A stretch of DNA of 51,882 nucleotides from Pelagibius sp. GTDB taxonomy: Bacteria > Pseudomonadota > Alphaproteobacteria > Kiloniellales > Kiloniellaceae. The notes under the pieces were generated by a model. The model saw only the letters and a program-made list of their open reading frames with translations, did not search any database and was not told where the DNA came from. The stretch's first letter is position 1; the number at the start of each line of letters is the position of its first letter. The translations under genes and the position numbers were made by a program. This document shows positions 1 through 51,882 of the stretch, piece by piece. The stretch spans positions 1 to 51,882 of the forward strand of contig NZ_JANQOI010000006.1 in the NCBI RefSeq assembly GCF_028289705.1, given 5' to 3'.

Positions 1-534
1 GTTGGCCTCGACATCTCGAGCGCCATGCTGGAGTCCGCCGCCAAGCACTCGGATCGTCTGATTCAGGGAAACAGCCAGAACCTGCCCTTTGCGGACGGGA
101 CCTTCGATCTCGCCTTCTGCCGCAGCCTGCTCCACCACCTGCCGGAGCCGGAGAAAGCTGTCGAGGAGATGCACCGCGTGTTGCGGCCGGGCGGGGAGCT
201 GGTGCTGGTGGACCCCAACACCTCCATCCTGTCATGGTTGCCGAGAAAGCTGTTTTATCATGGCGATCACTTCTCGGACGACCACGAGAACATGAGCCGC
301 GCCATACTGGAGGACCTGCTGGAGGGGAAATTCGTGGTCGAGAAGTGCCAGTATTTCGGCTATCTGGGCTACCCCCTTTTTGGGTTCCCCGATCTCGTAG
401 ACTTCTCCAAATGGATACCTCTGAAAAGCGTCACCTACCCGGCCATCATGGCGTTCGACGGAGTTCTCTCTGCCATCCCCCTGGTTCGCGCCATTGGCTG
501 GGCCATTCTGATCAAGGCCCGGCGCGCGCCCTAG
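1..534 (+). CDS. Class I SAM-dependent methyltransferase, 5' end cut by window
   Basis: The frame is open from the first base, so the gene begins upstream; 177 codons are visible. The first residues, VGLDISSAMLESA, are the end of the Rossmann-fold motif in which the acidic residue binds the ribose of S-adenosylmethionine. The next landmarks are LPFADGTFDLAFC (motif II) and VLRPGGELVLVDP (motif III), the Methyltransf_11 pattern. Motif I lies outside the window. The C-terminal half is specific to this protein and gives no substrate clue. By context it may methylate a sugar or a lipid-linked intermediate, but this is inference. The methyltransferase fold is clear; the substrate is unknown. Confidence 0.85.
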   Translation, partial: VGLDISSAMLESAAKHSDRLIQGNSQNLPFADGTFDLAFCRSLLHHLPEPEKAVEEMHRVLRPGGELVLVDPNTSILSWLPRKLFYHGDHFSDDHENMSRAILEDLLEGKFVVEKCQYFGYLGYPLFGFPDLVDFSKWIPLKSVTYPAIMAFDGVLSAIPLVRAIGWAILIKARRAP

Positions 535-720
535 GCCGGCGGTCCTAGCGTTAACCATGGGTCGGGACGGTGGCGCCGTTATCCGGTGCGGCCCCAACAA
601 GCGTGCAGGCTGGCCCAGGAAGGTCGTCTCACCGGTCGCCGGACTGTGCTATGATTGGGACGCTCAGAGGTATCCTCATTGGGCCTTTGGAGCCTGGAGA
701 GCCTGGACCGAACTGAACCC

Positions 721-1326
721 ATGAGCACAGACTTTCGAAAAGCGGAAAGAGCACAGCCCAAGGTGGGTAGGAACTTCAGCCTGCTGGCCGGCGCGTTCGC
801 CCTGTTGCTGTCTCTCAATGTTGCCGTGGGCGATGCTGCGGCGGTCACCAAGGCCAACGACCCGCCGATCTACAATCCCGCCAGCAAGAGCTATTTCCAG
901 CTCTTGACGACCACGGGAGGACAAGGTTACTGGGGGAGTGCGCTCGAACAGGCCCGCGCGCAGGTGTTCAAGGGCGTCAGGGGCCGCTTGGCCGTGGTCG
1001 ACACGTCCGAGACCCATGAGTTCATCATGAAGCAGTTCGATATGTCCAATCCGATCTGGATCGGGCTGCGCTACTGGTGCTCGTTCCGGATGCTGGAGTG
1101 GGTGGGCTTGCGGCCCTACTCGCCGACGGATCCCGGCCACTTCCATCAATGGCATCCGCAGTGGGCGCGCCACGGCCAGGGATGCGTGCCGGGTTCCTCG
1201 GGTCCGAGAGCTTACATGGGCGTCTACTACCAGCCGCTGGGAAAGCAGACCGCCCGCTGGCAGGCGGCCCGTGCGGGCAAGGGTTTCTCTTTGTATTTGG
1301 TGGAGTTCCCCACCGGCGAGAAGTGA
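721..1326 (+). CDS. Secreted C-type-lectin-like domain protein
   Basis: This is a 201-residue protein. The ATG at 721 gives a normal signal peptide with a basic n-region, a hydrophobic core near residues 19-35 and an Ala-rich exit (GDAAA). An in-frame start at 655 would add 22 unconvincing residues. The mature part has the C-type lectin-like layout: KSYFQLL near the start, W..A...A with GRLAVVDTSETHEFI, then PIWIGLRY, a WVG turn, FHQWHPQW, and a C-terminal FSLYLVEFP strand. Such domains bind carbohydrates or proteins. There is no PEP-CTERM tail, so it is not an exosortase substrate. Its place beside an exopolysaccharide locus suggests it binds or organises the polymer outside the cell (inference). 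Confidence 0.7.
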   Translation: MSTDFRKAERAQPKVGRNFSLLAGAFALLLSLNVAVGDAAAVTKANDPPIYNPASKSYFQLLTTTGGQGYWGSALEQARAQVFKGVRGRLAVVDTSETHEFIMKQFDMSNPIWIGLRYWCSFRMLEWVGLRPYSPTDPGHFHQWHPQWARHGQGCVPGSSGPRAYMGVYYQPLGKQTARWQAARAGKGFSLYLVEFPTGEK

Positions 1327-1365
1327 CCCCGGACCGGGAACGAAGCCTCACCGTCGCGCCTCAGG

Positions 1366-2754
1366 TCAGAAGCGCTGTCTTCTCATACCTTCGGGCAGCT
1401 TGGCCCGACTGCCCATCGCGCCTTTGCGCGCCGCCGGCGCCATCTGCGGCGGGACGTCATGGGGCGCCGTCTTCTCCAAGTACTGCTTGGTGAGGTTCTC
1501 CTGGACCGCGACCAGAACGACGAAGACGTAGAGCATTTCGAAGTAGGCCATATTCAGGGCCGCGCCGGCCACGCAGTAGGCAACGAAACTGACCTGAAGT
1601 GCTCGTGCCAGGTTGTTGATCCATTCCAGATCCGAAATGCCGGCCGTCTTTTTGATCAGTCTGCCGCAGGACCACCAGGCCCTGAACAGGATGAGGAGAA
1701 AGATCCCCAGGCCGACGAAGCCGACATCCGCCACCAACTGGAAATAGACGCTGTGGGCCGCGCGTACCGTGTCCGGTGGGCCGGTGGGGATGAAGTCCAG
1801 CCGACCGAAGTCGCGAACATACTTTTCCCAGACATCAGCGTTCTGAATGGCCGTGATGCCGCCGCCCAGGATGGGATGGTCGAGCGCCAGCAGAAGGCTG
1901 ATTTTCCAGGCAATGACCCGCCCCATGAAGGAGCCGTCCTGTTCGGCTTCCTGGATCGTGGTCATGCGCTCGAACCAATGCTCCGGCGCGAAATAGACGA
2001 CGAACGCCAAGCCAACGCCCATCGCGGCGAACATGGGGATCTTGTACTTCGACCGCAGCAGCCAGTAGGCACCGACGGCGGCCAGGGTCACCAGGCCGCC
2101 GCGTGAGAAGGTGCCGATGACGGAAGCGAAGATGAGGCAGCCGGCGCAGAGAAAGCCCAGCTGGATCAGTCGTTTCGACGAGTAGTGATAGAGGTAGAAG
2201 ATCACCGGCAGGAGGAAAATCATCGCAAGCGCGAAGTGGTTGTTGTCGCCGATGATGGAACCGGTGGGGCCGAAGACGTGGTGGTTGCCGCCGGAAACAA
2301 TGAACTTCGCGCCCTCGGCAGTGCCGTGATAGCCCATGCCGAGAGCGATTCCGATGAGCAGGGCATGAACCCGCAGCCGCGATGTGACCAGGGCACTGAT
2401 CACAACTGTAAACACGACGATCTTGATCAGGTTCGTCAGTTCGTGCATGCGCGCATCGAATTCCGCGACGCCAAACAGCGTGCTCAGACAGACCCAGAAG
2501 AGAAAGACGTACAGGAGCACGTTGGTGCTGTTCAAAGGGACCTTCTTCGGTTCCTTCGAGATGAACCAGGCGATGAGGGTGGCTAGGGCAAAGATCAGGT
2601 TGAAGCGAACCGATTGCCCGATGCCGAAAAGAAAGGTGTTGGGGACCAGCATCGCCGTCCAGGCCCACAGGATGATACCGGTGTGCGGGCGCATGAAGAT
2701 CATGGGGACCATGACCAGCAAAGCCGAGAGCATTACCAGGTCGCGGATGGCCAA
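1366..2754 (-). CDS. O-glycosylation ligase-like polytopic membrane protein, exosortase A-associated
   Basis: This integral membrane protein has about 12 hydrophobic segments. It carries the Wzy_C/O-antigen-ligase signature GTFSRGG after the middle helices and a large periplasmic loop (DHPILGGGITAIQN to AAHSVYFQLVADVGF). It matches the family called putative O-glycosylation ligase, exosortase A-associated, thought to join glycan to protein or to lengthen the polymer. Start: the frame is open to 2877, but those first 41 residues are Pro/Arg/Ser-rich, unlike the family, and overlap the gene at 2759-2953. I prefer the TTG at 2754, preceded by an AAGGG box and giving 462 residues; the ATG at 2733 is also possible. 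The last 30 or so residues are a charged tail. Confidence 0.85.
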   Translation of the reverse strand: MAIRDLVMLSALLVMVPMIFMRPHTGIILWAWTAMLVPNTFLFGIGQSVRFNLIFALATLIAWFISKEPKKVPLNSTNVLLYVFLFWVCLSTLFGVAEFDARMHELTNLIKIVVFTVVISALVTSRLRVHALLIGIALGMGYHGTAEGAKFIVSGGNHHVFGPTGSIIGDNNHFALAMIFLLPVIFYLYHYSSKRLIQLGFLCAGCLIFASVIGTFSRGGLVTLAAVGAYWLLRSKYKIPMFAAMGVGLAFVVYFAPEHWFERMTTIQEAEQDGSFMGRVIAWKISLLLALDHPILGGGITAIQNADVWEKYVRDFGRLDFIPTGPPDTVRAAHSVYFQLVADVGFVGLGIFLLILFRAWWSCGRLIKKTAGISDLEWINNLARALQVSFVAYCVAGAALNMAYFEMLYVFVVLVAVQENLTKQYLEKTAPHDVPPQMAPAARKGAMGSRAKLPEGMRRQRF

Positions 2755-2758
2755 GGCT

Positions 2759-2953
2759 CTAGCGACCCTTGTGCGACGTGGTTGAGGACGCGGCCGTTCT
2801 GCGCTGCCCGGCAGGAGTGGGTGGCCGGAGGGCTCTGCGGTAGGCGAAGATCCCGATGGTGGGCGCATCGGGATCACGTTGATCGTTTATGATGCTCCAG
2901 TAGAGCAGCAAGATCACCGCTATGATGTCGATCAAGAAGAAAATGGCTTCCAT
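2759..2953 (-). CDS. Small single-pass membrane protein upstream of the ligase
   Basis: A 64-residue product starts at ATG 2953. Residues 3-20 (AIFFLIDIIAVILLLYWS) form one transmembrane helix. It is followed by a polar stretch, NDQRDPDAPTIGIFAYR, that looks like a conserved short motif, then a basic low-complexity tail. The stop lies four bases before the TTG proposed for the ligase, so the two genes are probably co-transcribed and translationally coupled. I know no function. It could be a small accessory subunit of the ligase or flippase. The helix and the ordered motif argue for a real gene; the last 25 residues overlap the open frame upstream of the ligase and are less certain. Confidence 0.6.
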   Translation of the reverse strand: MEAIFFLIDIIAVILLLYWSIINDQRDPDAPTIGIFAYRRALRPPTPAGQRRTAASSTTSHKGR

Positions 2954-3646
2954 TCAATCATCCAGATCAAGGCGCCCTGCGTGGGTTCTGCCCCCAAGGT
3001 AAGCTGCTGTCGGCGAACTGACAAACCACAGCCCGGCACGCTCGACAGGGCCTATCCGGTTCTCTCCCGTACCGTTCGGAGGAACATAGCACATCGACCG
3101 TTAAGTCAGAGTTCCTTGGGTGCCACAGTGCGCATCCGCTCCTTGTGTCGCGGCGGGCCTTCGATTGGCACATCGACTGTGCCAGTGCCCTGCTTGAGCT
3201 CGGGTCGCCGAACCCTGGGCGCTGTCCCGGGATGGCCAGAAATTGAGCGGCTCCCTCTCAATTGGGATACTGGGCGGTCTTTGGCGAATTTCTACTAAAA
3301 GAGAAATTTACTGTAATTCAATATACTTAAGAGTGCTATTTGCGTGATGGCCTCCTTTGACGGCGCCGGTCGATCAAATCCTGAGGGAATCGCTTGCTTC
3401 GCTTGAGAGAAATCGGGCTAAGCGACTGTTTTTTGTGACGCGGGCCTCGATGGGTAGACCACCGGTTACAAGTTGGGATTCTCGGGTCCGGCTGCTAAGG
3501 TCTGCCGCCCGATGGCCGGGTAAAGGGGACGGAATTGCCCGCACCTGGGGCGCGCTTGGTCTGCGGTTCCGATGATGGAAAGCTGGCGGACTCGACACGG
3601 CCAGCCGTAGTTTCAACCGACGCCAGAGGGCCTTGTCGAAGTTGGT
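2954..3646. other. 693-bp divergent intergenic region
   Basis: No convincing gene was found in this stretch between the minus-strand ligase unit and the plus-strand flippase unit. It contains a perfect 7+7 inverted repeat at 3166-3184. There is also an AT-rich island at about 3285-3345 with a TATACT hexamer at 3322-3327 that could be a -10 element, but I see no matching -35 element. Short frames inside have no ribosome-binding site or recognisable product. Confidence 0.6.
3166..3184. repeat. Perfect inverted repeat, operator-like
   Basis: TGGCACA and TGTGCCA are separated by 5 bp (TCGAC). The 17-bp-plus dyad and one-turn spacing suit a dimeric regulator. It lies between the divergent ligase and flippase units. 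TGGCACA resembles a sigma-54 -24 box, but the required GC is not at the right distance, so an operator is the better guess. Confidence 0.35.
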
Positions 3647-5206
3647 ATGACGACTGATCCAGTCCCCGAGGAGGCCCAGAGCCTCAACAGGCGAATGACC
3701 CACGGCGCGGCCTGGATGATCGGTTTGCGGGTCGCTGATCGCTGTATCGGTTTCGCCAGTACCATCGTCCTGGCCCGGCTCCTGGTACCCGCCGATTTCG
3801 GATTGATCGCCTTGGCCATGGTGGTGGTGGCGGCGATCGACGTGCTCGGCGAGTTCGGTTTCGATCTGGTTCTCATCCAGAACCAGAAAGCCGAGCGAAG
3901 CCACTACGATACCGCATGGACCCTCGGCCTGTTGCGCGGATTGATTTCCGCTGCGTTGATCGCGCTCGCCGCGGCTCCCATTGCGGATCTCTATGGAGAT
4001 CCGAGACTTGCCGATATCATATTTATTTTGGCGTTATTGCCTCTGCTTGAGGGGTTTCACAATATAGGTGTTGTGGAGTTTCGAAAACAACTCACCTTCA
4101 ATAAGGAATTCAGGTTTCGAATATTACCCCGTTTAAGCGGTACTGTAGTTACTATTGTATTGGCTCTGCTGTGGCGAGACTACTGGGCTTTGGTGGTCGG
4201 TACGCTGGTCGGGGCCGCCCTGAGGCTGATCCTCAGCTATGTCATGCAGCCATACCGTCCTCGCCTGAGCTTCGCAGCCTGGCGGGAGATCATGAACTTC
4301 TCGAAGTGGATTCTGGCGACGAGTGTCGTCGGCTTCGTCAACAATAGGGCGGACACCTTCGCGGTGGGCAAGTTCCTCGATGTGGCAACCCTGGGCTTGT
4401 TTTCTTTGGCTTCACAGATTGCCGCCCTGACCACATCCGAGCTGATGGCGCCGATCGTTCGCGCGCTCTTTCCCGGCTATGCCAAGCTGTCCCACGATCA
4501 GGCTTTGTTGAAAAAGGCCTTCGTCGATACCTATGCGATTCTCGTTTTGGTCGCTGTTCCGGTGGCTTGTGGCATTGGTGTCACCGCCGAGCTCTTCGTT
4601 CCCATACTGCTCGGCTCGAAATGGCTCGGGGCTATACCGCTGATCGAGCTGTTGGTTGTTTTCGGCGCGTTGCGCGTGGTCGGGGGCCATGTGCGGCCAA
4701 TTTATCTCGCAATGAGCCGGCCGCAGTTCGGCACGTACATTATGCTGATTCAGAGCGTCGTCTTCCTGCCGCTTCTCTTCCTCGGGCTCTGGCAATTCGG
4801 TGTCGTTGGCGCCGCATTGGCCCATGTGGCATCGCAGAGTGTATTGACGATCGTCAATATCTGGATTGTTCGACGGCTGCTGAGTCTGAGACTCCGAGAT
4901 CTCTGGCTGGCGAGTTGGCGGAGCTTTGGCTCCTGCATCCTTATGGTTGCGGCGGTCGAAACCCTCATAAGCTTCCCACCGTTCGGCGTAACCGGCTTCT
5001 TTGAACAGATGGCCCTTCTCCTGTTGGCGGTTGCGCTGGGCGCATTCGTCTATGCGGCCAGCGTTCTGCTGCTGTGGTCCCTTTCCGGAAAGGTGGAGCG
5101 AAGTGCCGAGGCCCATGTTCTCAGCTACGTGGCTGACAGCCTTCGCAAGCGCAGAGCGCGCGCGGAGCCGTCGATTTTCCTCGGCTCTTCAGACGGAGAA
5201 CGCTGA
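3647..5206 (+). CDS. Oligosaccharide flippase of the Wzx/polysaccharide synthesis family
   Basis: This 519-residue protein has 12-14 hydrophobic helices and the MOP-superfamily N-terminus: GAAWMIGLRVADRCIG, then ARLLVPADFGLIALA. It is predicted to flip undecaprenyl-linked oligosaccharide from the cytoplasmic to the periplasmic face of the inner membrane. The length is normal for the group that includes WzxC and related proteins. The gene ends four bases before the next start, so the two form an operon. A local oddity is that bases about 4015-4165 are much more AT-rich and use ATA, TTA and GTA codons that are rare in the rest of the window, suggesting a recombined segment. Confidence 0.9.
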   Translation: MTTDPVPEEAQSLNRRMTHGAAWMIGLRVADRCIGFASTIVLARLLVPADFGLIALAMVVVAAIDVLGEFGFDLVLIQNQKAERSHYDTAWTLGLLRGLISAALIALAAAPIADLYGDPRLADIIFILALLPLLEGFHNIGVVEFRKQLTFNKEFRFRILPRLSGTVVTIVLALLWRDYWALVVGTLVGAALRLILSYVMQPYRPRLSFAAWREIMNFSKWILATSVVGFVNNRADTFAVGKFLDVATLGLFSLASQIAALTTSELMAPIVRALFPGYAKLSHDQALLKKAFVDTYAILVLVAVPVACGIGVTAELFVPILLGSKWLGAIPLIELLVVFGALRVVGGHVRPIYLAMSRPQFGTYIMLIQSVVFLPLLFLGLWQFGVVGAALAHVASQSVLTIVNIWIVRRLLSLRLRDLWLASWRSFGSCILMVAAVETLISFPPFGVTGFFEQMALLLLAVALGAFVYAASVLLLWSLSGKVERSAEAHVLSYVADSLRKRRARAEPSIFLGSSDGER

Positions 5207-5210
5207 ACCG

Positions 5211-6224
5211 ATGACGCCTCCTGCCGCCCGAAACGCGCTGACGATCTGTACCGTGTCGTTTCACAACGCTCCGCACCTGGCGCTCAACTGGCGGCTGTCG
5301 GATGCCCTGAACCGGGATGGCGCAAGCCTTCGCTGGGTGGTCGCGGAGAACTCACCGTTAGGGGCGCCTGACCGCCTCCCGACGGATGACGCGCGGTTCG
5401 ACGTCATCGCAGGGGCGTCGCCCGACTACTACCCGAATTTCCAACATGCGGTGGCGCTTCACGGCTGTTTCGGCCGGGTCGAGACGCGCTTTGCACTGAT
5501 TCTGGATCCCGATTTCTACATCGTGCGGCCGAATTGGGTGAGCACCGTGATCCAATACATGGACCGCCAAGAGCTCGGGTTTCTGGGCGTGCCCTGGCAT
5601 CCGCGGCTGGCGAGCAAATACCGCTACTTCCCGGCGGTGCACTGTTTTTTCATCGACACCGAGCGCGTTGCGCTGGGCGATCTCGACTTTCGCCCCCTTG
5701 GCAAGGCTGAAAGGTCGCGCCCAGGGGACGAATTGGGCCCGGAGGGGGCGGAGGAAGAGGCTCCCAAGCCCGGCTTGCTCGGGCGCGCGTTGGGACTGGA
5801 GGCCCGCCGCAAGAACTACGTGGATACCGGCACACGGGTTTATCGGCGCTATGCCGGAACCCAGGAGGTTCGGTATGAGTGCGCCCTTCCGGTCTTTCGC
5901 CTGCCGCAGGATTCGCAGGTCAGCCATTCCTGGCGCCTGCGCCTCTTGGAGCGTTTGCTGCCTGACGAACTCTGCTATCTGCCGAAGCGGCGTGACAGCT
6001 ACACCGGCCGTGGCCTGAGGGAACTGGGATACCTCGCCGGCGCCCCCGGCCGCTGGGAGGAATTCATGTGGCAGGGATTGCCCCTTGGGTTCCACGTGAG
6101 GCGCAATGCCGAAAAGGCCAGGCGGGACCCGGAGGAGGAACTGCGTATCCTTCGCCGTGCCATCGACGAATTCATGCCGGAGACGGCCGGCGTGCTGGAA
6201 GAAACTGGCGAATCTCCGACCTAA
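5211..6224 (+). CDS. GT-A fold glycosyltransferase
   Basis: This 337-residue protein has its ATG four bases after the flippase stop, with GGAG upstream. The frame is open further upstream, but that part only shadows the flippase. The N-terminus LTICTVSFHNAPHLALNW is the first strand of a GT-2-like nucleotide-sugar domain. LILDPDFYIV (residues 97-104) holds an acidic D-x-D type metal/nucleotide site. The second half, with WHPRLASKYRYFPAVHCFFID, is probably the acceptor region. It should add one sugar to the lipid-linked repeat in the cytoplasm; donor and linkage cannot be told. Its 3' end overlaps the convergent methyltransferase by four bases. Confidence 0.75.
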   Translation: MTPPAARNALTICTVSFHNAPHLALNWRLSDALNRDGASLRWVVAENSPLGAPDRLPTDDARFDVIAGASPDYYPNFQHAVALHGCFGRVETRFALILDPDFYIVRPNWVSTVIQYMDRQELGFLGVPWHPRLASKYRYFPAVHCFFIDTERVALGDLDFRPLGKAERSRPGDELGPEGAEEEAPKPGLLGRALGLEARRKNYVDTGTRVYRRYAGTQEVRYECALPVFRLPQDSQVSHSWRLRLLERLLPDELCYLPKRRDSYTGRGLRELGYLAGAPGRWEEFMWQGLPLGFHVRRNAEKARRDPEEELRILRRAIDEFMPETAGVLEETGESPT

Positions 6225-7195
6225 GGCTTGTAAAGATAGAATCGTGCGCGGTCGCCGCGGCCTTCGCGATTCAGTTCAGCGGCTCGTTCGTCGAACGCCG
6301 CGATTTGTTCATTCGAGAACATTGAACCCTCGCGGTTCTGGCGGTAGGACCGCTCGTTATCCATCAATGGGATGTCTTGACGGTATTGCTCGCTACCCCA
6401 GAACTGGTAGGCAGTTGAATCATAGATCACCTCTCGAACCCGGAAGCCGGCTCTTTCGGCTAGGCGCTTCATGCTCGCTTCTGAGTGCAGGTAGATGTGT
6501 CGCGGCGCGTCGAGCGATACCCAATCGATACCATAGACTTGCCACGCTTCGCATGAGGAGAGCGGCAACGCGACGACAAGATAGCGGTCCGGGTTAAGAA
6601 CTCTATAGGCAGCCTGCAGGGTCGGAAGCTGATCGGGCATGTGTTCGAAGGAGTGCACCATGGTGATGAAATCGTAACGATCTTCGATATCGCGCAGATC
6701 CTTCCTTAAGATCTGCACTCCGTTTTCGTACTCGATCTCTTCCTTGATGAAGGCGTCGCTTCCAGTGACATTGGTGAACCCGGAACGGCGCCACGATACC
6801 GGCCGGCGTCCGCTGCCGCAGCCGACATCCAGCATGCGGTAGTCCGACCGAAGCGGCACGTCCAGCATCCAGTGATCTCCCAGCTCCGGTTCGCCAAAAA
6901 GCGTCAATGCCAGGCTGCCGAGCAGAGACCGTTTGCCCAACACTTGATCCAGCCTCTTCGTCTTGATGGCGTCCTTGATGGGCGACAAGCGCCGTCCCTC
7001 GGGGCGGCCACCGGCAAAGGAGTAGTAGTTTGCCGGGTAGTACTTCGAGAGATTTTCTGGGATTTCTGCAATCTGCAGGCAGCCGCAAGCGCTGCACTGA
7101 AAGTAGTCGAACTCTTCGCGCAGCCCGAACATCATTTCCCGCGGCCTATAGGTCGGGAAGTCCCCCTGGGCATCACAGATTCTGCAGGTCAACAC
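6221..7195 (-). CDS. Class I SAM methyltransferase with N-terminal zinc-ribbon
   Basis: This 324-residue protein starts at a GTG codon. Cys4, Cys7, Cys34 and Cys37 (CRIC ... CSAC) form a putative zinc ribbon, as in sugar C-methyltransferases and related polysaccharide-locus enzymes. Motif I is MLDVGCGSGRRP (residues 121-132), followed by DFITMVHSFEHMPD, typical of Methyltransf_23. RRP in place of the usual RFL is a small deviation after motif I. The APRHIYLHS segment is common in methyltransferases of glycan clusters. It probably methylates a sugar or glycan end. The gene follows the glycosyltransferase at 7245-8453 on the same strand. Confidence 0.85.
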   Translation of the reverse strand: MLTCRICDAQGDFPTYRPREMMFGLREEFDYFQCSACGCLQIAEIPENLSKYYPANYYSFAGGRPEGRRLSPIKDAIKTKRLDQVLGKRSLLGSLALTLFGEPELGDHWMLDVPLRSDYRMLDVGCGSGRRPVSWRRSGFTNVTGSDAFIKEEIEYENGVQILRKDLRDIEDRYDFITMVHSFEHMPDQLPTLQAAYRVLNPDRYLVVALPLSSCEAWQVYGIDWVSLDAPRHIYLHSEASMKRLAERAGFRVREVIYDSTAYQFWGSEQYRQDIPLMDNERSYRQNREGSMFSNEQIAAFDERAAELNREGRGDRARFYLYKP

Positions 7196-7244
7196 CTTGG
7201 AAATGTCCTTTCCGAACGTCTAAGGCTGGCGCATCGGGCAACCT

Positions 7245-8453
7245 TCAGTTCGTCCTCTCGGGGATGAATCTGTTGTCTGGATCGATATCCAGAATGCGGC
7301 ACCAGGCCGTTCGTCGTTCCACCGCCTGTGCGGCCAGCGTGTGGTTGCCGATCAGATCCGCTCGGGCGTTTGCTCTGATGCATTCACGGATACTCTCCTC
7401 CTCGATCAACTGCCTCAATGTCGCGTACCAGGCATCGACCGAGTCCGAGACCAGAAAGCCGGTTTCCCCATGGGCAACGATGCCCTCAAACGATGGGCCG
7501 TCGCTCACCACCGGTGCCAGGCCAAGGCCGCAGTAGTCGAGGTACTTGAGGTTGCTTTTGGCGCGATTGAAGGGCGAGTCGAGGAGAGGCGCCACGCCGA
7601 TCTGGTATCCGGTCAATCCGCGAAGCCAGCCTACGAAAGCGGGGTAGTTGGTTTGCGCGTATCTGGGAATGGTGATCAAGCCGAACCAAGATTCGTTGCT
7701 TTCCTCATTCGTGGCGCCGATGACATCGAGGCGCACTCCACGACCGTATTCGCGTTTGAGCCGCTCAACGGGTTCGCGCAGTGTCTGTAGGTCTCGGTGA
7801 TGGCTGGCTGTGCCCATGTAAAGGAGTCTTATCTGCGCCTGGCGCCGCAGCAGGCGCCCCGCCTTGTGGATGGCGTGGTGTGTCGCCGCCAGGACCGAGC
7901 CACCGGTCGTAGGGGCCTCCTTCAGCCAAAGGCGCTCATCCAAGGCATTGGGCAGCAAGTACACCGGGGCCGCGAACATGCGGTCCAGCAAGGCATGGAG
8001 CGCTGGCGTTGTCACGGTGATCGCGTCGGCGCCGCTTGCGAAAAGCCGCGCCGCGGCGCGCCGCTCTGCAAAACCCTCTGTGTGGCGAAGGAACTCCGGC
8101 GGGTTCTCCAGAAGGTCGTCATCCAGCTCGAAGACCTTGCGCAGTCCCGCGGCACGGCAGCGCCGCAGCAGGGCTTCGGCGGACCTTTCGTCCGGGATCG
8201 CCGTTCGCTGTACGACAAGGGCATGCGCGGGCTCGGTGAGTGCCGCTTCCAGGCCGACGGGCAGGATCTCGATCATGTCGGCGACTGACTCGTGGGTCAG
8301 CGGCCGCAGCAGGCGAATGTAGGTCGAGGCCGGAAAATCACCGCTCGGCCGAGAGGGCGTGAGGAGGAGAACCCGTCGCCGCTTACGACCATGGCCCGTT
8401 TGGGGCGCCGGCACCCGGGAGGCTGCGGTCCCTGCCGCCTGTTTTTCTTCCAT
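7245..8453 (-). CDS. GT-B glycosyltransferase (family 1/4-like)
   Basis: This 402-residue protein begins with a basic N-terminus followed by RRVLLLTPSRPSGDFPASTYIR, a degenerate first GT-B strand. The second Rossmann domain includes IRLLYMGTASHHRDLQTL and, near residues 290-330, the donor-binding stretch SPFNRAKSNLKYLDYCGLGLAPVVSD..PSFEGIVAHGETGFLV. The latter resembles the glycosyltransferase-4 nucleotide-sugar site. A KVFELDDDLLENPPE segment near residue 105 is typical of O-antigen glycosyltransferases paired with methyltransferases. It is predicted to be cytoplasmic and to take part in repeat-unit assembly. It lies 49 bp upstream of the methyltransferase gene, probably in one operon. Confidence 0.8.
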   Translation of the reverse strand: MEEKQAAGTAASRVPAPQTGHGRKRRRVLLLTPSRPSGDFPASTYIRLLRPLTHESVADMIEILPVGLEAALTEPAHALVVQRTAIPDERSAEALLRRCRAAGLRKVFELDDDLLENPPEFLRHTEGFAERRAAARLFASGADAITVTTPALHALLDRMFAAPVYLLPNALDERLWLKEAPTTGGSVLAATHHAIHKAGRLLRRQAQIRLLYMGTASHHRDLQTLREPVERLKREYGRGVRLDVIGATNEESNESWFGLITIPRYAQTNYPAFVGWLRGLTGYQIGVAPLLDSPFNRAKSNLKYLDYCGLGLAPVVSDGPSFEGIVAHGETGFLVSDSVDAWYATLRQLIEEESIRECIRANARADLIGNHTLAAQAVERRTAWCRILDIDPDNRFIPERTN

Positions 8454-8837
8454 CGAACCGTCGGCCTACGTCGCTTTCGGAGCCCTAGCCTCTATAAGGC
8501 ATCGCGCGCAGGCGCGCATCCTCAAAGGCAGCTCTTGGCCCATTTTGGCGGCCGCCCCTTAACGGTCGACTAAACGGGCGCTTCTGTGGTCTCATCCCGT
8601 CCCCGACCCGCCCCTGCAAGGATGGCCGCGCGCAATGCCGGATGAACCATGAGCTGAAACCGGCAGGATGCTGAAAACCTTTCGGAAAGCCTATTGGCGG
8701 CAGGGTCCGGCAGACGAAGCCTTGGCACGATGCGCCCCTGGGGGCCGTCCTCGGGGGAATGTGCTGGGGTCCCGAGCCGCAGCGATGACTGAACCGGTCT
8801 TGGCCCTCCGATCCGGTACCGCAGGACCGATCCTGCC
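8454..8837. other. 384-bp divergent intergenic region
   Basis: This region separates a minus-strand glycosyltransferase from the plus-strand lyase, so promoters for both must lie here, but no clear sigma-70 or sigma-54 pair stands out. A 57-codon frame from ATG 8665 ends in an ATGA overlap with the lyase start. It has no good ribosome-binding site and a nondescript composition, so I do not call it a gene. Confidence 0.5.
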
Positions 8838-11231
8838 ATGAACGCGGCGAGCCGGCATCGCAAGACCTTGCGCCGGGTGCGGCGCCTTTTCGGCAAGTTT
8901 TTGCGCCGGGACAACGATCGGCGTTCCGCCCTTCCCACGCCTCCGCGCTTCGAAGAGGAAGAGCTCTTCGCCCATCTGAGGAGCCCGGAGGACGCCCTGC
9001 AGGCCTGGCGCGAAGGCCGGCGGGAAGCGGCCTGGGACGCGCTCATCGAGCACTTCTGCCGGCGCGAGCCGGCGCTCGGCTTCGTCGCGCCAGCCCGTGT
9101 TCCCGGCCTGATCGCCAAAGCCGCGGACCGGTTCCCCGGCTGGCGCGGCCGGCTTCTGGACAAGGTGGAGGAGGACTCGAGCCTCGGCCTCGCGGCCTAC
9201 GACCGGCGGGCCGATCCGCTGGGCCCCGACTTCAACTGGAACCTGCCCGCCGCCGGCCTCCTGGAGGACGTCCTCTACGGGCTGCGCCCCCACCGCTTCG
9301 GCTTTGTCGCGCGCTGGGCCCAGGCCTGCCACCACCAGCCGGCCTTGGTGTCCCGCCTGGAGGCCGTCCTGGCCGGCTGGATGGCGCAGGCGCGTAAGCC
9401 GGAGGGTCTTCTGGCCTACCGCACCAGCCTGGTCGTGATCTACAACCTCGTCGCCCTTGTGCTGGCCTGGCCGTTTCTGGCCGCGCTGGACAGTTCCGAG
9501 GCCGCGGGGCCAGTTGACGCTGCGGCGCTGCGGCGGCTGCGCAAGCGCGTGCTTCAGGCGCTCTTCGCCAATTGCCGGTTTCTCGTCGCGGCCGCCGGGA
9601 CCGGCGTGGCCAACAACCATCTCCTGGCCGAGCACTTTGCCCGCTGGCTTATCGCGGCCCTGCTGCCCGAGTTCGATCCCGATCCGGACCGGACTGCTGC
9701 GGAGGCGAACTGGTTGAGGGAACTGGAGCGCCAGAGCTTCGGCGATGGCGGCTCTATCGAGCATTCCCTGCACTACCAGGAACTCGCCAGCGAACTGGCG
9801 GTGGCCTATCTCCTGATCAGCCGCCGCAACGGCTGGGCCTTGCCGCAATCGGCGCGCGAGCGGATCGGGCGGATGCTGGCCTTCCAGACGGCGTTTGCCG
9901 GCCCTGCGCTGCTGCCGGTGGCGATCGGCAATACCACGGAAGATCCCATGCTGGCACTGGGTGCCGGTGAAGGCTGGCAGACCGCCTTGCTGCGCGAGGT
10001 GCAGCGGCGCTGCTTCGACCCGCAGGTGGCGCCGGCCGCCGACGACGCTCCCGGGCGCGAGGCGGCTTACTGGCTGCTGGAGGGCGACCTCGCGGCGAAT
10101 CCGGAGACTCCCTTGGCGGAGGCCCCCTTCCGGTTCTTTCCCGACAGCGGCTTCGCGCTCTTTGCCGAGCCCGGGGCGGAAGCCTGCCTGATCTTCCGCC
10201 TGGGGCCGTCGCCGGCGGCGCCCGGGATCGGGGGGCACAGCCACGGCGATCTGCTGAGCCTTTGTCTGCGCGTCGGGACCGAGATGGTGCTGGCGCCGCC
10301 CGGAACCTACAGCTACCGCTTCAAGCCGCATCCCGATCTGCCGGGGCGGCCGAACCTTCGCGCGCATTTCGCCAGTGCCCGCAGCCGTAGCGGTCTCTAT
10401 TTGGAGGGTTTGGAGCCCTATGGGGATCTCACGGGCGACTTCCGGGCCTGGACTTTGCCCTGTCAGGTCGCATCGCGCCAAAGCTCGGCGGCGGGCGCCG
10501 GGCTTTCCTGGACAGAGGGCCATGTCGTCGGCACCAGCGCTTACACGGGTCACCGCCGCGGGGTGGTCCACCTCTGGGGCCGGGGCTGGCTGGTTTACGA
10601 CCGGCTGCCGCCACGCTCCGACGGCGCCGCCGCCGTGGGTTGGCAGTTCGCGCCGGGTCTGGATTGCCGCCTGGCCGGCGATGCCACGGCCGAGGCGCAG
10701 GGGCAGGAGGGCGCCACGAAGCTGACCATACGGCCCTGCGGGACCGAAGGCCCGGACTTGGTGAGCGGCGGTTTCGAACCCTTTCGCGGCTGGGTCTCGC
10801 CGTCCTACGGCCGCCTCGAGCCGGCGGCAAACCTGCGCTATCCGCTGGCGCCCGGGGCCCGCGGGGCAGCCTTCTTTCTGAGCCTGGAAACCGGCGAGGC
10901 CGGGGCCCTCGAAGAGATTGCCGCCGCCGACGAACACCTGGGGTACCGGATCGAGGGAACGGGGGACGAGGGCCTTCTGTTGCTCGATCTCTGCGATACC
11001 CCCAAAGAGCAGCGCTGGGCGGATATCACCTTCCAGGGCCGCCTGCTTTGGCTGTGCCGTGTCGGGGAGGCTGTCACCGTCCGCGCGCTGGGCCTCCAGC
11101 GTCTGCTGGCTCCCGCCTGGGGCCTGGATCTGACGGCCCAAACACCGGCAGCCTTCGAACTGGTCATCGATCAGGGGACGGTCCGCTGGCCGCGCGGGCC
11201 CTGCCCCGACGTCGAGTTTGCGTCGATGTGA
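8838..11231 (+). CDS. Heparinase II/III-family polysaccharide lyase
   Basis: This 797-residue protein has an all-alpha toroid-like N-terminal part up to about residue 400, including NNHLLAEHFARWL and FGDGGSIEHSLHYQE, where Asn, His and Tyr suit the lyase active site. It is followed by the beta-rich heparinase II/III domain starting at GGHSHGDLLSLCLRVG (near residue 465) and PPGTYSYRF. These enzymes cleave uronic-acid polysaccharides by beta-elimination. No clear signal peptide is visible (the N-terminus is strongly basic), so export is uncertain. In this locus it may trim or turn over the exported polymer, in line with the UDP-sugar dehydrogenase at 36477-37763. A sulfotransferase lies 139 bp downstream. 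Confidence 0.85.
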   Translation: MNAASRHRKTLRRVRRLFGKFLRRDNDRRSALPTPPRFEEEELFAHLRSPEDALQAWREGRREAAWDALIEHFCRREPALGFVAPARVPGLIAKAADRFPGWRGRLLDKVEEDSSLGLAAYDRRADPLGPDFNWNLPAAGLLEDVLYGLRPHRFGFVARWAQACHHQPALVSRLEAVLAGWMAQARKPEGLLAYRTSLVVIYNLVALVLAWPFLAALDSSEAAGPVDAAALRRLRKRVLQALFANCRFLVAAAGTGVANNHLLAEHFARWLIAALLPEFDPDPDRTAAEANWLRELERQSFGDGGSIEHSLHYQELASELAVAYLLISRRNGWALPQSARERIGRMLAFQTAFAGPALLPVAIGNTTEDPMLALGAGEGWQTALLREVQRRCFDPQVAPAADDAPGREAAYWLLEGDLAANPETPLAEAPFRFFPDSGFALFAEPGAEACLIFRLGPSPAAPGIGGHSHGDLLSLCLRVGTEMVLAPPGTYSYRFKPHPDLPGRPNLRAHFASARSRSGLYLEGLEPYGDLTGDFRAWTLPCQVASRQSSAAGAGLSWTEGHVVGTSAYTGHRRGVVHLWGRGWLVYDRLPPRSDGAAAVGWQFAPGLDCRLAGDATAEAQGQEGATKLTIRPCGTEGPDLVSGGFEPFRGWVSPSYGRLEPAANLRYPLAPGARGAAFFLSLETGEAGALEEIAAADEHLGYRIEGTGDEGLLLLDLCDTPKEQRWADITFQGRLLWLCRVGEAVTVRALGLQRLLAPAWGLDLTAQTPAAFELVIDQGTVRWPRGPCPDVEFASM

Positions 11232-11370
11232 GATGAACTCTTAACGATGTTTGTTGAATAGTCGGTGACGACCCCGTACGACACTTGCAGGCTCTCAAAT
11301 TCTGTCGCCGCTGCGCGGGCGGCAGGTGTACGAACGGACCAACATGCGGCGCTGGCAGCCTTAGTCCTCA

Positions 11371-12276
11371 ATGGATAGAGACGAAATCAAACCGCCCGTC
11401 CTGATCATCGGGTTCCAAAGGTCGGGGACGACCATGGCGCGCCTGATGATCAACAGCCATCCCAATATCGCCGTCCCCTTCGAAACCGGATTTTTCGCCA
11501 GATACCAGCGTGCGGCGGAGCGTTACGGCGATTTGAGCGAAGCGGAGAATGCCAAGGCCGCGCTGCGGGATATTGCCGGGGAACGATTCGCCCAGTTCGG
11601 AAAGCTGATCACCGACGAGGACGAAGTCCTCGCGGCGCGGCCGGGCAGCATGGCGGAACTGATCGACAGCGTGATGCTCAGCTATGCGCGGCGTCAGGGA
11701 AAGCAGCGCTGGGGCGACAAGAGCCCGGAGCACAACGAAGATATCGATGTGCTGGCAACGATGTTTCCCGACGCCAAGATCATTCATGTGATCCGGGACG
11801 GGCGCGATGTTGCGCTCTCTCACAAGTCGGTCTCCTGGGCCAGCCGGCATCTGCCGAAGGTGGCGCGGGAGTGGAACTCAACGACCATCCTCTGCGACAA
11901 GATCGGCGGCCTGCTGGGCCCTGAGCGCTATCTGCTGGTCCACTACGAGGACCTCGTCCGCAACACCGAGACCGTCTTGCGGAGGATCTGCACGTTCATC
12001 GACGAGCCCTATAGCGAACAGATGTTGGACTACCATGAGACGGCCAGGCAGGCGATGCCGGAACGCAGCCTGGAGTGGCACCAGAACTCCGTCTCGCGCC
12101 CCGACCCCAGCAAGTGCTTTGCCTGGAAGACCCGCCTGCCGGAGGCCGACGTCAAGATCTTCGATGAGATCGCCCAGGAAGCGCTCGCACGCTTCGGTTA
12201 CGAAGTGGGGAACGGCCCCAGTTCCTTCGGCACCAAGATGCGCAAGCTCTACTACGCCGTCGTGGCGCGCTATTAG
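11371..12276 (+). CDS. PAPS-dependent sulfotransferase
   Basis: This 301-residue protein has the 5'-phosphosulfate loop GFQRSGTT at residues 14-21 and the 3'-phosphate motif HVIRDGRDVALS at 139-150, both intact. The later YLLVHYEDLVRNTETVLRRIC segment is also typical of the Sulfotransfer family. It transfers sulfate from 3'-phosphoadenosine-5'-phosphosulfate to a hydroxyl or amino group. It is predicted to be cytoplasmic, so it would act on a nucleotide- or lipid-linked glycan before export, or on a lipid. Its place between a lyase and XrtA-associated genes suggests a sulfated exopolysaccharide (inference). No PAPS-synthesis gene is in the window. Confidence 0.9.
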   Translation: MDRDEIKPPVLIIGFQRSGTTMARLMINSHPNIAVPFETGFFARYQRAAERYGDLSEAENAKAALRDIAGERFAQFGKLITDEDEVLAARPGSMAELIDSVMLSYARRQGKQRWGDKSPEHNEDIDVLATMFPDAKIIHVIRDGRDVALSHKSVSWASRHLPKVAREWNSTTILCDKIGGLLGPERYLLVHYEDLVRNTETVLRRICTFIDEPYSEQMLDYHETARQAMPERSLEWHQNSVSRPDPSKCFAWKTRLPEADVKIFDEIAQEALARFGYEVGNGPSSFGTKMRKLYYAVVARY

Positions 12277-12328
12277 CGGCGCAGCACTCAGGCGATCGAT
12301 ATAGGTCGAGAACGGCCTCGCGTGGGGC

Positions 12329-13561
12329 TCACACCAGCACTTCGGCCGGGTCGGGATGGCCTAGAAAGGCGGTGGGACTTGCGGTGAGGCCGTAGGCGCC
12401 GGACTGGAAAATCGCCACCAGGTCGCCGACCTCGGCTCGGGGCAGGCTGGCCTTGTCGGCCAGCAGGTCGAGGGGCGTGCAGAGGCAGCCGACCACCGAG
12501 GCCCTTTCCTGCGGCGCCGCGCCCATCCTGTTGGCGATCACCAGGGGAAAATTGCGGCGGATCACCTGCCCGAAGTTGCCGGAGGCCGCCAGGTGGTGGT
12601 GCAGTCCGCCGTCGGTTACCAGAAAGACCTCGCCGCGGGAGACCTTGCGGTCGATCACCCGGGTCACATAGAGGCCGGCTTCGCCGACGATGTAGCGCCC
12701 CAGTTCCAGCACCGGCCGGGCCTGGGGCTGGGCCTCTGCGAGCGTGTCCACGACAGTGGCCAGGCTCTCGCCGACCCGTGCAAGGTCCAGGGGCCGGTCC
12801 TTTGGGAAATAGGGGATCCCGAAGCCGCCGCCCAGATTCAGATAGCGCATGGGCGATGCCAGGAGGTCAGCAAGACGCAGGGCCAGATCCAGGGTTTTGG
12901 TCTGAACCTCGGCAATGGTCTCGGCATTGAGGTTCTGGGAGCCGGCGAAGATATGAAAGCCCTGGATCTCCAGGCCGCGGGCCCGTCCGTCGGCGATGAT
13001 CTGCGGCGCGTCCTCGGCGTCGATGCCGAACTGCTGTGCGCCGCCGCCCATGCGCATGCCCGAGCCCTTGAGCTGGAAGTCCGGATTGATCCTCAGCGCA
13101 ATACGGGGCGTCGCACCAATGTCAGCGGCCAACCCCGAAAGGCGCGCCAGCTCTCCTCCCGACTCGACCTCGACCAGCACCCCCGCCGCCAGCGCCTGGG
13201 TCAGTTCCTGGTCGGTCTTGCCGGGCCCGGCGAAGCCGATTTTGCTCGGCGCCATGCCAGCATCGAGCGCCTTGGTCAGTTCCCCGGCCGAGGCGACGTC
13301 GAAGCCGTCCACGCGCTCTGCCAGGAAGCAGACCAGCGCGGCCATTGGATTGGCCTTGATGGCGTAGTGCAGGGTGAGACGCTCAGGTAGCTCGGCGCGC
13401 AGTTCGGCGATGCGCGTTTTGAGCCGCGCCCGGTCGTAGGCGAAGAAGGGCGTCCGGCCGACCCGCCGGGCCAGGCTGGTGATCGGCACGTTTCCGACCA
13501 GCAGTTCGCCCTCGCGCGATTGCCAGCCCTTCAGTGCCGGGTGGTCGTCGCGTTCAGTCAT
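12329..13561 (-). CDS. PLP-dependent decarboxylase, exosortase A system-associated
   Basis: This 410-residue fold-type III PLP enzyme resembles diaminopimelate and ornithine decarboxylases. The PLP lysine is in LHYAIKANP (Lys69). The phosphate-binding loop is NLGGGFGIPYF, ELGRYIVGEAGLY binds near the cofactor, and GCLCTPLD carries the cysteine of the dimer active site. It matches the decarboxylase subfamily found with exosortase A, which pairs with an AMP ligase and is thought to make an aminoacyl- or diamine-type modification; the substrate is unknown. I chose the ATG at 13561, which overlaps the ligase gene by eight bases, over an upstream codon at 13585. Confidence 0.9.
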   Translation of the reverse strand: MTERDDHPALKGWQSREGELLVGNVPITSLARRVGRTPFFAYDRARLKTRIAELRAELPERLTLHYAIKANPMAALVCFLAERVDGFDVASAGELTKALDAGMAPSKIGFAGPGKTDQELTQALAAGVLVEVESGGELARLSGLAADIGATPRIALRINPDFQLKGSGMRMGGGAQQFGIDAEDAPQIIADGRARGLEIQGFHIFAGSQNLNAETIAEVQTKTLDLALRLADLLASPMRYLNLGGGFGIPYFPKDRPLDLARVGESLATVVDTLAEAQPQARPVLELGRYIVGEAGLYVTRVIDRKVSRGEVFLVTDGGLHHHLAASGNFGQVIRRNFPLVIANRMGAAPQERASVVGCLCTPLDLLADKASLPRAEVGDLVAIFQSGAYGLTASPTAFLGHPDPAEVLV

Positions 13562-15146
13562 ACTGACTTTCCTGCGCCGCCACACTCAGTTCCCGGGCGT
13601 GGCGCTTGCGGTCGATCTTGCCATTGGGATTGCGATAAAGCCCCTGCCGCTCCTCGATCTGATGGGGCAGCATATAGGCTGGGAGCTGCTGGCGGCAAAC
13701 CGCAAGCAGTGCATCCTTGTCGGCGCCGGCACCGTCCTTCGGTTTGACCAGGAGCACGATGGCCTGCCCCAGGGTCTCGTGCGGAAGGCCGATGGCGGCC
13801 ACCTCGTCGACCAGCCCCGAGGCGAAGACCACCTCTTCGATCTCCGTCGGGCTGACCCGATACCCGGAGGTCTTGATCATGTCGTCCCGGCGTCCGACGA
13901 AGTAGAGGAAGCCGTCCTCGTCGCGGCGCACGAGGTCGCCGGACCAGACGGCGATCTCCGGTAGGGTGAGGCCGGCGGGCTGGCCCGGGGCCGGGCGGAA
14001 CCGCTCGGCCGTGCGTTCCGGGTCGTTCCAGTAGCCGAGGGAGACCAGGGGGCCGCGGTGAACCAGCTCACCGACCTCGCCGGCGTCCACGGGGCTGCCA
14101 TCCTCCCGGACCACCAGGATCTCGGCATTGGGGATGGCCTTGCCCATGGAGTCGGGCCGGCGGTCGACCTCCCGCGGGTCGAGATAGGTGGAGCGGAAGG
14201 CCTCGGTCAGGCCATACATGAGATAAGGGGCCGCCTTGGGAAAGATCTCCCGCAGCCGCATCACCGCCGGCCGCGGCAGGTGACCGCCGGTGTTGGCGAA
14301 GTAACGCAGGCTCTGGGCGGCGTCCTCCGGCCAGTCCAGATTGAGAAGCTGGAACCAGAGCGGCGGCACGCCGGTCAGGCCGGTGACCTTTTCGCGGGCG
14401 CAGACCCGCGGCATTTCGCGGGGTAGCAGGTAGTTCAGCAGGATGCAGCAGGCCCCCGACCGCGCAGCGGTCAGGATCTGGCTGAGGCCTGCATCGAAGC
14501 TCAGCGGCAACACCGAGAGAATACGGTCGGAGGGATCGTTCTCCAAATATTGACTGACGCTCTCCGCGCCCACCAGGAGATTGCGGTGAGACAGCACCAC
14601 GCCTTTGGGGTGCCCCGTGCTCCCCGAGGTATAGAGGATTGCGCCCATGTCGCCGTCCAGCGGATGTGCCAGGCGCAAACTCGCTGCCGGTGTCGCCATC
14701 AGCTCTTGCCAGGAAACCAGCTGCGGTGCTGCTGCGGTCCGGCTGGAGGTTGAGCCGGCGACGACAATGGACTGAAGCGACGGGCAGTTCTCCAGCAGGT
14801 CCCCGAGAGCGTCCAGGCGCTCGGCGGAGGTGATCAGCACCGTGACCGCGCAGTCATTCAAGATATGGGCGACCTGCAGCGGACGGAGCACCGGGTTGAC
14901 CGGCACGAAGACCCCGCCGGCTGCGCTGGCGGCGTAGATCGCCAGCACTGTTTCGAATCGCTTCTCAAGGAAGACCGCGACCCGCTGGCCGCGAGTCAGG
15001 CCGAGGGCTTGAAGACCGGCGGCCAGGCGTTGGGCCTCTTCCCAAGTGTCGCCGTAGGAGAGCGCTTCGGCCTTGTGGACCAAGGCAGTGCGATCCGGGT
15101 GCTGCCCGGCCTGGATCGCAATAAGGTCGTGCAGGGCCCGGTACAT
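13554..15146 (-). CDS. Acyl-CoA ligase (AMP-forming), exosortase A system-associated
   Basis: This 530-residue member of the ANL adenylation superfamily has the P-loop motif ILYTSGSTGHPKGVVLSH at residues 170-187. MYGLTEAFRSTY is motif A5, WSGDLVRRDEDGFLYFVGRRDDMIKTSGYR covers A7 and A8, and NPNGKIDRK supplies the catalytic A10 lysine near the C-terminus. It should activate a carboxylic or amino acid as an acyl-adenylate. Orthologues sit beside a decarboxylase and usually a small acyl carrier protein in exosortase A genomes. The decarboxylase follows with an eight-base overlap, but no carrier-protein gene is present between 15147 and 15425. Confidence 0.92.
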   Translation of the reverse strand: MYRALHDLIAIQAGQHPDRTALVHKAEALSYGDTWEEAQRLAAGLQALGLTRGQRVAVFLEKRFETVLAIYAASAAGGVFVPVNPVLRPLQVAHILNDCAVTVLITSAERLDALGDLLENCPSLQSIVVAGSTSSRTAAAPQLVSWQELMATPAASLRLAHPLDGDMGAILYTSGSTGHPKGVVLSHRNLLVGAESVSQYLENDPSDRILSVLPLSFDAGLSQILTAARSGACCILLNYLLPREMPRVCAREKVTGLTGVPPLWFQLLNLDWPEDAAQSLRYFANTGGHLPRPAVMRLREIFPKAAPYLMYGLTEAFRSTYLDPREVDRRPDSMGKAIPNAEILVVREDGSPVDAGEVGELVHRGPLVSLGYWNDPERTAERFRPAPGQPAGLTLPEIAVWSGDLVRRDEDGFLYFVGRRDDMIKTSGYRVSPTEIEEVVFASGLVDEVAAIGLPHETLGQAIVLLVKPKDGAGADKDALLAVCRQQLPAYMLPHQIEERQGLYRNPNGKIDRKRHARELSVAAQESQYD

Positions 15147-15306
15147 GCTCGCTCACGTCTTAAGGGTGCGTTGCCTTGGCGCGCGGGGGTGTCCGCTCCG
15201 GCGGGGCTATCGCTGCCGCGCACAATCTGCGCAAATCAACGCAGTCTGGCAATGCTCCTTGCCCGGCGCCGACGGCAGGTCCGTGGAGGAAGGGCCGCCA
15301 GCCCTG

Positions 15307-15328
15307 CCGCATGCGCCGCCATGCGGCA
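15307..15328. repeat. GC-rich hairpin, 8-bp perfect stem
   Basis: GCCGCATG and CATGCGGC flank a 6-base spacer. It lies in the 279-bp gap between the stop of the large secreted protein at 15426 and the ligase start at 15146, about 100 bases after that stop. No T-run follows, so it may be a 3'-end-stabilising structure or a factor-dependent stop. Confidence 0.3.
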
Positions 15329-15425
15329 CCATAGGCCATGGAGCGTTAACCAATCCGAAAGACTGGCCGTACCGCACCCCCCGCCCACCGTTGAATCGAA
15401 GGGCCAAATGAGGGCGCGAGCCCAG

Positions 15426-18400
15426 CTAGTTGTAAATCACTCTTGGGGGACTGGCGTTCACCACAGGATCCGAGGGCGACTCCGGCACCCGAACATCGCG
15501 CGGCGATGCCTCACGGCAATCCTGCCCATCCGCCGAACAGGTTATGAATGCATTGGATCCCCAGAAGACGCCAGACCGCTCAACCCACTGTTCAGGTGCC
15601 GGGATCGGTGCAGCGCGGGCGACGAATCCACTTTTGATCATAGAATTCTGATAGCTGGGTGGGAGGTGATCGTAAGTGTAGCGCAGTCCGGCGCTCATGC
15701 CGGTCAGCATGCAGGTCTTGCGGTCTGCGGAATTTGCGCAGCCCTCGGCCAGGCTGAGGGCTTCATCGACCAGTTCCTTCCTTCTGGGATTGCTGGCGAC
15801 GGGCCTGAGGCTGCCGACTCTTGCTGCCGCAGTGTCGTCCAGCGGTGCACCGCCGCGCTGCTGTGCGTTGAAGACGATGAAGCGGTTGCCCTCAATTCTG
15901 TGCGTGAAAAGCCAGGGCTCCGCCTTGGCCGCTTCGTAACCCCGCTCAAAGGCCGTGGTCGCCCGGGCGATTTCCGTCCATCTTGCCGGGTCCCCGTAGT
16001 CAGGACTCTCCGGGGACCAGTACTCCCAGCTGCCACCGCCCTGCCGCCGGCCTTTGTTGCAGTTGCCCCAGGCGTGCCGCCCGCGATAGTCCATGAAGGA
16101 CCGGATTGCGCCGCTGGTGCGGAACAGAATCGTGTTGTTGCGCACCAGGGTTTCTGTACAGAGATAGAGATCGAGGGGCATGTTGCCGACGATGGGTTTG
16201 TTGTTCTTGTCGACGGCTAGCACCTGTCCGTCGATTCCGACGTTGGAGAAGACGTTGCCTTCGATGCGCGACTGATGGGCCAGATTCTTGAAGGCGTGTC
16301 TGCCGCGGCCTGATCCATAGATGACGTTGCTCAGCGCAACCATGTGGCCGATGGAGCGTTCCAGATAGAGGACGTGCCAATCGGTGTTGTTGCCCATGAC
16401 GTTGCCGCGGAGTTCCAGATAGGTCAGGGGAGCCGACGGCCTTCCCGCGCCAAAGATCTGGCCGATGGCATGGATGTCGAGGTCGTGCAGCACGATGAAG
16501 GCCGAGGAACGGTCCGCCGCCACGACCCCTCTTCTGCCGCTCAGGGCGATGCCTCGGGCGATCACGCCGACGCTGCCCCCCGCGATGTCGCCCTTCATAT
16601 GCGGTTTTTTTCCGTTCACCGGGACACCGACAATTTCGGCGCAACGCACCTCGTCGAACTTGATTCCGCTGCTGTAGGGAATCACGTCGCCGGCGGCGTT
16701 CAGGAGCGGGTAAAGATAGACTCGGACGTTCGGGCGTCCCCCCCGCACGATCCTGCGCATCTGCGCCGCGTTGTCGGTCAGGTCGCCTTCGCTGCGAAAG
16801 TGTAAGTCCTTCCAGCTGCCCGGGCAAAGCGCATCATAGTCCGGCGCCTCTGGCTGGCGTTCGATGGGCTGGTCCCAGGCAGCTGGTTTCCAGGGTGCGG
16901 GGGCGGCGCGGTGACCGGCGAAGACCGGATAGTCCGACAGGCCGGCCACGTCCAGGGCCGTAACGTTGGTGGCGGCGCGAAGCTCAGGCTCAGGTTGCGG
17001 TTCGGGTTTCGGCCCGGCCGCCTCTGCCGCTTCAGTCGCCGGCTTTGGCTTGGGTTGCCGCCGGCTCTGCGGTGCAGGGGTGGCTTGGGCCCTGACCTTG
17101 CCTGCGTGCTTTGCTGCGAAGGCAGGTTTGTAGACCCAGAATCCCTCGTCGACGGTCCAAGTACCCCAGCAGACGCCCAGATCTTCGTTCCAGGTCCATT
17201 TGTTGAAAATGCGCCGCCGCGCCGCCTCGGGGCCGCCGGGCAGGTCGATAACATGAAGCTTGTTGCCGTCCCAGCGGAGCAGTTCCTTGGCCTCGCCCCA
17301 GATAACCGGGTTGGTGCCGTTTTCGGTCGGAACCAGGCAAATGCCAGCATTGCCGAGGTTGTATTTCTTGGAAAGGTCCTTGTCTATCACCGACAGTTTT
17401 TGACTGATGGCCCACGTCCCGCCGACGCGGCGCACGAACACCAGGCGGCCGAGTCTGGCGTCGATGCCCCAGACGCCCCCGCGTTCTTCATCCAAGGCCA
17501 GGGTCGCCGCGATGGAGAAATGGATCTTCGGGTGCCGCTGGCAGCGATACTGGCCGGAGACCATATCGGCCTGGCAAACGGTTGAGCCGCCGAACATCAG
17601 CGGCGGCTCCCCCGGGAGCTGGACCCAGTTGACCTCGCCCGCACCGAAGAACGCGCCGTCCGGCTTGCCATCGCCGTCGCGATCCGGCCAACCATCGGGA
17701 TCGAAGCGGTCGGGCAAGCGCTCGATGGTGGCTGCCACGTCGTCGGCGCGCGCGTTGAAGCGCCAGACCTGGAAATCGCCTTGGGCCGAGCCGTAGATGT
17801 ACCCGGTCAACAGGTAGGCCCAGTCGCCGATCTTGACCATGTTGTTGTAGATGTGGCTGGACCGTGGGCGTAGAAAGCCGCCATGCCACTCCGCGACCCG
17901 CTGGTCCATGCCGCCGGGATAAGGCGTTTCGGAGGCATAGGGCTCCCAATAGCAATTCTTCTCGCCGGTGTGTTTTACGAAGGGGCGGCAGAGCGGAACG
18001 TTGAGCGGCATGTGCGGCACCACCATTTCCGGTGTGCCGGTTCGCAAGTCGTAGCGGATGATGCCGTTGAAACAGCCGTCGCCATGTCCGCCGGCGGCCC
18101 AACTCCAGACATAGTGGTCATCCCAGAGCACGCCGTTCCAGGCGCCAAGGACGGTTCCGAACCGGCGGCCGCAGTTGTTCTCGCGCCCGGGGTCGATATC
18201 GCTCCATGGCCGGCCGTAGTGGAGCCAGGACCCTGGCGGCATGGCCTCGATTTCGGCGATGCGCAGAGGTGTCCTCTCCGGATCGGGGGGCGATGGGCGC
18301 AGAGGGCTGGAGACCGCTATCGCTTGGGGGGCGGAGTCAGGCCCGGAAAGCCCACTTTCAGGGCAGGGGCCGCCATCGCAGGTCCGGTTGTCTTCCAAAG

Positions 18401-18482
18401 CGACCCGTATGCTTTCGTCTTGCGCACAGGCAGAGCAAGCAAGCAACAGCGCCGCCAGCACCGAACCGAAGGCCTTTGTCAT
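15426..18482 (-). CDS. Large secreted two-module protein: propeller-like N-half, beta-helix C-half
   Basis: This 1018-residue protein starts at ATG 18482, with AGGAGA upstream and a Sec signal (MTKAFGSVLAALLLACSACAQ). The cysteines there also allow lipoprotein processing. A further 60 upstream codons are open but give no signal peptide. Residues about 60-455 have Trp/Gly-rich repeats (WSWAAGGHGDGCFNGIIRYDL, WAYLLTGYIYGSAQGDFQVWRF) like a kelch/galactose-oxidase propeller. A Pro/Lys/Glu linker covers about 460-505. Residues about 545-1018 contain Asn-rich turns (ELRGNVMGNN, ALSNVIYGSG, RIEGNVFSNV, LVRNNTILFR) of a right-handed parallel beta-helix, as in pectate lyases. It likely binds or cuts an extracellular glycan. 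The fold calls are by eye; no catalytic residues are assigned. Confidence 0.7.
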   Translation of the reverse strand: MTKAFGSVLAALLLACSACAQDESIRVALEDNRTCDGGPCPESGLSGPDSAPQAIAVSSPLRPSPPDPERTPLRIAEIEAMPPGSWLHYGRPWSDIDPGRENNCGRRFGTVLGAWNGVLWDDHYVWSWAAGGHGDGCFNGIIRYDLRTGTPEMVVPHMPLNVPLCRPFVKHTGEKNCYWEPYASETPYPGGMDQRVAEWHGGFLRPRSSHIYNNMVKIGDWAYLLTGYIYGSAQGDFQVWRFNARADDVAATIERLPDRFDPDGWPDRDGDGKPDGAFFGAGEVNWVQLPGEPPLMFGGSTVCQADMVSGQYRCQRHPKIHFSIAATLALDEERGGVWGIDARLGRLVFVRRVGGTWAISQKLSVIDKDLSKKYNLGNAGICLVPTENGTNPVIWGEAKELLRWDGNKLHVIDLPGGPEAARRRIFNKWTWNEDLGVCWGTWTVDEGFWVYKPAFAAKHAGKVRAQATPAPQSRRQPKPKPATEAAEAAGPKPEPQPEPELRAATNVTALDVAGLSDYPVFAGHRAAPAPWKPAAWDQPIERQPEAPDYDALCPGSWKDLHFRSEGDLTDNAAQMRRIVRGGRPNVRVYLYPLLNAAGDVIPYSSGIKFDEVRCAEIVGVPVNGKKPHMKGDIAGGSVGVIARGIALSGRRGVVAADRSSAFIVLHDLDIHAIGQIFGAGRPSAPLTYLELRGNVMGNNTDWHVLYLERSIGHMVALSNVIYGSGRGRHAFKNLAHQSRIEGNVFSNVGIDGQVLAVDKNNKPIVGNMPLDLYLCTETLVRNNTILFRTSGAIRSFMDYRGRHAWGNCNKGRRQGGGSWEYWSPESPDYGDPARWTEIARATTAFERGYEAAKAEPWLFTHRIEGNRFIVFNAQQRGGAPLDDTAAARVGSLRPVASNPRRKELVDEALSLAEGCANSADRKTCMLTGMSAGLRYTYDHLPPSYQNSMIKSGFVARAAPIPAPEQWVERSGVFWGSNAFITCSADGQDCREASPRDVRVPESPSDPVVNASPPRVIYN

Positions 18483-19211
18483 CCTACGAATGATCTCCTC
18501 TGCATGTGGTGGGACGCTAGAGAGAGAACCTGTCCTGCAAGTTCGCGCGTAGCAAGTCGGCCGGCGCTGCCGCAACAGGCCGTTCGGGAGCCCCTTGCCT
18601 GTGCCAAAATCAAGCCGCGCGAAGCGGAGAGGCTGGCCTCCAACACGCCTAGAGGATGCCATGGCGGTGCTCGGTCAGCCTAGGGCTAATTCGGGGCCGG
18701 CCGGTCCTGCGTTTGTCGAGGGGCGAACCGGGGCAGGGCCGATTTTCTCCTCTCGATCACTGGATTGTGAGCATCTGCGCTGAGCTGGGTCCGAAGGTGC
18801 TTTAGGGGGATGGATCCGGGGCCGGGGCCGCGCGCTACCACATTTGCGCCTTCGTCAGGGGTGCCGCAATCGTCCATTGTCTTGCCCGCACGACCGGGTA
18901 GGCGGCGAGGGGCTGCTTCGCGGGTTTTCGCTCAGCAGGGACGCTGGCCTCGCATGGTTAACGCCGCGGTAACGATCTTCGTGCTGTCTGTTTCATTGTC
19001 AGCCCCTAGGCTGCTGGTAGAATAAGGCGTCAGTTTGACCGCGACCGGGAATGGCCAGGATCTCGCAGGTGTCGATCCAAGTAGGACGTGACCGTCGGGA
19101 ACGCCCGGCGGAGACCAGTGTTTTGGTTCGCCTGTTTGCGGCCTTGTCCGTTATGACGGTCCGGCTGGTGCGTCGCCTGCGCCTGTTGCCTGTGCTGATG
19201 GGAAATCAGGG
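18483..19211. other. 729-bp divergent intergenic region upstream of the exosortase
   Basis: No gene is supported here. The region contains a plausible sigma-70 promoter at 18996-19023 pointing to the exosortase, with a 5' leader of about 180 bases. A weaker GG-N10-GC arrangement at 19167-19180 resembles sigma-54 only superficially. The open frames inside have no ribosome-binding site. Confidence 0.5.
18996..19023 (+). promoter_or_regulatory. Candidate sigma-70 promoter for the exosortase gene
   Basis: TTGTCA (18996-19001) and TAGAAT (19018-19023) are separated by 16 bp; each matches the consensus at five of six positions. Transcription would start near 19030, about 180 bases before the exosortase ATG. 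Confidence 0.45.
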
Positions 19212-20804
19212 ATGACAGTGGTTGCGGAAAAAGTGCCGGAGGGCGGGATCTCTGACGAGCCGATGCGGGCTTGGCGGCGTGCCGGGCTGCTCTTCGCGCT
19301 CGCCACCCTGCTGCTCTTCGGACTGTACTTCGAAACCCTGGCGTCCATGGTGCGGGTTTGGACCACGTCGGACACCTTTGGATATGGTTTCCTGGTACTG
19401 CCGGTGGTCGTCTATCTCGCCTATCAGCGCCGCCACCACCTCGCGCAACTGACGCCCAGGCCGTGCTTCTGGGCCCTCGTCTGGGTCGCCGGAGCCATCG
19501 TTCTGCACCTGGTCGGCAGCATCGGCAACGTGCTGTTATTCCAACAACTTGCCCTCGTCGGCCTCTGGCAGGGTCTCTTTGCCCTGTTCATGGGTTGGGC
19601 GGTGGTGCGGCAGATGATCTTTCCGCTGTTCTTCCTGATCTTCGCGGTGCCGATGGGGGCTGAGATCGTTCCTCTGTTGCAACGGATTACCGCCGACATC
19701 ACGGTCTTTCTGTTGCGCGCCTCGGGAATGCCGACCTTCCTCAGCGGTGTGTTGATCGAAATCCCCTCCGGCAGTTTCGTCGTGGCCGACGTTTGCTCAG
19801 GGGTGCGCTTTCTGATCACCGCGCTGGTTTTAGGCACCCTGGCGATCCACCTCTTTTTCCGCTCCTGGCTGCGGCGCGCCGCGTTCCTGCTGCTCTGCCT
19901 CGTGGTTCCGATCCTGGCCAACGGACTGAGAGCCTACGGCATCATTATGCTGGCGCATTGGAGCGACTACCGCGTGGCGATCTCCGTCGACCACCTTGTC
20001 TATGGCCTGATCTTCCTGACCTTGGTCTTGATGATTCTGGTGGGACTGGGTGCCCTGTTCCGGGATCATTGGCCTGGCGAAGAGCCGGTACCGGCAGCCG
20101 TTGCATCGGCTACGGGCGTCCGCCTCTCCTCAAGCGTCGCCGCCTTCGCCTTGGCGGTATTGCTTCTGGGCGGCGGCAAAGTCTGGACCCACGGGGTGAC
20201 GGCACCGCCGGACAACGCGGGCCCCATCGAGTTGGCTGCTCTCCATCCTGGCGGTGAGTGGGTCCTGGACGGTGGAACGCATGCCGACTGGCAACCACAT
20301 TTTCGTGGAGCCGATTCCCAGTTCCTGCGGTCGTTCAATGCGCCCGATGGGGAGGTTGTCCTGTTCGTCGCCCACTATGCCTATCAGCGCGATGGCCATG
20401 AGATCATCGCAGGCGGCAACAGCTTCGTCGGCCGCGGTACCGGTCGGCAGGTGACGCGGTTTGAGCAGACCGAAGTCGCCTTGGCAGACCGCCGCTGGGC
20501 GGTGCGTGAGATCCTCGTTCAGACGGTTCAGGGGCCGCGTCTCATCTGGTTCTGGTACGAGGTCGGCGGCACGCAGACCGCCTCTGCGGTCGTCGGCAAG
20601 TTGCTCGAGATTTGGCACACCATCAGCGGCGGCTCCCGGTCCGCCACCGCCTTCGCGCTTTCGACGGCACCGGCCGACGACCTGCGGGCATCCCGCGCCC
20701 GGTTGACGGCTTTCCTGAGCGCATTGGAAGAGACACAAAGTCTCACCACGGCGACTCTGATCCGGCCCGAGGCCCTGGAAGGGACCGCTTCATCGCGGAA
20801 CTGA
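19212..20804 (+). CDS. xrtA: Exosortase A with fused C-terminal EpsI domain
   Basis: This 530-residue protein has eight or more helices over residues 22-290, then one more helix and a periplasmic EpsI-type domain at about 310-500. The catalytic triad of exosortases is complete: Cys195 in VADVCSGVRFL, Arg240 in ILANGLRAYGI and His261 in SVDHLVYGLIF. The enzyme recognises the C-terminal PEP motif of exported proteins, cuts them in the inner membrane and probably passes them to a glycan or lipid acceptor. The sequence context of the Cys and Arg motifs fits the XrtA subtype, as do the surrounding genes. A substrate with a matching tail is encoded at 48956-49804. A sigma-70 promoter precedes the gene. 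Confidence 0.95.
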   Translation: MTVVAEKVPEGGISDEPMRAWRRAGLLFALATLLLFGLYFETLASMVRVWTTSDTFGYGFLVLPVVVYLAYQRRHHLAQLTPRPCFWALVWVAGAIVLHLVGSIGNVLLFQQLALVGLWQGLFALFMGWAVVRQMIFPLFFLIFAVPMGAEIVPLLQRITADITVFLLRASGMPTFLSGVLIEIPSGSFVVADVCSGVRFLITALVLGTLAIHLFFRSWLRRAAFLLLCLVVPILANGLRAYGIIMLAHWSDYRVAISVDHLVYGLIFLTLVLMILVGLGALFRDHWPGEEPVPAAVASATGVRLSSSVAAFALAVLLLGGGKVWTHGVTAPPDNAGPIELAALHPGGEWVLDGGTHADWQPHFRGADSQFLRSFNAPDGEVVLFVAHYAYQRDGHEIIAGGNSFVGRGTGRQVTRFEQTEVALADRRWAVREILVQTVQGPRLIWFWYEVGGTQTASAVVGKLLEIWHTISGGSRSATAFALSTAPADDLRASRARLTAFLSALEETQSLTTATLIRPEALEGTASSRN

Positions 20805-21065
20805 ACCGCACATGCCCAGCACCTGCCCGGATGGTCCATGCGGGGCCCTGGTTCGCGCCAGCGACCGGGGTGCGCAATTGGTGCAGCTCTGCCGGCTCGA
20901 CGGCGCCAACCCGGGCAGTTATAGAGTGGCCCATGGTGGGGCGGGACGCCCTGGACAGCGCCGGGCTGCAGGGGCGCGTCTGAGCTGAGGAGATGGCCAC
21001 GGTATGGCGCCCAGAGATCCAGTCTTTGTCGTTGGCGGCGCCCCGACCAATCGGGAACCCATAGC

Positions 21066-22388
21066 GTGAAGATCCTGCTGGTCACCTGGTACTTTCCGCC
21101 GAGCCGGACCATCGCCGCGGTGCGCCTCGGCAAGCTGGCCCGCTATTTCCAGGCAAGAGGCCATGACCTGCGCGTCCTGACGCCGCTGGATCCTCCTCTG
21201 CCGCAGGATCTGGCGGTGAAGTTTCCTGCGGAACGGGTTGTACGGACCGCCTGGCAGTCCGAGGACGCCAAAGCGGCGGCCGTACCGGTGCAAGTGCCTG
21301 CCGCCGGCACACTGCCGTCCAGTGAAAGCAGACACACGAAACTCAAGAAAACGCTGTGGCGCCTGCACTCCAGCTTTGCGGGGTTCCCCGATGCCCGGGT
21401 CTCCTGGATGCCTTTTGCCATGAAGGCGAGCGCTGACCTCCTCGCCGACTGGCGCCCCGACCTCGTCTATGCCAGTGGGCCGCCCTTCACGACGCTGCTG
21501 ATCGCCGAGGAGGTGAGCCGGCGCTTCGATCTTCCTCTGGTCACGGAGTTCCGGGATCGCTGGTCCGAGGATCCCTACGCGCCGCCGTTCTTCTGGCGGC
21601 GCTGGCGCAACCGTCTGGCGGAGAAGTCGCTGATCGGTCAGGCCAGTGCCATAGTCACCGTTTCCAAGCCCTGGGCCGCGTCTTACAGCGCCCGCTACCG
21701 CAAGCCCACTGAGGTGGTCTACAACGGCTATGATGCCGAGCTCTGTGATACGGGCCCCTTCGATGGAGCGGCCGGCCGCCCGGGGCTGGAGATCGTTTAC
21801 ACCGGCGGGATCTATCCCGGCTATCGCGATCCCTCGCCGCTCTTTGCTGCGATGAGGCAGCTTGACCGGCGCGGACTGGCCTGCCGGATGATCTTTCACG
21901 GGGTTCGCCCGGAAGCGGTGGAACCCTTGATCGAAGCGCAAGATGTCTCGCACCTGGTGGAGATACGGGAAGTGCTGACCCATGAGGCTGCGCTCAGGCG
22001 TCAGCGGGAATCGGACATCCTCGTGCTGTTGCAGTGGAACAATCCCAAGGAGCAGGGCAACGTTCCCGGGAAGTTCTTCGAGTACCTCGGCGCCCGACGG
22101 CCCATCCTGGTGCTGGGGCTGCGCGAGGGGGTGCCGGCGACCATCCTGCGCGAGCGGCAGGCCGGCTTTTTTTCCAACGAGCCGGACGAGATCGCCGCGC
22201 AGCTCGTGCGCTGGCTCGAAGAAAAACAGGAAAAGGGAATCTTGCCGCCGGTCCCGGAAAGCGCCCGTGCCGGCTTCTCCAGGGATGAGCAATATGCCCG
22301 CCTGGAGCAATTCCTCGAGCAACTGGTCAGTGGCCGGCAGGCCGACGCGCCTGGCCTGGACCCTGCACCGCATGCGCAGCCGGGCTGA
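21066..22388 (+). CDS. Family 4 glycosyltransferase
   Basis: This 440-residue GT-B protein starts at a GTG codon with a GGGA box upstream. KILLVTWYFPPSRTIAAVRLGKLARYF is the classic first strand and glycine-loop of family-4 enzymes. The second domain begins at LEIVYTGGIYPGYRDPSPLF and contains the donor site NPKEQGNVPGKFFEYLGARRPILVLG, with the paired Lys/Glu of the E-x7-E-like region. It transfers an activated sugar onto the growing glycan in the cytoplasm. It follows the exosortase gene by 261 bp on the same strand. Donor and linkage cannot be assigned. Confidence 0.88.
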   Translation: MKILLVTWYFPPSRTIAAVRLGKLARYFQARGHDLRVLTPLDPPLPQDLAVKFPAERVVRTAWQSEDAKAAAVPVQVPAAGTLPSSESRHTKLKKTLWRLHSSFAGFPDARVSWMPFAMKASADLLADWRPDLVYASGPPFTTLLIAEEVSRRFDLPLVTEFRDRWSEDPYAPPFFWRRWRNRLAEKSLIGQASAIVTVSKPWAASYSARYRKPTEVVYNGYDAELCDTGPFDGAAGRPGLEIVYTGGIYPGYRDPSPLFAAMRQLDRRGLACRMIFHGVRPEAVEPLIEAQDVSHLVEIREVLTHEAALRRQRESDILVLLQWNNPKEQGNVPGKFFEYLGARRPILVLGLREGVPATILRERQAGFFSNEPDEIAAQLVRWLEEKQEKGILPPVPESARAGFSRDEQYARLEQFLEQLVSGRQADAPGLDPAPHAQPG

Positions 22389-22415
22389 TCGCGGCTCCCT
22401 CGGCGCCGCCCTGTG

Positions 22416-22880
22416 TCACGACCCCGGCGCGCGAGCGCGAAGGTAGCGGCGGAGGATCAGCGAGGGATCGGCAATCGCGTCTGGGGCCATGAAACCCGCT
22501 TCGGTGATTTCCCGGTTGTCGATCCTGATCTTTGGAACGCGGGAAAGCTCACCCTCGAAGAGGCTGAGGCGGGTAGGGCGCAGATCCATCTGCCCGAAGA
22601 ACCGGATTGCCGAGGGGGCGATGACGACTCCAACCTCTTCGGCAAGCTCCCGCACCGCGGCGGAGGCCGGCGGCTCGTTCGCCCCGACGTGGCCGCCTGG
22701 CAGGCTCATGCCCCTGGTGTAGGAGTGCCTGACGACTAGAACCTGGCCCTGATGCCACAAGGCGACGGCCGCCGCGTTCGATTTCCGGCCGGTCAGGCGG
22801 GCCATGCGCGCCGCCCATGGGTAGAGCGCCGCGAAGGCAGCCTGGTGGATCCGGTCGGCGAGTGAAAGCCGGGCCATCAT
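22416..22880 (-). CDS. Nudix hydrolase
   Basis: This 154-residue protein has a complete Nudix box, G-x5-E-x7-REL-x-EE-x-GV, at residues 63-85 (from GHVGANE to RELAEEVGV). The glutamates bind the metals needed to hydrolyse a nucleoside diphosphate linked to another group. I chose ATG 22880, which follows a GGGGAAG box; a GTG at 22904 is also in frame. The N-terminal 35 residues are a helix unlike the simplest Nudix enzymes. It lies 86 bp after a cis-prenyltransferase, and the two run in the same direction as ManC, so it may control a sugar nucleotide or prenyl diphosphate pool (inference). Confidence 0.88.
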   Translation of the reverse strand: MMARLSLADRIHQAAFAALYPWAARMARLTGRKSNAAAVALWHQGQVLVVRHSYTRGMSLPGGHVGANEPPASAAVRELAEEVGVVIAPSAIRFFGQMDLRPTRLSLFEGELSRVPKIRIDNREITEAGFMAPDAIADPSLILRRYLRARAPGS

Positions 22881-22966
22881 GTCTTCCCCGTTCCCTACGG
22901 GCACTATAGCGGCTGTGGCAGCCTGTGGAAGCCGGCACCGAGTTCGACGTAAGTCGTCGAAGGGCT

Positions 22967-23881
22967 CTAGAGGCCGAATCGCCTCTGGCGGTTTTGGTAG
23001 GCCCGTACGGCGCGCAGGAAGTCGATCTTTCGGAATTCCGGCCAGTCGATATCGCAGAAATAGAACTCGCTGTAGGCGCTCTGCCAGAGCAGGAAACCGG
23101 ACAGCCGCAGCTCGCCGCTGGTCCGGATGATCAGATCGGGGTCCGGAAGATCGGGCGAGTAGAGATGCTTGCTGATCGTCTCGGCGGAGATCTCCTCAAT
23201 GACCGCCGCAGGCTCCGGGCGACCGGCCAGTTTGGCACGCAGCATCGAGCGCAGGGCGTCGACCAACTCCTCGCGGCCGTCGTAGGCCACGGCGATGGTG
23301 AGCACGATGGCGGAGTGATCCTTGGTGGCCTCTTCGGCAGCGGCAATGGCCGCGCGCGTCGAGGCCGGCAGCAGGTCGAGGCGTCCGGCCGCGCGCACCC
23401 GCACCTGGTGGTGGTGCACCAGGGGGTCGCCGGCCAGTTCGATCAGCTTGTCCTGGATCGCCGCCAGGATGCCGCTGACCTCCTCGCTGGAGCGCTGCAG
23501 ATTGGTGGTCGAACAGACCCACAAGGTCAGCGCCGGAATGCCAAGGGAGGCGCACCAGGACAACAGATGGTCGAGCTTGCCGGCCCCCAGCGCATAGAGC
23601 ACATGGGGATCGGCGATGCCGCGGCGGCGGGCAAAGCGGCGGTTGCCGTCCAGGATGATGCCGATGTGCCGGGGCTGGCGGCCCTCCCGCAGCTGGCGTT
23701 CGAGCCGGCGCTCGTAGAGGCGGTAGAGGACGGCCTTGACTCGTGTCTTGAGGTCGACGAGAGGACCCGCCAGTCCGCGTCCGGCCTGCCGCTCCCCAGC
23801 CTGCCGTCGCCCGTCAAGAGGCCTTTCCTGGGCGCCGCGTCCCCGATAGGTCTGATCGCTGGTGTCACTGGACAAGGTCAT
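22967..23881 (-). CDS. Cis-prenyltransferase, resembling short-chain Z-prenyl diphosphate synthases
   Basis: This 304-residue protein has the family start HIGIILDGNRRFARRRG (catalytic Asp78), a middle STTNLQRSSEE and the C-terminal diphosphate site LIIRTSGELRLSGFLLWQSAYSE..F. It condenses isopentenyl diphosphate in cis. The segment VLYRLYERRLERQL before the core, and GFLLWQSAYSE rather than the usual NFLLWQ-type UppS motif, recall the mycobacterial omega,E,Z-farnesyl diphosphate synthase (Rv1086-like) more than housekeeping UppS. The first 45 residues are polar and low in complexity; a later start is possible. It may supply a special polyprenyl carrier for the polysaccharide (inference). Confidence 0.85.
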   Translation of the reverse strand: MTLSSDTSDQTYRGRGAQERPLDGRRQAGERQAGRGLAGPLVDLKTRVKAVLYRLYERRLERQLREGRQPRHIGIILDGNRRFARRRGIADPHVLYALGAGKLDHLLSWCASLGIPALTLWVCSTTNLQRSSEEVSGILAAIQDKLIELAGDPLVHHHQVRVRAAGRLDLLPASTRAAIAAAEEATKDHSAIVLTIAVAYDGREELVDALRSMLRAKLAGRPEPAAVIEEISAETISKHLYSPDLPDPDLIIRTSGELRLSGFLLWQSAYSEFYFCDIDWPEFRKIDFLRAVRAYQNRQRRFGL

Positions 23882-23895
23882 CGTCTCGGCTGGAG

Positions 23896-25029
23896 TCAGG
23901 CCCGTCTATTGTCTTCAGAGCGCCGGTCTTGATCAAGCGGTGTGGCTGTGGTGCCGTCGGCGCGCGCTTCCAGGGCCCGGATCACCTTAGCGATTTCCTG
24001 AGCCCGGCTGCGCGGGCAGACCAACAGCGCCTCGGGGGTTGAGACGACGGCGATGCCGTCGAGGCCCAGGGCGGCGATCGGTACGGATGCGCTGTGCAGG
24101 TAGCAGCCCCGGGATTCAACCGCGACGACATCACCCTGGATTGCATTGCCGTGCCGGTCCTTGTCGGCGACCTGATACAGCGCGTCCCAGGTCCCGATGT
24201 CCGACCAGCCGATGTCGATGGGCACCACAGCGCCGCGCTCCGTTCGCTCCATGACCGCATGGTCAAAGGAGAGATCCGGCTGATCGGCGAAGGCCTGCGC
24301 CTCAAGGCGCAGGAAGTCGGAGTCCGTGTCGGCGCCCCCGAGCGCGGCTTTACAGGCCTCCAGGATCTCCGGCGCGTGGCGGCTCATCTCCTCCAGCAGA
24401 ACGCCCGCGGCACTGAGGAACATGCCGCTGTTCCAGACGAAATCGCCGGCGGCAAGATACCGCTTCGCGGTCTCAAGATCTGGCTTCTCGACGAAGCGGG
24501 CGATTTCGAAGGCTCCTTCACAGTTGGGCAGGCTGGTCCCGCTTTGGATATAGCCATAGCCGGTTTCGGGCCGGTCGGGCTGTGCCCCAAAAGTGACGAT
24601 CCGCCCCTGCGCGGCGACCTCGGCAGCCCTGCGCACGGCCAGGCGGAAGCCGGTTTCGTCTGCGATGAAATGGTCCGAAGGCAACAGCAGAAGCAGGGCT
24701 TGCGGATCGCGCGCCGCCACCAGCAGCGCCGCAGTACAGGCCGCCGGGGCGGTGCTGCGGGCGACCGGCTCCAGAACGATCCGCTGCGGTTCGCGCTGCT
24801 GCCGGCGCAGTTGCTCGGCGACCAGAAAGCGGTGCTGATGGCTGCAGATCACAAAGGGCGCCGCAAAGCTCTGAGGCTCGGCGACCCGGGCCGCGGTTTG
24901 CTGCAGGAGGCTTTGTGCGCCGGTGAGATCGAGGAAGGGCTTGGGGCGCGAGGGCCGGGACAGCGGCCAGAGGCGCTGGCCCTGGCCGCCGGCAAGAATC
25001 ACCGGATAGATTGGATCACTGGCGGCCAT
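23896..25029 (-). CDS. manC: Mannose-1-phosphate guanylyltransferase
   Basis: This 377-residue nucleotidyltransferase has the signature VILAGGQGQRLWPLSR at residues 10-25, followed by PKPFLDLTG. The middle segments FVEKPDLETAKRYLAAGDFVWNSGMFL and IDIGWSDIGTWDALY are characteristic of GDP-mannose pyrophosphorylases. It makes GDP-mannose from GTP and mannose-1-phosphate in the cytoplasm. It is shorter than the bifunctional enzymes of about 470 residues and lacks the C-terminal isomerase cupin. The cis-prenyltransferase gene follows after 14 bp, indicating an operon. The polymer, or another envelope glycan, is therefore likely to contain mannose or a derivative. Confidence 0.92.
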   Translation of the reverse strand: MAASDPIYPVILAGGQGQRLWPLSRPSRPKPFLDLTGAQSLLQQTAARVAEPQSFAAPFVICSHQHRFLVAEQLRRQQREPQRIVLEPVARSTAPAACTAALLVAARDPQALLLLLPSDHFIADETGFRLAVRRAAEVAAQGRIVTFGAQPDRPETGYGYIQSGTSLPNCEGAFEIARFVEKPDLETAKRYLAAGDFVWNSGMFLSAAGVLLEEMSRHAPEILEACKAALGGADTDSDFLRLEAQAFADQPDLSFDHAVMERTERGAVVPIDIGWSDIGTWDALYQVADKDRHGNAIQGDVVAVESRGCYLHSASVPIAALGLDGIAVVSTPEALLVCPRSRAQEIAKVIRALEARADGTTATPLDQDRRSEDNRRA

Positions 25030-25124
25030 AGCGCCTCAACGGCCGACGGCACGCGGCGAGACGAACGGGCAGGGGCGCGATGGACCGGCCTGCATGCGCT
25101 CGCCAGGCCTCCCCCGACCGGCGC

Positions 25125-25754
25125 CTAAAAGATGCTTTCCGGAATGATCAGGATATCACCGGGCAGCAGCGCAACATTGGCGGAGATGTCGCCGTCGTTC
25201 AGCAGGTCGTCCAGGCGCACGCGGAATTCGCGGATCTCATCGCCCTGGAAACGCACCAATGTGGTGTTGTTGCCGTCGGCGAATTCCGTCAGCCCGCCGA
25301 CCTGAATGACGATGTCCAGCACGGTCATGTTGGCGCGGAAGGGGATGGCCTGGGGCTGGGAGGCTTCGCCGACGATTCTCACCTGCTGAGGAAAGGTTCC
25401 GACGAATCCGCCAACGATGACGGTGACGAGCGGGTCCTGGATATAGACGGCGAGTTGCGTCTCGATCTCCCGCGAAAGATTGCTGGGCGTCTTGCCTTCG
25501 ACGTAGAGGTCCTCGATCAGCGGGACCGAGATGCGCCCGTCCGGCCGTACGGTCACCGATGTCGAGAGCTCCGCGTTGCGCCATACGAATATAGTCAGGG
25601 AGTCGCCGGCGCCGATCTGATAGAGCGGCGGCTCGTCGGGCGCTTCGACCAGCGCCGGCGGCAATTCGCGGCTATCGGCGCAGGCACCAACGGCCAATGC
25701 CACCAAGATGGCGCACAGTGCTGAAAAAAGTGACCTTATCCCCTCATTGGTCAT
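25125..25754 (-). CDS. Wza-like polysaccharide export lipoprotein, exosortase A system
   Basis: This 209-residue protein has a lipoprotein signal whose lipobox AVGAC puts the lipidated cysteine at residue 25. The Poly_export domain starts at YQIGAGDSLTIFVWRN and runs through VTVRPDGRISVPLIEDL. A single SLBB-like beta-grasp domain follows, with VRIVGEASQPQAIPF and LLPGDILIIPES at the end. It should form part of the outer-membrane exit channel together with the chain-length protein at 32816-34468. It is much shorter than E. coli Wza (about 380 residues), as is usual for the PEP-CTERM-associated export family. A paralogue starts at 51242. It is the first gene of the minus-strand unit that includes manC. 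Confidence 0.93.
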   Translation of the reverse strand: MTNEGIRSLFSALCAILVALAVGACADSRELPPALVEAPDEPPLYQIGAGDSLTIFVWRNAELSTSVTVRPDGRISVPLIEDLYVEGKTPSNLSREIETQLAVYIQDPLVTVIVGGFVGTFPQQVRIVGEASQPQAIPFRANMTVLDIVIQVGGLTEFADGNNTTLVRFQGDEIREFRVRLDDLLNDGDISANVALLPGDILIIPESIF

Positions 25755-26197
25755 TTACGAATCTCCACGCCTAGAATCCAATTACCCCTGACTGCAGACC
25801 TTAGATTGATGCGTTTGGAACGACAAGCGCAGAGCAATGGCCGCTTGAGGAATGACCCGGCCATTGCAGAAGCCGCCCGCCGCCCCGGAGATCCCCGCAT
25901 GACGGGGCCCCCTTCGCAGCGGCCTCTGCGGGATGTCGCATGCAGTCTGCGGGCGCATATCACAGCCCGGTGGAGCGGCGTTTCCGGCTGGCAGGGGCGA
26001 CACGGCAATCAGGTCTGTCACGGACAATCGGCAGTTCGACACCTAATGTCCGCGAACTCTGCGCCCTTCTGATCAACAAATGATTAAGGATAACGGGAAA
26101 AGGCAAGCCTCACCGGACCGCAGGAGGTCCCGAACCGGGTTCCCATGCAGTCCGACAAGTTCAAAGCTTTTAAGGTGACGCTGCGTTCAGCTCCCGC
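25755..26197. other. 443-bp spacer between the export gene and a small membrane-protein gene
   Basis: This is the upstream region of the export lipoprotein operon. No gene is supported. A small dyad, GGACC-N6-GGTCC, lies at 26115-26130. A short frame from ATG 26082 (32 codons) has no ribosome-binding site. I found no promoter that I would defend. Confidence 0.5.
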
Positions 26198-26338
26198 TCA
26201 GGGCAGAATGAATTCGATGATGATCCAATAACCTGAAAGGGAGCCGAGTATAAGCGTTGACAGGGCCAGTAATGACCGAATGCGACGCATCGATCGCGGG
26301 GCCGCCATCGCCGCCTGGTACAACTCAGATACGGACAT
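26198..26338 (-). CDS. 46-residue single-pass membrane protein
   Basis: The ATG at 26338 is preceded by GGGAGA at a spacing of nine bases, a strong ribosome-binding site. The product begins MSVSELYQAAMAAPRSMRRI, an amphipathic basic segment. Residues 22-45 (from SLLALSTLILGSL to YWIIIEFIL) form one hydrophobic helix, and the chain ends with Pro. Positive charges before the helix predict a cytoplasmic N-terminus. The gene is alone in a long spacer and points toward the export operon 443 bp away. I recognise no family. The ribosome-binding site, charge pattern and helix together make it a credible small protein; a chance frame remains possible. Confidence 0.55.
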   Translation of the reverse strand: MSVSELYQAAMAAPRSMRRIRSLLALSTLILGSLSGYWIIIEFILP

Positions 26339-27426
26339 TTTGAACGTCTCCCGTCCTTGTCTTCATGACAAAGCGAATGCATTCGAGGGAGCGTTGCCGG
26401 CTTAGGCCCTTTACCGGTCCGTCACCAGATTTACAGAGCCTGCTCTTACTACCCTGTAAACACGTCTGCAGGCGCCTGCGCGTTTTATTTACTTGCGCTA
26501 TTTACCCGCTCCCGATTGATGATGTTATTCTTATGATCCATAAAAGTCAATGTAGTCATCATTGAATCAATTCGGATTAACCACTAATTGTAGCTCAATT
26601 TAAAGTAGTTTATTGCTTTATTGCCGAACCTGCGGAAGTCATCCTCCATGGTAAACCCCTCTTCGGCCTCGACCCGAAGTCTGTGTTAACCATAAAGACC
26701 CGCGATATTCCTTGCTTCCATGGTATTGCGCAGGCCTGCAAACCGACCGGGCTCCCGCTATCCTCCGGGTGTCGCGATGGCTACCACGGCAGCGCTTGCT
26801 ATCAACCCCCAATTACACGCTGATTCTGTAGGTACTTTTGAGAAAAGATGAAAGTTCTGAGACTATTGCCAGCCTCAAAGTCTTGGAGACGGTCGCGATG
26901 GCCCGCGCCGTCGGGACCGATTGGAGGCTGACCGGTTGGCAACCCAAGGCTCCCAAGGCCTTAAGCATTGGCGCCGGGTAACAGGAGCTCGCTTCTTCCG
27001 ATGGTGGGCAGCGGTCCGCAGGCTGTGGTTGAGCGGCCACAGGACCGCCGGACTCTCCCCGTAGCGGCGCTCGGCGCGCCGCCCACGCTCAGCAAAGGCG
27101 ACGGAGCGGTATGTCTCCGAATCTCTGTTTAGGAAATTATGACTATCTGCGTGCGCCCAATGATAAGGTGACCAAACGACCCGCGAAGCCGCTGCCCGAA
27201 CCGAGCCTGGGTGCCGATTGCAGGACGCTGTGCCGAGGGCGTTGCGGCAATCGGTCAGGCAGTGCACTCTCGCCCCCGGGTTGGTTTAGGTGACCGCTGC
27301 CGATTGCCTGATTGCCATCAGGCGTATGTCCGGCGGCGGTCATTGGTGTCAGAGGGCCTGGGCGGGCACGCACCCTCGGGGACAGCACCGGCGCCGCTTC
27401 CCGGCGCCCTAGAGAATGGGACAGCA
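26339..27426. other. 1.1-kb non-coding spacer with an AT-rich core
   Basis: About 26440-26640 is strikingly AT-rich for this genome (for example TTTATTTACTTGCGCTATTT and TTTAAAGTAGTTTATTGC). It probably holds promoters for the 46-residue gene on the minus strand or for transcripts toward galE. No product could be assigned. A 60-codon frame from ATG 27111 has a GGAG box, and a TTG frame near 26836 reads for 47 codons; neither resembles a known protein. A non-coding RNA here cannot be excluded. Confidence 0.5.
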
Positions 27427-28419
27427 ATGACCGACAACGTCGTCCTGGTCACCGGAGGAGCGGGCTACATCGGCAGTCACGCCGTCTTGGCCTGTCGCCA
27501 AAGCGGGCATCGGGTGGTGGTCTTGGACAACCTCTCCAAGGGCCGGCGCAGCCTCGTCCCTGGGGATATCCCCTTCTATCAGGGCGATGTCGGCGATCCG
27601 CAATTGCTCGCGCAGATCTTCAGCGACCACCACGTCTCCGCCGTCATTCACTTTGCGGCCGATGTGGTGGTACCTGAATCGGTGGCCGCACCGCTGACTT
27701 ACTATTTCAACAACACCTGCAAGACCCGGCTGCTGCTCCAAGCCTGCGTCGATCACGGCATCACCTCCTTCGTCTTTTCCTCGACTGCCGCGGTCTACGG
27801 CCAGCCGCGCCAGTCCCCAGTCAAGGAAACTGCGCCGACCCAGCCGGCAAACCCCTATGGGACTTCGAAGCTGATGGTCGAGTGGATGCTGCGCGACACG
27901 GCGGCGGCCCATGACCTCCGCTACATTTCCTTACGCTATTTCAATGTCGCCGGTGCGGATCCCCAGGGGCGGACCGGTCAGTCGACCCCGGATGCCACCC
28001 ACCTCGTCAAGGTGGCCTGCGAGGCGGCGGCCGGCAAGCGATCGGAGGTCCAGATCTTCGGGGACGACTACGACACGCCCGACGGCACCTGTATCCGGGA
28101 TTTCGTTCACGTCAGCGACCTCGCCCGCGCCCACGTTCTGGCGCTTGACCATCTGCAGGCCCGGCGGGAAAGCCTGACGCTCAACTGCGGCTACGGCCGC
28201 GGTTACTCGGTGCGCCAGGTTCTCGAGGCCATCAAGCGCATCTCCGGCACGCCCTTGACCATCCGCATTGCGCCGAGGCGCGACGGCGATGTGGCGGCGC
28301 TCGTGGCCGACGTGTCGCGGCTGCGTGGCGTCTTCGACTGGAAGCCCGAGCACGACGATCTCGACTTCATCCTGAGGACCGCCCTGGAGTGGGAAATAGG
28401 TCCTGCAATCCCCGGCTAG
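27427..28419 (+). CDS. galE: UDP-glucose 4-epimerase
   Basis: This 330-residue extended short-chain dehydrogenase has the NAD-binding TGGAGYIGS at residues 9-17, the Ser/Thr of FSSTAAVYG at about 118-125, and the catalytic Tyr144-x3-Lys148 in NPYGTSK. The RYFNVAGADP segment is typical of GalE. It interconverts UDP-glucose and UDP-galactose (or the N-acetyl forms) to feed the glycosyltransferases. I chose ATG 27427; the frame is open 72 codons further upstream, but that part has no homologous look. The gene heads a plus-strand series leading to the priming transferase and chain-length genes. Confidence 0.94.
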   Translation: MTDNVVLVTGGAGYIGSHAVLACRQSGHRVVVLDNLSKGRRSLVPGDIPFYQGDVGDPQLLAQIFSDHHVSAVIHFAADVVVPESVAAPLTYYFNNTCKTRLLLQACVDHGITSFVFSSTAAVYGQPRQSPVKETAPTQPANPYGTSKLMVEWMLRDTAAAHDLRYISLRYFNVAGADPQGRTGQSTPDATHLVKVACEAAAGKRSEVQIFGDDYDTPDGTCIRDFVHVSDLARAHVLALDHLQARRESLTLNCGYGRGYSVRQVLEAIKRISGTPLTIRIAPRRDGDVAALVADVSRLRGVFDWKPEHDDLDFILRTALEWEIGPAIPG

Positions 28420-28758
28420 TCTCTGGGGCCGGGGCTGGGGTTGTCTTCGCGCTTGCAGCGCCAGGGCTGCTCTGCTTCAAAAGCGCGGCCGGCAGGACCG
28501 ACCAGCGACACTGGACAGCCTTTGACACCGCCGCATAATGAACGGGCGGCGGCGGTTTTGCTGGCGCCCAAGCGGCGAGACTGACAACCGGAAAGGGAGA
28601 AATCTTCGCATAACCTTAATCTTAAATAGAGCGGCCGAATGCGCTTTCTTCATATTTTTCGTGGAGAGTACGTGGGATTCCCCACAGTGGCGCATTGCGG
28701 ATCGAAACCGGTCTTCCAACATTCCTGGGTGAACAGGGGCAGCATTTGAGCGGGGCAA
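28420..28758. other. 339-bp intergenic region with hairpins after galE
   Basis: Immediately after the galE stop is CCCCGGC-N11-GCCGGGG, followed at 28527-28556 by a longer-looped hairpin with a short T-run. The rest, about 28600-28660, is AT-richer and may contain the promoter of the priming transferase. A 36-codon frame from ATG 28639 has no ribosome-binding site and is not called. Confidence 0.5.
28527..28560 (+). terminator. Possible intrinsic terminator downstream of galE
   Basis: ACCGCCG (28527-28533) pairs with CGGCGGT (28550-28556) across a 16-base loop and runs into TTTTG. The loop is long and the T-run short, so termination may be partial. Confidence 0.35.
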
Positions 28759-30150
28759 ATGTTTCTTAGACTTCCTCAGAACTACTTTGCGAGACCTTTC
28801 GCTTTCCTTTTGATCGGCGAAGCTTTCGTCTTGTCTGCGGCCTTCTATCTTGGGGCCTTCAGCCAGTGGGGACTGGCGGTCGAATTCCACGATCTTATCC
28901 GCAACCACTTTTGGGATGCGGGGATCTACACACTAACCGGCGTCGGCTCGCTCTTTGCGATGGGCCTCTATCACGGCCGCTATTCGACGCGGTTCTTTGA
29001 CGTCTTCATCCGCGCGATCCTCAGTCTGGGACTGACGTTCGTGCTTCTTTCGGTGTTGTTCTACGTCTGGCCTTCGCTGGCCGTGTGGCGCCGGACCCTC
29101 TTCATCGCGCTGCCGGTATCGCTGATGGGGGTGTTCCTGCTGCGCTATCTCTTCCTGCGCCTGATCGACACCGATCTCATCGCCCGGCGGGTCCTGGTTC
29201 TGGGAACCGGCGCCCATGCGGCGGAGATCGAGGAACTGGAAGGATCCAGCGAAAGCTGCGGCATGAAGTGCGTGGGCTTTCTGGATGTCGAAGGAACAGC
29301 GCCGCGCGTTTCCAATGCGCGCATCATCTCCAAGTCCGAATCCCTGCCGGCGCTCTGCTACGACCGCCAGGTCAACGAGATCGTCATCGCAGTACAGGAG
29401 CGCCGCGGCATGCTGCCGGTGGACGATCTGCTGGACTGCAAGCTCTCGGGGGTTGCGATCTACGATTTCATGACCTTCATGGAGCGCGAGACGGGGCGCT
29501 GCGATCTCAGCGGGTTGCGGCCGAGCTGGTTCATCTTTGCCGAGGGCTTCTCTGGCGGCGCCGTCCAGCACGCGGTCAAGCGCGGCCTGGACGTCGTTCT
29601 GAGCCTCTTCCTGCTGATCGTCTCTCTGCCGCTGATGGGGGCGACCGCCCTGGCGATCCGGATCGAAAGCTCGGGGCCTGTCTTCTACAGGCAGGAGCGC
29701 ATCGGCCTGAAAGGCGAGTCTTTCACCATCATCAAATTCCGCAGCATGGCCGTGGACGCCGAGTCAGAAGGCGTGGCCGTCTGGGCGGCGCGCAACGATC
29801 CGCGGATCACCGTGGTGGGTCGGGTGATCCGCAAGCTGCGGATCGACGAGCTGCCGCAGATCCTCAACGTGCTGCAGGGCGACATGAGCTTCGTGGGCCC
29901 GCGCCCGGAACGCCCCGAGTTCGTCGAGCAGCTCACCGAGGCCTTCCCCTACTACAGCGAGCGGCACCGCGTGAAGCCGGGGATCACCGGCTGGGCTCAA
30001 CTCCACTACGTCTACAGCGATTCCATCCAGGGCGGCCTCACCAAGCTGCAGTACGATCTCTACTACATCCGTCACTACAGCCTGCTTCTGGATCTCTTTA
30101 TCGTCATGCAGACGGTGCGCGTGATCCTGTGGCCCACGGGTTCCAGATAA
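28759..30150 (+). CDS. Priming sugar-1-phosphate transferase, PEP-CTERM/EpsB type
   Basis: This 463-residue polyisoprenyl-phosphate hexose-1-phosphate transferase has four N-terminal helices (residues about 10-135), then a Rossmann-like CoA-binding domain (VLVLGTGAHAAEIEEL). A fifth helix near 275-295 precedes the catalytic Bac_transf domain: FYRQERIGLKGESFTIIKFRSM, IDELPQILNVLQGDMSFVGPRP and PGITGWAQLHY. The KFRSM, DELPQ and GPRP motifs are intact. It loads the first sugar phosphate on undecaprenyl phosphate at the inner membrane and so starts repeat-unit synthesis. The overall layout matches the exosortase-associated transferase family. Confidence 0.93.
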   Translation: MFLRLPQNYFARPFAFLLIGEAFVLSAAFYLGAFSQWGLAVEFHDLIRNHFWDAGIYTLTGVGSLFAMGLYHGRYSTRFFDVFIRAILSLGLTFVLLSVLFYVWPSLAVWRRTLFIALPVSLMGVFLLRYLFLRLIDTDLIARRVLVLGTGAHAAEIEELEGSSESCGMKCVGFLDVEGTAPRVSNARIISKSESLPALCYDRQVNEIVIAVQERRGMLPVDDLLDCKLSGVAIYDFMTFMERETGRCDLSGLRPSWFIFAEGFSGGAVQHAVKRGLDVVLSLFLLIVSLPLMGATALAIRIESSGPVFYRQERIGLKGESFTIIKFRSMAVDAESEGVAVWAARNDPRITVVGRVIRKLRIDELPQILNVLQGDMSFVGPRPERPEFVEQLTEAFPYYSERHRVKPGITGWAQLHYVYSDSIQGGLTKLQYDLYYIRHYSLLLDLFIVMQTVRVILWPTGSR

Positions 30151-30217
30151 GCCGCTCTTGCCGCCCTGTCCCGGGATCGGCGGCTCCGGCACCTGCGCAC
30201 CCGAGGCTGATCTGGCG

Positions 30218-31396
30218 ATGACCGGAATGACGGCAAGGGCGTTGAACGCGACTGGCGCGGGCGCGACTGACGAGAAAGCCCGGCACCTCCTGCATGTTTT
30301 TGCCAGCTTCGGCTTGGGGGGCGTTCCCATCAGGATCTGCGAGGTGATCAACGGGTTGCCCGAAGGGGTGCAGCACACCGTGGTGTCGCTGGACGGCTGC
30401 TTTGAGGCCCGCCAGCGCTTGGCGCCCCACACCAGTGTTGCCTTTCGCCCGCTGGACCTGCCTGCCTACAACCTCCTGCGCAGTCTCGGCCGGGTCCGGG
30501 GGCTGATTCGAAGCCTCTCACCGGATCTTCTGCTTACATACAACTGGGGCGCCATCGAGTGCGCCCTGGCCAACCGCATAGCGCCGCTTTGCCGGCACAT
30601 TCACTTCGAAAGCGGCTTCGGGGCCGAGGAGGGGGACGGGCAGCTTTGGCGCCGCAACCTTCTGCGGCGGGTCGCTCTTGCCAAGGCGGACCGGCTGGTG
30701 GTGCCATCGCGGACCCTGATGGCGATCGCCGCGGGGGCCTGGCGGGTGCCCGCGTCGAAGCTTTTGCATGTGCCCAATGGCGTCGACTTTACACGCTATC
30801 GCGGGATGCCCGGCCAGCGTGATGACTCCTTTCTTGCCGCCCGCGGCTTCGGGCCCATGGAGCCCCAAGTGACCGTCATCGGCACGGCGGCGCCGCTGCG
30901 CCCGGAGAAGAACGTCGGCCGGCTGCTGCGCGCCTTTGCCGCCCTGCCGGAGCGGTCGCCGGCCGTCCTTGTGGTCGCCGGTGACGGTACGGAAATGGAC
31001 ACGTTGCGGGCCTTGGCTGAGGAGCTGAAGATCGCGGAACGCACTTGTTTCCTCGGCCACATCGATGACGTGCCCGCAGCGCTGCGCGGCTTCGATGTCT
31101 TTGCCCTGTCGTCGGACACCGAGCAAATGCCCAACAGCCTGTTGCAGGCCATGGCGGCTGGTCGGCCCGTCGCCGCGGTCGACGTCGGTGACGTGCGGCA
31201 CATCTTGGCCCCCGAAAACCGCCCACTCGTTGTGCCCAGGGACGAGGAGGGAGCCCTGACCCAAGCCCTGTCGTCACTTTGCGCCGATGCCGGTCGTCGC
31301 GAGACCCTCGGCCGCCTGAACCAACAGCGGGCCAGAGACGCCTACAGCCTCGAGAGCATGGTTGCCGCCTACGGCGCCTTGTTCGGTTTGGCCTGA
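30218..31396 (+). CDS. Family 4 glycosyltransferase, PEP-CTERM-type sugar transferase
   Basis: This protein has 392 residues from ATG 30218, which has GAGG upstream; the frame is open to 30158. LHVFASFGLGGVPIRICEVINGLP is the glycine-rich first loop seen in PEP-CTERM-associated sugar transferases. VPNGVDFTRYRG and VIGTAAPLRPEKNVGRLLRAF begin the donor domain. SSDTEQMPNSLLQAMAAGRPVAAVDVGDV is the E-x7-E-type site, but the first Glu of the usual S-x-x-E-G-x-P motif is replaced by the SSDTEQMPN wording. It is predicted to be a cytoplasmic retaining glycosyltransferase. Its stop lies 20 bp before the next gene. Confidence 0.88.
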   Translation: MTGMTARALNATGAGATDEKARHLLHVFASFGLGGVPIRICEVINGLPEGVQHTVVSLDGCFEARQRLAPHTSVAFRPLDLPAYNLLRSLGRVRGLIRSLSPDLLLTYNWGAIECALANRIAPLCRHIHFESGFGAEEGDGQLWRRNLLRRVALAKADRLVVPSRTLMAIAAGAWRVPASKLLHVPNGVDFTRYRGMPGQRDDSFLAARGFGPMEPQVTVIGTAAPLRPEKNVGRLLRAFAALPERSPAVLVVAGDGTEMDTLRALAEELKIAERTCFLGHIDDVPAALRGFDVFALSSDTEQMPNSLLQAMAAGRPVAAVDVGDVRHILAPENRPLVVPRDEEGALTQALSSLCADAGRRETLGRLNQQRARDAYSLESMVAAYGALFGLA

Positions 31397-31415
31397 GGCA
31401 GGGGCGAGGACGGCG

Positions 31416-32618
31416 ATGGGAGCGGAGCGGCCCTTGCGGGTGCTGACTTTCACCTCGCTCTATCCCAATGCCGCCAAGCCCCAGCATGGCGTCTTCGTGG
31501 AAACCCGTCTGCGCCAACTGGTCGGTTCCGGCGAGGTCTCGGCCCGGGTCCTCGCTCCGGTTCCCTACTTTCCCTTTCGCTCCGAGCGGTTTGGGGCCTA
31601 TGCCACCTTTGCCCGGGCGCCCCGGTCGGAGACGCGGTTCGGGATCGAGATCGACCATCCGCGCTATGTCACCATTCCGAAGATCGGCATGACCGCGGCG
31701 CCGTTCCTGCTCTACGCCAGCGCGCGGCGCGCCGTGGCCCGGCTGCTCCGGTCCGGCCACAGATTCGACCTGATTGATTCACACTACTGTTATCCCGATG
31801 GGGTTGCAGCCGTCATGCTAAGTCGGCATTTCGGGGTACCGGTCTCGGTGACCGCCAGGGGGACCGATATCAACCTGATCCCCGACCATCGTTTGCCGAG
31901 ACGCTTGATCCAGTGGGCCACAGAGAGAGCCGACGGACTGATCACCGTGAGCGGCGCTCTTGCAAGCAGGCTCGCCGCCCTGGGTGTCGCCCGCAACCGC
32001 GTCACGGTCTTGCGCAACGGCGTGGATGCGGAATTGTTCCGGCCGGTCCGGCCGCTGTGCTCCGATCAGGAGCGCAAGGGGTCGGCCCTGGCGGTCTCGG
32101 TGGGCAATCTCGTGCCGCTCAAGGGGCACGACCTGGTTATCTCCGCTGCCAGCGAAATTCCCGGACTTGATCTGTGGATCGTTGGCGGCGGACCGGAACG
32201 GAGCCGCCTGGAAGCTCTGGCGCACAAGCTGGGGGTCGCCGACCGGGTCCGCTTCCTGGGGGTGGTGCCTTACGAACGTATGCCTGCGGTGTACAGTGCG
32301 GCCGATGTTCTCGTTTTGGCCTCCCAGCGTGAGGGTTGGCCGAACGTCCTGCTGGAGGCTATGGCCTGCGGTGCCAGAGTGGTCACGACAGAGGTTTCGG
32401 ACGTGGCGGAACTCATCACCGATCCTGCCGTGGGGACCTGGGTCTCGGAGCGCAGCGTCCCGGCGCTAACCCAGGCAATCCGCGAGGTTTTGGCGACTCA
32501 GAGCTCCCGGGATGCGACTCGTTCGCATGCCCAGAGCTTCTCCTGGGAAGCGACGACGCAGGGGCAATTGGCGCTGTTCCGCGACATATTGCGGCGGCGC
32601 GGTTTAAATGGTCCGTAA
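31416..32618 (+). CDS. Family 4 glycosyltransferase
   Basis: This protein has 400 residues from ATG 31416 (GAGGA upstream). LRVLTFTSLYPNAAKPQHGVFVETRLRQL is typical of the family-4 subgroup found in exopolysaccharide operons. DSHYCYPDGVAAVMLSRHFGVPVSVTARGTDIN covers the acceptor side. LRNGVDAELFRPV leads into the donor domain, where LASQREGWPNVLLEAMACGARVV gives a complete E-G-x-P-N-x-x-x-E-A site. It should extend the lipid-linked glycan. It is in tight succession with the preceding glycosyltransferase; 197 bp separate it from the chain-length gene. Confidence 0.9.
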   Translation: MGAERPLRVLTFTSLYPNAAKPQHGVFVETRLRQLVGSGEVSARVLAPVPYFPFRSERFGAYATFARAPRSETRFGIEIDHPRYVTIPKIGMTAAPFLLYASARRAVARLLRSGHRFDLIDSHYCYPDGVAAVMLSRHFGVPVSVTARGTDINLIPDHRLPRRLIQWATERADGLITVSGALASRLAALGVARNRVTVLRNGVDAELFRPVRPLCSDQERKGSALAVSVGNLVPLKGHDLVISAASEIPGLDLWIVGGGPERSRLEALAHKLGVADRVRFLGVVPYERMPAVYSAADVLVLASQREGWPNVLLEAMACGARVVTTEVSDVAELITDPAVGTWVSERSVPALTQAIREVLATQSSRDATRSHAQSFSWEATTQGQLALFRDILRRRGLNGP

Positions 32619-32750
32619 ATGCTAAATAGGGTACAACCTTTGAACGGTTGATCAGCATGGCGGATCTGACGTAAGAGCCCAGGTCTGAGGCCTCAGGGAT
32701 TGCGGCAGATGCGAGATAAAGCAATAGGATCAGGTACCTGTTTGGTGAGA

Positions 32751-32783
32751 GGCTGTCCCTCCCATAGGTCTTTGGGAGCAGCC
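32751..32783 (+). promoter_or_regulatory. Leader hairpin upstream of the chain-length gene
   Basis: GGCTG (32751-32755) plus CTCCCA (32759-32764) pair with TGGGAG plus CAGCC (32773-32783) around an 8-base loop, with a 3-base bulge: 11 base pairs in all. It ends 33 bases before the GTG start at 32816. It has no T-run, so it is more likely an RNA leader structure than a terminator. Confidence 0.35.
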
Positions 32784-32815
32784 CTCCTGAGTTCGGGCGA
32801 TTGGAGCGTTCTGGC

Positions 32816-34468
32816 GTGACTGAGCTCTATACTCTCGTTTTCTTCTACCTGAACGCGCTCTGGAAGCGGCGTTGGGTGGTGGTCGTGGGTGCTTGGATTG
32901 TGGCGGTTCCGGGCTGGCTGTTGGTGGCCTCCCTGCCCAGCGTCTATGAATCCTCCAGCCGCATCTACGTGGACACCTCCAGCGTCTTGCAGCCGCTGCT
33001 GCGCGGCATCGCGGTTCAGAGCAATCTGCAGACGCAAGTCCAGATGATGAAGCAGACCCTGCTCAGCCGTCCCAACCTCATGGAGGTCGCCCGCGAGACC
33101 GACTATGACCTGACGGTCACCAACGACATTGAGATGGAGCAACTTCTGGAGAGCATCGAGAGCAGAACCTCGGTGTCGTCCAACCGTGAAGATATCTTCG
33201 CCATCTCGTTCGAGGATCCGGACCCTCAGCGCGCCTACGATGTGGTGCAGGCGCTGCTGTCGATCTTCGTCGAAAGCAACCTCGGCGAAAGCCGGGAGGA
33301 TCTCGATACGGCCGAGGAGTTCATCGACCGCCAGATCGCCGACTACGAAGCCCGCCTGATCGAGGCCGAGGACCGGCTGGCCAAGTTCAAGCAGTCCAAC
33401 ATCGATGTCGTCCTGGGCGAAGGCAGCTATCTGGGAAGGGCCACGGCTGCGACCGATCGCATGGAGCAGCTCGAACAGGACCTGAGCGTGGCCGTCGCCC
33501 AACGAAACCTGCTGCGCGAGGAACTGAGCGCCATTCCTGAGACGGTGGCGACGGAACTGGTCAACGCAGGACCGCCTGATGACACCGAGTATCGGATCGT
33601 CGAGATCGAAGCCCAGCTCCGGCTGCTGCTGTCCCAGTACACCGAAAAGCACCCCGACGTGGTCACTCTGAAACGCCAGTTGGGTGCCCTTGAGGCCAAG
33701 CGCGAGGCGAACCTGGCGGCGCTGGCCGAAGCGGGTGAGACGGCCAGCGATGCCGAAGAGGAGGGCTTTGGGGCGCCCAATCCGATTTACGGTCAGGTGA
33801 AGCTGCAGTTGATCCAGATCGAGACCGCGATCGAAGACCTGCGCCGCCGCGCCGCTACGGCGCGGGCCGAGGCCGAGGCCCTTGTGGCCAAGGCCGAAGA
33901 CGTGCCGCGGGTCGAAGCCGAGTACAAGCGTCTCAATCGCGACTACGACATCATCAAGGCGCGCCACGACGAGCTGCTGTCGCGGCGTGAGTCGGCGCGC
34001 ATGTCGCGCAGCCGCGATGCCGTCGGCCAGCAGGTGCAGTACCGCCTGATCGATCCGCCGGTGGTCGCCAACCAGCCGGTCGGCCCCAACCGGCCCCTCT
34101 TTCTCGCGGCCGTCCTGATCCTGTCTCTCGGCGCCGGCCTGGGCCTCGGCTTCCTCCTGGTGATCCTGGACACCAGCTTCTCGACCGCGGCGGAACTGCG
34201 CGATTTCACGGGCATACCAGTGTTTGGCACGGTTTCAGATACAAGAAAGAAAGCGGCCAGCCAGTTCGCCGGTAATCTGGCGCTCGGGTCAATCTTCCTG
34301 GCCCTTGTCGTATCGCTCGGCGTCTTGCTGGTCATTGAACGGCAGTATGGCCTGGATACCTTCGTTACCGCGGACCTCAGCACCGAGCTCTTCGGCAGAG
34401 GCGCGCGTCTTGTCGTTGATACCGCCTATGATCTGTTGGATTGGATGCGCGCCAACGTTCTGTCTTAA
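32816..34468 (+). CDS. Chain-length determinant (Wzz/GumC type), exosortase A system
   Basis: This protein has 550 residues from the GTG at 32816, with TTGGAG nine bases upstream; a TTG at 32801 is also in frame. A first transmembrane helix lies at about residues 16-40 with the Wzz motif, then a periplasmic coiled-coil region (TAEEFIDRQIADYEARLIEAEDRLAKFK, QLIQIETAIEDLRRRAATARAEAEAL). The Pro-rich IDPPVVANQPVGPNRPL marks the second helix. A further helix pair lies near residues 480-505 (NLALGSIFLALVVSLGVLLVIE). It forms the inner-membrane part of the export machine and sets polymer length. It has no kinase domain; the partner kinase is the next gene, 18 bp downstream. Confidence 0.95.
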   Translation: MTELYTLVFFYLNALWKRRWVVVVGAWIVAVPGWLLVASLPSVYESSSRIYVDTSSVLQPLLRGIAVQSNLQTQVQMMKQTLLSRPNLMEVARETDYDLTVTNDIEMEQLLESIESRTSVSSNREDIFAISFEDPDPQRAYDVVQALLSIFVESNLGESREDLDTAEEFIDRQIADYEARLIEAEDRLAKFKQSNIDVVLGEGSYLGRATAATDRMEQLEQDLSVAVAQRNLLREELSAIPETVATELVNAGPPDDTEYRIVEIEAQLRLLLSQYTEKHPDVVTLKRQLGALEAKREANLAALAEAGETASDAEEEGFGAPNPIYGQVKLQLIQIETAIEDLRRRAATARAEAEALVAKAEDVPRVEAEYKRLNRDYDIIKARHDELLSRRESARMSRSRDAVGQQVQYRLIDPPVVANQPVGPNRPLFLAAVLILSLGAGLGLGFLLVILDTSFSTAAELRDFTGIPVFGTVSDTRKKAASQFAGNLALGSIFLALVVSLGVLLVIERQYGLDTFVTADLSTELFGRGARLVVDTAYDLLDWMRANVLS

Positions 34469-34486
34469 AGGGAGCACCCGGACATA

Positions 34487-35605
34487 ATGGACGACAGTAC
34501 AGGCAGCCCTCGAACGAACCGAGGCGGCGCGCGGACCTCGCTGGTCGAACGGGCGGCGCAGAAGATCGTCGCCGACCGTGGCCCTGCAAAGCCGGCGCCG
34601 AAGAAGCCGGATCCCGATCCCGAACCGATCCCAGCCTCCGATCCGCCGCCGACCGACCTGGCTTCGCTGGAGAACAGCCAGGCGAACGAACTGCCGGAGG
34701 TTGCTCCGGCATCGGTCTCCGAGCCTGCGGAAGAGCCGCTGCTGCGAGAGGCGGAACCGGCTGCACAAGGGCAGTCCAACGGCACGGCGGCTCCCGCCGC
34801 GGCTCCACAGGCGCCCCCCCAGTCGCCGCCCCCCCATCCGGGCGGAGGAAAGCGCTCCTCGCGAATTGCCAAGATCGATGTGGCGGGCCTGATGTCGCGA
34901 AACATCCTGACCCCGCAGACCAAGCGTAACCGAACGGTCGAGGAGTTCCGGCTCATCAAACGCATGGTCCTCAGCCGCCGCTGGGACCAGAAGGACGCGC
35001 CCGGAAACTCCATCGTGGTGACCAGTGCCCTGCCGTCGGAGGGCAAGACCACGACGGCGATCAACCTCGCCATGTCGATCGCGGCGGAGGAAGACCTTCG
35101 CGTGCTGCTGATCGATGCGGATTTCATCCGGCCCGATGCCCTGCGCCAGCTTGGCGTCTCCTCGGACAAGGGGCTTATCGACGTCATTCAGGATCCGCGC
35201 CTGGATATTGCCGATGTCATGCTCAAAACCGACATCGACAAGCTTTCGCTGATTCCTTCCGGCCAGCCCCACGACCGTTGCACGGAGCTGTTGGCCAGTG
35301 CCCGCATGGACGAGCTGATCACCGAGCTGGCCAGCCGCTATGAAGACCGCATTCTGATCTTCGATTCTCCCCCGGTGCTGGCGACGTCGGAGTCCGTGGA
35401 ACTCGCCTCTCACATGGGGCAGGTGATCTTCGTCGTGCAGGCCGGCCGCACCAAGCGCGAGACTGTGGTCAGTGCCCTGGAACTGATCGGCGCCCGTTCG
35501 GACATCGGCCTGGTGTTGAACCGGACTGCCTCGCGCCTCGGCAGCACCGAGTTCGGCGCCTACTACAGCGCCTACTACTACGGCTACGACGAAAAGAAGA
35601 AGTAG
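34487..35605 (+). CDS. BY-type tyrosine autokinase, exosortase A system
   Basis: This 372-residue protein has about 125 Pro/Ala/Glu-rich residues, presumably a flexible linker, followed by a cytoplasmic BY-kinase domain. Walker A is SALPSEGKTT (residues 180-189), Walker A' LLIDADF (207-213) and Walker B ILIFDSPP (289-296). The C-terminus carries a tyrosine cluster (Tyr359, 360, 363, 364, 365, 367), the usual autophosphorylation site. Together with the chain-length protein it controls polymer assembly and export through cycles of phosphorylation. The long low-complexity N-terminus is unusual for the family but common in alphaproteobacteria. Confidence 0.95.
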   Translation: MDDSTGSPRTNRGGARTSLVERAAQKIVADRGPAKPAPKKPDPDPEPIPASDPPPTDLASLENSQANELPEVAPASVSEPAEEPLLREAEPAAQGQSNGTAAPAAAPQAPPQSPPPHPGGGKRSSRIAKIDVAGLMSRNILTPQTKRNRTVEEFRLIKRMVLSRRWDQKDAPGNSIVVTSALPSEGKTTTAINLAMSIAAEEDLRVLLIDADFIRPDALRQLGVSSDKGLIDVIQDPRLDIADVMLKTDIDKLSLIPSGQPHDRCTELLASARMDELITELASRYEDRILIFDSPPVLATSESVELASHMGQVIFVVQAGRTKRETVVSALELIGARSDIGLVLNRTASRLGSTEFGAYYSAYYYGYDEKKK

Positions 35606-35622
35606 GCCGCAGGGGAGCAGCC

Positions 35623-35639
35623 GCCCGCCCGAGGCGGGC
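35623..35639. terminator. Bidirectional hairpin between convergent genes
   Basis: GCCCGCC-CGA-GGCGGGC forms a 7-bp perfect stem between the kinase stop (35605) and the YdcF-like stop (35639). There is no T-run on either side, so it may act with Rho or as a 3'-end protector. Confidence 0.4.
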
Positions 35640-36409
35640 TAAGCGCGCAGGCGATACCAGACGATACCGATCCACTCATGGACGGCGTAAAAGGTTGCGC
35701 GCAGGGCCTGGACCGAGGGTACGAAGTCGATCAACAGCGGATCGGCCCGGGAGAAGAAGCGGGTCGGCGCCGGTGTGATATCCAGGCCGGTGGTGCCGAA
35801 GGCGATCATGGCGCGGGGCATGTGCCAGGCGTGGGTCACCAGATAGATCTTCTCGATACCCTGGGCGCGCAGCAGGGCGGCGGACAGCCTGGCATTCGCG
35901 AAGGTGTCTTCGGAGCGGTCCTCAAGCCAGCGCACCGGCACCTCGAAGTCCTGCTCCAACGTCCGTTTCATGACCGCGGCGATGCTGCTCTCGGACGCGC
36001 CCGCGATGGGCCCGCCGCTGACCAGGATCGGCGTCCCGGTGGCTTTGAACAGCCGTGCCGCATACTGCAGGCGCTGCAGGGTCAGGTTCCCCGCCGCATC
36101 GGTCCCCTGGTCCGCGGTTTCCGGCTGCGCGTATTCAGGTGCCTTGGCGTAGACGCCGGCGCTGAGCACGACGATCGCCCCGATATCCGGGTCCGGCTGG
36201 CTCAGGTTGACGGGGGCGTAAGGCTGCAGCGGCGCCATCAGTTCGCCGGCGAGGAAGGGCGTGGTGGCCAGATAGGTGACCGCCAGCAGGAGCAGCAGGA
36301 AGCTGCGGCCCAGCCGCGGCCAGCGCCGTTGCAACAGCCAGCCCACCAGCAGCAGAACGAACAGCGAGGTCGGCGGCAGAACCAGGGTCTTCAGGATCTT
36401 GTAAAGCAA
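35639..36409 (-). CDS. YdcF/ElyC-family membrane protein (DUF218)
   Basis: This 256-residue protein starts at a TTG preceded by GGGAGA. Two N-terminal helices (residues about 10-30 and 36-57) anchor a DUF218 domain. Its landmarks are IGAIVVLSAGVYA, the polar ILVSGGPIAGASESSIAAVMK, WLEDRSEDTFANARL and IYLVTHAWHMPRAMIAF. ElyC and related proteins affect envelope carbohydrate and peptidoglycan precursor metabolism; the exact reaction is not known. It lies convergent to the kinase and 67 bp downstream of the UDP-sugar dehydrogenase gene on the same strand. It probably has an envelope-glycan role linked to the locus. Confidence 0.85.
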   Translation of the reverse strand: MLYKILKTLVLPPTSLFVLLLVGWLLQRRWPRLGRSFLLLLLAVTYLATTPFLAGELMAPLQPYAPVNLSQPDPDIGAIVVLSAGVYAKAPEYAQPETADQGTDAAGNLTLQRLQYAARLFKATGTPILVSGGPIAGASESSIAAVMKRTLEQDFEVPVRWLEDRSEDTFANARLSAALLRAQGIEKIYLVTHAWHMPRAMIAFGTTGLDITPAPTRFFSRADPLLIDFVPSVQALRATFYAVHEWIGIVWYRLRA

Positions 36410-36476
36410 ACCGTCTCCCGGACATCAAACCGGCCGGGCGGGGGAGCGGGCTGGTTCCGTCAATACATGAAACACT

Positions 36477-37763
36477 CTAGAGGCTCCAGTAGTGGAGCGT
36501 CGGCGGCAGCTCCGCGGGGTCCAGGGCTGACTTGACGTCCACCAGCACACCGCCGTCGACCAAGCGGTCGCAGGGACCGGGGTCCATCTCCTCCATGATG
36601 GCACGATGCGGCACGCAGAGCACGGCGGCGTTCAGATCGACCATGGCCTCGGCGCCCACCAGCCGGATTCCGAACTCCTCTTCCGCCTCCTCCGGGTCGA
36701 CCATGGGATCGTGAACCAGAGGCTCGATGCCATACTCGCGCAGTTCGGCGATGATGTCGGGAACCCGGCTGTTACGCAGATCGCGCACGTTTTCCTTGAA
36801 GGCCAGCCCGAGGATGCCGACCTTCGGCGATCCGGTGAGGCGGCCCGACTGTCCCAGCATCTTCACCAGACGCCCGGCAACGAAGGCCCCCATGCCGTCG
36901 TTGATCCGGCGGCCGGAGAGGATGACCTCCGGATTGTAGCCGGCCTCCTCGGCCTTGGCGGTCAGATAGTAGGGGTCGACGCCGATACAGTGACCGCCCA
37001 CCAGGCCGGGGGTGAAGGTGAGGAAATTCCATTTCGTCGCGGCGGCAGCGAGGACGTCGCGCGTCGGAATGTCGATCTTCTCGAAGATGATCGCCAGTTC
37101 GTTCATCAGGGCGATGTTGAGATCGCGCTGGGTGTTCTCGATCACCTTGGCGGCCTCGGCCACTTTGATCGATCCCGCCCGGTGGACGCCGGCGGAGGTC
37201 ACGGCACCGTAGATGCCGGCGACGCGGTCGAGGGACTCGGCATCCTGGGCCGAGACCACTTTCACGATCCGCTCGAGAATATGCTCGCGGTCGCCGGGAT
37301 TGATCCGCTCTGGCGAGTAGGCGAGCTTGAAATCCTTGCCGGCCACCAAGCCCGACACCTCGGCCAGAAGCGGGCCGCAGAAGTCTTCGGTCACCCCGGG
37401 ATAGACCGTCGATTCCAGGGCGACGATGGCGCCGGGTTCCAGGTAGGCGCCGACGGTGCGGCAGGCGCTGCTCACCGCGCCGAGGTCGGGACGGCGGTTC
37501 TTGTCCACCGGTGTGGGAACCGTGATCGCAAAGAAGCTGCGGTTCTTCAGGCAGGCGGGATCGGAGGAAACCGTCAGGCCCGAACTTTGCAGGGCCTCCG
37601 GTTCCACCTCGCCGGTCCAGTCGTCGCCTTGGGCCAGGCTGGCGACGCGCTTTTCGTTGACGTCGAAACCGACCACGTCCTCGAAATTGCGGGCCAGGGC
37701 GACGGCCAGGGGCAGGCCTACGTAACCCAGGCCGATCACCGCAATTCTCTCGTTGTTCTTCAT
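36477..37763 (-). CDS. UDP-N-acetyl-hexosamine 6-dehydrogenase (TviB/WbpO type)
   Basis: This 428-residue nucleotide-sugar dehydrogenase has the NAD-binding IAVIGLGYVGLPLA at residues 7-20, LAYSPERINPGDREH in the middle (typical of the TviB/VipA group), the helix AKVIENTQRDLNIALMNE, and catalytic Cys259 in VGGHCIGVDPYYL. It oxidises the C6 alcohol of a UDP-HexNAc to the uronic acid using two NAD+. The NTQRD wording and SPERINPG favour N-acetylated substrates over UDP-glucose; this is family knowledge, not proof. It supplies an acidic sugar to the polymer. It lies on the minus strand 248 bp after the amidotransferase. Confidence 0.9.
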   Translation of the reverse strand: MKNNERIAVIGLGYVGLPLAVALARNFEDVVGFDVNEKRVASLAQGDDWTGEVEPEALQSSGLTVSSDPACLKNRSFFAITVPTPVDKNRRPDLGAVSSACRTVGAYLEPGAIVALESTVYPGVTEDFCGPLLAEVSGLVAGKDFKLAYSPERINPGDREHILERIVKVVSAQDAESLDRVAGIYGAVTSAGVHRAGSIKVAEAAKVIENTQRDLNIALMNELAIIFEKIDIPTRDVLAAAATKWNFLTFTPGLVGGHCIGVDPYYLTAKAEEAGYNPEVILSGRRINDGMGAFVAGRLVKMLGQSGRLTGSPKVGILGLAFKENVRDLRNSRVPDIIAELREYGIEPLVHDPMVDPEEAEEEFGIRLVGAEAMVDLNAAVLCVPHRAIMEEMDPGPCDRLVDGGVLVDVKSALDPAELPPTLHYWSL

Positions 37764-38011
37764 GCTCTCGTCTCCAAGGAACGGCCGCCGCCAGGTCTGT
37801 GCCGGCCGTCAAGTTGTCTTGCCGCGTGTGGCCAGTGTCCGCTGGCGCGCCGTGTCATTCGATTGTCGCCGGCCGGCTGATCATGCCCCTTGACGGATCA
37901 TGTCCCAACGGCCCTGCAAAGGCCGGTCGGGCCGTGGTCGAACCTACTGGAGAACGGAAGCGGCAAGCGGCCTGGCTCGGAATTGGGGAAGGGCACCTCG
38001 CTTGGAAGTCT

Positions 38012-39946
38012 TCAGGTCCCGGTGGCCCGCTGGGCGCCGTTCGCAACGTCTGCCGTCGTGTGGACGTTGCTGAGGAAGGACTCGAACATGAGCAGCGACC
38101 AGATGGGAGGGCTGTGATCGCTGGCGCCGCTGGCGTGTTCGTCCAGCAGGCGCTGGATGAAGGCCGTGTCGAAGAGGCCCACCTGGTCCAGCATGCCGTC
38201 CAGCAGGCGCCGCCGGGTCGGCTCGCGCAGCGGCCCGCGGAACCACTTCGCGAGGGGGATGCAGAAGCCCATCTTCTCGCGATAGAGGATCTCTTGCGGC
38301 AGCCGGTCTTCCATGGCCTTCTTCAAGAGGTACTTCCCTTCGCGGGCCCTCAGCCGAAAGCTGGGGGGCAGCGTCGCCGCCCATTCCAAAAGCTGGTGAT
38401 CGAGCAGGGGGACGCGCACCTCCAGTGACGTCGCCATGCTCGCCCGGTCGACCTTGGTCAGGATGTCGCCGGGCAGATAGGTCTTCATGTCGGCATACTG
38501 GACCCGGTCGAGATGGTGTTCGACCGGCGCGTCCCTGATCGCCTCTTCCAGGACGTTCCTGGCATGGTAGCCCTGAAGGTCGCGGTGCATGCGCTGCGAA
38601 TAGAGGCGCCGGCGCAGGCGGTCGTCGAAAATCGAGACGCTGTGGAAGTAGCCTTCCACGCTGTCCCGCGCCAGGGCCTGCAGGGTCGATTTCGCCCGCA
38701 GCGGACGCGGCGCCCAATCGAGCTTGGGGTAGAGCCGGCCGAGCAGCGAGAAGACCGGATGACGCAGCGGACCGGGCAGCGTGCCGCGCACCAGCTCTTC
38801 GTAGTGATGCCAGCGGTAGCGCCGATAGCCGGCGAATCCCTCGTCGCCGCCGTCGCCGGAGAGCGCCACGGTCACGTTCTCGCGGGCCAGACGGCAGACC
38901 TGATAGGTCGGCATCGCCGAGGAGTCCGCGAAGGGCTCGTCGTAGAAATTCGACATGTCCTCGATCAGATCGAAGGAGTCCGCTGCGACCTGACGGGAGC
39001 GATGGTCGGTCCGCAGATGCTTGGCCACCATCTCGGCGAAGCCGGCCTCGTCGAAGTCCGGCACGTCGAAGCCGATTGAGCAGGTGTTCACCGGGCTTGC
39101 CGAGTGCTGGGCCATCATGCTGACGACGCTGCTGGAATCGACGCCGCCGGAGAGGAACGCTCCGAGCGGAACGTCGGCCATGAGGCGGATCCTGACCGCT
39201 TCGCTCATGCGCTCCTGCAGTTCGGCGCAGGCATCTCTCTCGTTCATGCGGTGATCGGCCTGGAAGGCGATTTCCCAGTAGCGCTGCGGGCGCGGCTGGG
39301 CGGCGCCGCGTCTCCACACCAGCGTGTGGGCCGGCGCCAGCTTACGCACGCCCTCGTAGATTGTCTTGGGGTCCGGCACGTAGCCGAAGGCAAAGTAGTC
39401 TTCGATCGCCCGGATATCGAAGCGCCGCTCCAGGCTGGGATCGCAGAGCAGGGCCTTCATCTCCGAGCCGAAGATCAGGCGTCCGTCGGGCAGGACGGCA
39501 TAGTAGAGCGGTTTGATGCCCAGCCGGTCGCGGGCCAGGAACAGGGTTTCCTTGTTGGCGTCCCACAGGGCGAAGGCGAACATGCCGCGGAAGCGCTTGA
39601 CGCAGTCCGGGCCCCACTCCTCCCAGGCATGGACCACCACCTCGGTGTCGCAGACCGTCCGGAACTGATGGCCGCGCTCGCTCAGCTCCCGCGCCAGCTC
39701 CTTGAAGTTGTAGATCTCGCCGTTGTAGACCACGCACACGCTGTGGTCCTCGTTGAACAGGGGCTGGTGCCCGCCGGCGAGGTCGATGATCGACAGGCGG
39801 CGATGGCCGAGGCCGATGCCTTCGGCCACATGAAAGCCGACACCGTCAGGTCCCCGGTGGACCAGGCTGTTGGTCATCGTGGTCAGCAGGTCGCGGTCGA
39901 TCGCGCGCCGCTCTCTGACGTCGAAGATTCCTGCCAGTCCGCACAT
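38012..39946 (-). CDS. Asparagine synthase-like amidotransferase, exosortase A system
   Basis: This protein has 644 residues. The start is set at ATG 39946 because removal of Met exposes Cys2 (MCGLAGIFD), the N-terminal nucleophile of class-II glutaminases; an upstream codon at 39967 would block it. The glutaminase domain covers residues 2-200 (RGPDG, YNGEIYNF, SEMKAL). The synthetase domain has the PP-loop LSGGVDSS at 265-272 and DGGDEGFAGYRRYRW. It probably transfers ammonia from glutamine to a carboxylate of a sugar such as a uronic acid, which fits the UDP-sugar dehydrogenase nearby. It corresponds to the amidotransferase typical of exosortase A clusters. Confidence 0.93.
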   Translation of the reverse strand: MCGLAGIFDVRERRAIDRDLLTTMTNSLVHRGPDGVGFHVAEGIGLGHRRLSIIDLAGGHQPLFNEDHSVCVVYNGEIYNFKELARELSERGHQFRTVCDTEVVVHAWEEWGPDCVKRFRGMFAFALWDANKETLFLARDRLGIKPLYYAVLPDGRLIFGSEMKALLCDPSLERRFDIRAIEDYFAFGYVPDPKTIYEGVRKLAPAHTLVWRRGAAQPRPQRYWEIAFQADHRMNERDACAELQERMSEAVRIRLMADVPLGAFLSGGVDSSSVVSMMAQHSASPVNTCSIGFDVPDFDEAGFAEMVAKHLRTDHRSRQVAADSFDLIEDMSNFYDEPFADSSAMPTYQVCRLARENVTVALSGDGGDEGFAGYRRYRWHHYEELVRGTLPGPLRHPVFSLLGRLYPKLDWAPRPLRAKSTLQALARDSVEGYFHSVSIFDDRLRRRLYSQRMHRDLQGYHARNVLEEAIRDAPVEHHLDRVQYADMKTYLPGDILTKVDRASMATSLEVRVPLLDHQLLEWAATLPPSFRLRAREGKYLLKKAMEDRLPQEILYREKMGFCIPLAKWFRGPLREPTRRRLLDGMLDQVGLFDTAFIQRLLDEHASGASDHSPPIWSLLMFESFLSNVHTTADVANGAQRATGT

Positions 39947-39966
39947 GGTTTCCCAGTCCCAAAACA

Positions 39967-40016
39967 ACGCAACCGGACAGAGGTTACGGCCGGGCCGTAT
40001 CCTCCTTTGGTTGCGT
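39967..40016 (-). terminator. 50-bp nested inverted repeat; terminator or attenuator
   Basis: ACGCAACC (39967-39974) pairs with GGTTGCGT (40009-40016), GAGG (39980-39983) with CCTC (40001-40004), and TACGGCC (39985-39991) with GGCCGTA (39993-39999). On the minus strand the hairpin is followed by TTGTTTT, so it may end the FemAB operon (stop at 40134) or attenuate the amidotransferase gene, whose start is 21 bases further on. One arm contains AAAGGAGG, a perfect Shine-Dalgarno-like sequence with no start codon behind it. Confidence 0.55.
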
Positions 40017-40133
40017 AGGCAATTCTAGCATATTTGTCGGACTACTTGATGAATACTTTTCCATTTTTACCAAGGTTTTATTGCCGTTGGCGCATCCAGG
40101 CGGAGCCTGCTATCGGGGCACGGCAGGCCCTAT

Positions 40134-41183
40134 CTAGGCCAGTTCCCGGGAGACGAGTGGGCCCAGCCGATTGGCCACCAGCAGCGGCAGACGCTTCCAG
40201 GTGGCGACCATCAGGGCATACTTGGGATTGAGGGGGTTGATCTCGGGGATCTCATTCAGCTTCAAGAGGGCGTGCTCGTAGTAGAGCGGCTCGGCCTCAA
40301 AGCCCCAATGCTTCTTGAACGCGAAGGAGCCGGTCCCGACCTTGCTGCGGCCGAAGTCGTAGGTCTTGACGCCGGCTTCGCAGGCGCGGCGCATCACCTC
40401 CCAGTACATGAAGTCGTTGGCCGCATGGGTCCGCGCCGCCTTGCAGCCGCCGCCGTAGTAGGGCAGCACCTCGTCGCGAAAGAAAAACGACAGCACGCTT
40501 GACAGAGGTTGTCCGTCCAGCAGGACGGTCAGTACCTCGCAGGACTCCGCGAAAACCGACTTCAGGCAGTCGAAGTAGCGCCGGCTCAAGACCGGCGTGC
40601 CGAGGTTGCGCACGCTTTCGGCGTAGAGCGGATAGAGCTGCCCGACGTCCTTGTCGATCCTCCCCTCGAGGCCGCGCTTGATGCCTTTGCGCACCATGGC
40701 CCGCTGCTTGCGGGGGATCGCCAGCAGGGCCTTCTCCGGGTCGGGGTCGATCGCCTTGCGGAAGGTCACATAGGTTTCCCGGTTGCAGGGCCAATCCGGG
40801 TGCAGCGGCTCCCGCAGGCGGTACTCCACCCGCTCGGCCCGCAGATCGCGGGCCAGATCGATGGCGGCGGCATCGAGGGCGGCCAGGGCCTCGGCGGAGG
40901 TGGTCAGCGGCCCGCCGTAAACGCAGAAGCCGTTCGATATCAGGCTGTTCCCGAATATCCGCCCGCGCACGTGGGTAAGCGGGAGAACCCCCGTAATCGC
41001 CCCGCCCTGACGGGCCAGCAGGAAGTGGCAGCGATGGCCGAAGCTCTCCTCGATCACCGCCTTCCAACCGGAGAGATGGAAGAAGGTTGCCTTGGGATGG
41101 GCCGTTACGAAGCCGTCCCAGGCAGAATCCTGTCCGTCTTCGAGACGGTCGATTTGGAGCCCGTTGGCAGTGTCGCTTGGCAT
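40134..41183 (-). CDS. FemAB-like protein, XrtA/PEP-CTERM system-associated
   Basis: This protein has 349 residues from ATG 41183. The frame is open much further, but the upstream part only shadows the deacetylase gene. ATFFHLSGWKAVIEESFGH near residue 30 and FFFRDEVLPYYGGGCKAARTHAANDFMYWEVMRRACEAGVKTYDFGRSK near the C-terminus are the GNAT-type aminoacyl-transfer fold of FemABX proteins. Members of this subfamily occur only with exosortase A systems and are suspected to add amino acids to the glycan or its lipid carrier; no reaction is proven. It overlaps the deacetylase gene by 79 bases, an unusually long coding overlap. Confidence 0.9.
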   Translation of the reverse strand: MPSDTANGLQIDRLEDGQDSAWDGFVTAHPKATFFHLSGWKAVIEESFGHRCHFLLARQGGAITGVLPLTHVRGRIFGNSLISNGFCVYGGPLTTSAEALAALDAAAIDLARDLRAERVEYRLREPLHPDWPCNRETYVTFRKAIDPDPEKALLAIPRKQRAMVRKGIKRGLEGRIDKDVGQLYPLYAESVRNLGTPVLSRRYFDCLKSVFAESCEVLTVLLDGQPLSSVLSFFFRDEVLPYYGGGCKAARTHAANDFMYWEVMRRACEAGVKTYDFGRSKVGTGSFAFKKHWGFEAEPLYYEHALLKLNEIPEINPLNPKYALMVATWKRLPLLVANRLGPLVSRELA

Positions 41184-42073
41184 ACGTCCCCATACTCGCT
41201 CGAAAGGAATACCCGGTCCATCCGGTCCCAGTGGAAATCCCGCAGCAGGGCCCGCAGCCGACGCTCCATGGCGCGGAGATTGACATAGTGCCGGAACCGC
41301 GACCGCAGTGGCACGCCTTCGAAGCGCGGCTGATCCGGATCCACCTCCCAGGGATGGAAGTAGAAGATGGTGGGCTGCCCGTCGCTCTGGCGGATGCGCC
41401 GCTGGCTCCAGCGAAACCAGGCATAGGGCAGCAGCCGGAAGTATCCGCCGCCGCCGCCCGGCAGGTTTCGGTTGAACAGCTTCAGGGTGGAGATCGGGAT
41501 CTCCAGGAAGTCGTGCCCCGCGATCGGCCGATAGGCAAAGCGGGAAGCCTCCGGCATGCCATAGTGATCGTGCTTGATGGGATAGATGCTGGAACTGTAG
41601 CTGTGGCCCTCTTCGGCGAGGACGTCGAAGGCCCAAAGCGATCTCTGGTCGATGGAGAAGCTGGCGGCCCGGTAGCCTTTGACTTCCTGGCCGCCGATAT
41701 CCTCCAGCAGGCCCTTGGTCCTGCGCACGTCCTGGCGGAACTCTTCGGGGCTCTGGCTATGGACCCGAACGTGTTCGTAGCCGTGGCTGGCCAGCTCGTG
41801 GCCGCCGGCGACGATTTGCCGAACGACGTTGGGATAGCGTTCGGCTATCCAGCCCAGGGTGAAGAAGGTGGCGGTGACCTGCCGCTCGGCAAAAAGGCCG
41901 AGCACCCGGTCCATGTTGCGCTCGACACGGCAGGGCAGGCTCTCCCAGTCCGCGCGTCTAACGCAGTCGGCAAAAGCCCCGACCTGGAAGTAGTCTTCCA
42001 CGTCGACGGTCATTGCGCCCGGCATTGCCCCCGGCATCTGTCCGGTCGCGGCAGCGGTCTCGGTGCCTGCCAT
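41105..42073 (-). CDS. Polysaccharide deacetylase, exosortase A system (NodB fold with DUF3473)
   Basis: This 322-residue protein has NodB motif 1, MTVDVEDYFQ (Asp24 and Asp27), and motif 2, HELASHGYEHVRVH, with His97 and His101 as metal ligands. Motif 3 is GYRAASFSI, and FYFHPWEVDPDQP is the late His motif. The C-terminal DUF3473 part has the LPGGGGGYFRLLPY stretch. It would remove acetyl groups from N-acetyl sugars of the polymer. No signal peptide is visible, so it may act on cytoplasmic lipid-linked intermediates. About 40 residues beyond the family core overlap the FemAB gene. It is the second gene of the ATPase-deacetylase-FemAB operon. Confidence 0.92.
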   Translation of the reverse strand: MAGTETAAATGQMPGAMPGAMTVDVEDYFQVGAFADCVRRADWESLPCRVERNMDRVLGLFAERQVTATFFTLGWIAERYPNVVRQIVAGGHELASHGYEHVRVHSQSPEEFRQDVRRTKGLLEDIGGQEVKGYRAASFSIDQRSLWAFDVLAEEGHSYSSSIYPIKHDHYGMPEASRFAYRPIAGHDFLEIPISTLKLFNRNLPGGGGGYFRLLPYAWFRWSQRRIRQSDGQPTIFYFHPWEVDPDQPRFEGVPLRSRFRHYVNLRAMERRLRALLRDFHWDRMDRVFLSSEYGDVCQATLPTGSKSTVSKTDRILPGTAS

Positions 42074-42095
42074 TCCCGTTCTCCCGCGCTCCCGA

Positions 42096-42113
42096 GCCGG
42101 CCCTAGGGCCGGC
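42096..42113. repeat. 18-bp perfect palindrome
   Basis: GCCGGCCCTAGGGCCGGC is a gapless dyad in the 127-bp gap between the ATPase stop (42201) and the deacetylase start (42073). As RNA it would fold into a GC-rich hairpin in the middle of the operon; as DNA it could bind a dimer. Confidence 0.4.
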
Positions 42114-42200
42114 CCAGACTGACGCCGGTGCCGCCCAGGCCGTAGGGCCCGCCGGTCCGGTATCTTGCCAAGAGGTCAGCGCCAGTGAGCACGAAGGGGG

Positions 42201-43157
42201 CTAGCCTTCCTGTTCATAGGGATTGCGGAAGTCGACCACGCGGTCGGACTCGCCTTTAGGCTCCGCCTCGGCGTCGGGATCGCTCTCCAGCTCCAGCGCG
42301 TCGTCGGGACGGTCCTGCGCGTCGATGTCGAGCGACAGGCCGTTGGCGTCGAACTTCATGTCGCTGATCACCAGGCGGACGTCGTCCAGGTCGACCGCGT
42401 GCTTCTCCTCGATGAAGGCGTGCCAGAGCAGGCGGTCGCAAAGGTTGTTGATGAGGCGCGGCACGCCTCTGGTTTCCCGGTGAATGGCCGCAAAGCAGCC
42501 GTCGGCGAAGCTGGGATCGTTGTTCCAACCGACCTTCTTCAGGCGGTAGAGGACATATTGCCTCAGCTCATCCTCGCTCAGCGGATTGAGGTGGTGAATG
42601 GCAACGATGCGCTGGCGCAACTGTTCCAAGCCGTTGCTCGCCAGCTTCCTGCGGAACTCCGGCTGGCCGATCAGGAAGACCTGCAGAAGTGGCCGGTTCT
42701 GGTGATAGATGTTGGAGAGCATGCGCAACTCTTCCAACGCGGAGATCGGCAGGCCCTGCGCCTCGTCCACGATCAGGATCGCCCGGGCGTTGCGGCGCTG
42801 GGTGTCGAGCAAAAAAGCCTCCAGGTCGCGGAAGACCGAGGCCTTGTCGGCACCTCTCTGGCGCAGGCCAAAAGCGGAGGCGACCATGCGCAGGAAGCTG
42901 TCGGCCTCGAACTGTGTGCTTGCGATGTTGGCGGTGACGGCGCTGCTCTTGGGCAGACGGTTCAGGAAGTAGTCGATGAAGACCGTCTTGCCGGCCCCGA
43001 TCTCGCCGGTGATCACGACGAAGCCCTCGCCCTTGCTCAGGCCGAAGCTCAGATAAGACAGCGCGCGGCGGTGCGACTCACTGCGAAAGTAAAACCTGAG
43101 ATCCGGCGTCAGGTTGAAGGGGTATTCCTGAAGATTGAAGAAATCGGTGTATCTCAT
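42201..43157 (-). CDS. Exosortase A-associated AAA ATPase (ExeA-like)
   Basis: This 318-residue protein has MRYTDFFNLQEYPFNLTPDLRFYF, the typical start of the ExeA/PEP-CTERM ATPase family. Walker A is GEIGAGKT (residues 51-58) and Walker B ILIVDEAQ (127-134). RQRIVAIHHLNPLSEDELRQYVLYRL and GVPRLINNLCDRLL form the AAA lid and sensor-2 region. The last 60 residues are acidic. It is cytoplasmic; its exact job in the PEP-CTERM system is unknown, but by analogy with ExeA it may assemble a secretion or export complex in the envelope. It heads the minus-strand operon with the deacetylase and FemAB protein. Confidence 0.93.
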   Translation of the reverse strand: MRYTDFFNLQEYPFNLTPDLRFYFRSESHRRALSYLSFGLSKGEGFVVITGEIGAGKTVFIDYFLNRLPKSSAVTANIASTQFEADSFLRMVASAFGLRQRGADKASVFRDLEAFLLDTQRRNARAILIVDEAQGLPISALEELRMLSNIYHQNRPLLQVFLIGQPEFRRKLASNGLEQLRQRIVAIHHLNPLSEDELRQYVLYRLKKVGWNNDPSFADGCFAAIHRETRGVPRLINNLCDRLLWHAFIEEKHAVDLDDVRLVISDMKFDANGLSLDIDAQDRPDDALELESDPDAEAEPKGESDRVVDFRNPYEQEG

Positions 43158-43431
43158 GATGCCTTGATCGCCATATGCCTAGCTATATCCGTGGTCGGGC
43201 ACGCTCACCCGGTAACAAGACACGCACTTAGAAAATGAGCGGATAATTTACACGGCGGCAGCCGAAATAGCGATTCCTTCCTGGCTCGAGTTGGCCTGCC
43301 TCGATTTGGGGGTATGCAGATGAACGCGTGCGGCCCGCCCCATCCGGCCCGATCTTGTCGGCCAGCCCTAAAGATTTCGTGAGTATGCATTTACCAGGCG
43401 CGCCGCTTAACCTTAACGAGAGATCAAGGAT

Positions 43432-44508
43432 TCATTCTTCCTCGCCGCGGTGGACCGCCTTTCGGACCAGGTGGGGCAGCAACAGGGCAAAGGGCATCCG
43501 CAGGTAGTGGGCGCGCGCGTAGAGCAGCCAGCGGGCAAGGGGGGTCAGGCGGCCGTCGCAGCTCTTGTGGTCGGGCAGCAGCGCCCTATCGAAGAGGCTG
43601 TCAAAGAGGGCGCGCCTGGCGGTGCTCGGCTGCCATCGCTCAGCCGCACTCAGGGCCTTCGGCGGAATGGGGACGTCCAGGAGCCGCTGCAGATAGCGGA
43701 AGGTGAGATAGAGCGGGCCGGTGAGCCCCAGGTCTTCGGCGCGCCGCGGCAAGGCATCCCAGAACCCGGGCTCGGCCCCGAAATGGCGCAGCAGGTCACT
43801 GAGATCGAGCAGATCCCGCAGGCCCCGGTCGAACTCGCCGTCGTTGAACAGGTGGACGGCACTGTGCAGCACCATGTCGGTCGGCGCCAGGATGCGCAGC
43901 GCGGCAACATCCAGGGTCCGGCTGGCGGCCACCAGGGGTTCGGGTTCGACCGACGCGCGCGCGGTCGGCTGCACGATGGTGTGGTGCACGTCGAGCACGG
44001 TCTGCCGGCGGTCGTGGCGCAGGGGGGGGATCTGATGGGTCCATTGCCGGTAGTAGCGCTGGTCGTAGGCATCGGTTACGTCGGTGAGCCATTCTGACCT
44101 CAGCAAGGCCTTTTCGACTGCGGCAATACGGTCCTTGGGCACCATGAAGTCGATGTCGGCGAACAGCCGGCCGCGGGCCGGCGGCAGATCGGCAAAGACG
44201 TAGGCCGCCCCTTTCAGCAGCGTGATAGGGACCTTCAGATCGGCCAGCACCCGGGTGACGCAGATCACCTCCCAGCGCACGTCGCGGACATGCTTCAGGG
44301 CCAGTGTCCTGGCTGCCAGCAGGTGCTGGAGCGGCCCCTCGGGAACCTCCGCCAGGCTGCCGCGGTCTTCCAGCAGAAAGGCGATGCGGGCCAGCACGCC
44401 GGAGCGCCTGGCCTGGCGCACGACCAGGTCCCACTGCTCGAGGGACAGCGCGCGGAAGTCATCGGGACGCCGTAGGAGATTCAGCAGCAGGTGGCGCCGG
44501 TCGCTCAT
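43432..44508 (-). CDS. Nucleotidyltransferase-family protein of the HPr-rel-A cassette
   Basis: This protein has 358 residues. The ATG at 44508 overlaps the kinase stop as ATGA, so the two are translationally coupled; a longer open frame upstream merely shadows the kinase. The nucleotidyltransferase core is ITLLKGAAYVFADLPPARGRLFADIDFMV (residues 95-123), with Lys99-Gly100 and the acidic pair Asp118 and Asp120 of the polymerase-beta-type fold. Flanking helices resemble the uncharacterised nucleotidyltransferase family PF14907. Such proteins occur beside HprK-related kinases and PqqD-like proteins. The substrate is unknown; it could adenylylate a peptide or protein. Confidence 0.8.
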   Translation of the reverse strand: MSDRRHLLLNLLRRPDDFRALSLEQWDLVVRQARRSGVLARIAFLLEDRGSLAEVPEGPLQHLLAARTLALKHVRDVRWEVICVTRVLADLKVPITLLKGAAYVFADLPPARGRLFADIDFMVPKDRIAAVEKALLRSEWLTDVTDAYDQRYYRQWTHQIPPLRHDRRQTVLDVHHTIVQPTARASVEPEPLVAASRTLDVAALRILAPTDMVLHSAVHLFNDGEFDRGLRDLLDLSDLLRHFGAEPGFWDALPRRAEDLGLTGPLYLTFRYLQRLLDVPIPPKALSAAERWQPSTARRALFDSLFDRALLPDHKSCDGRLTPLARWLLYARAHYLRMPFALLLPHLVRKAVHRGEEE

Positions 44509-45455
44509 CCGCTCGATGTCTTCGGTCCAACCTCGCGCGCCGGCGCGGCCGCGGGTTCCAGCGCCGCGAAGACTTCGCGGGCTTCGGCCAGATCGCTGTA
44601 GGTGAAGTCGTAGGAGGCGCAGCCGTCGACCACCTTGGAAAGGAGGTCGAAGCCCTGGCGGCCGTGGATGCTGTAGTTGAAGGCGTTGCGCCCGATCTCG
44701 ATGACGGTGTCCGCCTTCGGCCGCGGCACCAGGGCGGTCGCCGCATCCTTTTTGTAGCTCGGGAAGATGACCCAGGCCGGCTGCGCCGTTTCGCCGATCC
44801 GTGCCAGGCTGTCCGCAGGCGCTTTCAGCAGTGCGACTGTGCCCTTCACGGTGTCTTCCGAGCGCCGGCTCAGCCTTGCCGAGGGAATGAGCCCACCGAT
44901 GATATCGATGGACTGGTTCTTCAGGCTGATGGGTCGCGCCAGGGCGGTAACCCGGCCGTCCTCGAGAGACAGCAGTGCCAGTTCGTCGGACAGCAGCCGC
45001 CAGCCGTTGTTGACGAGATAGGCGGTGAGGGTGCTCTTTCCGGAGCCCGGCGCCCCCGGCAGGATCGCTGCGAAACCGTCCTTCTCGATAGTGGCGCTGT
45101 GGATAATGAGATACTGGTGGGCGTGCCCTCCGATGCACCAGTTGAGCCCCCATTCCATCATCGGCAGGGCCTGGTCCAAAGGCAGCGGCTTGAAGATCCG
45201 CAGGCCGTCGAACTCGAAATTGACCTGCCGGCGCAACCAGCGCCTTGGACCCAGCGGCTGGGTCAGGGCGACATGGAAATCCGCAAAATCCCCCTCCGCT
45301 TCGATGGGATAGTCGGCATAAAGCAGTGAGATGCCATCGACCACGGCGGGAATGCGGGTGCGGATGCGGTTGAGAAAGGGCCCGGTCCAGAGATTGAGGC
45401 CTGGCCCTGCCAGCCGGGCGACCAGTTCCTGCCGTGACCAATCTGAGAGCTTCAC
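44505..45455 (-). CDS. HprK-related kinase A
   Basis: This protein has 316 residues from the GTG at 45455, which has AAGG eight bases upstream; the frame is open to 45551 but without family-like residues. The P-loop is LPGAPGSGKST (residues 132-142) and the HPr-kinase-like acidic motif is WRLLSDELALL (152-162). EWGLNWCIGGHAHQYLIIHSATIEKDG before the P-loop is characteristic of the HprK-related kinase A subfamily. There is no HPr protein or sugar phosphotransferase gene here. It should phosphorylate, or otherwise use ATP on, an unknown protein or peptide of the cassette. The nucleotidyltransferase follows through an ATGA overlap. Confidence 0.85.
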   Translation of the reverse strand: MKLSDWSRQELVARLAGPGLNLWTGPFLNRIRTRIPAVVDGISLLYADYPIEAEGDFADFHVALTQPLGPRRWLRRQVNFEFDGLRIFKPLPLDQALPMMEWGLNWCIGGHAHQYLIIHSATIEKDGFAAILPGAPGSGKSTLTAYLVNNGWRLLSDELALLSLEDGRVTALARPISLKNQSIDIIGGLIPSARLSRRSEDTVKGTVALLKAPADSLARIGETAQPAWVIFPSYKKDAATALVPRPKADTVIEIGRNAFNYSIHGRQGFDLLSKVVDGCASYDFTYSDLAEAREVFAALEPAAAPAREVGPKTSSG

Positions 45456-45609
45456 CGCGTACCTTGGACCCGTAACTCTACGCACATTGACCGCCGCGCG
45501 GCGGCCGGACCCCGGGCCCGCAAGAGTGCGGTGGGCGAAGGCCGGGTGCAAATCGAAAATTCCCCTGGGTCCTGAGGGTTCGCTGCCGGCGCCCGATCAG
45601 GCGCTGGGG

Positions 45610-45942
45610 TCAGCCGCTCTGGCCGCTCTGCTCCGATGCGGCGACGGCCTCGACCAGGCCAACGCGCTCGAAGCGCTCGATGGCGCGGGCGACCCATCTC
45701 TGCAGGCGCGAGTCCGCATCGGCCTCCAGCGTTTCCGCTAGGTGCCGGGTGATCGTCGCCTCGCTGGCCGGTGCCTGTTGCAGGCAGCGCAGCGTCTCAG
45801 ACATGTAAGGATTGAGCTTCATCGTGTCGCCGGAGAGATCATCGTAAACGACGATCTCGTCATCCCAGGCGCGCCAGCACCAAGTGTCCTCGCGCTTCAA
45901 GCGCCATATCCTGGCGTCGGATGGATCAGGAATGTCGGACAA
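45610..45942 (-). CDS. PqqD-family peptide-binding protein of the HPr-rel-A cassette
   Basis: This 110-residue product starts at TTG 45942 (start uncertain). The PqqD fold is recognisable: a strand pair from TWCWRAWDDEIVVYDDLSGDTMKLNPYMSETLRCL, then helices to IERFERVGLV. In PQQ and many RiPP pathways this fold binds the leader of a precursor peptide and brings it to the modifying enzyme. It lies 154 bp upstream of the kinase gene and 46 bp after the Tat-exported protein on the same strand. It closely fits the PqqD-type protein described with HprK-related kinase A. The likely client in this window is the Tat protein (inference). Confidence 0.8.
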   Translation of the reverse strand: MSDIPDPSDARIWRLKREDTWCWRAWDDEIVVYDDLSGDTMKLNPYMSETLRCLQQAPASEATITRHLAETLEADADSRLQRWVARAIERFERVGLVEAVAASEQSGQSG

Positions 45943-45988
45943 AACGCTTCGGAGCCCCCATGACGCCGGGCGCCGCGCCAGATACGGC

Positions 45989-46747
45989 CTAGCCGCGGTC
46001 GTTCAGCTCGTCCAGGATGTCCCGCAGACCGAAGGGATCGCTGTAGATCATGTCGATCACCAGATCGGCGATCTCCTGGTGCGAATAGCCGTACTGTTCG
46101 CGGCCGAACTCGCAGGCGTTCAGATAGGCGGCCGAGCACTGCGGCAGAAGATCCGAGCTGGAGTCGTGCCACAGCGCCTGCATCATGGTGGCATTGGGAT
46201 CGGAGGTCAGGCCGTTGGCAAAACAATCGGCAAAGGACGTGCCGAAGGGCGGCGAGTCGAGCCCGGGATAGTCCTCAAGGTCATCGATGTAGTTCTTCGC
46301 CTTGCGCCGTCTGGAGCGCCAGTTGGACGGCCTGTAGTTCTTCAGCCAGGTCCGGTAGTTCTTCAGGGCATTGATGCTCGGCACCGAATAGTCGTAGCAC
46401 TCGTAGGGTTCGTAGTAGCTGTAGTGGATCGGGTTGCAGGGCCCGAGCATGATGTAGTTGGCGCAGCGGTCGGGATTGTCGCGCCAATAGCTGGGCCTGC
46501 GGCCACGGCAGCTGTAGGAGACCGTCTGCGAGGCGTTGCCGGAATTCATGCCCGAGTGCGAGCAGAAGGTCGCGAGGGCGGGGCGGCTAGACAGGGTCAG
46601 GATCACCGGCGCGCCAGCCAGGCCGCCGGTCAGGAATCGGCGGCGGGCGTCGCGCTTGGCGCGATCCCCATCGGGTGCCCGACCCCGATCCTGCGGCGCC
46701 GTGTCCGGGCCGCCTGCCTCAATACCTGAGCGTTCCTTATCCGCCAT
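45989..46747 (-). CDS. Tat-exported cysteine-rich protein, putative HPr-rel-A client
   Basis: This 252-residue protein has a long polar n-region (residues 1-34), a twin-arginine motif RRRFL (35-39), a hydrophobic core GGLAGAPVILTL and a likely cut after ALA (59). The mature part has eight cysteines (62, 80, 95, 104, 117, 175, 204, 212) and begins with CSHSGMNSGNAS, followed by CRGRRPSYWRDNPDRC. This pattern (Cys, Ser-Gly, Ser-Gly-Asn, then Cys and a Pro-x-Tyr-Trp) is ordered and looks conserved. Tyrosine is abundant. I recognise no enzyme. As first gene of the cassette and its only exported member, it is the natural candidate substrate of the kinase/PqqD/nucleotidyltransferase set. Confidence 0.75.
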   Translation of the reverse strand: MADKERSGIEAGGPDTAPQDRGRAPDGDRAKRDARRRFLTGGLAGAPVILTLSSRPALATFCSHSGMNSGNASQTVSYSCRGRRPSYWRDNPDRCANYIMLGPCNPIHYSYYEPYECYDYSVPSINALKNYRTWLKNYRPSNWRSRRRKAKNYIDDLEDYPGLDSPPFGTSFADCFANGLTSDPNATMMQALWHDSSSDLLPQCSAAYLNACEFGREQYGYSHQEIADLVIDMIYSDPFGLRDILDELNDRG

Positions 46748-47425
46748 CCTAGCAACCCTGCCTTGATGCTCCAGCGAGCTTACGCAACCAATTGCCTGAT
46801 TGTTCCCATCGGTCCTTTAGTACGCTCACCCCAGGCGTCGGACATCGGGAGCACCGACACAACAATGACATATCAATCCCGCCCATTGCGAGCCCCGATT
46901 CGCCGCTACTCCTTAATGGAACGACATTGGGGAGCCGACAATGCGCGCGATCCTCTCCACTTGCGGCCCGCAAGCGGACCCGATTGCCTTGGTGCCGGAC
47001 CTCTCCACGCACCTCTCAAATAGCTTATGCAGGATTCGTACCAAGGCCTTAACGTCCTGATATTGCTTGGAAATCGATTCGTGCAAAATCGTCTATCAGG
47101 GGTCCCTTGTAAAGTTTCTTTACAAAGATCCGGGGGTAATTCCCTCAACTGCCTCGCGATTCCTCATCGCCAACTGTATATCATTGAATTCTTACGATTT
47201 TTAGAACGGAATGCAGCTTCAAGTGGTATCGGTTTTCTTTACGGTCCAAGACGGGACCACTCCCCTGCAACGGCCGGAAGCGAGGGCCTGCGGGCCTGAA
47301 CGGAGGCCTGCCTCGCATGGCGGTTTGGCAAGACGGCGACGGTCCCCTAGGTTTGGAGCACTGCCCGGGGCAGCCCGGGTTGCACTTGCGGTGGAAAACA
47401 AGCCCTTGCGGAGGATAACAAAAGC
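46748..47425. other. 678-bp divergent intergenic region
   Basis: This region separates the Tat-protein cassette from the WalW-like deacetylase. About 47040-47240 is AT-rich for this genome and carries a perfect dyad at 47107-47125. A frame with ATG near 46865 reads for 50 codons, but it lacks a ribosome-binding site and any recognisable sequence. No gene is called. Confidence 0.5.
47107..47125. repeat. Inverted repeat, operator-like
   Basis: TTGTAAA and TTTACAA are separated by 5 bp (GTTTC), the same 7-5-7 geometry as the dyad at 3166-3184 but with a different sequence. It lies about 300 bp upstream of the deacetylase start and 360 bp upstream of the Tat cassette. Confidence 0.4.
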
Positions 47426-48445
47426 GTGAGTGCAGCCTTCGACGTCGCCTCCGGCCCCCTGGCCCGGCTGCCGGCCGAGCACCCTCCGCTGCTCTTGGTG
47501 GTCATCGACACCGAAGAGGAGTTTGACTGGAGCCGTCCCCACGCGCGCGAGAATACCAGTGTCACCGCCATCGCCGCACAGGGGCTGGCGCAGGAGATTT
47601 TTTCGCGCCATGGTATTATCCCGACCTATGTAATCGACTACCCGGTTGCCTCAGACCCCGGGGCGGTCGAGACCCTGAAAGGATTTGCGGACAAGGGGGA
47701 ATGCCGGATCGGCGCGCACCTGCACCCCTGGGTGAACCCGCCGCACGAAGAGCCGGTGAACGCCCGCAATTCCTATCCCGGAAACCTCGCCGCCGATCTG
47801 GAGCGCCGGAAGCTGGAGACCCTGACAGGGGCAATCTCCGAAGGCTTCGGAACACGGCCGCAGGTCTACAAGGCAGGGCGCTACGGCGTCGGCCCGGCCA
47901 CTGCCCGGCTGCTGGAGGATCTCGGCTATCTGGTCGATGCCAGCGTCGTGCCCCATACGCGTTTCACCGACGACGGCGGGCCGGATTTCACCGGTGTGGG
48001 CTTTCATCCCTCGTGGTTCGGCTCTGCGGGTGACAGGCTGGAAATCCCCCTGACCTGCGGGTTTTGCGGGCTGCTTCGCGGGCTTGGCCCGTCCCTTTTC
48101 CCCCGCATCAGCGGCGCTGCCGGGATGCGCTTGCGGGTGCCCGGCATCTTTGCCCGCACCGGGCTTTTGGAGCGGATCCGCCTGACCCCGGAGGGGGTGG
48201 ACCTTGCCGCCAACATGCGCCTGGCCAGGAGCCTCTATCGGCAAGGCTGCCGCGTGTTCTCCTTCACCTACCATTCTCCCTCGCTGGTGCCGGGGATGAC
48301 GCCCTATGTTTCCGACGGCGAAGAACTGCGGCGGTTCCTTGACCTGATGGACCGTTTTTTCGGCTTTTTCAGGGAGGTGCTGGGCGGCCGTCCGTCGGAG
48401 CCCCTGGAGGTCTATGACCTGCTCCGCGCTCGCCACCGATCTTAG
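47426..48445 (+). CDS. WalW-like polysaccharide deacetylase-family protein
   Basis: This 339-residue protein starts at GTG 47426, with GGAGG upstream. PPLLLVVIDTEEEFDWSRP supplies the first acidic motif of the NodB fold (Asp-Thr-Glu-Glu-Glu). HLHPWVNPPHEE is the metal His motif, YKAGRYGVGPATARLLEDLGYLVDASVVP is motif 3, and FSFTYHSPSLVPGMTPYV is the late His motif. It matches WalW, a deacetylase-like protein of lipopolysaccharide and exopolysaccharide loci. It has no signal peptide. It differs clearly from the DUF3473-type deacetylase at 41105-42073, so the locus has two enzymes of this superfamily. Confidence 0.88.
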   Translation: MSAAFDVASGPLARLPAEHPPLLLVVIDTEEEFDWSRPHARENTSVTAIAAQGLAQEIFSRHGIIPTYVIDYPVASDPGAVETLKGFADKGECRIGAHLHPWVNPPHEEPVNARNSYPGNLAADLERRKLETLTGAISEGFGTRPQVYKAGRYGVGPATARLLEDLGYLVDASVVPHTRFTDDGGPDFTGVGFHPSWFGSAGDRLEIPLTCGFCGLLRGLGPSLFPRISGAAGMRLRVPGIFARTGLLERIRLTPEGVDLAANMRLARSLYRQGCRVFSFTYHSPSLVPGMTPYVSDGEELRRFLDLMDRFFGFFREVLGGRPSEPLEVYDLLRARHRS

Positions 48446-48462
48446 GCCGCGGAGGGGGCTGG

Positions 48463-48477
48463 CGCCCTCGCAGGGCG
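48463..48477. terminator. GC-rich hairpin after the WalW-like gene
   Basis: CGCCCT-CGC-AGGGCG has a 6-bp stem, 18 bases after the deacetylase stop and just beyond the 3' end of the tRNA-like gene on the other strand. It could stop both transcripts; there is no T-run. Confidence 0.35.
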
Positions 48478-48488
48478 GTGGCCGGGAG

Positions 48489-48565
48489 TGGTAGGCGGGG
48501 GAAGGAATCGAACCGTCCGACTTCTCCTACGTAGAAGGAGCGCTCTACCTCTGAGCTACCCGCCT
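48489..48565 (-). tRNA. tRNA-like gene with abnormal T-arm and anticodon loop
   Basis: The minus strand folds as a tRNA. It has a perfect 7-bp acceptor stem (AGGCGGG/CCCGCCT), discriminator A and encoded CCA, T8-A9, a D-arm GCTC/GAGC with G18-G19, and a 5-bp anticodon stem CTCCT/AGGAG. The T-loop is TTCGATT. Deviations: the anticodon loop is TCTACGT, so position 33 is C, not U. The T-stem is six pairs (GGACGG/CCTTCC) with one C-U mismatch. By position the anticodon is UAC (Val); a one-base shift gives CUA. The acceptor end resembles tRNA-Ile. It may be a decaying or noncanonical tRNA, so the isotype is left open. Confidence 0.6.
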
Positions 48566-48788
48566 CCAGGAAATCGCCGGCATTGTTCAGCAAGGCTTCT
48601 GCCTAAGCAAGACGATTGCCCAAGACCCGTGCCCACCATCCGGCACCGCCACAGATCGGCATCGGGGCGATGACCGTGCTGTCAAGAAAGGCGACACGGG
48701 CACCCCTCGCGTTAACCAAGAATCGCTTTGTTATGGCACGCAGAATAGCGTGACGGCCCGCCCCAGCCGGGCCGGGGTTCGGCGGTTC

Positions 48789-48822
48789 GAAACTGCATGA
48801 AACTGTAAGAATGTCTGACAGT
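48789..48822 (+). promoter_or_regulatory. Candidate upstream activator site
   Basis: The direct repeat GAAACTG occurs at 48789 and 48799, one helical turn apart. The dyad ACTGT-N11-ACAGT lies at 48802-48822. Both sit at the distance upstream of the -24 box where enhancer-binding proteins such as PrsR usually bind. The sites were found by eye only. Confidence 0.35.
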
Positions 48823-48883
48823 CTGCCCATGCCCCGGCGGCGGTGAGAGACCAAGCCTTTGATATCTTTGGGCTGTAGATGCG

Positions 48884-48899
48884 TGGCCCGGTTCTTGCT
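48884..48899 (+). promoter_or_regulatory. Sigma-54 (RpoN) promoter
   Basis: TGGCCCGGTTCTTGCT has the invariant GG and GC ten bases apart and matches consensus TGGCACG-N4-TTGCW at all but one defined position. Transcription would start near 48910, leaving a leader of about 45 bases to the ATG at 48956. Sigma-54 control by the PrsK/PrsR pair is known for PEP-CTERM genes in other bacteria. Confidence 0.7.
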
Positions 48900-48955
48900 A
48901 TAATAATGTCACAGGTCGATTATCCAGGTAGGGCAGGTAACCGTTGCAGGGACGT

Positions 48956-49804
48956 ATGAGGGCACTGACTCGCACTGCGCAGGCAATCGTTTTGGGTCTC
49001 TTGGCCTGGGCGGGAAGTCTTGCGGTGCCTGCGGCAGAAGCCGCGATCATCAATCAGTTCGAGTACGACCTGTGGAGCCATCCCGACGGCGCCCTGGCGC
49101 CGCCGCCCTATGGCCTGCGCATCGACGGGATCGAGTGGTACGCCACTGGCGGTGCCAGCGGGGGCAACAGCGATGCCTGGACCTTCGATTTCGACCACCC
49201 GCTGGCCGAGATGCGGGCGGTCTACACCGTCAACGACGGCGTCAACGACGACACCTTCCGCATCTTCGGCACCGCCATCGGTGGCCGGGACATCTCCGGA
49301 ACCAACTACGACGGGCCTCCGGTGCTGGTCGATATCGACTTCACCTACACCGGCTTCGACGGCCAGAACGATTTCCACGATCCGGAGATCCATGTGAACG
49401 ATGGGGCCGGCCAGGCCAGCACCAAGGGCATGGGGACGATCACGTTCCAGCAGCAGACCTTCGGCATTCAGGCCAACACCACGGTGAACCTGCTGGCCTT
49501 CGCCAACGGCTCCGGCAATCTCTTCAATTTTGACGTGGACCCGGCGCCGGGCCACCGCCTGAACGGCTATTGTGGCGGTGCCAACCCGCCCGCCTATTGC
49601 GGCATGCCCGTCGGTTGGGGGTGGCTGGCCTTGGCGGATGCCAACTTCAATCCGCACACCGCCTACCACACGTCTTTCCAGGACTTCATTTTCGTGAGCA
49701 ACAAGGTGCCTGTGCCGGAGCCGACGAGCCTCGCGATGTTCGGCACGATGTTGGGCACATTCTCCCTGGCTTCCTGGATACGCCGCCGGAAAAAGTCCCG
49801 CTGA
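48956..49804 (+). CDS. PEP-CTERM sorting-domain protein
   Basis: This protein has 282 residues from ATG 48956, with CAGGGA upstream. The signal peptide ends near AAEAA (residue 26 or so). The mature domain is Asp/Asn/Gly-rich and beta-like (WTFDFDHPLAEMRAVYTVNDGVNDD, FTYTGFDGQNDF). The C-terminus is a textbook PEP-CTERM tail: VPEPTS (253-258), a hydrophobic helix (259-275) and a basic end RRRKKSR. The exosortase at 19212-20804 should cut after the PEP motif. A sigma-54 promoter precedes the gene. It is the only PEP-CTERM protein seen in the window. The function of the mature domain is unknown, probably surface or matrix. Confidence 0.93.
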   Translation: MRALTRTAQAIVLGLLAWAGSLAVPAAEAAIINQFEYDLWSHPDGALAPPPYGLRIDGIEWYATGGASGGNSDAWTFDFDHPLAEMRAVYTVNDGVNDDTFRIFGTAIGGRDISGTNYDGPPVLVDIDFTYTGFDGQNDFHDPEIHVNDGAGQASTKGMGTITFQQQTFGIQANTTVNLLAFANGSGNLFNFDVDPAPGHRLNGYCGGANPPAYCGMPVGWGWLALADANFNPHTAYHTSFQDFIFVSNKVPVPEPTSLAMFGTMLGTFSLASWIRRRKKSR

Positions 49805-49902
49805 ACCGGCGCCCATTCGCGCCCTTCCATTCCCTGACAGGTCTTGAGCGGTTTGCCTGCGCGTAACGGGCCTGCATCGATTCCACCGAAGTGGAAGACG
49901 CT

Positions 49903-50844
49903 CTACTTCCAGCAGCCGACCTGGGCGATGTAAGGGCGGGCTTCGCTCAGGATCTGTGGTCTGGTTTGTGGGACCTGGGTGGCGTTTGTCCGGTAATCCA
50001 CCCCCTGGTTCTCGAGAAAGCCGAGCACGGTGTCCGTCGACAAGGCATAGCCTTCGTGCCGCACCGTTCTGCCGGTGGTTTCGAAGACCTTGACCGAGTT
50101 GATCTTGGCAAAGACCACGCCGATCACCAGACCGCCGCTGTCGAGCAGCGGACCGCCGCTGTTTCCCGCGCGGATGTTCCCCTTGAGGACGATGATCGGC
50201 AGGTTGTGGACGGTTCGGCTGCGGCCAACGACCTCGACGGCGGTGACGATCGGATTGAGGGGCACGAGCCCCTGGTTCGGGTAGCCGACCAGCGAAGCCT
50301 GCCCCATGGCGGAGCGGCCCCGGGCCCGGGTGCTGAACGCGGCCACCGCAGGGGGGCTGAGATCCGCCCGCAGCAAGGCGAGGTCTGCCGACTGGTCGAA
50401 AGCGATCTTCCTGGCCAGCACCATCTCTCCGGCCGAGGGCGAAATCGAAACCACCGCACAGTCGTCGACGACATGATTGTTGGTCAGCAGACTGCCGTTG
50501 GCGGCCACGAAGAATCCGGACCCGATGCCGGCGAGGCGCCGGCCCTCGACTCGGGGCTCCGACGGCTCCTCGAGCATGCGGCGGACTTTCTCGCGGCGCT
50601 CGCGCTTGATCCTTGCCGCTTCGTCGTCGCTGACCACGGCGCCCTCGCAATCGCCCGCCAGGGTTTCCTGGACCGTGCCGAGCGCAGGGTCGAAGCAGTT
50701 GACCACATAAGGACCCTCGGCCGCCGCGGTGGGCCGGGCCTGCGGTGTCCAGGAGATCGCCGCAAGGCAGGCCGCCGCCAGAAGCGTGGTCAGAGGCTTC
50801 CTTTTATTCGCGCGCGCTGTTTGAGCCACGTCAAGGTGTGCCAC
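49903..50844 (-). CDS. Periplasmic trypsin-like serine protease (S1C, no PDZ)
   Basis: This 313-residue protein starts at a GTG. The signal peptide runs through LTTLLAAACLAAISW to about residue 42. The catalytic triad is His124 (TNNHVVDD), Asp154 (QSADLALL) and Ser229 (RAGNSGGPLL), as in DegP/HtrA-type proteases. No PDZ domain follows; instead there is a short tail with a terminal cysteine (QVGCWK) and an extra N-terminal region with cysteines at 50 and 66. It is convergent with the PEP-CTERM gene, with a 98-bp gap. It may be an envelope quality-control protease; a role in processing the matrix protein is speculation. Confidence 0.88.
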   Translation of the reverse strand: MAHLDVAQTARANKRKPLTTLLAAACLAAISWTPQARPTAAAEGPYVVNCFDPALGTVQETLAGDCEGAVVSDDEAARIKRERREKVRRMLEEPSEPRVEGRRLAGIGSGFFVAANGSLLTNNHVVDDCAVVSISPSAGEMVLARKIAFDQSADLALLRADLSPPAVAAFSTRARGRSAMGQASLVGYPNQGLVPLNPIVTAVEVVGRSRTVHNLPIIVLKGNIRAGNSGGPLLDSGGLVIGVVFAKINSVKVFETTGRTVRHEGYALSTDTVLGFLENQGVDYRTNATQVPQTRPQILSEARPYIAQVGCWK

Positions 50845-51241
50845 GTCGAGGGTCCCGCTGGATGTGACGCTTTTCCTTGCATCGCAGTCCGCTGAGCGGA
50901 AAGGCCAGAGCCTACCAGGGTCTCCGCCGGATCGCGACTACCCTCTACTACGCGGGACGTTGATTTGAAGATCAGTTTGGACAGGGCTCGGCAGGCGTGG
51001 GGACGGTTCGCGGCACGATCCCATTGCCCCGGGACCCGGGTGCAGATGCCGGAACCGGACGGTTTCCTACTGGACAGGCGCGGTTTTGGCTTGGATGATC
51101 GGCGAATATGCGATAGGCCAGGGCATTGCCTGTTTGTTCTTTGTCCGGAGTGACGTCCGGGACGGACGGCATGTCCGGCGTAAGGCCGCGTCTGCGGCCC
51201 CTGTGGCGCCTCCAGTGCGTACCGGTCGGGGGGAAGGTGCG
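50845..51241. other. 397-bp divergent intergenic region
   Basis: This region lies between the protease and the second export gene. No gene is supported; a plus-strand frame at 50965-51153 has no recognisable product. A GG-N10-GC pair at 51205-51218 is too close to the export start to be a convincing sigma-54 promoter. The ribosome-binding site of the export gene (GGGGGGAAGG) ends this region. Confidence 0.5.
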
Positions 51242-51882
51242 TTGTCAGTTTTGACCGATCTGTTTAAAGGCCTTCACCGCCGCGGCCAGTCTGGCGTTCT
51301 GTTTCCGAAATTCCTCTCCTTCCTCGTTCTGACAGCGGCGTTGCTGGCAGGGCTGACGGTTCCCGCCGCTGCGCCGCTGGCGCAGGCGCAGCAGACCTAC
51401 CTGATCGGCCCGGGCGATGTGTTGCAGGTCGACGTGCGGCGGCATGAAGATCTGTCGACGAACGTTGTCGTCCGTCCCGACGGGCGGATCTCCATGCCGT
51501 TGGTCGAGGACCTGCTGGCTCTCGGCAAGACGCCGGAGCAGGTGGCCGATGACATAACCGAGCGTCTTTCGGAATTCGTGATCGACCCGCTTGTGACCGT
51601 CACAGTGGTTTCCGGCGAGGGCGATCCCAGACAACAGGTGCGCGTCGTCGGCGAAGCCGCCGATCCTCAGACCCTCTCTTACCGCAGCGGCATGACGCTG
51701 CTGGACGCCATTGTCGATGCCGGCGGCCTGTCCCGGGAGGCGGACGGCAACGGCGCGGTGATCGTGCGTCTGACCAACGGCAGCACGCGCGAGATCCCGG
51801 TTCGCCTTGCCGACTTGGTGCGCGACGGGGACTCCACGGCCAATGTCTTGCTGGAGCCCGGCGATGTGATCGTGATTCCCGA
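51242..51882 (+). CDS. Second Wza-like polysaccharide export protein, 3' end cut by window
   Basis: The frame runs off the right edge; 213 complete codons are present. The start is the TTG at 51242, four bases after GGGGGGAAGG; no ATG or GTG lies nearby in frame. A signal peptide (hydrophobic core FLSFLVLTAALLAGL, exit AQAQ) lacks a lipobox cysteine, unlike the paralogue at 25125-25754. The Poly_export domain begins at TYLIGPGDVLQVDVRRHEDLS and continues with VVVRPDGRISMPLVEDL; an SLBB-like domain follows with VRVVGEAADPQTLSY and LLEPGDVIVIP. It should be part of the outer-membrane or periplasmic exit path of a polysaccharide, and may begin another export operon to the right. Confidence 0.9.
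   Translation, partial: MSVLTDLFKGLHRRGQSGVLFPKFLSFLVLTAALLAGLTVPAAAPLAQAQQTYLIGPGDVLQVDVRRHEDLSTNVVVRPDGRISMPLVEDLLALGKTPEQVADDITERLSEFVIDPLVTVTVVSGEGDPRQQVRVVGEAADPQTLSYRSGMTLLDAIVDAGGLSREADGNGAVIVRLTNGSTREIPVRLADLVRDGDSTANVLLEPGDVIVIP

Follow-up and report, generated by a model that had tools for sequence, protein, structure and literature searches.

An HprK-related kinase cassette linked to Tat-signal proteins beside an exosortase A locus: a candidate protein modification system

Described kinase tailoring systems and composition of the cassette

The known cases of RRE-guided tailoring concern small peptides. Among the lasso peptides, BsfK is reported to phosphorylate Ser3 of the core peptide in a reaction speeded by its RRE protein, which works via the leader of the precursor (PMC10368454). 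According to reviews, PsmK phosphorylates a serine and PsmN places a hexose on that phosphate, a glycosyl transfer that the review gives as being without in vitro study, while PadeK, the HprK homologue of paeninodin, phosphorylates a C-terminal serine with an assistance of the B1 adaptor that the review leaves open (PMC9266682, PMC8498205). The enzyme system named HPr-rel-A by NCBIfam is given no reaction in the family descriptions consulted, and no paper on it was found in the open-licence literature, judged at listing level.

The window (the whole stretch of DNA analysed, 51,882 nucleotides of a Pelagibius sp. contig) carries the compact set of four minus-strand genes announced by the preliminary description. 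The first one (45989..46747, minus strand) codes a 252 aa Tat-signal protein, the proposed substrate, which belongs to partner class B (see below). Its signal, RRRFLTGGLAGAPVILTLSSRPALA, has a twin-arginine motif, a hydrophobic stretch and an AxA site, and export is predicted. The signal is followed by C62-x-x-S65-G-x-x-S69-G-N-x-S...C80...PSYW and by a predicted helical C-terminus, eight cysteines being counted past the signal. The C62 to S69 stretch (46541..46564, minus strand) holds S65 and S69, the proposed phosphate acceptors. No family matched this protein in the Pfam and NCBIfam profile scans and its structure model has a low confidence (pLDDT 61.7).

The second gene (45610..45942, minus strand; TTG start) codes a PqqD-family peptide chaperone, or RRE-like adaptor, that matches TIGR04353 with 60.3 bits (cut-off 35) but falls short of the broader Pfam PqqD model (20.6 bits, cut-off 23.4). 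It has a profile match to the lasso protein TfuB1 (E 0.0041), in a list where designed repeat proteins score higher. The HprK-related kinase A comes next (ORF 44505..45551, minus strand; TIGR04352 364.1 bits, cut-off 200); its start codon is uncertain and the domain begins at about 45395. Its P-loop GAPGSGKST (45030..45056, minus strand) is intact, as had been noted, and a histidine 21 residues ahead of the P-loop lysine (45099-45101, minus strand) and an Asp-Glu pair 17/18 residues past it (44982-44987, minus strand) have the spacing found in BsfK. The start of the NTP_transf_5 nucleotidyltransferase gene (43432..44508, minus strand; PF14907 171.7 bits, cut-off 31.2) overlaps the kinase stop codon (ATGA), bearing out the coupling of the two genes described earlier. 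Its K-G...D-x-D residues are invariant in two alignments (A3 and A7), and nucleotidyltransferase folds are the PDB structures nearest to its AlphaFold model (pLDDT 95.9), with modest TM-scores and with 5uvd (E 7.5e-4) as the best and sole match at E ≤ 0.001.

The HprK-like sequence of the kinase, whose PDB profile matches include HPr kinases (E 6e-4), could be taken as that of a phosphotransferase-system regulator of the HPr kinase type, placed here by chance. The absence of HPr genes, claimed in the preliminary description, holds for the window proteins scanned, none of which matches HPr, but not for the genome, which has two such genes. However, contig C191 carries one of the two together with another HprK-like gene, at a distance of about 1.8 kb, and the window kinase gives 16.3 bits with the HPr kinase/phosphorylase model TIGR00679 (cut-off 240). 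The Tat-PqqD-kinase set is also kept across many families, and an HPr-type regulatory role for this kinase is extremely unlikely.

NCBIfam profiles match XrtA-type genes beside the cassette, which places it in an exosortase locus as previously proposed. The next gene on the same strand (42201..43157, minus strand) codes the XrtA/PEP-CTERM-associated ATPase (TIGR03015 340.7 bits, cut-off 324.5). The XrtA system polysaccharide deacetylase (41105..42073, minus strand; TIGR03006 449.1 bits, cut-off 276.2) and the XrtA/PEP-CTERM amidotransferase (38012..39967, minus strand; TIGR03108 1038.5 bits, cut-off 816.9) lie further along, and exosortase A is encoded by the plus strand (19212..20804; TIGR03109 293.9 bits, cut-off 208). 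A scan of the window for the sigma-54-type promoter pattern gave 67 matches versus 56.6 expected, hence no signal.

An ordinary lasso-peptide cluster or its remains, with the Tat gene as a mere neighbour, would feature the same three kinds of enzyme as are reported for the kinase-bearing lasso clusters, and sulfotransferase genes lie alongside some members of both cassette and lasso clusters. Yet the amidotransferase of the window scores 282.5 bits with the lasso cyclase model NF033535 (cut-off 525), and the B2-type protease family PF13471 has no match at E 0.001 in the organism's own genome (assembly 96.93% complete). The precursor would moreover be a Tat protein well over 100 aa long. A lasso cluster was rejected on both the cyclase and the B2 protease, and we regard it as very improbable.

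Some loci whose kinase scores below the cut-off are lasso-like; one of them (L216) has a lasso-like amidotransferase, a PqqD-like ORF and two kinases. Candidate asparagine synthetases in the loci of family f6 were rejected: Pfam and NCBIfam assign them to GlmS and GlmU, which probably belong to the genomic neighbourhood.

Linkage of the Tat gene to the kinase across genomes

The sample comprised 398 genomes, 61 kinase-bearing and 337 others, and a second set of 80 further loci was retrieved via the kinase. A Tat gene adjoins the kinase locus in 53 of the 61 (a figure obtained by profile and by-eye reading), occurs somewhere in the genome in 59, and is found in 78 of the 80 further loci. This agrees with the earlier prediction of a Tat protein beside the kinase, and the opposite arrangement, in which kinase, PqqD and nucleotidyltransferase genes occur regularly without such a protein, was looked for in the neighbourhoods and not found. 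A strict Tat-signal regular expression recovered only 43 of the 61 upstream slots, and therefore misses Tat signals, while also picking out, over 993 kb, 138 Tat-like ORFs outside these slots. Tat profile A1 had matches in 40 of the 398 genomes, all kinase-bearing (0/337 others), 25 of these 40 having supplied the profile's own rows.

No partner was found in the operon in two of the 61 genomes (G214, G189) or in one or two of the 80 loci (L180, which is cut, and L192, whose Tat match is unlinked and leader-only). L090 is the one clear case in which PqqD adjoins the kinase and a Tat partner is missing. In 12 of the 61 first-set loci no nucleotidyltransferase gene turned up in the flanks; at least four of these loci are cut short by the contig end, while others are not. 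The kinase is present in 25 of the 35 XrtA genomes of the sample versus 36 of the 363 others. In other genomes a kinase-PqqD fusion adjoins a Tat-leader protein.

The Tat protein might not be the acceptor but a periplasmic sensor or chaperone co-made with the kinase, the enzymes then having a different protein, one belonging to the exopolysaccharide machinery, as their target. Adjacency alone does not separate substrate from partner, homologues of the window XrtA-locus proteins are found in the flanks of 35/60 and 27/80 kinase loci, and the mature parts of the Tat proteins diverge widely. However, PqqD and kinase are separated in five genomes, and in four of them the Tat gene stays with PqqD (G022, G069, G125, G268), its product having a C-terminal SCxxSF-type end; in the fifth (G081) Tat, PqqD and kinase genes are all apart. 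Some genomes have two or more Tat copies, the partner class tracks the kinase lineage (see below), and the Bsf RRE protein is reported to act through the precursor leader (PMC10368454). Taken with these points, a non-acceptor role appears rather unlikely. Note that conserved adjacency and matched lineages are also compatible with a binding partner or a regulator.

Partner classes, kinase lineage and conserved residues

The cysteine/Ser-Gly pattern expected beside the kinase by the preliminary description is found in the class of partner of the window; elsewhere, in other classes, the C-terminus reads [ST]C[WYF]xS[FL]. Among the 79 partners without a class A/C ending, chosen without the Ser pattern, the S65 column is Ser in 75 and the S69 column in 77, the two arginines of the twin-arginine motif being present in 76 and 77. 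S65 and S69 are invariant across the 42 rows of alignment A6, an invariance that is biased because the rows were partly picked by the Cys/Ser pattern. The motif [ST]C[WYFLI]xS[FLIM] occurs in the last 26 residues of 41 of 4747 ORFs (at least 80 aa), 40 of which are Tat partners, the motif having been derived from the same proteins in which it was counted. A1 was built without 5 of the 30 class A rows and A6 without 11 of the 52 pattern-picked class B rows; L152 (unknown residues) was left out of A8 as well. Alignments A1 and A2 agree over the Tat leader only, so that homology between classes A and B is not established beyond it; the mature parts differ widely and no acceptor site is common to those of the different classes. 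Thirteen of the 128 partners fit no class.

The partner class follows the kinase lineage. The kinase tree has 3 partner-class changes over 115 loci versus at least 36 in 100 shuffles, and the PqqD tree 5 over 103 loci (shuffles at least 33), the 13 unclassified partners being left out of the count. Host taxonomy contributes to this match, though classes A and B co-occur in four named orders. The catalytic residues are conserved in the 140 kinase sequences, with His at −21 in 136 and Asp-Glu at +17 in 132, the window kinase having both. Relative to the BsfK set, Ala takes the place of the first Gly in 78 of the 140, and the second acid is Glu, not Asp.

Instead of adding phosphate and sugar, kinase and nucleotidyltransferase might build another group, for example by nucleotidylation alone or with the phosphate leaving as a ring or dehydro residue forms, cysteines being the partners. 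The nucleotidyltransferase keeps its D-x-D and resembles nucleotidyltransferase folds most, cysteines lie near the conserved serine in classes A and B, and in the kinase-lyase enzymes of lanthipeptides phosphate is reported to serve as the leaving group (PMC10604976). The Pfam and NCBIfam scans of the four genes, however, revealed no lyase or cyclase, and we hold this outcome to be improbable.

Proposed modification and comparison with described systems

The cassette probably works in the cytoplasm, where it would modify its own Tat-exported protein with the parts list of lasso tailoring, and modification ahead of Tat export is the best reading of the evidence. From the genes and residues above we infer a substrate, site, order of steps, donor, transferase product and role. 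The PqqD-like protein would pass the precursor to the kinase after binding it, probably by the twin-arginine leader. At the expense of a nucleoside triphosphate, the kinase would phosphorylate a conserved serine near one end of the mature part, predicted to be Ser65 or Ser69 in the window protein and the serine of the C-terminal SCWxSF in other classes. A second group would then be attached to the phosphate by the nucleotidyltransferase: a sugar, which is what PsmN is reported to transfer, or else a nucleotidyl or phospho-sugar group. The finished protein would be exported by Tat to the envelope, where exosortase A and an exopolysaccharide locus are at work in this organism. It is conceivable, but doubtful, that a phosphate-linked sugar set on the Tat-protein serine by the two enzymes serves after export as the attachment point to the exopolysaccharide of the neighbouring locus, the protein being a ribosomal, RRE-guided anchor or primer.

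The pairing recurs across many Proteobacteria, so that an unstudied tagging reaction becomes testable. RRE-type parts are tied here to whole, predicted Tat-exported proteins of families unnamed in Pfam and NCBIfam. For the enzyme system named by NCBIfam, this supplies a concrete candidate substrate, the residue predicted in it and a way to test the system genetically. Such a reaction would bring covalent protein modification into the biology of exosortase/exopolysaccharide loci, which is little understood, and would open full-length exported proteins to RiPP-type genome mining.

The window shares with the XrtA/PEP-CTERM exosortase system its location in such a locus, but most kinase genomes (36/61) have no XrtA match above cut-off and the window Tat protein, judged by eye, has no PEP-CTERM-like tail. 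TIGR04352 and TIGR04353, both above their curated cut-offs, relate the cassette to the HPr-rel-A system, whose family name implies a shared system; the Tat partners, in contrast, have no family in the NCBIfam and Pfam scans made. The C-terminal serine that PadeK is reported to target can be likened to the SCWxS ending of class A, although PadeK acts on a short lasso precursor, unlike the whole-protein substrate proposed here. PsmK/PsmN of pseudomycoidin and BsfK/BsfB1/BsfN have in common with the cassette an HprK-like kinase (H...GxGKS...DD/DE, identically spaced), a PqqD-type RRE and a nucleotidyltransferase; the cassette differs by a predicted whole Tat-exported precursor and by having no lasso cyclase or B2 protease match in the scans made. 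The best reading is a known lasso tailoring parts list that would act on a whole Tat-exported protein, a precedent absent from the preliminary description.

The cassette and its exopolysaccharide locus

The minus strand carries at positions 43432-46747 four genes that code a Tat-signal protein, a PqqD-like protein, an HprK-related kinase A and a PF14907 nucleotidyltransferase. Their compact organization is as claimed in the preliminary description, as is the coupling by an ATGA sequence in which the kinase stop codon overlaps the start of the next gene (nucleotidyltransferase). The window proteins exceed the curated cut-offs of TIGR04352 (kinase), TIGR04353 (PqqD-like) and PF14907; the Tat protein has no match in Pfam or NCBIfam, even at E 1. 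The best PDB profile matches of the kinase are HPr kinases (E 6e-4). Yet it falls far short of the HPr kinase/phosphorylase model (TIGR00679, 16.3 bits against a cut-off of 240).

The downstream neighbours on the same strand code an exosortase-A-linked ATPase, a deacetylase, a FemAB-type protein and an amidotransferase. Exosortase A (XrtA) is encoded at 19212-20804 and XrtA-system chain-length, tyrosine-kinase and export genes are also found within the window, making the latter a genuine XrtA exopolysaccharide locus. ORF 48944-49804, without an NCBIfam match at 1e-8, ends in PVPEPTSLAMFG...RRRK, a PEP-CTERM-like tail. A trypsin-like protease (49903-50844; best match to the MarP family, below cut-off) shows no similarity at E 1e-8 to the trypsin-like protease that 33 of 141 loci encode in their flanks (e.g., L074:7077-7898), an enzyme that may process the exported Tat protein. 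A TPR-sulfotransferase gene lies directly downstream of the kinase in 13/141 loci (e.g., L059:8134-9864). The kinase is present in 25 of 35 XrtA genomes versus 36 of 363 others, and XrtA over cut-off is absent from 36 of the 61 kinase genomes. A role of the cassette in exopolysaccharide, suggested by genomic context, is a guess. The text of the 2006 PEP-CTERM paper (PMC1569441) returned neither HprK nor nucleotidyltransferase on searching, and no paper on this system was found among the open-licence papers listed for the family names and term combinations.

Linkage of the Tat gene to the kinase

Screening of 398 genomes of the phylum identified TIGR04352 over cut-off in 61, including the window's genome; the other 60 loci were all fetched. 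With an iterative profile seeded with the window's Tat protein, a partner (the Tat-signal protein of a kinase locus) was detected in 44 of the 61 loci, window counted, and reading of upstream ORFs by eye added nine (L032, L080-L082, L084-L088). The Tat gene is accordingly adjacent to the kinase locus in 53/61 cases. At L048 the Tat-PqqD pair has an orientation opposite to the kinase. Among the eight loci without an adjacent Tat gene, contig ends truncate L071 and L091, L090 has PqqD beside the kinase and no Tat gene, and L050, L051, L057, L065 and L075 also miss PqqD beside the kinase. Seven of these eight genomes have a PqqD match at E 0.001. In G173 (L091) the locus is simply divided over two contigs, L093 having the Tat gene next to PqqD and to the initial portion of the kinase. 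In G022, G125, G069 and G268, PqqD is separate from the kinase and is adjoined by a Tat protein whose end is of the SCxxSF type (L092, L095, L096, L097); in G081 both the Tat protein and a sub-cut-off PqqD (34.2 bits) are separate from the kinase. A partner is found somewhere in 59 of the 61 genomes; none was accepted in G214 or the 57%-complete G189, whose weak matches (E 0.08 and 0.03) were rejected.

Genome contigs were also scanned with the kinase alignment, and the best 80 loci of at least 170 relatives were retained, a set that overlaps the first in kind because both were found through the kinase. A deliberately lenient profile detected an upstream Tat-leader ORF in 75/80 loci (all 75 read), and a Tat gene is present in 78/80. 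One of the 75, L169, is cut at the 5′ end, leaving only the mature part of its Tat protein visible. Of the remaining five, L166 starts within a Tat gene, and in L142 and L157 the Tat gene is downstream of the nucleotidyltransferase, with two copies in L157. No Tat gene was seen in L180, cut by a contig end; L192 has a transposase-like ORF (by eye) upstream and, at another place in its genome, a match to the leader alone. The two class B (see below) Tat genes at L157:5668-7104 are in tandem within one operon, L213 (G185:C66) is a second Tat-PqqD pair, around which the 6 kb examined gave no kinase match, and the genome of L142 (G398) has another complete cassette, L230. Several Tat proteins may be modified in one genome.

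PqqD exceeds its cut-off in 52/398 genomes, 49 of them with the kinase. Of the other three, G001 and G086 have a sub-cut-off HprK-like kinase beside or fused to PqqD, and the match in G052, of about cut-off score, lies inside a longer frame, no kinase being found in the 6 kb examined around it. Three genomes code a kinase with a fused C-terminal PqqD domain (L211:2547-4228 in G086, L217:2355-3940 in G050, L219:2688-4392 in G395), adjoining a Tat-leader protein with SRPSYSRP-type repeats; this fusion type is a separate relative of the cassette system. At L227:2515-5050, a 70 aa ORF consisting of a Tat-like leader plus ~15 further residues is followed by an HprK-like kinase (sub-cut-off) and a nucleotidyltransferase; this may be a short-peptide version of the system. 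The region L216 (G001:C93) is lasso-like, coding two HprK-like kinases, a cyclase-like amidotransferase and a PqqD-like ORF.

Partner classes and enzyme lineages

Three classes of partner were distinguished. Class A, for which 25 of 30 rows were aligned, has SCWxSF at its end and C71, C93, G159, C171, W172 and S174 invariant past the signal; class C (nine loci, family f6) ends in TC[FY]ASLQ. Class B, that of the window, features C-x-x-S-G-x-x-S-G-N-x-S...C...[ST]PGYW past the signal (RPSYW replaces [ST]PGYW in the window's protein) and agrees with class A over the leader only. The expectation of a Tat protein beside the kinase held at 53 of 61 loci; the Cys/Ser-Gly pattern marks class B, and classes A and C end differently. 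As a pattern of this kind had served in part to select the aligned class B rows, residues were recounted over all 79 partners without a class A or C ending: Ser occupies the S65 and S69 columns in 75 and 77, and Cys the C62 and C80 columns in 73 and 67. The C-terminal motif of classes A and C lies within the final 26 residues in 41/4747 ORFs, 40 being Tat partners, the proteins from which the motif was derived. The class A profile (25 partners; E 0.001) matches 40/398 genomes, all kinase-bearing, and 0/337 others (Fisher 8e-40); as 25 of the 40 supplied profile rows, its informative part is the zero among the 337 non-kinase genomes.

The class of the partner tracks the lineage of the enzymes. 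In the kinase tree (140 kinases, 115 class-labelled, 13 unclassified partners excluded), class changes three times (least possible two), versus at least 36 times in 100 label shuffles (mean 40.9). The PqqD tree requires five changes over 103 loci (shuffles, at least 33). Host order alone is insufficient to account for the match, since classes A and B co-occur in Burkholderiales, Chromatiales, Oceanospirillales and Cellvibrionales. The match is as expected if enzyme and substrate co-evolved; a binding partner would give the same pattern.

Proposed modification and lasso-peptide parallels

We consider the Tat protein the fairly probable substrate of the PqqD/kinase/nucleotidyltransferase trio, phosphorylation coming first. 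A Ser of the Tat protein would be phosphorylated under guidance of the PqqD-type adaptor (RRE), and a second group would then be transferred onto the Ser phosphate, both steps preceding export. Whether this group would be a sugar, a nucleotidyl or a phospho-sugar is less certain. The nucleotidyltransferase structure, predicted with confidence (pLDDT 95.9), resembles those of nucleotidyltransferases, among them 5uvd, TM1012, LnuA and ANT(2'')-Ia, with E < 0.001 for 5uvd only and modest TM-scores.

In lasso-peptide systems, according to two reviews (PMC9266682, PMC8498205), PsmK phosphorylates a C-terminal Ser and PsmN adds a hexose onto that phosphate; one of them mentions that the activity had not been examined in vitro. 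The Bsf cluster also includes a nucleotidyltransferase and the RRE protein BsfB1 accelerates the lasso kinase BsfK, which has H148, G163, G166, G168, K169, S170, D186 and D187 (PMC10368454). Among our 140 HprK-related kinases, His is found at −21 from the Lys in 136 and Asp-Glu at +17 in 132; Ala replaces the first of the BsfK Gly residues given above in 78.
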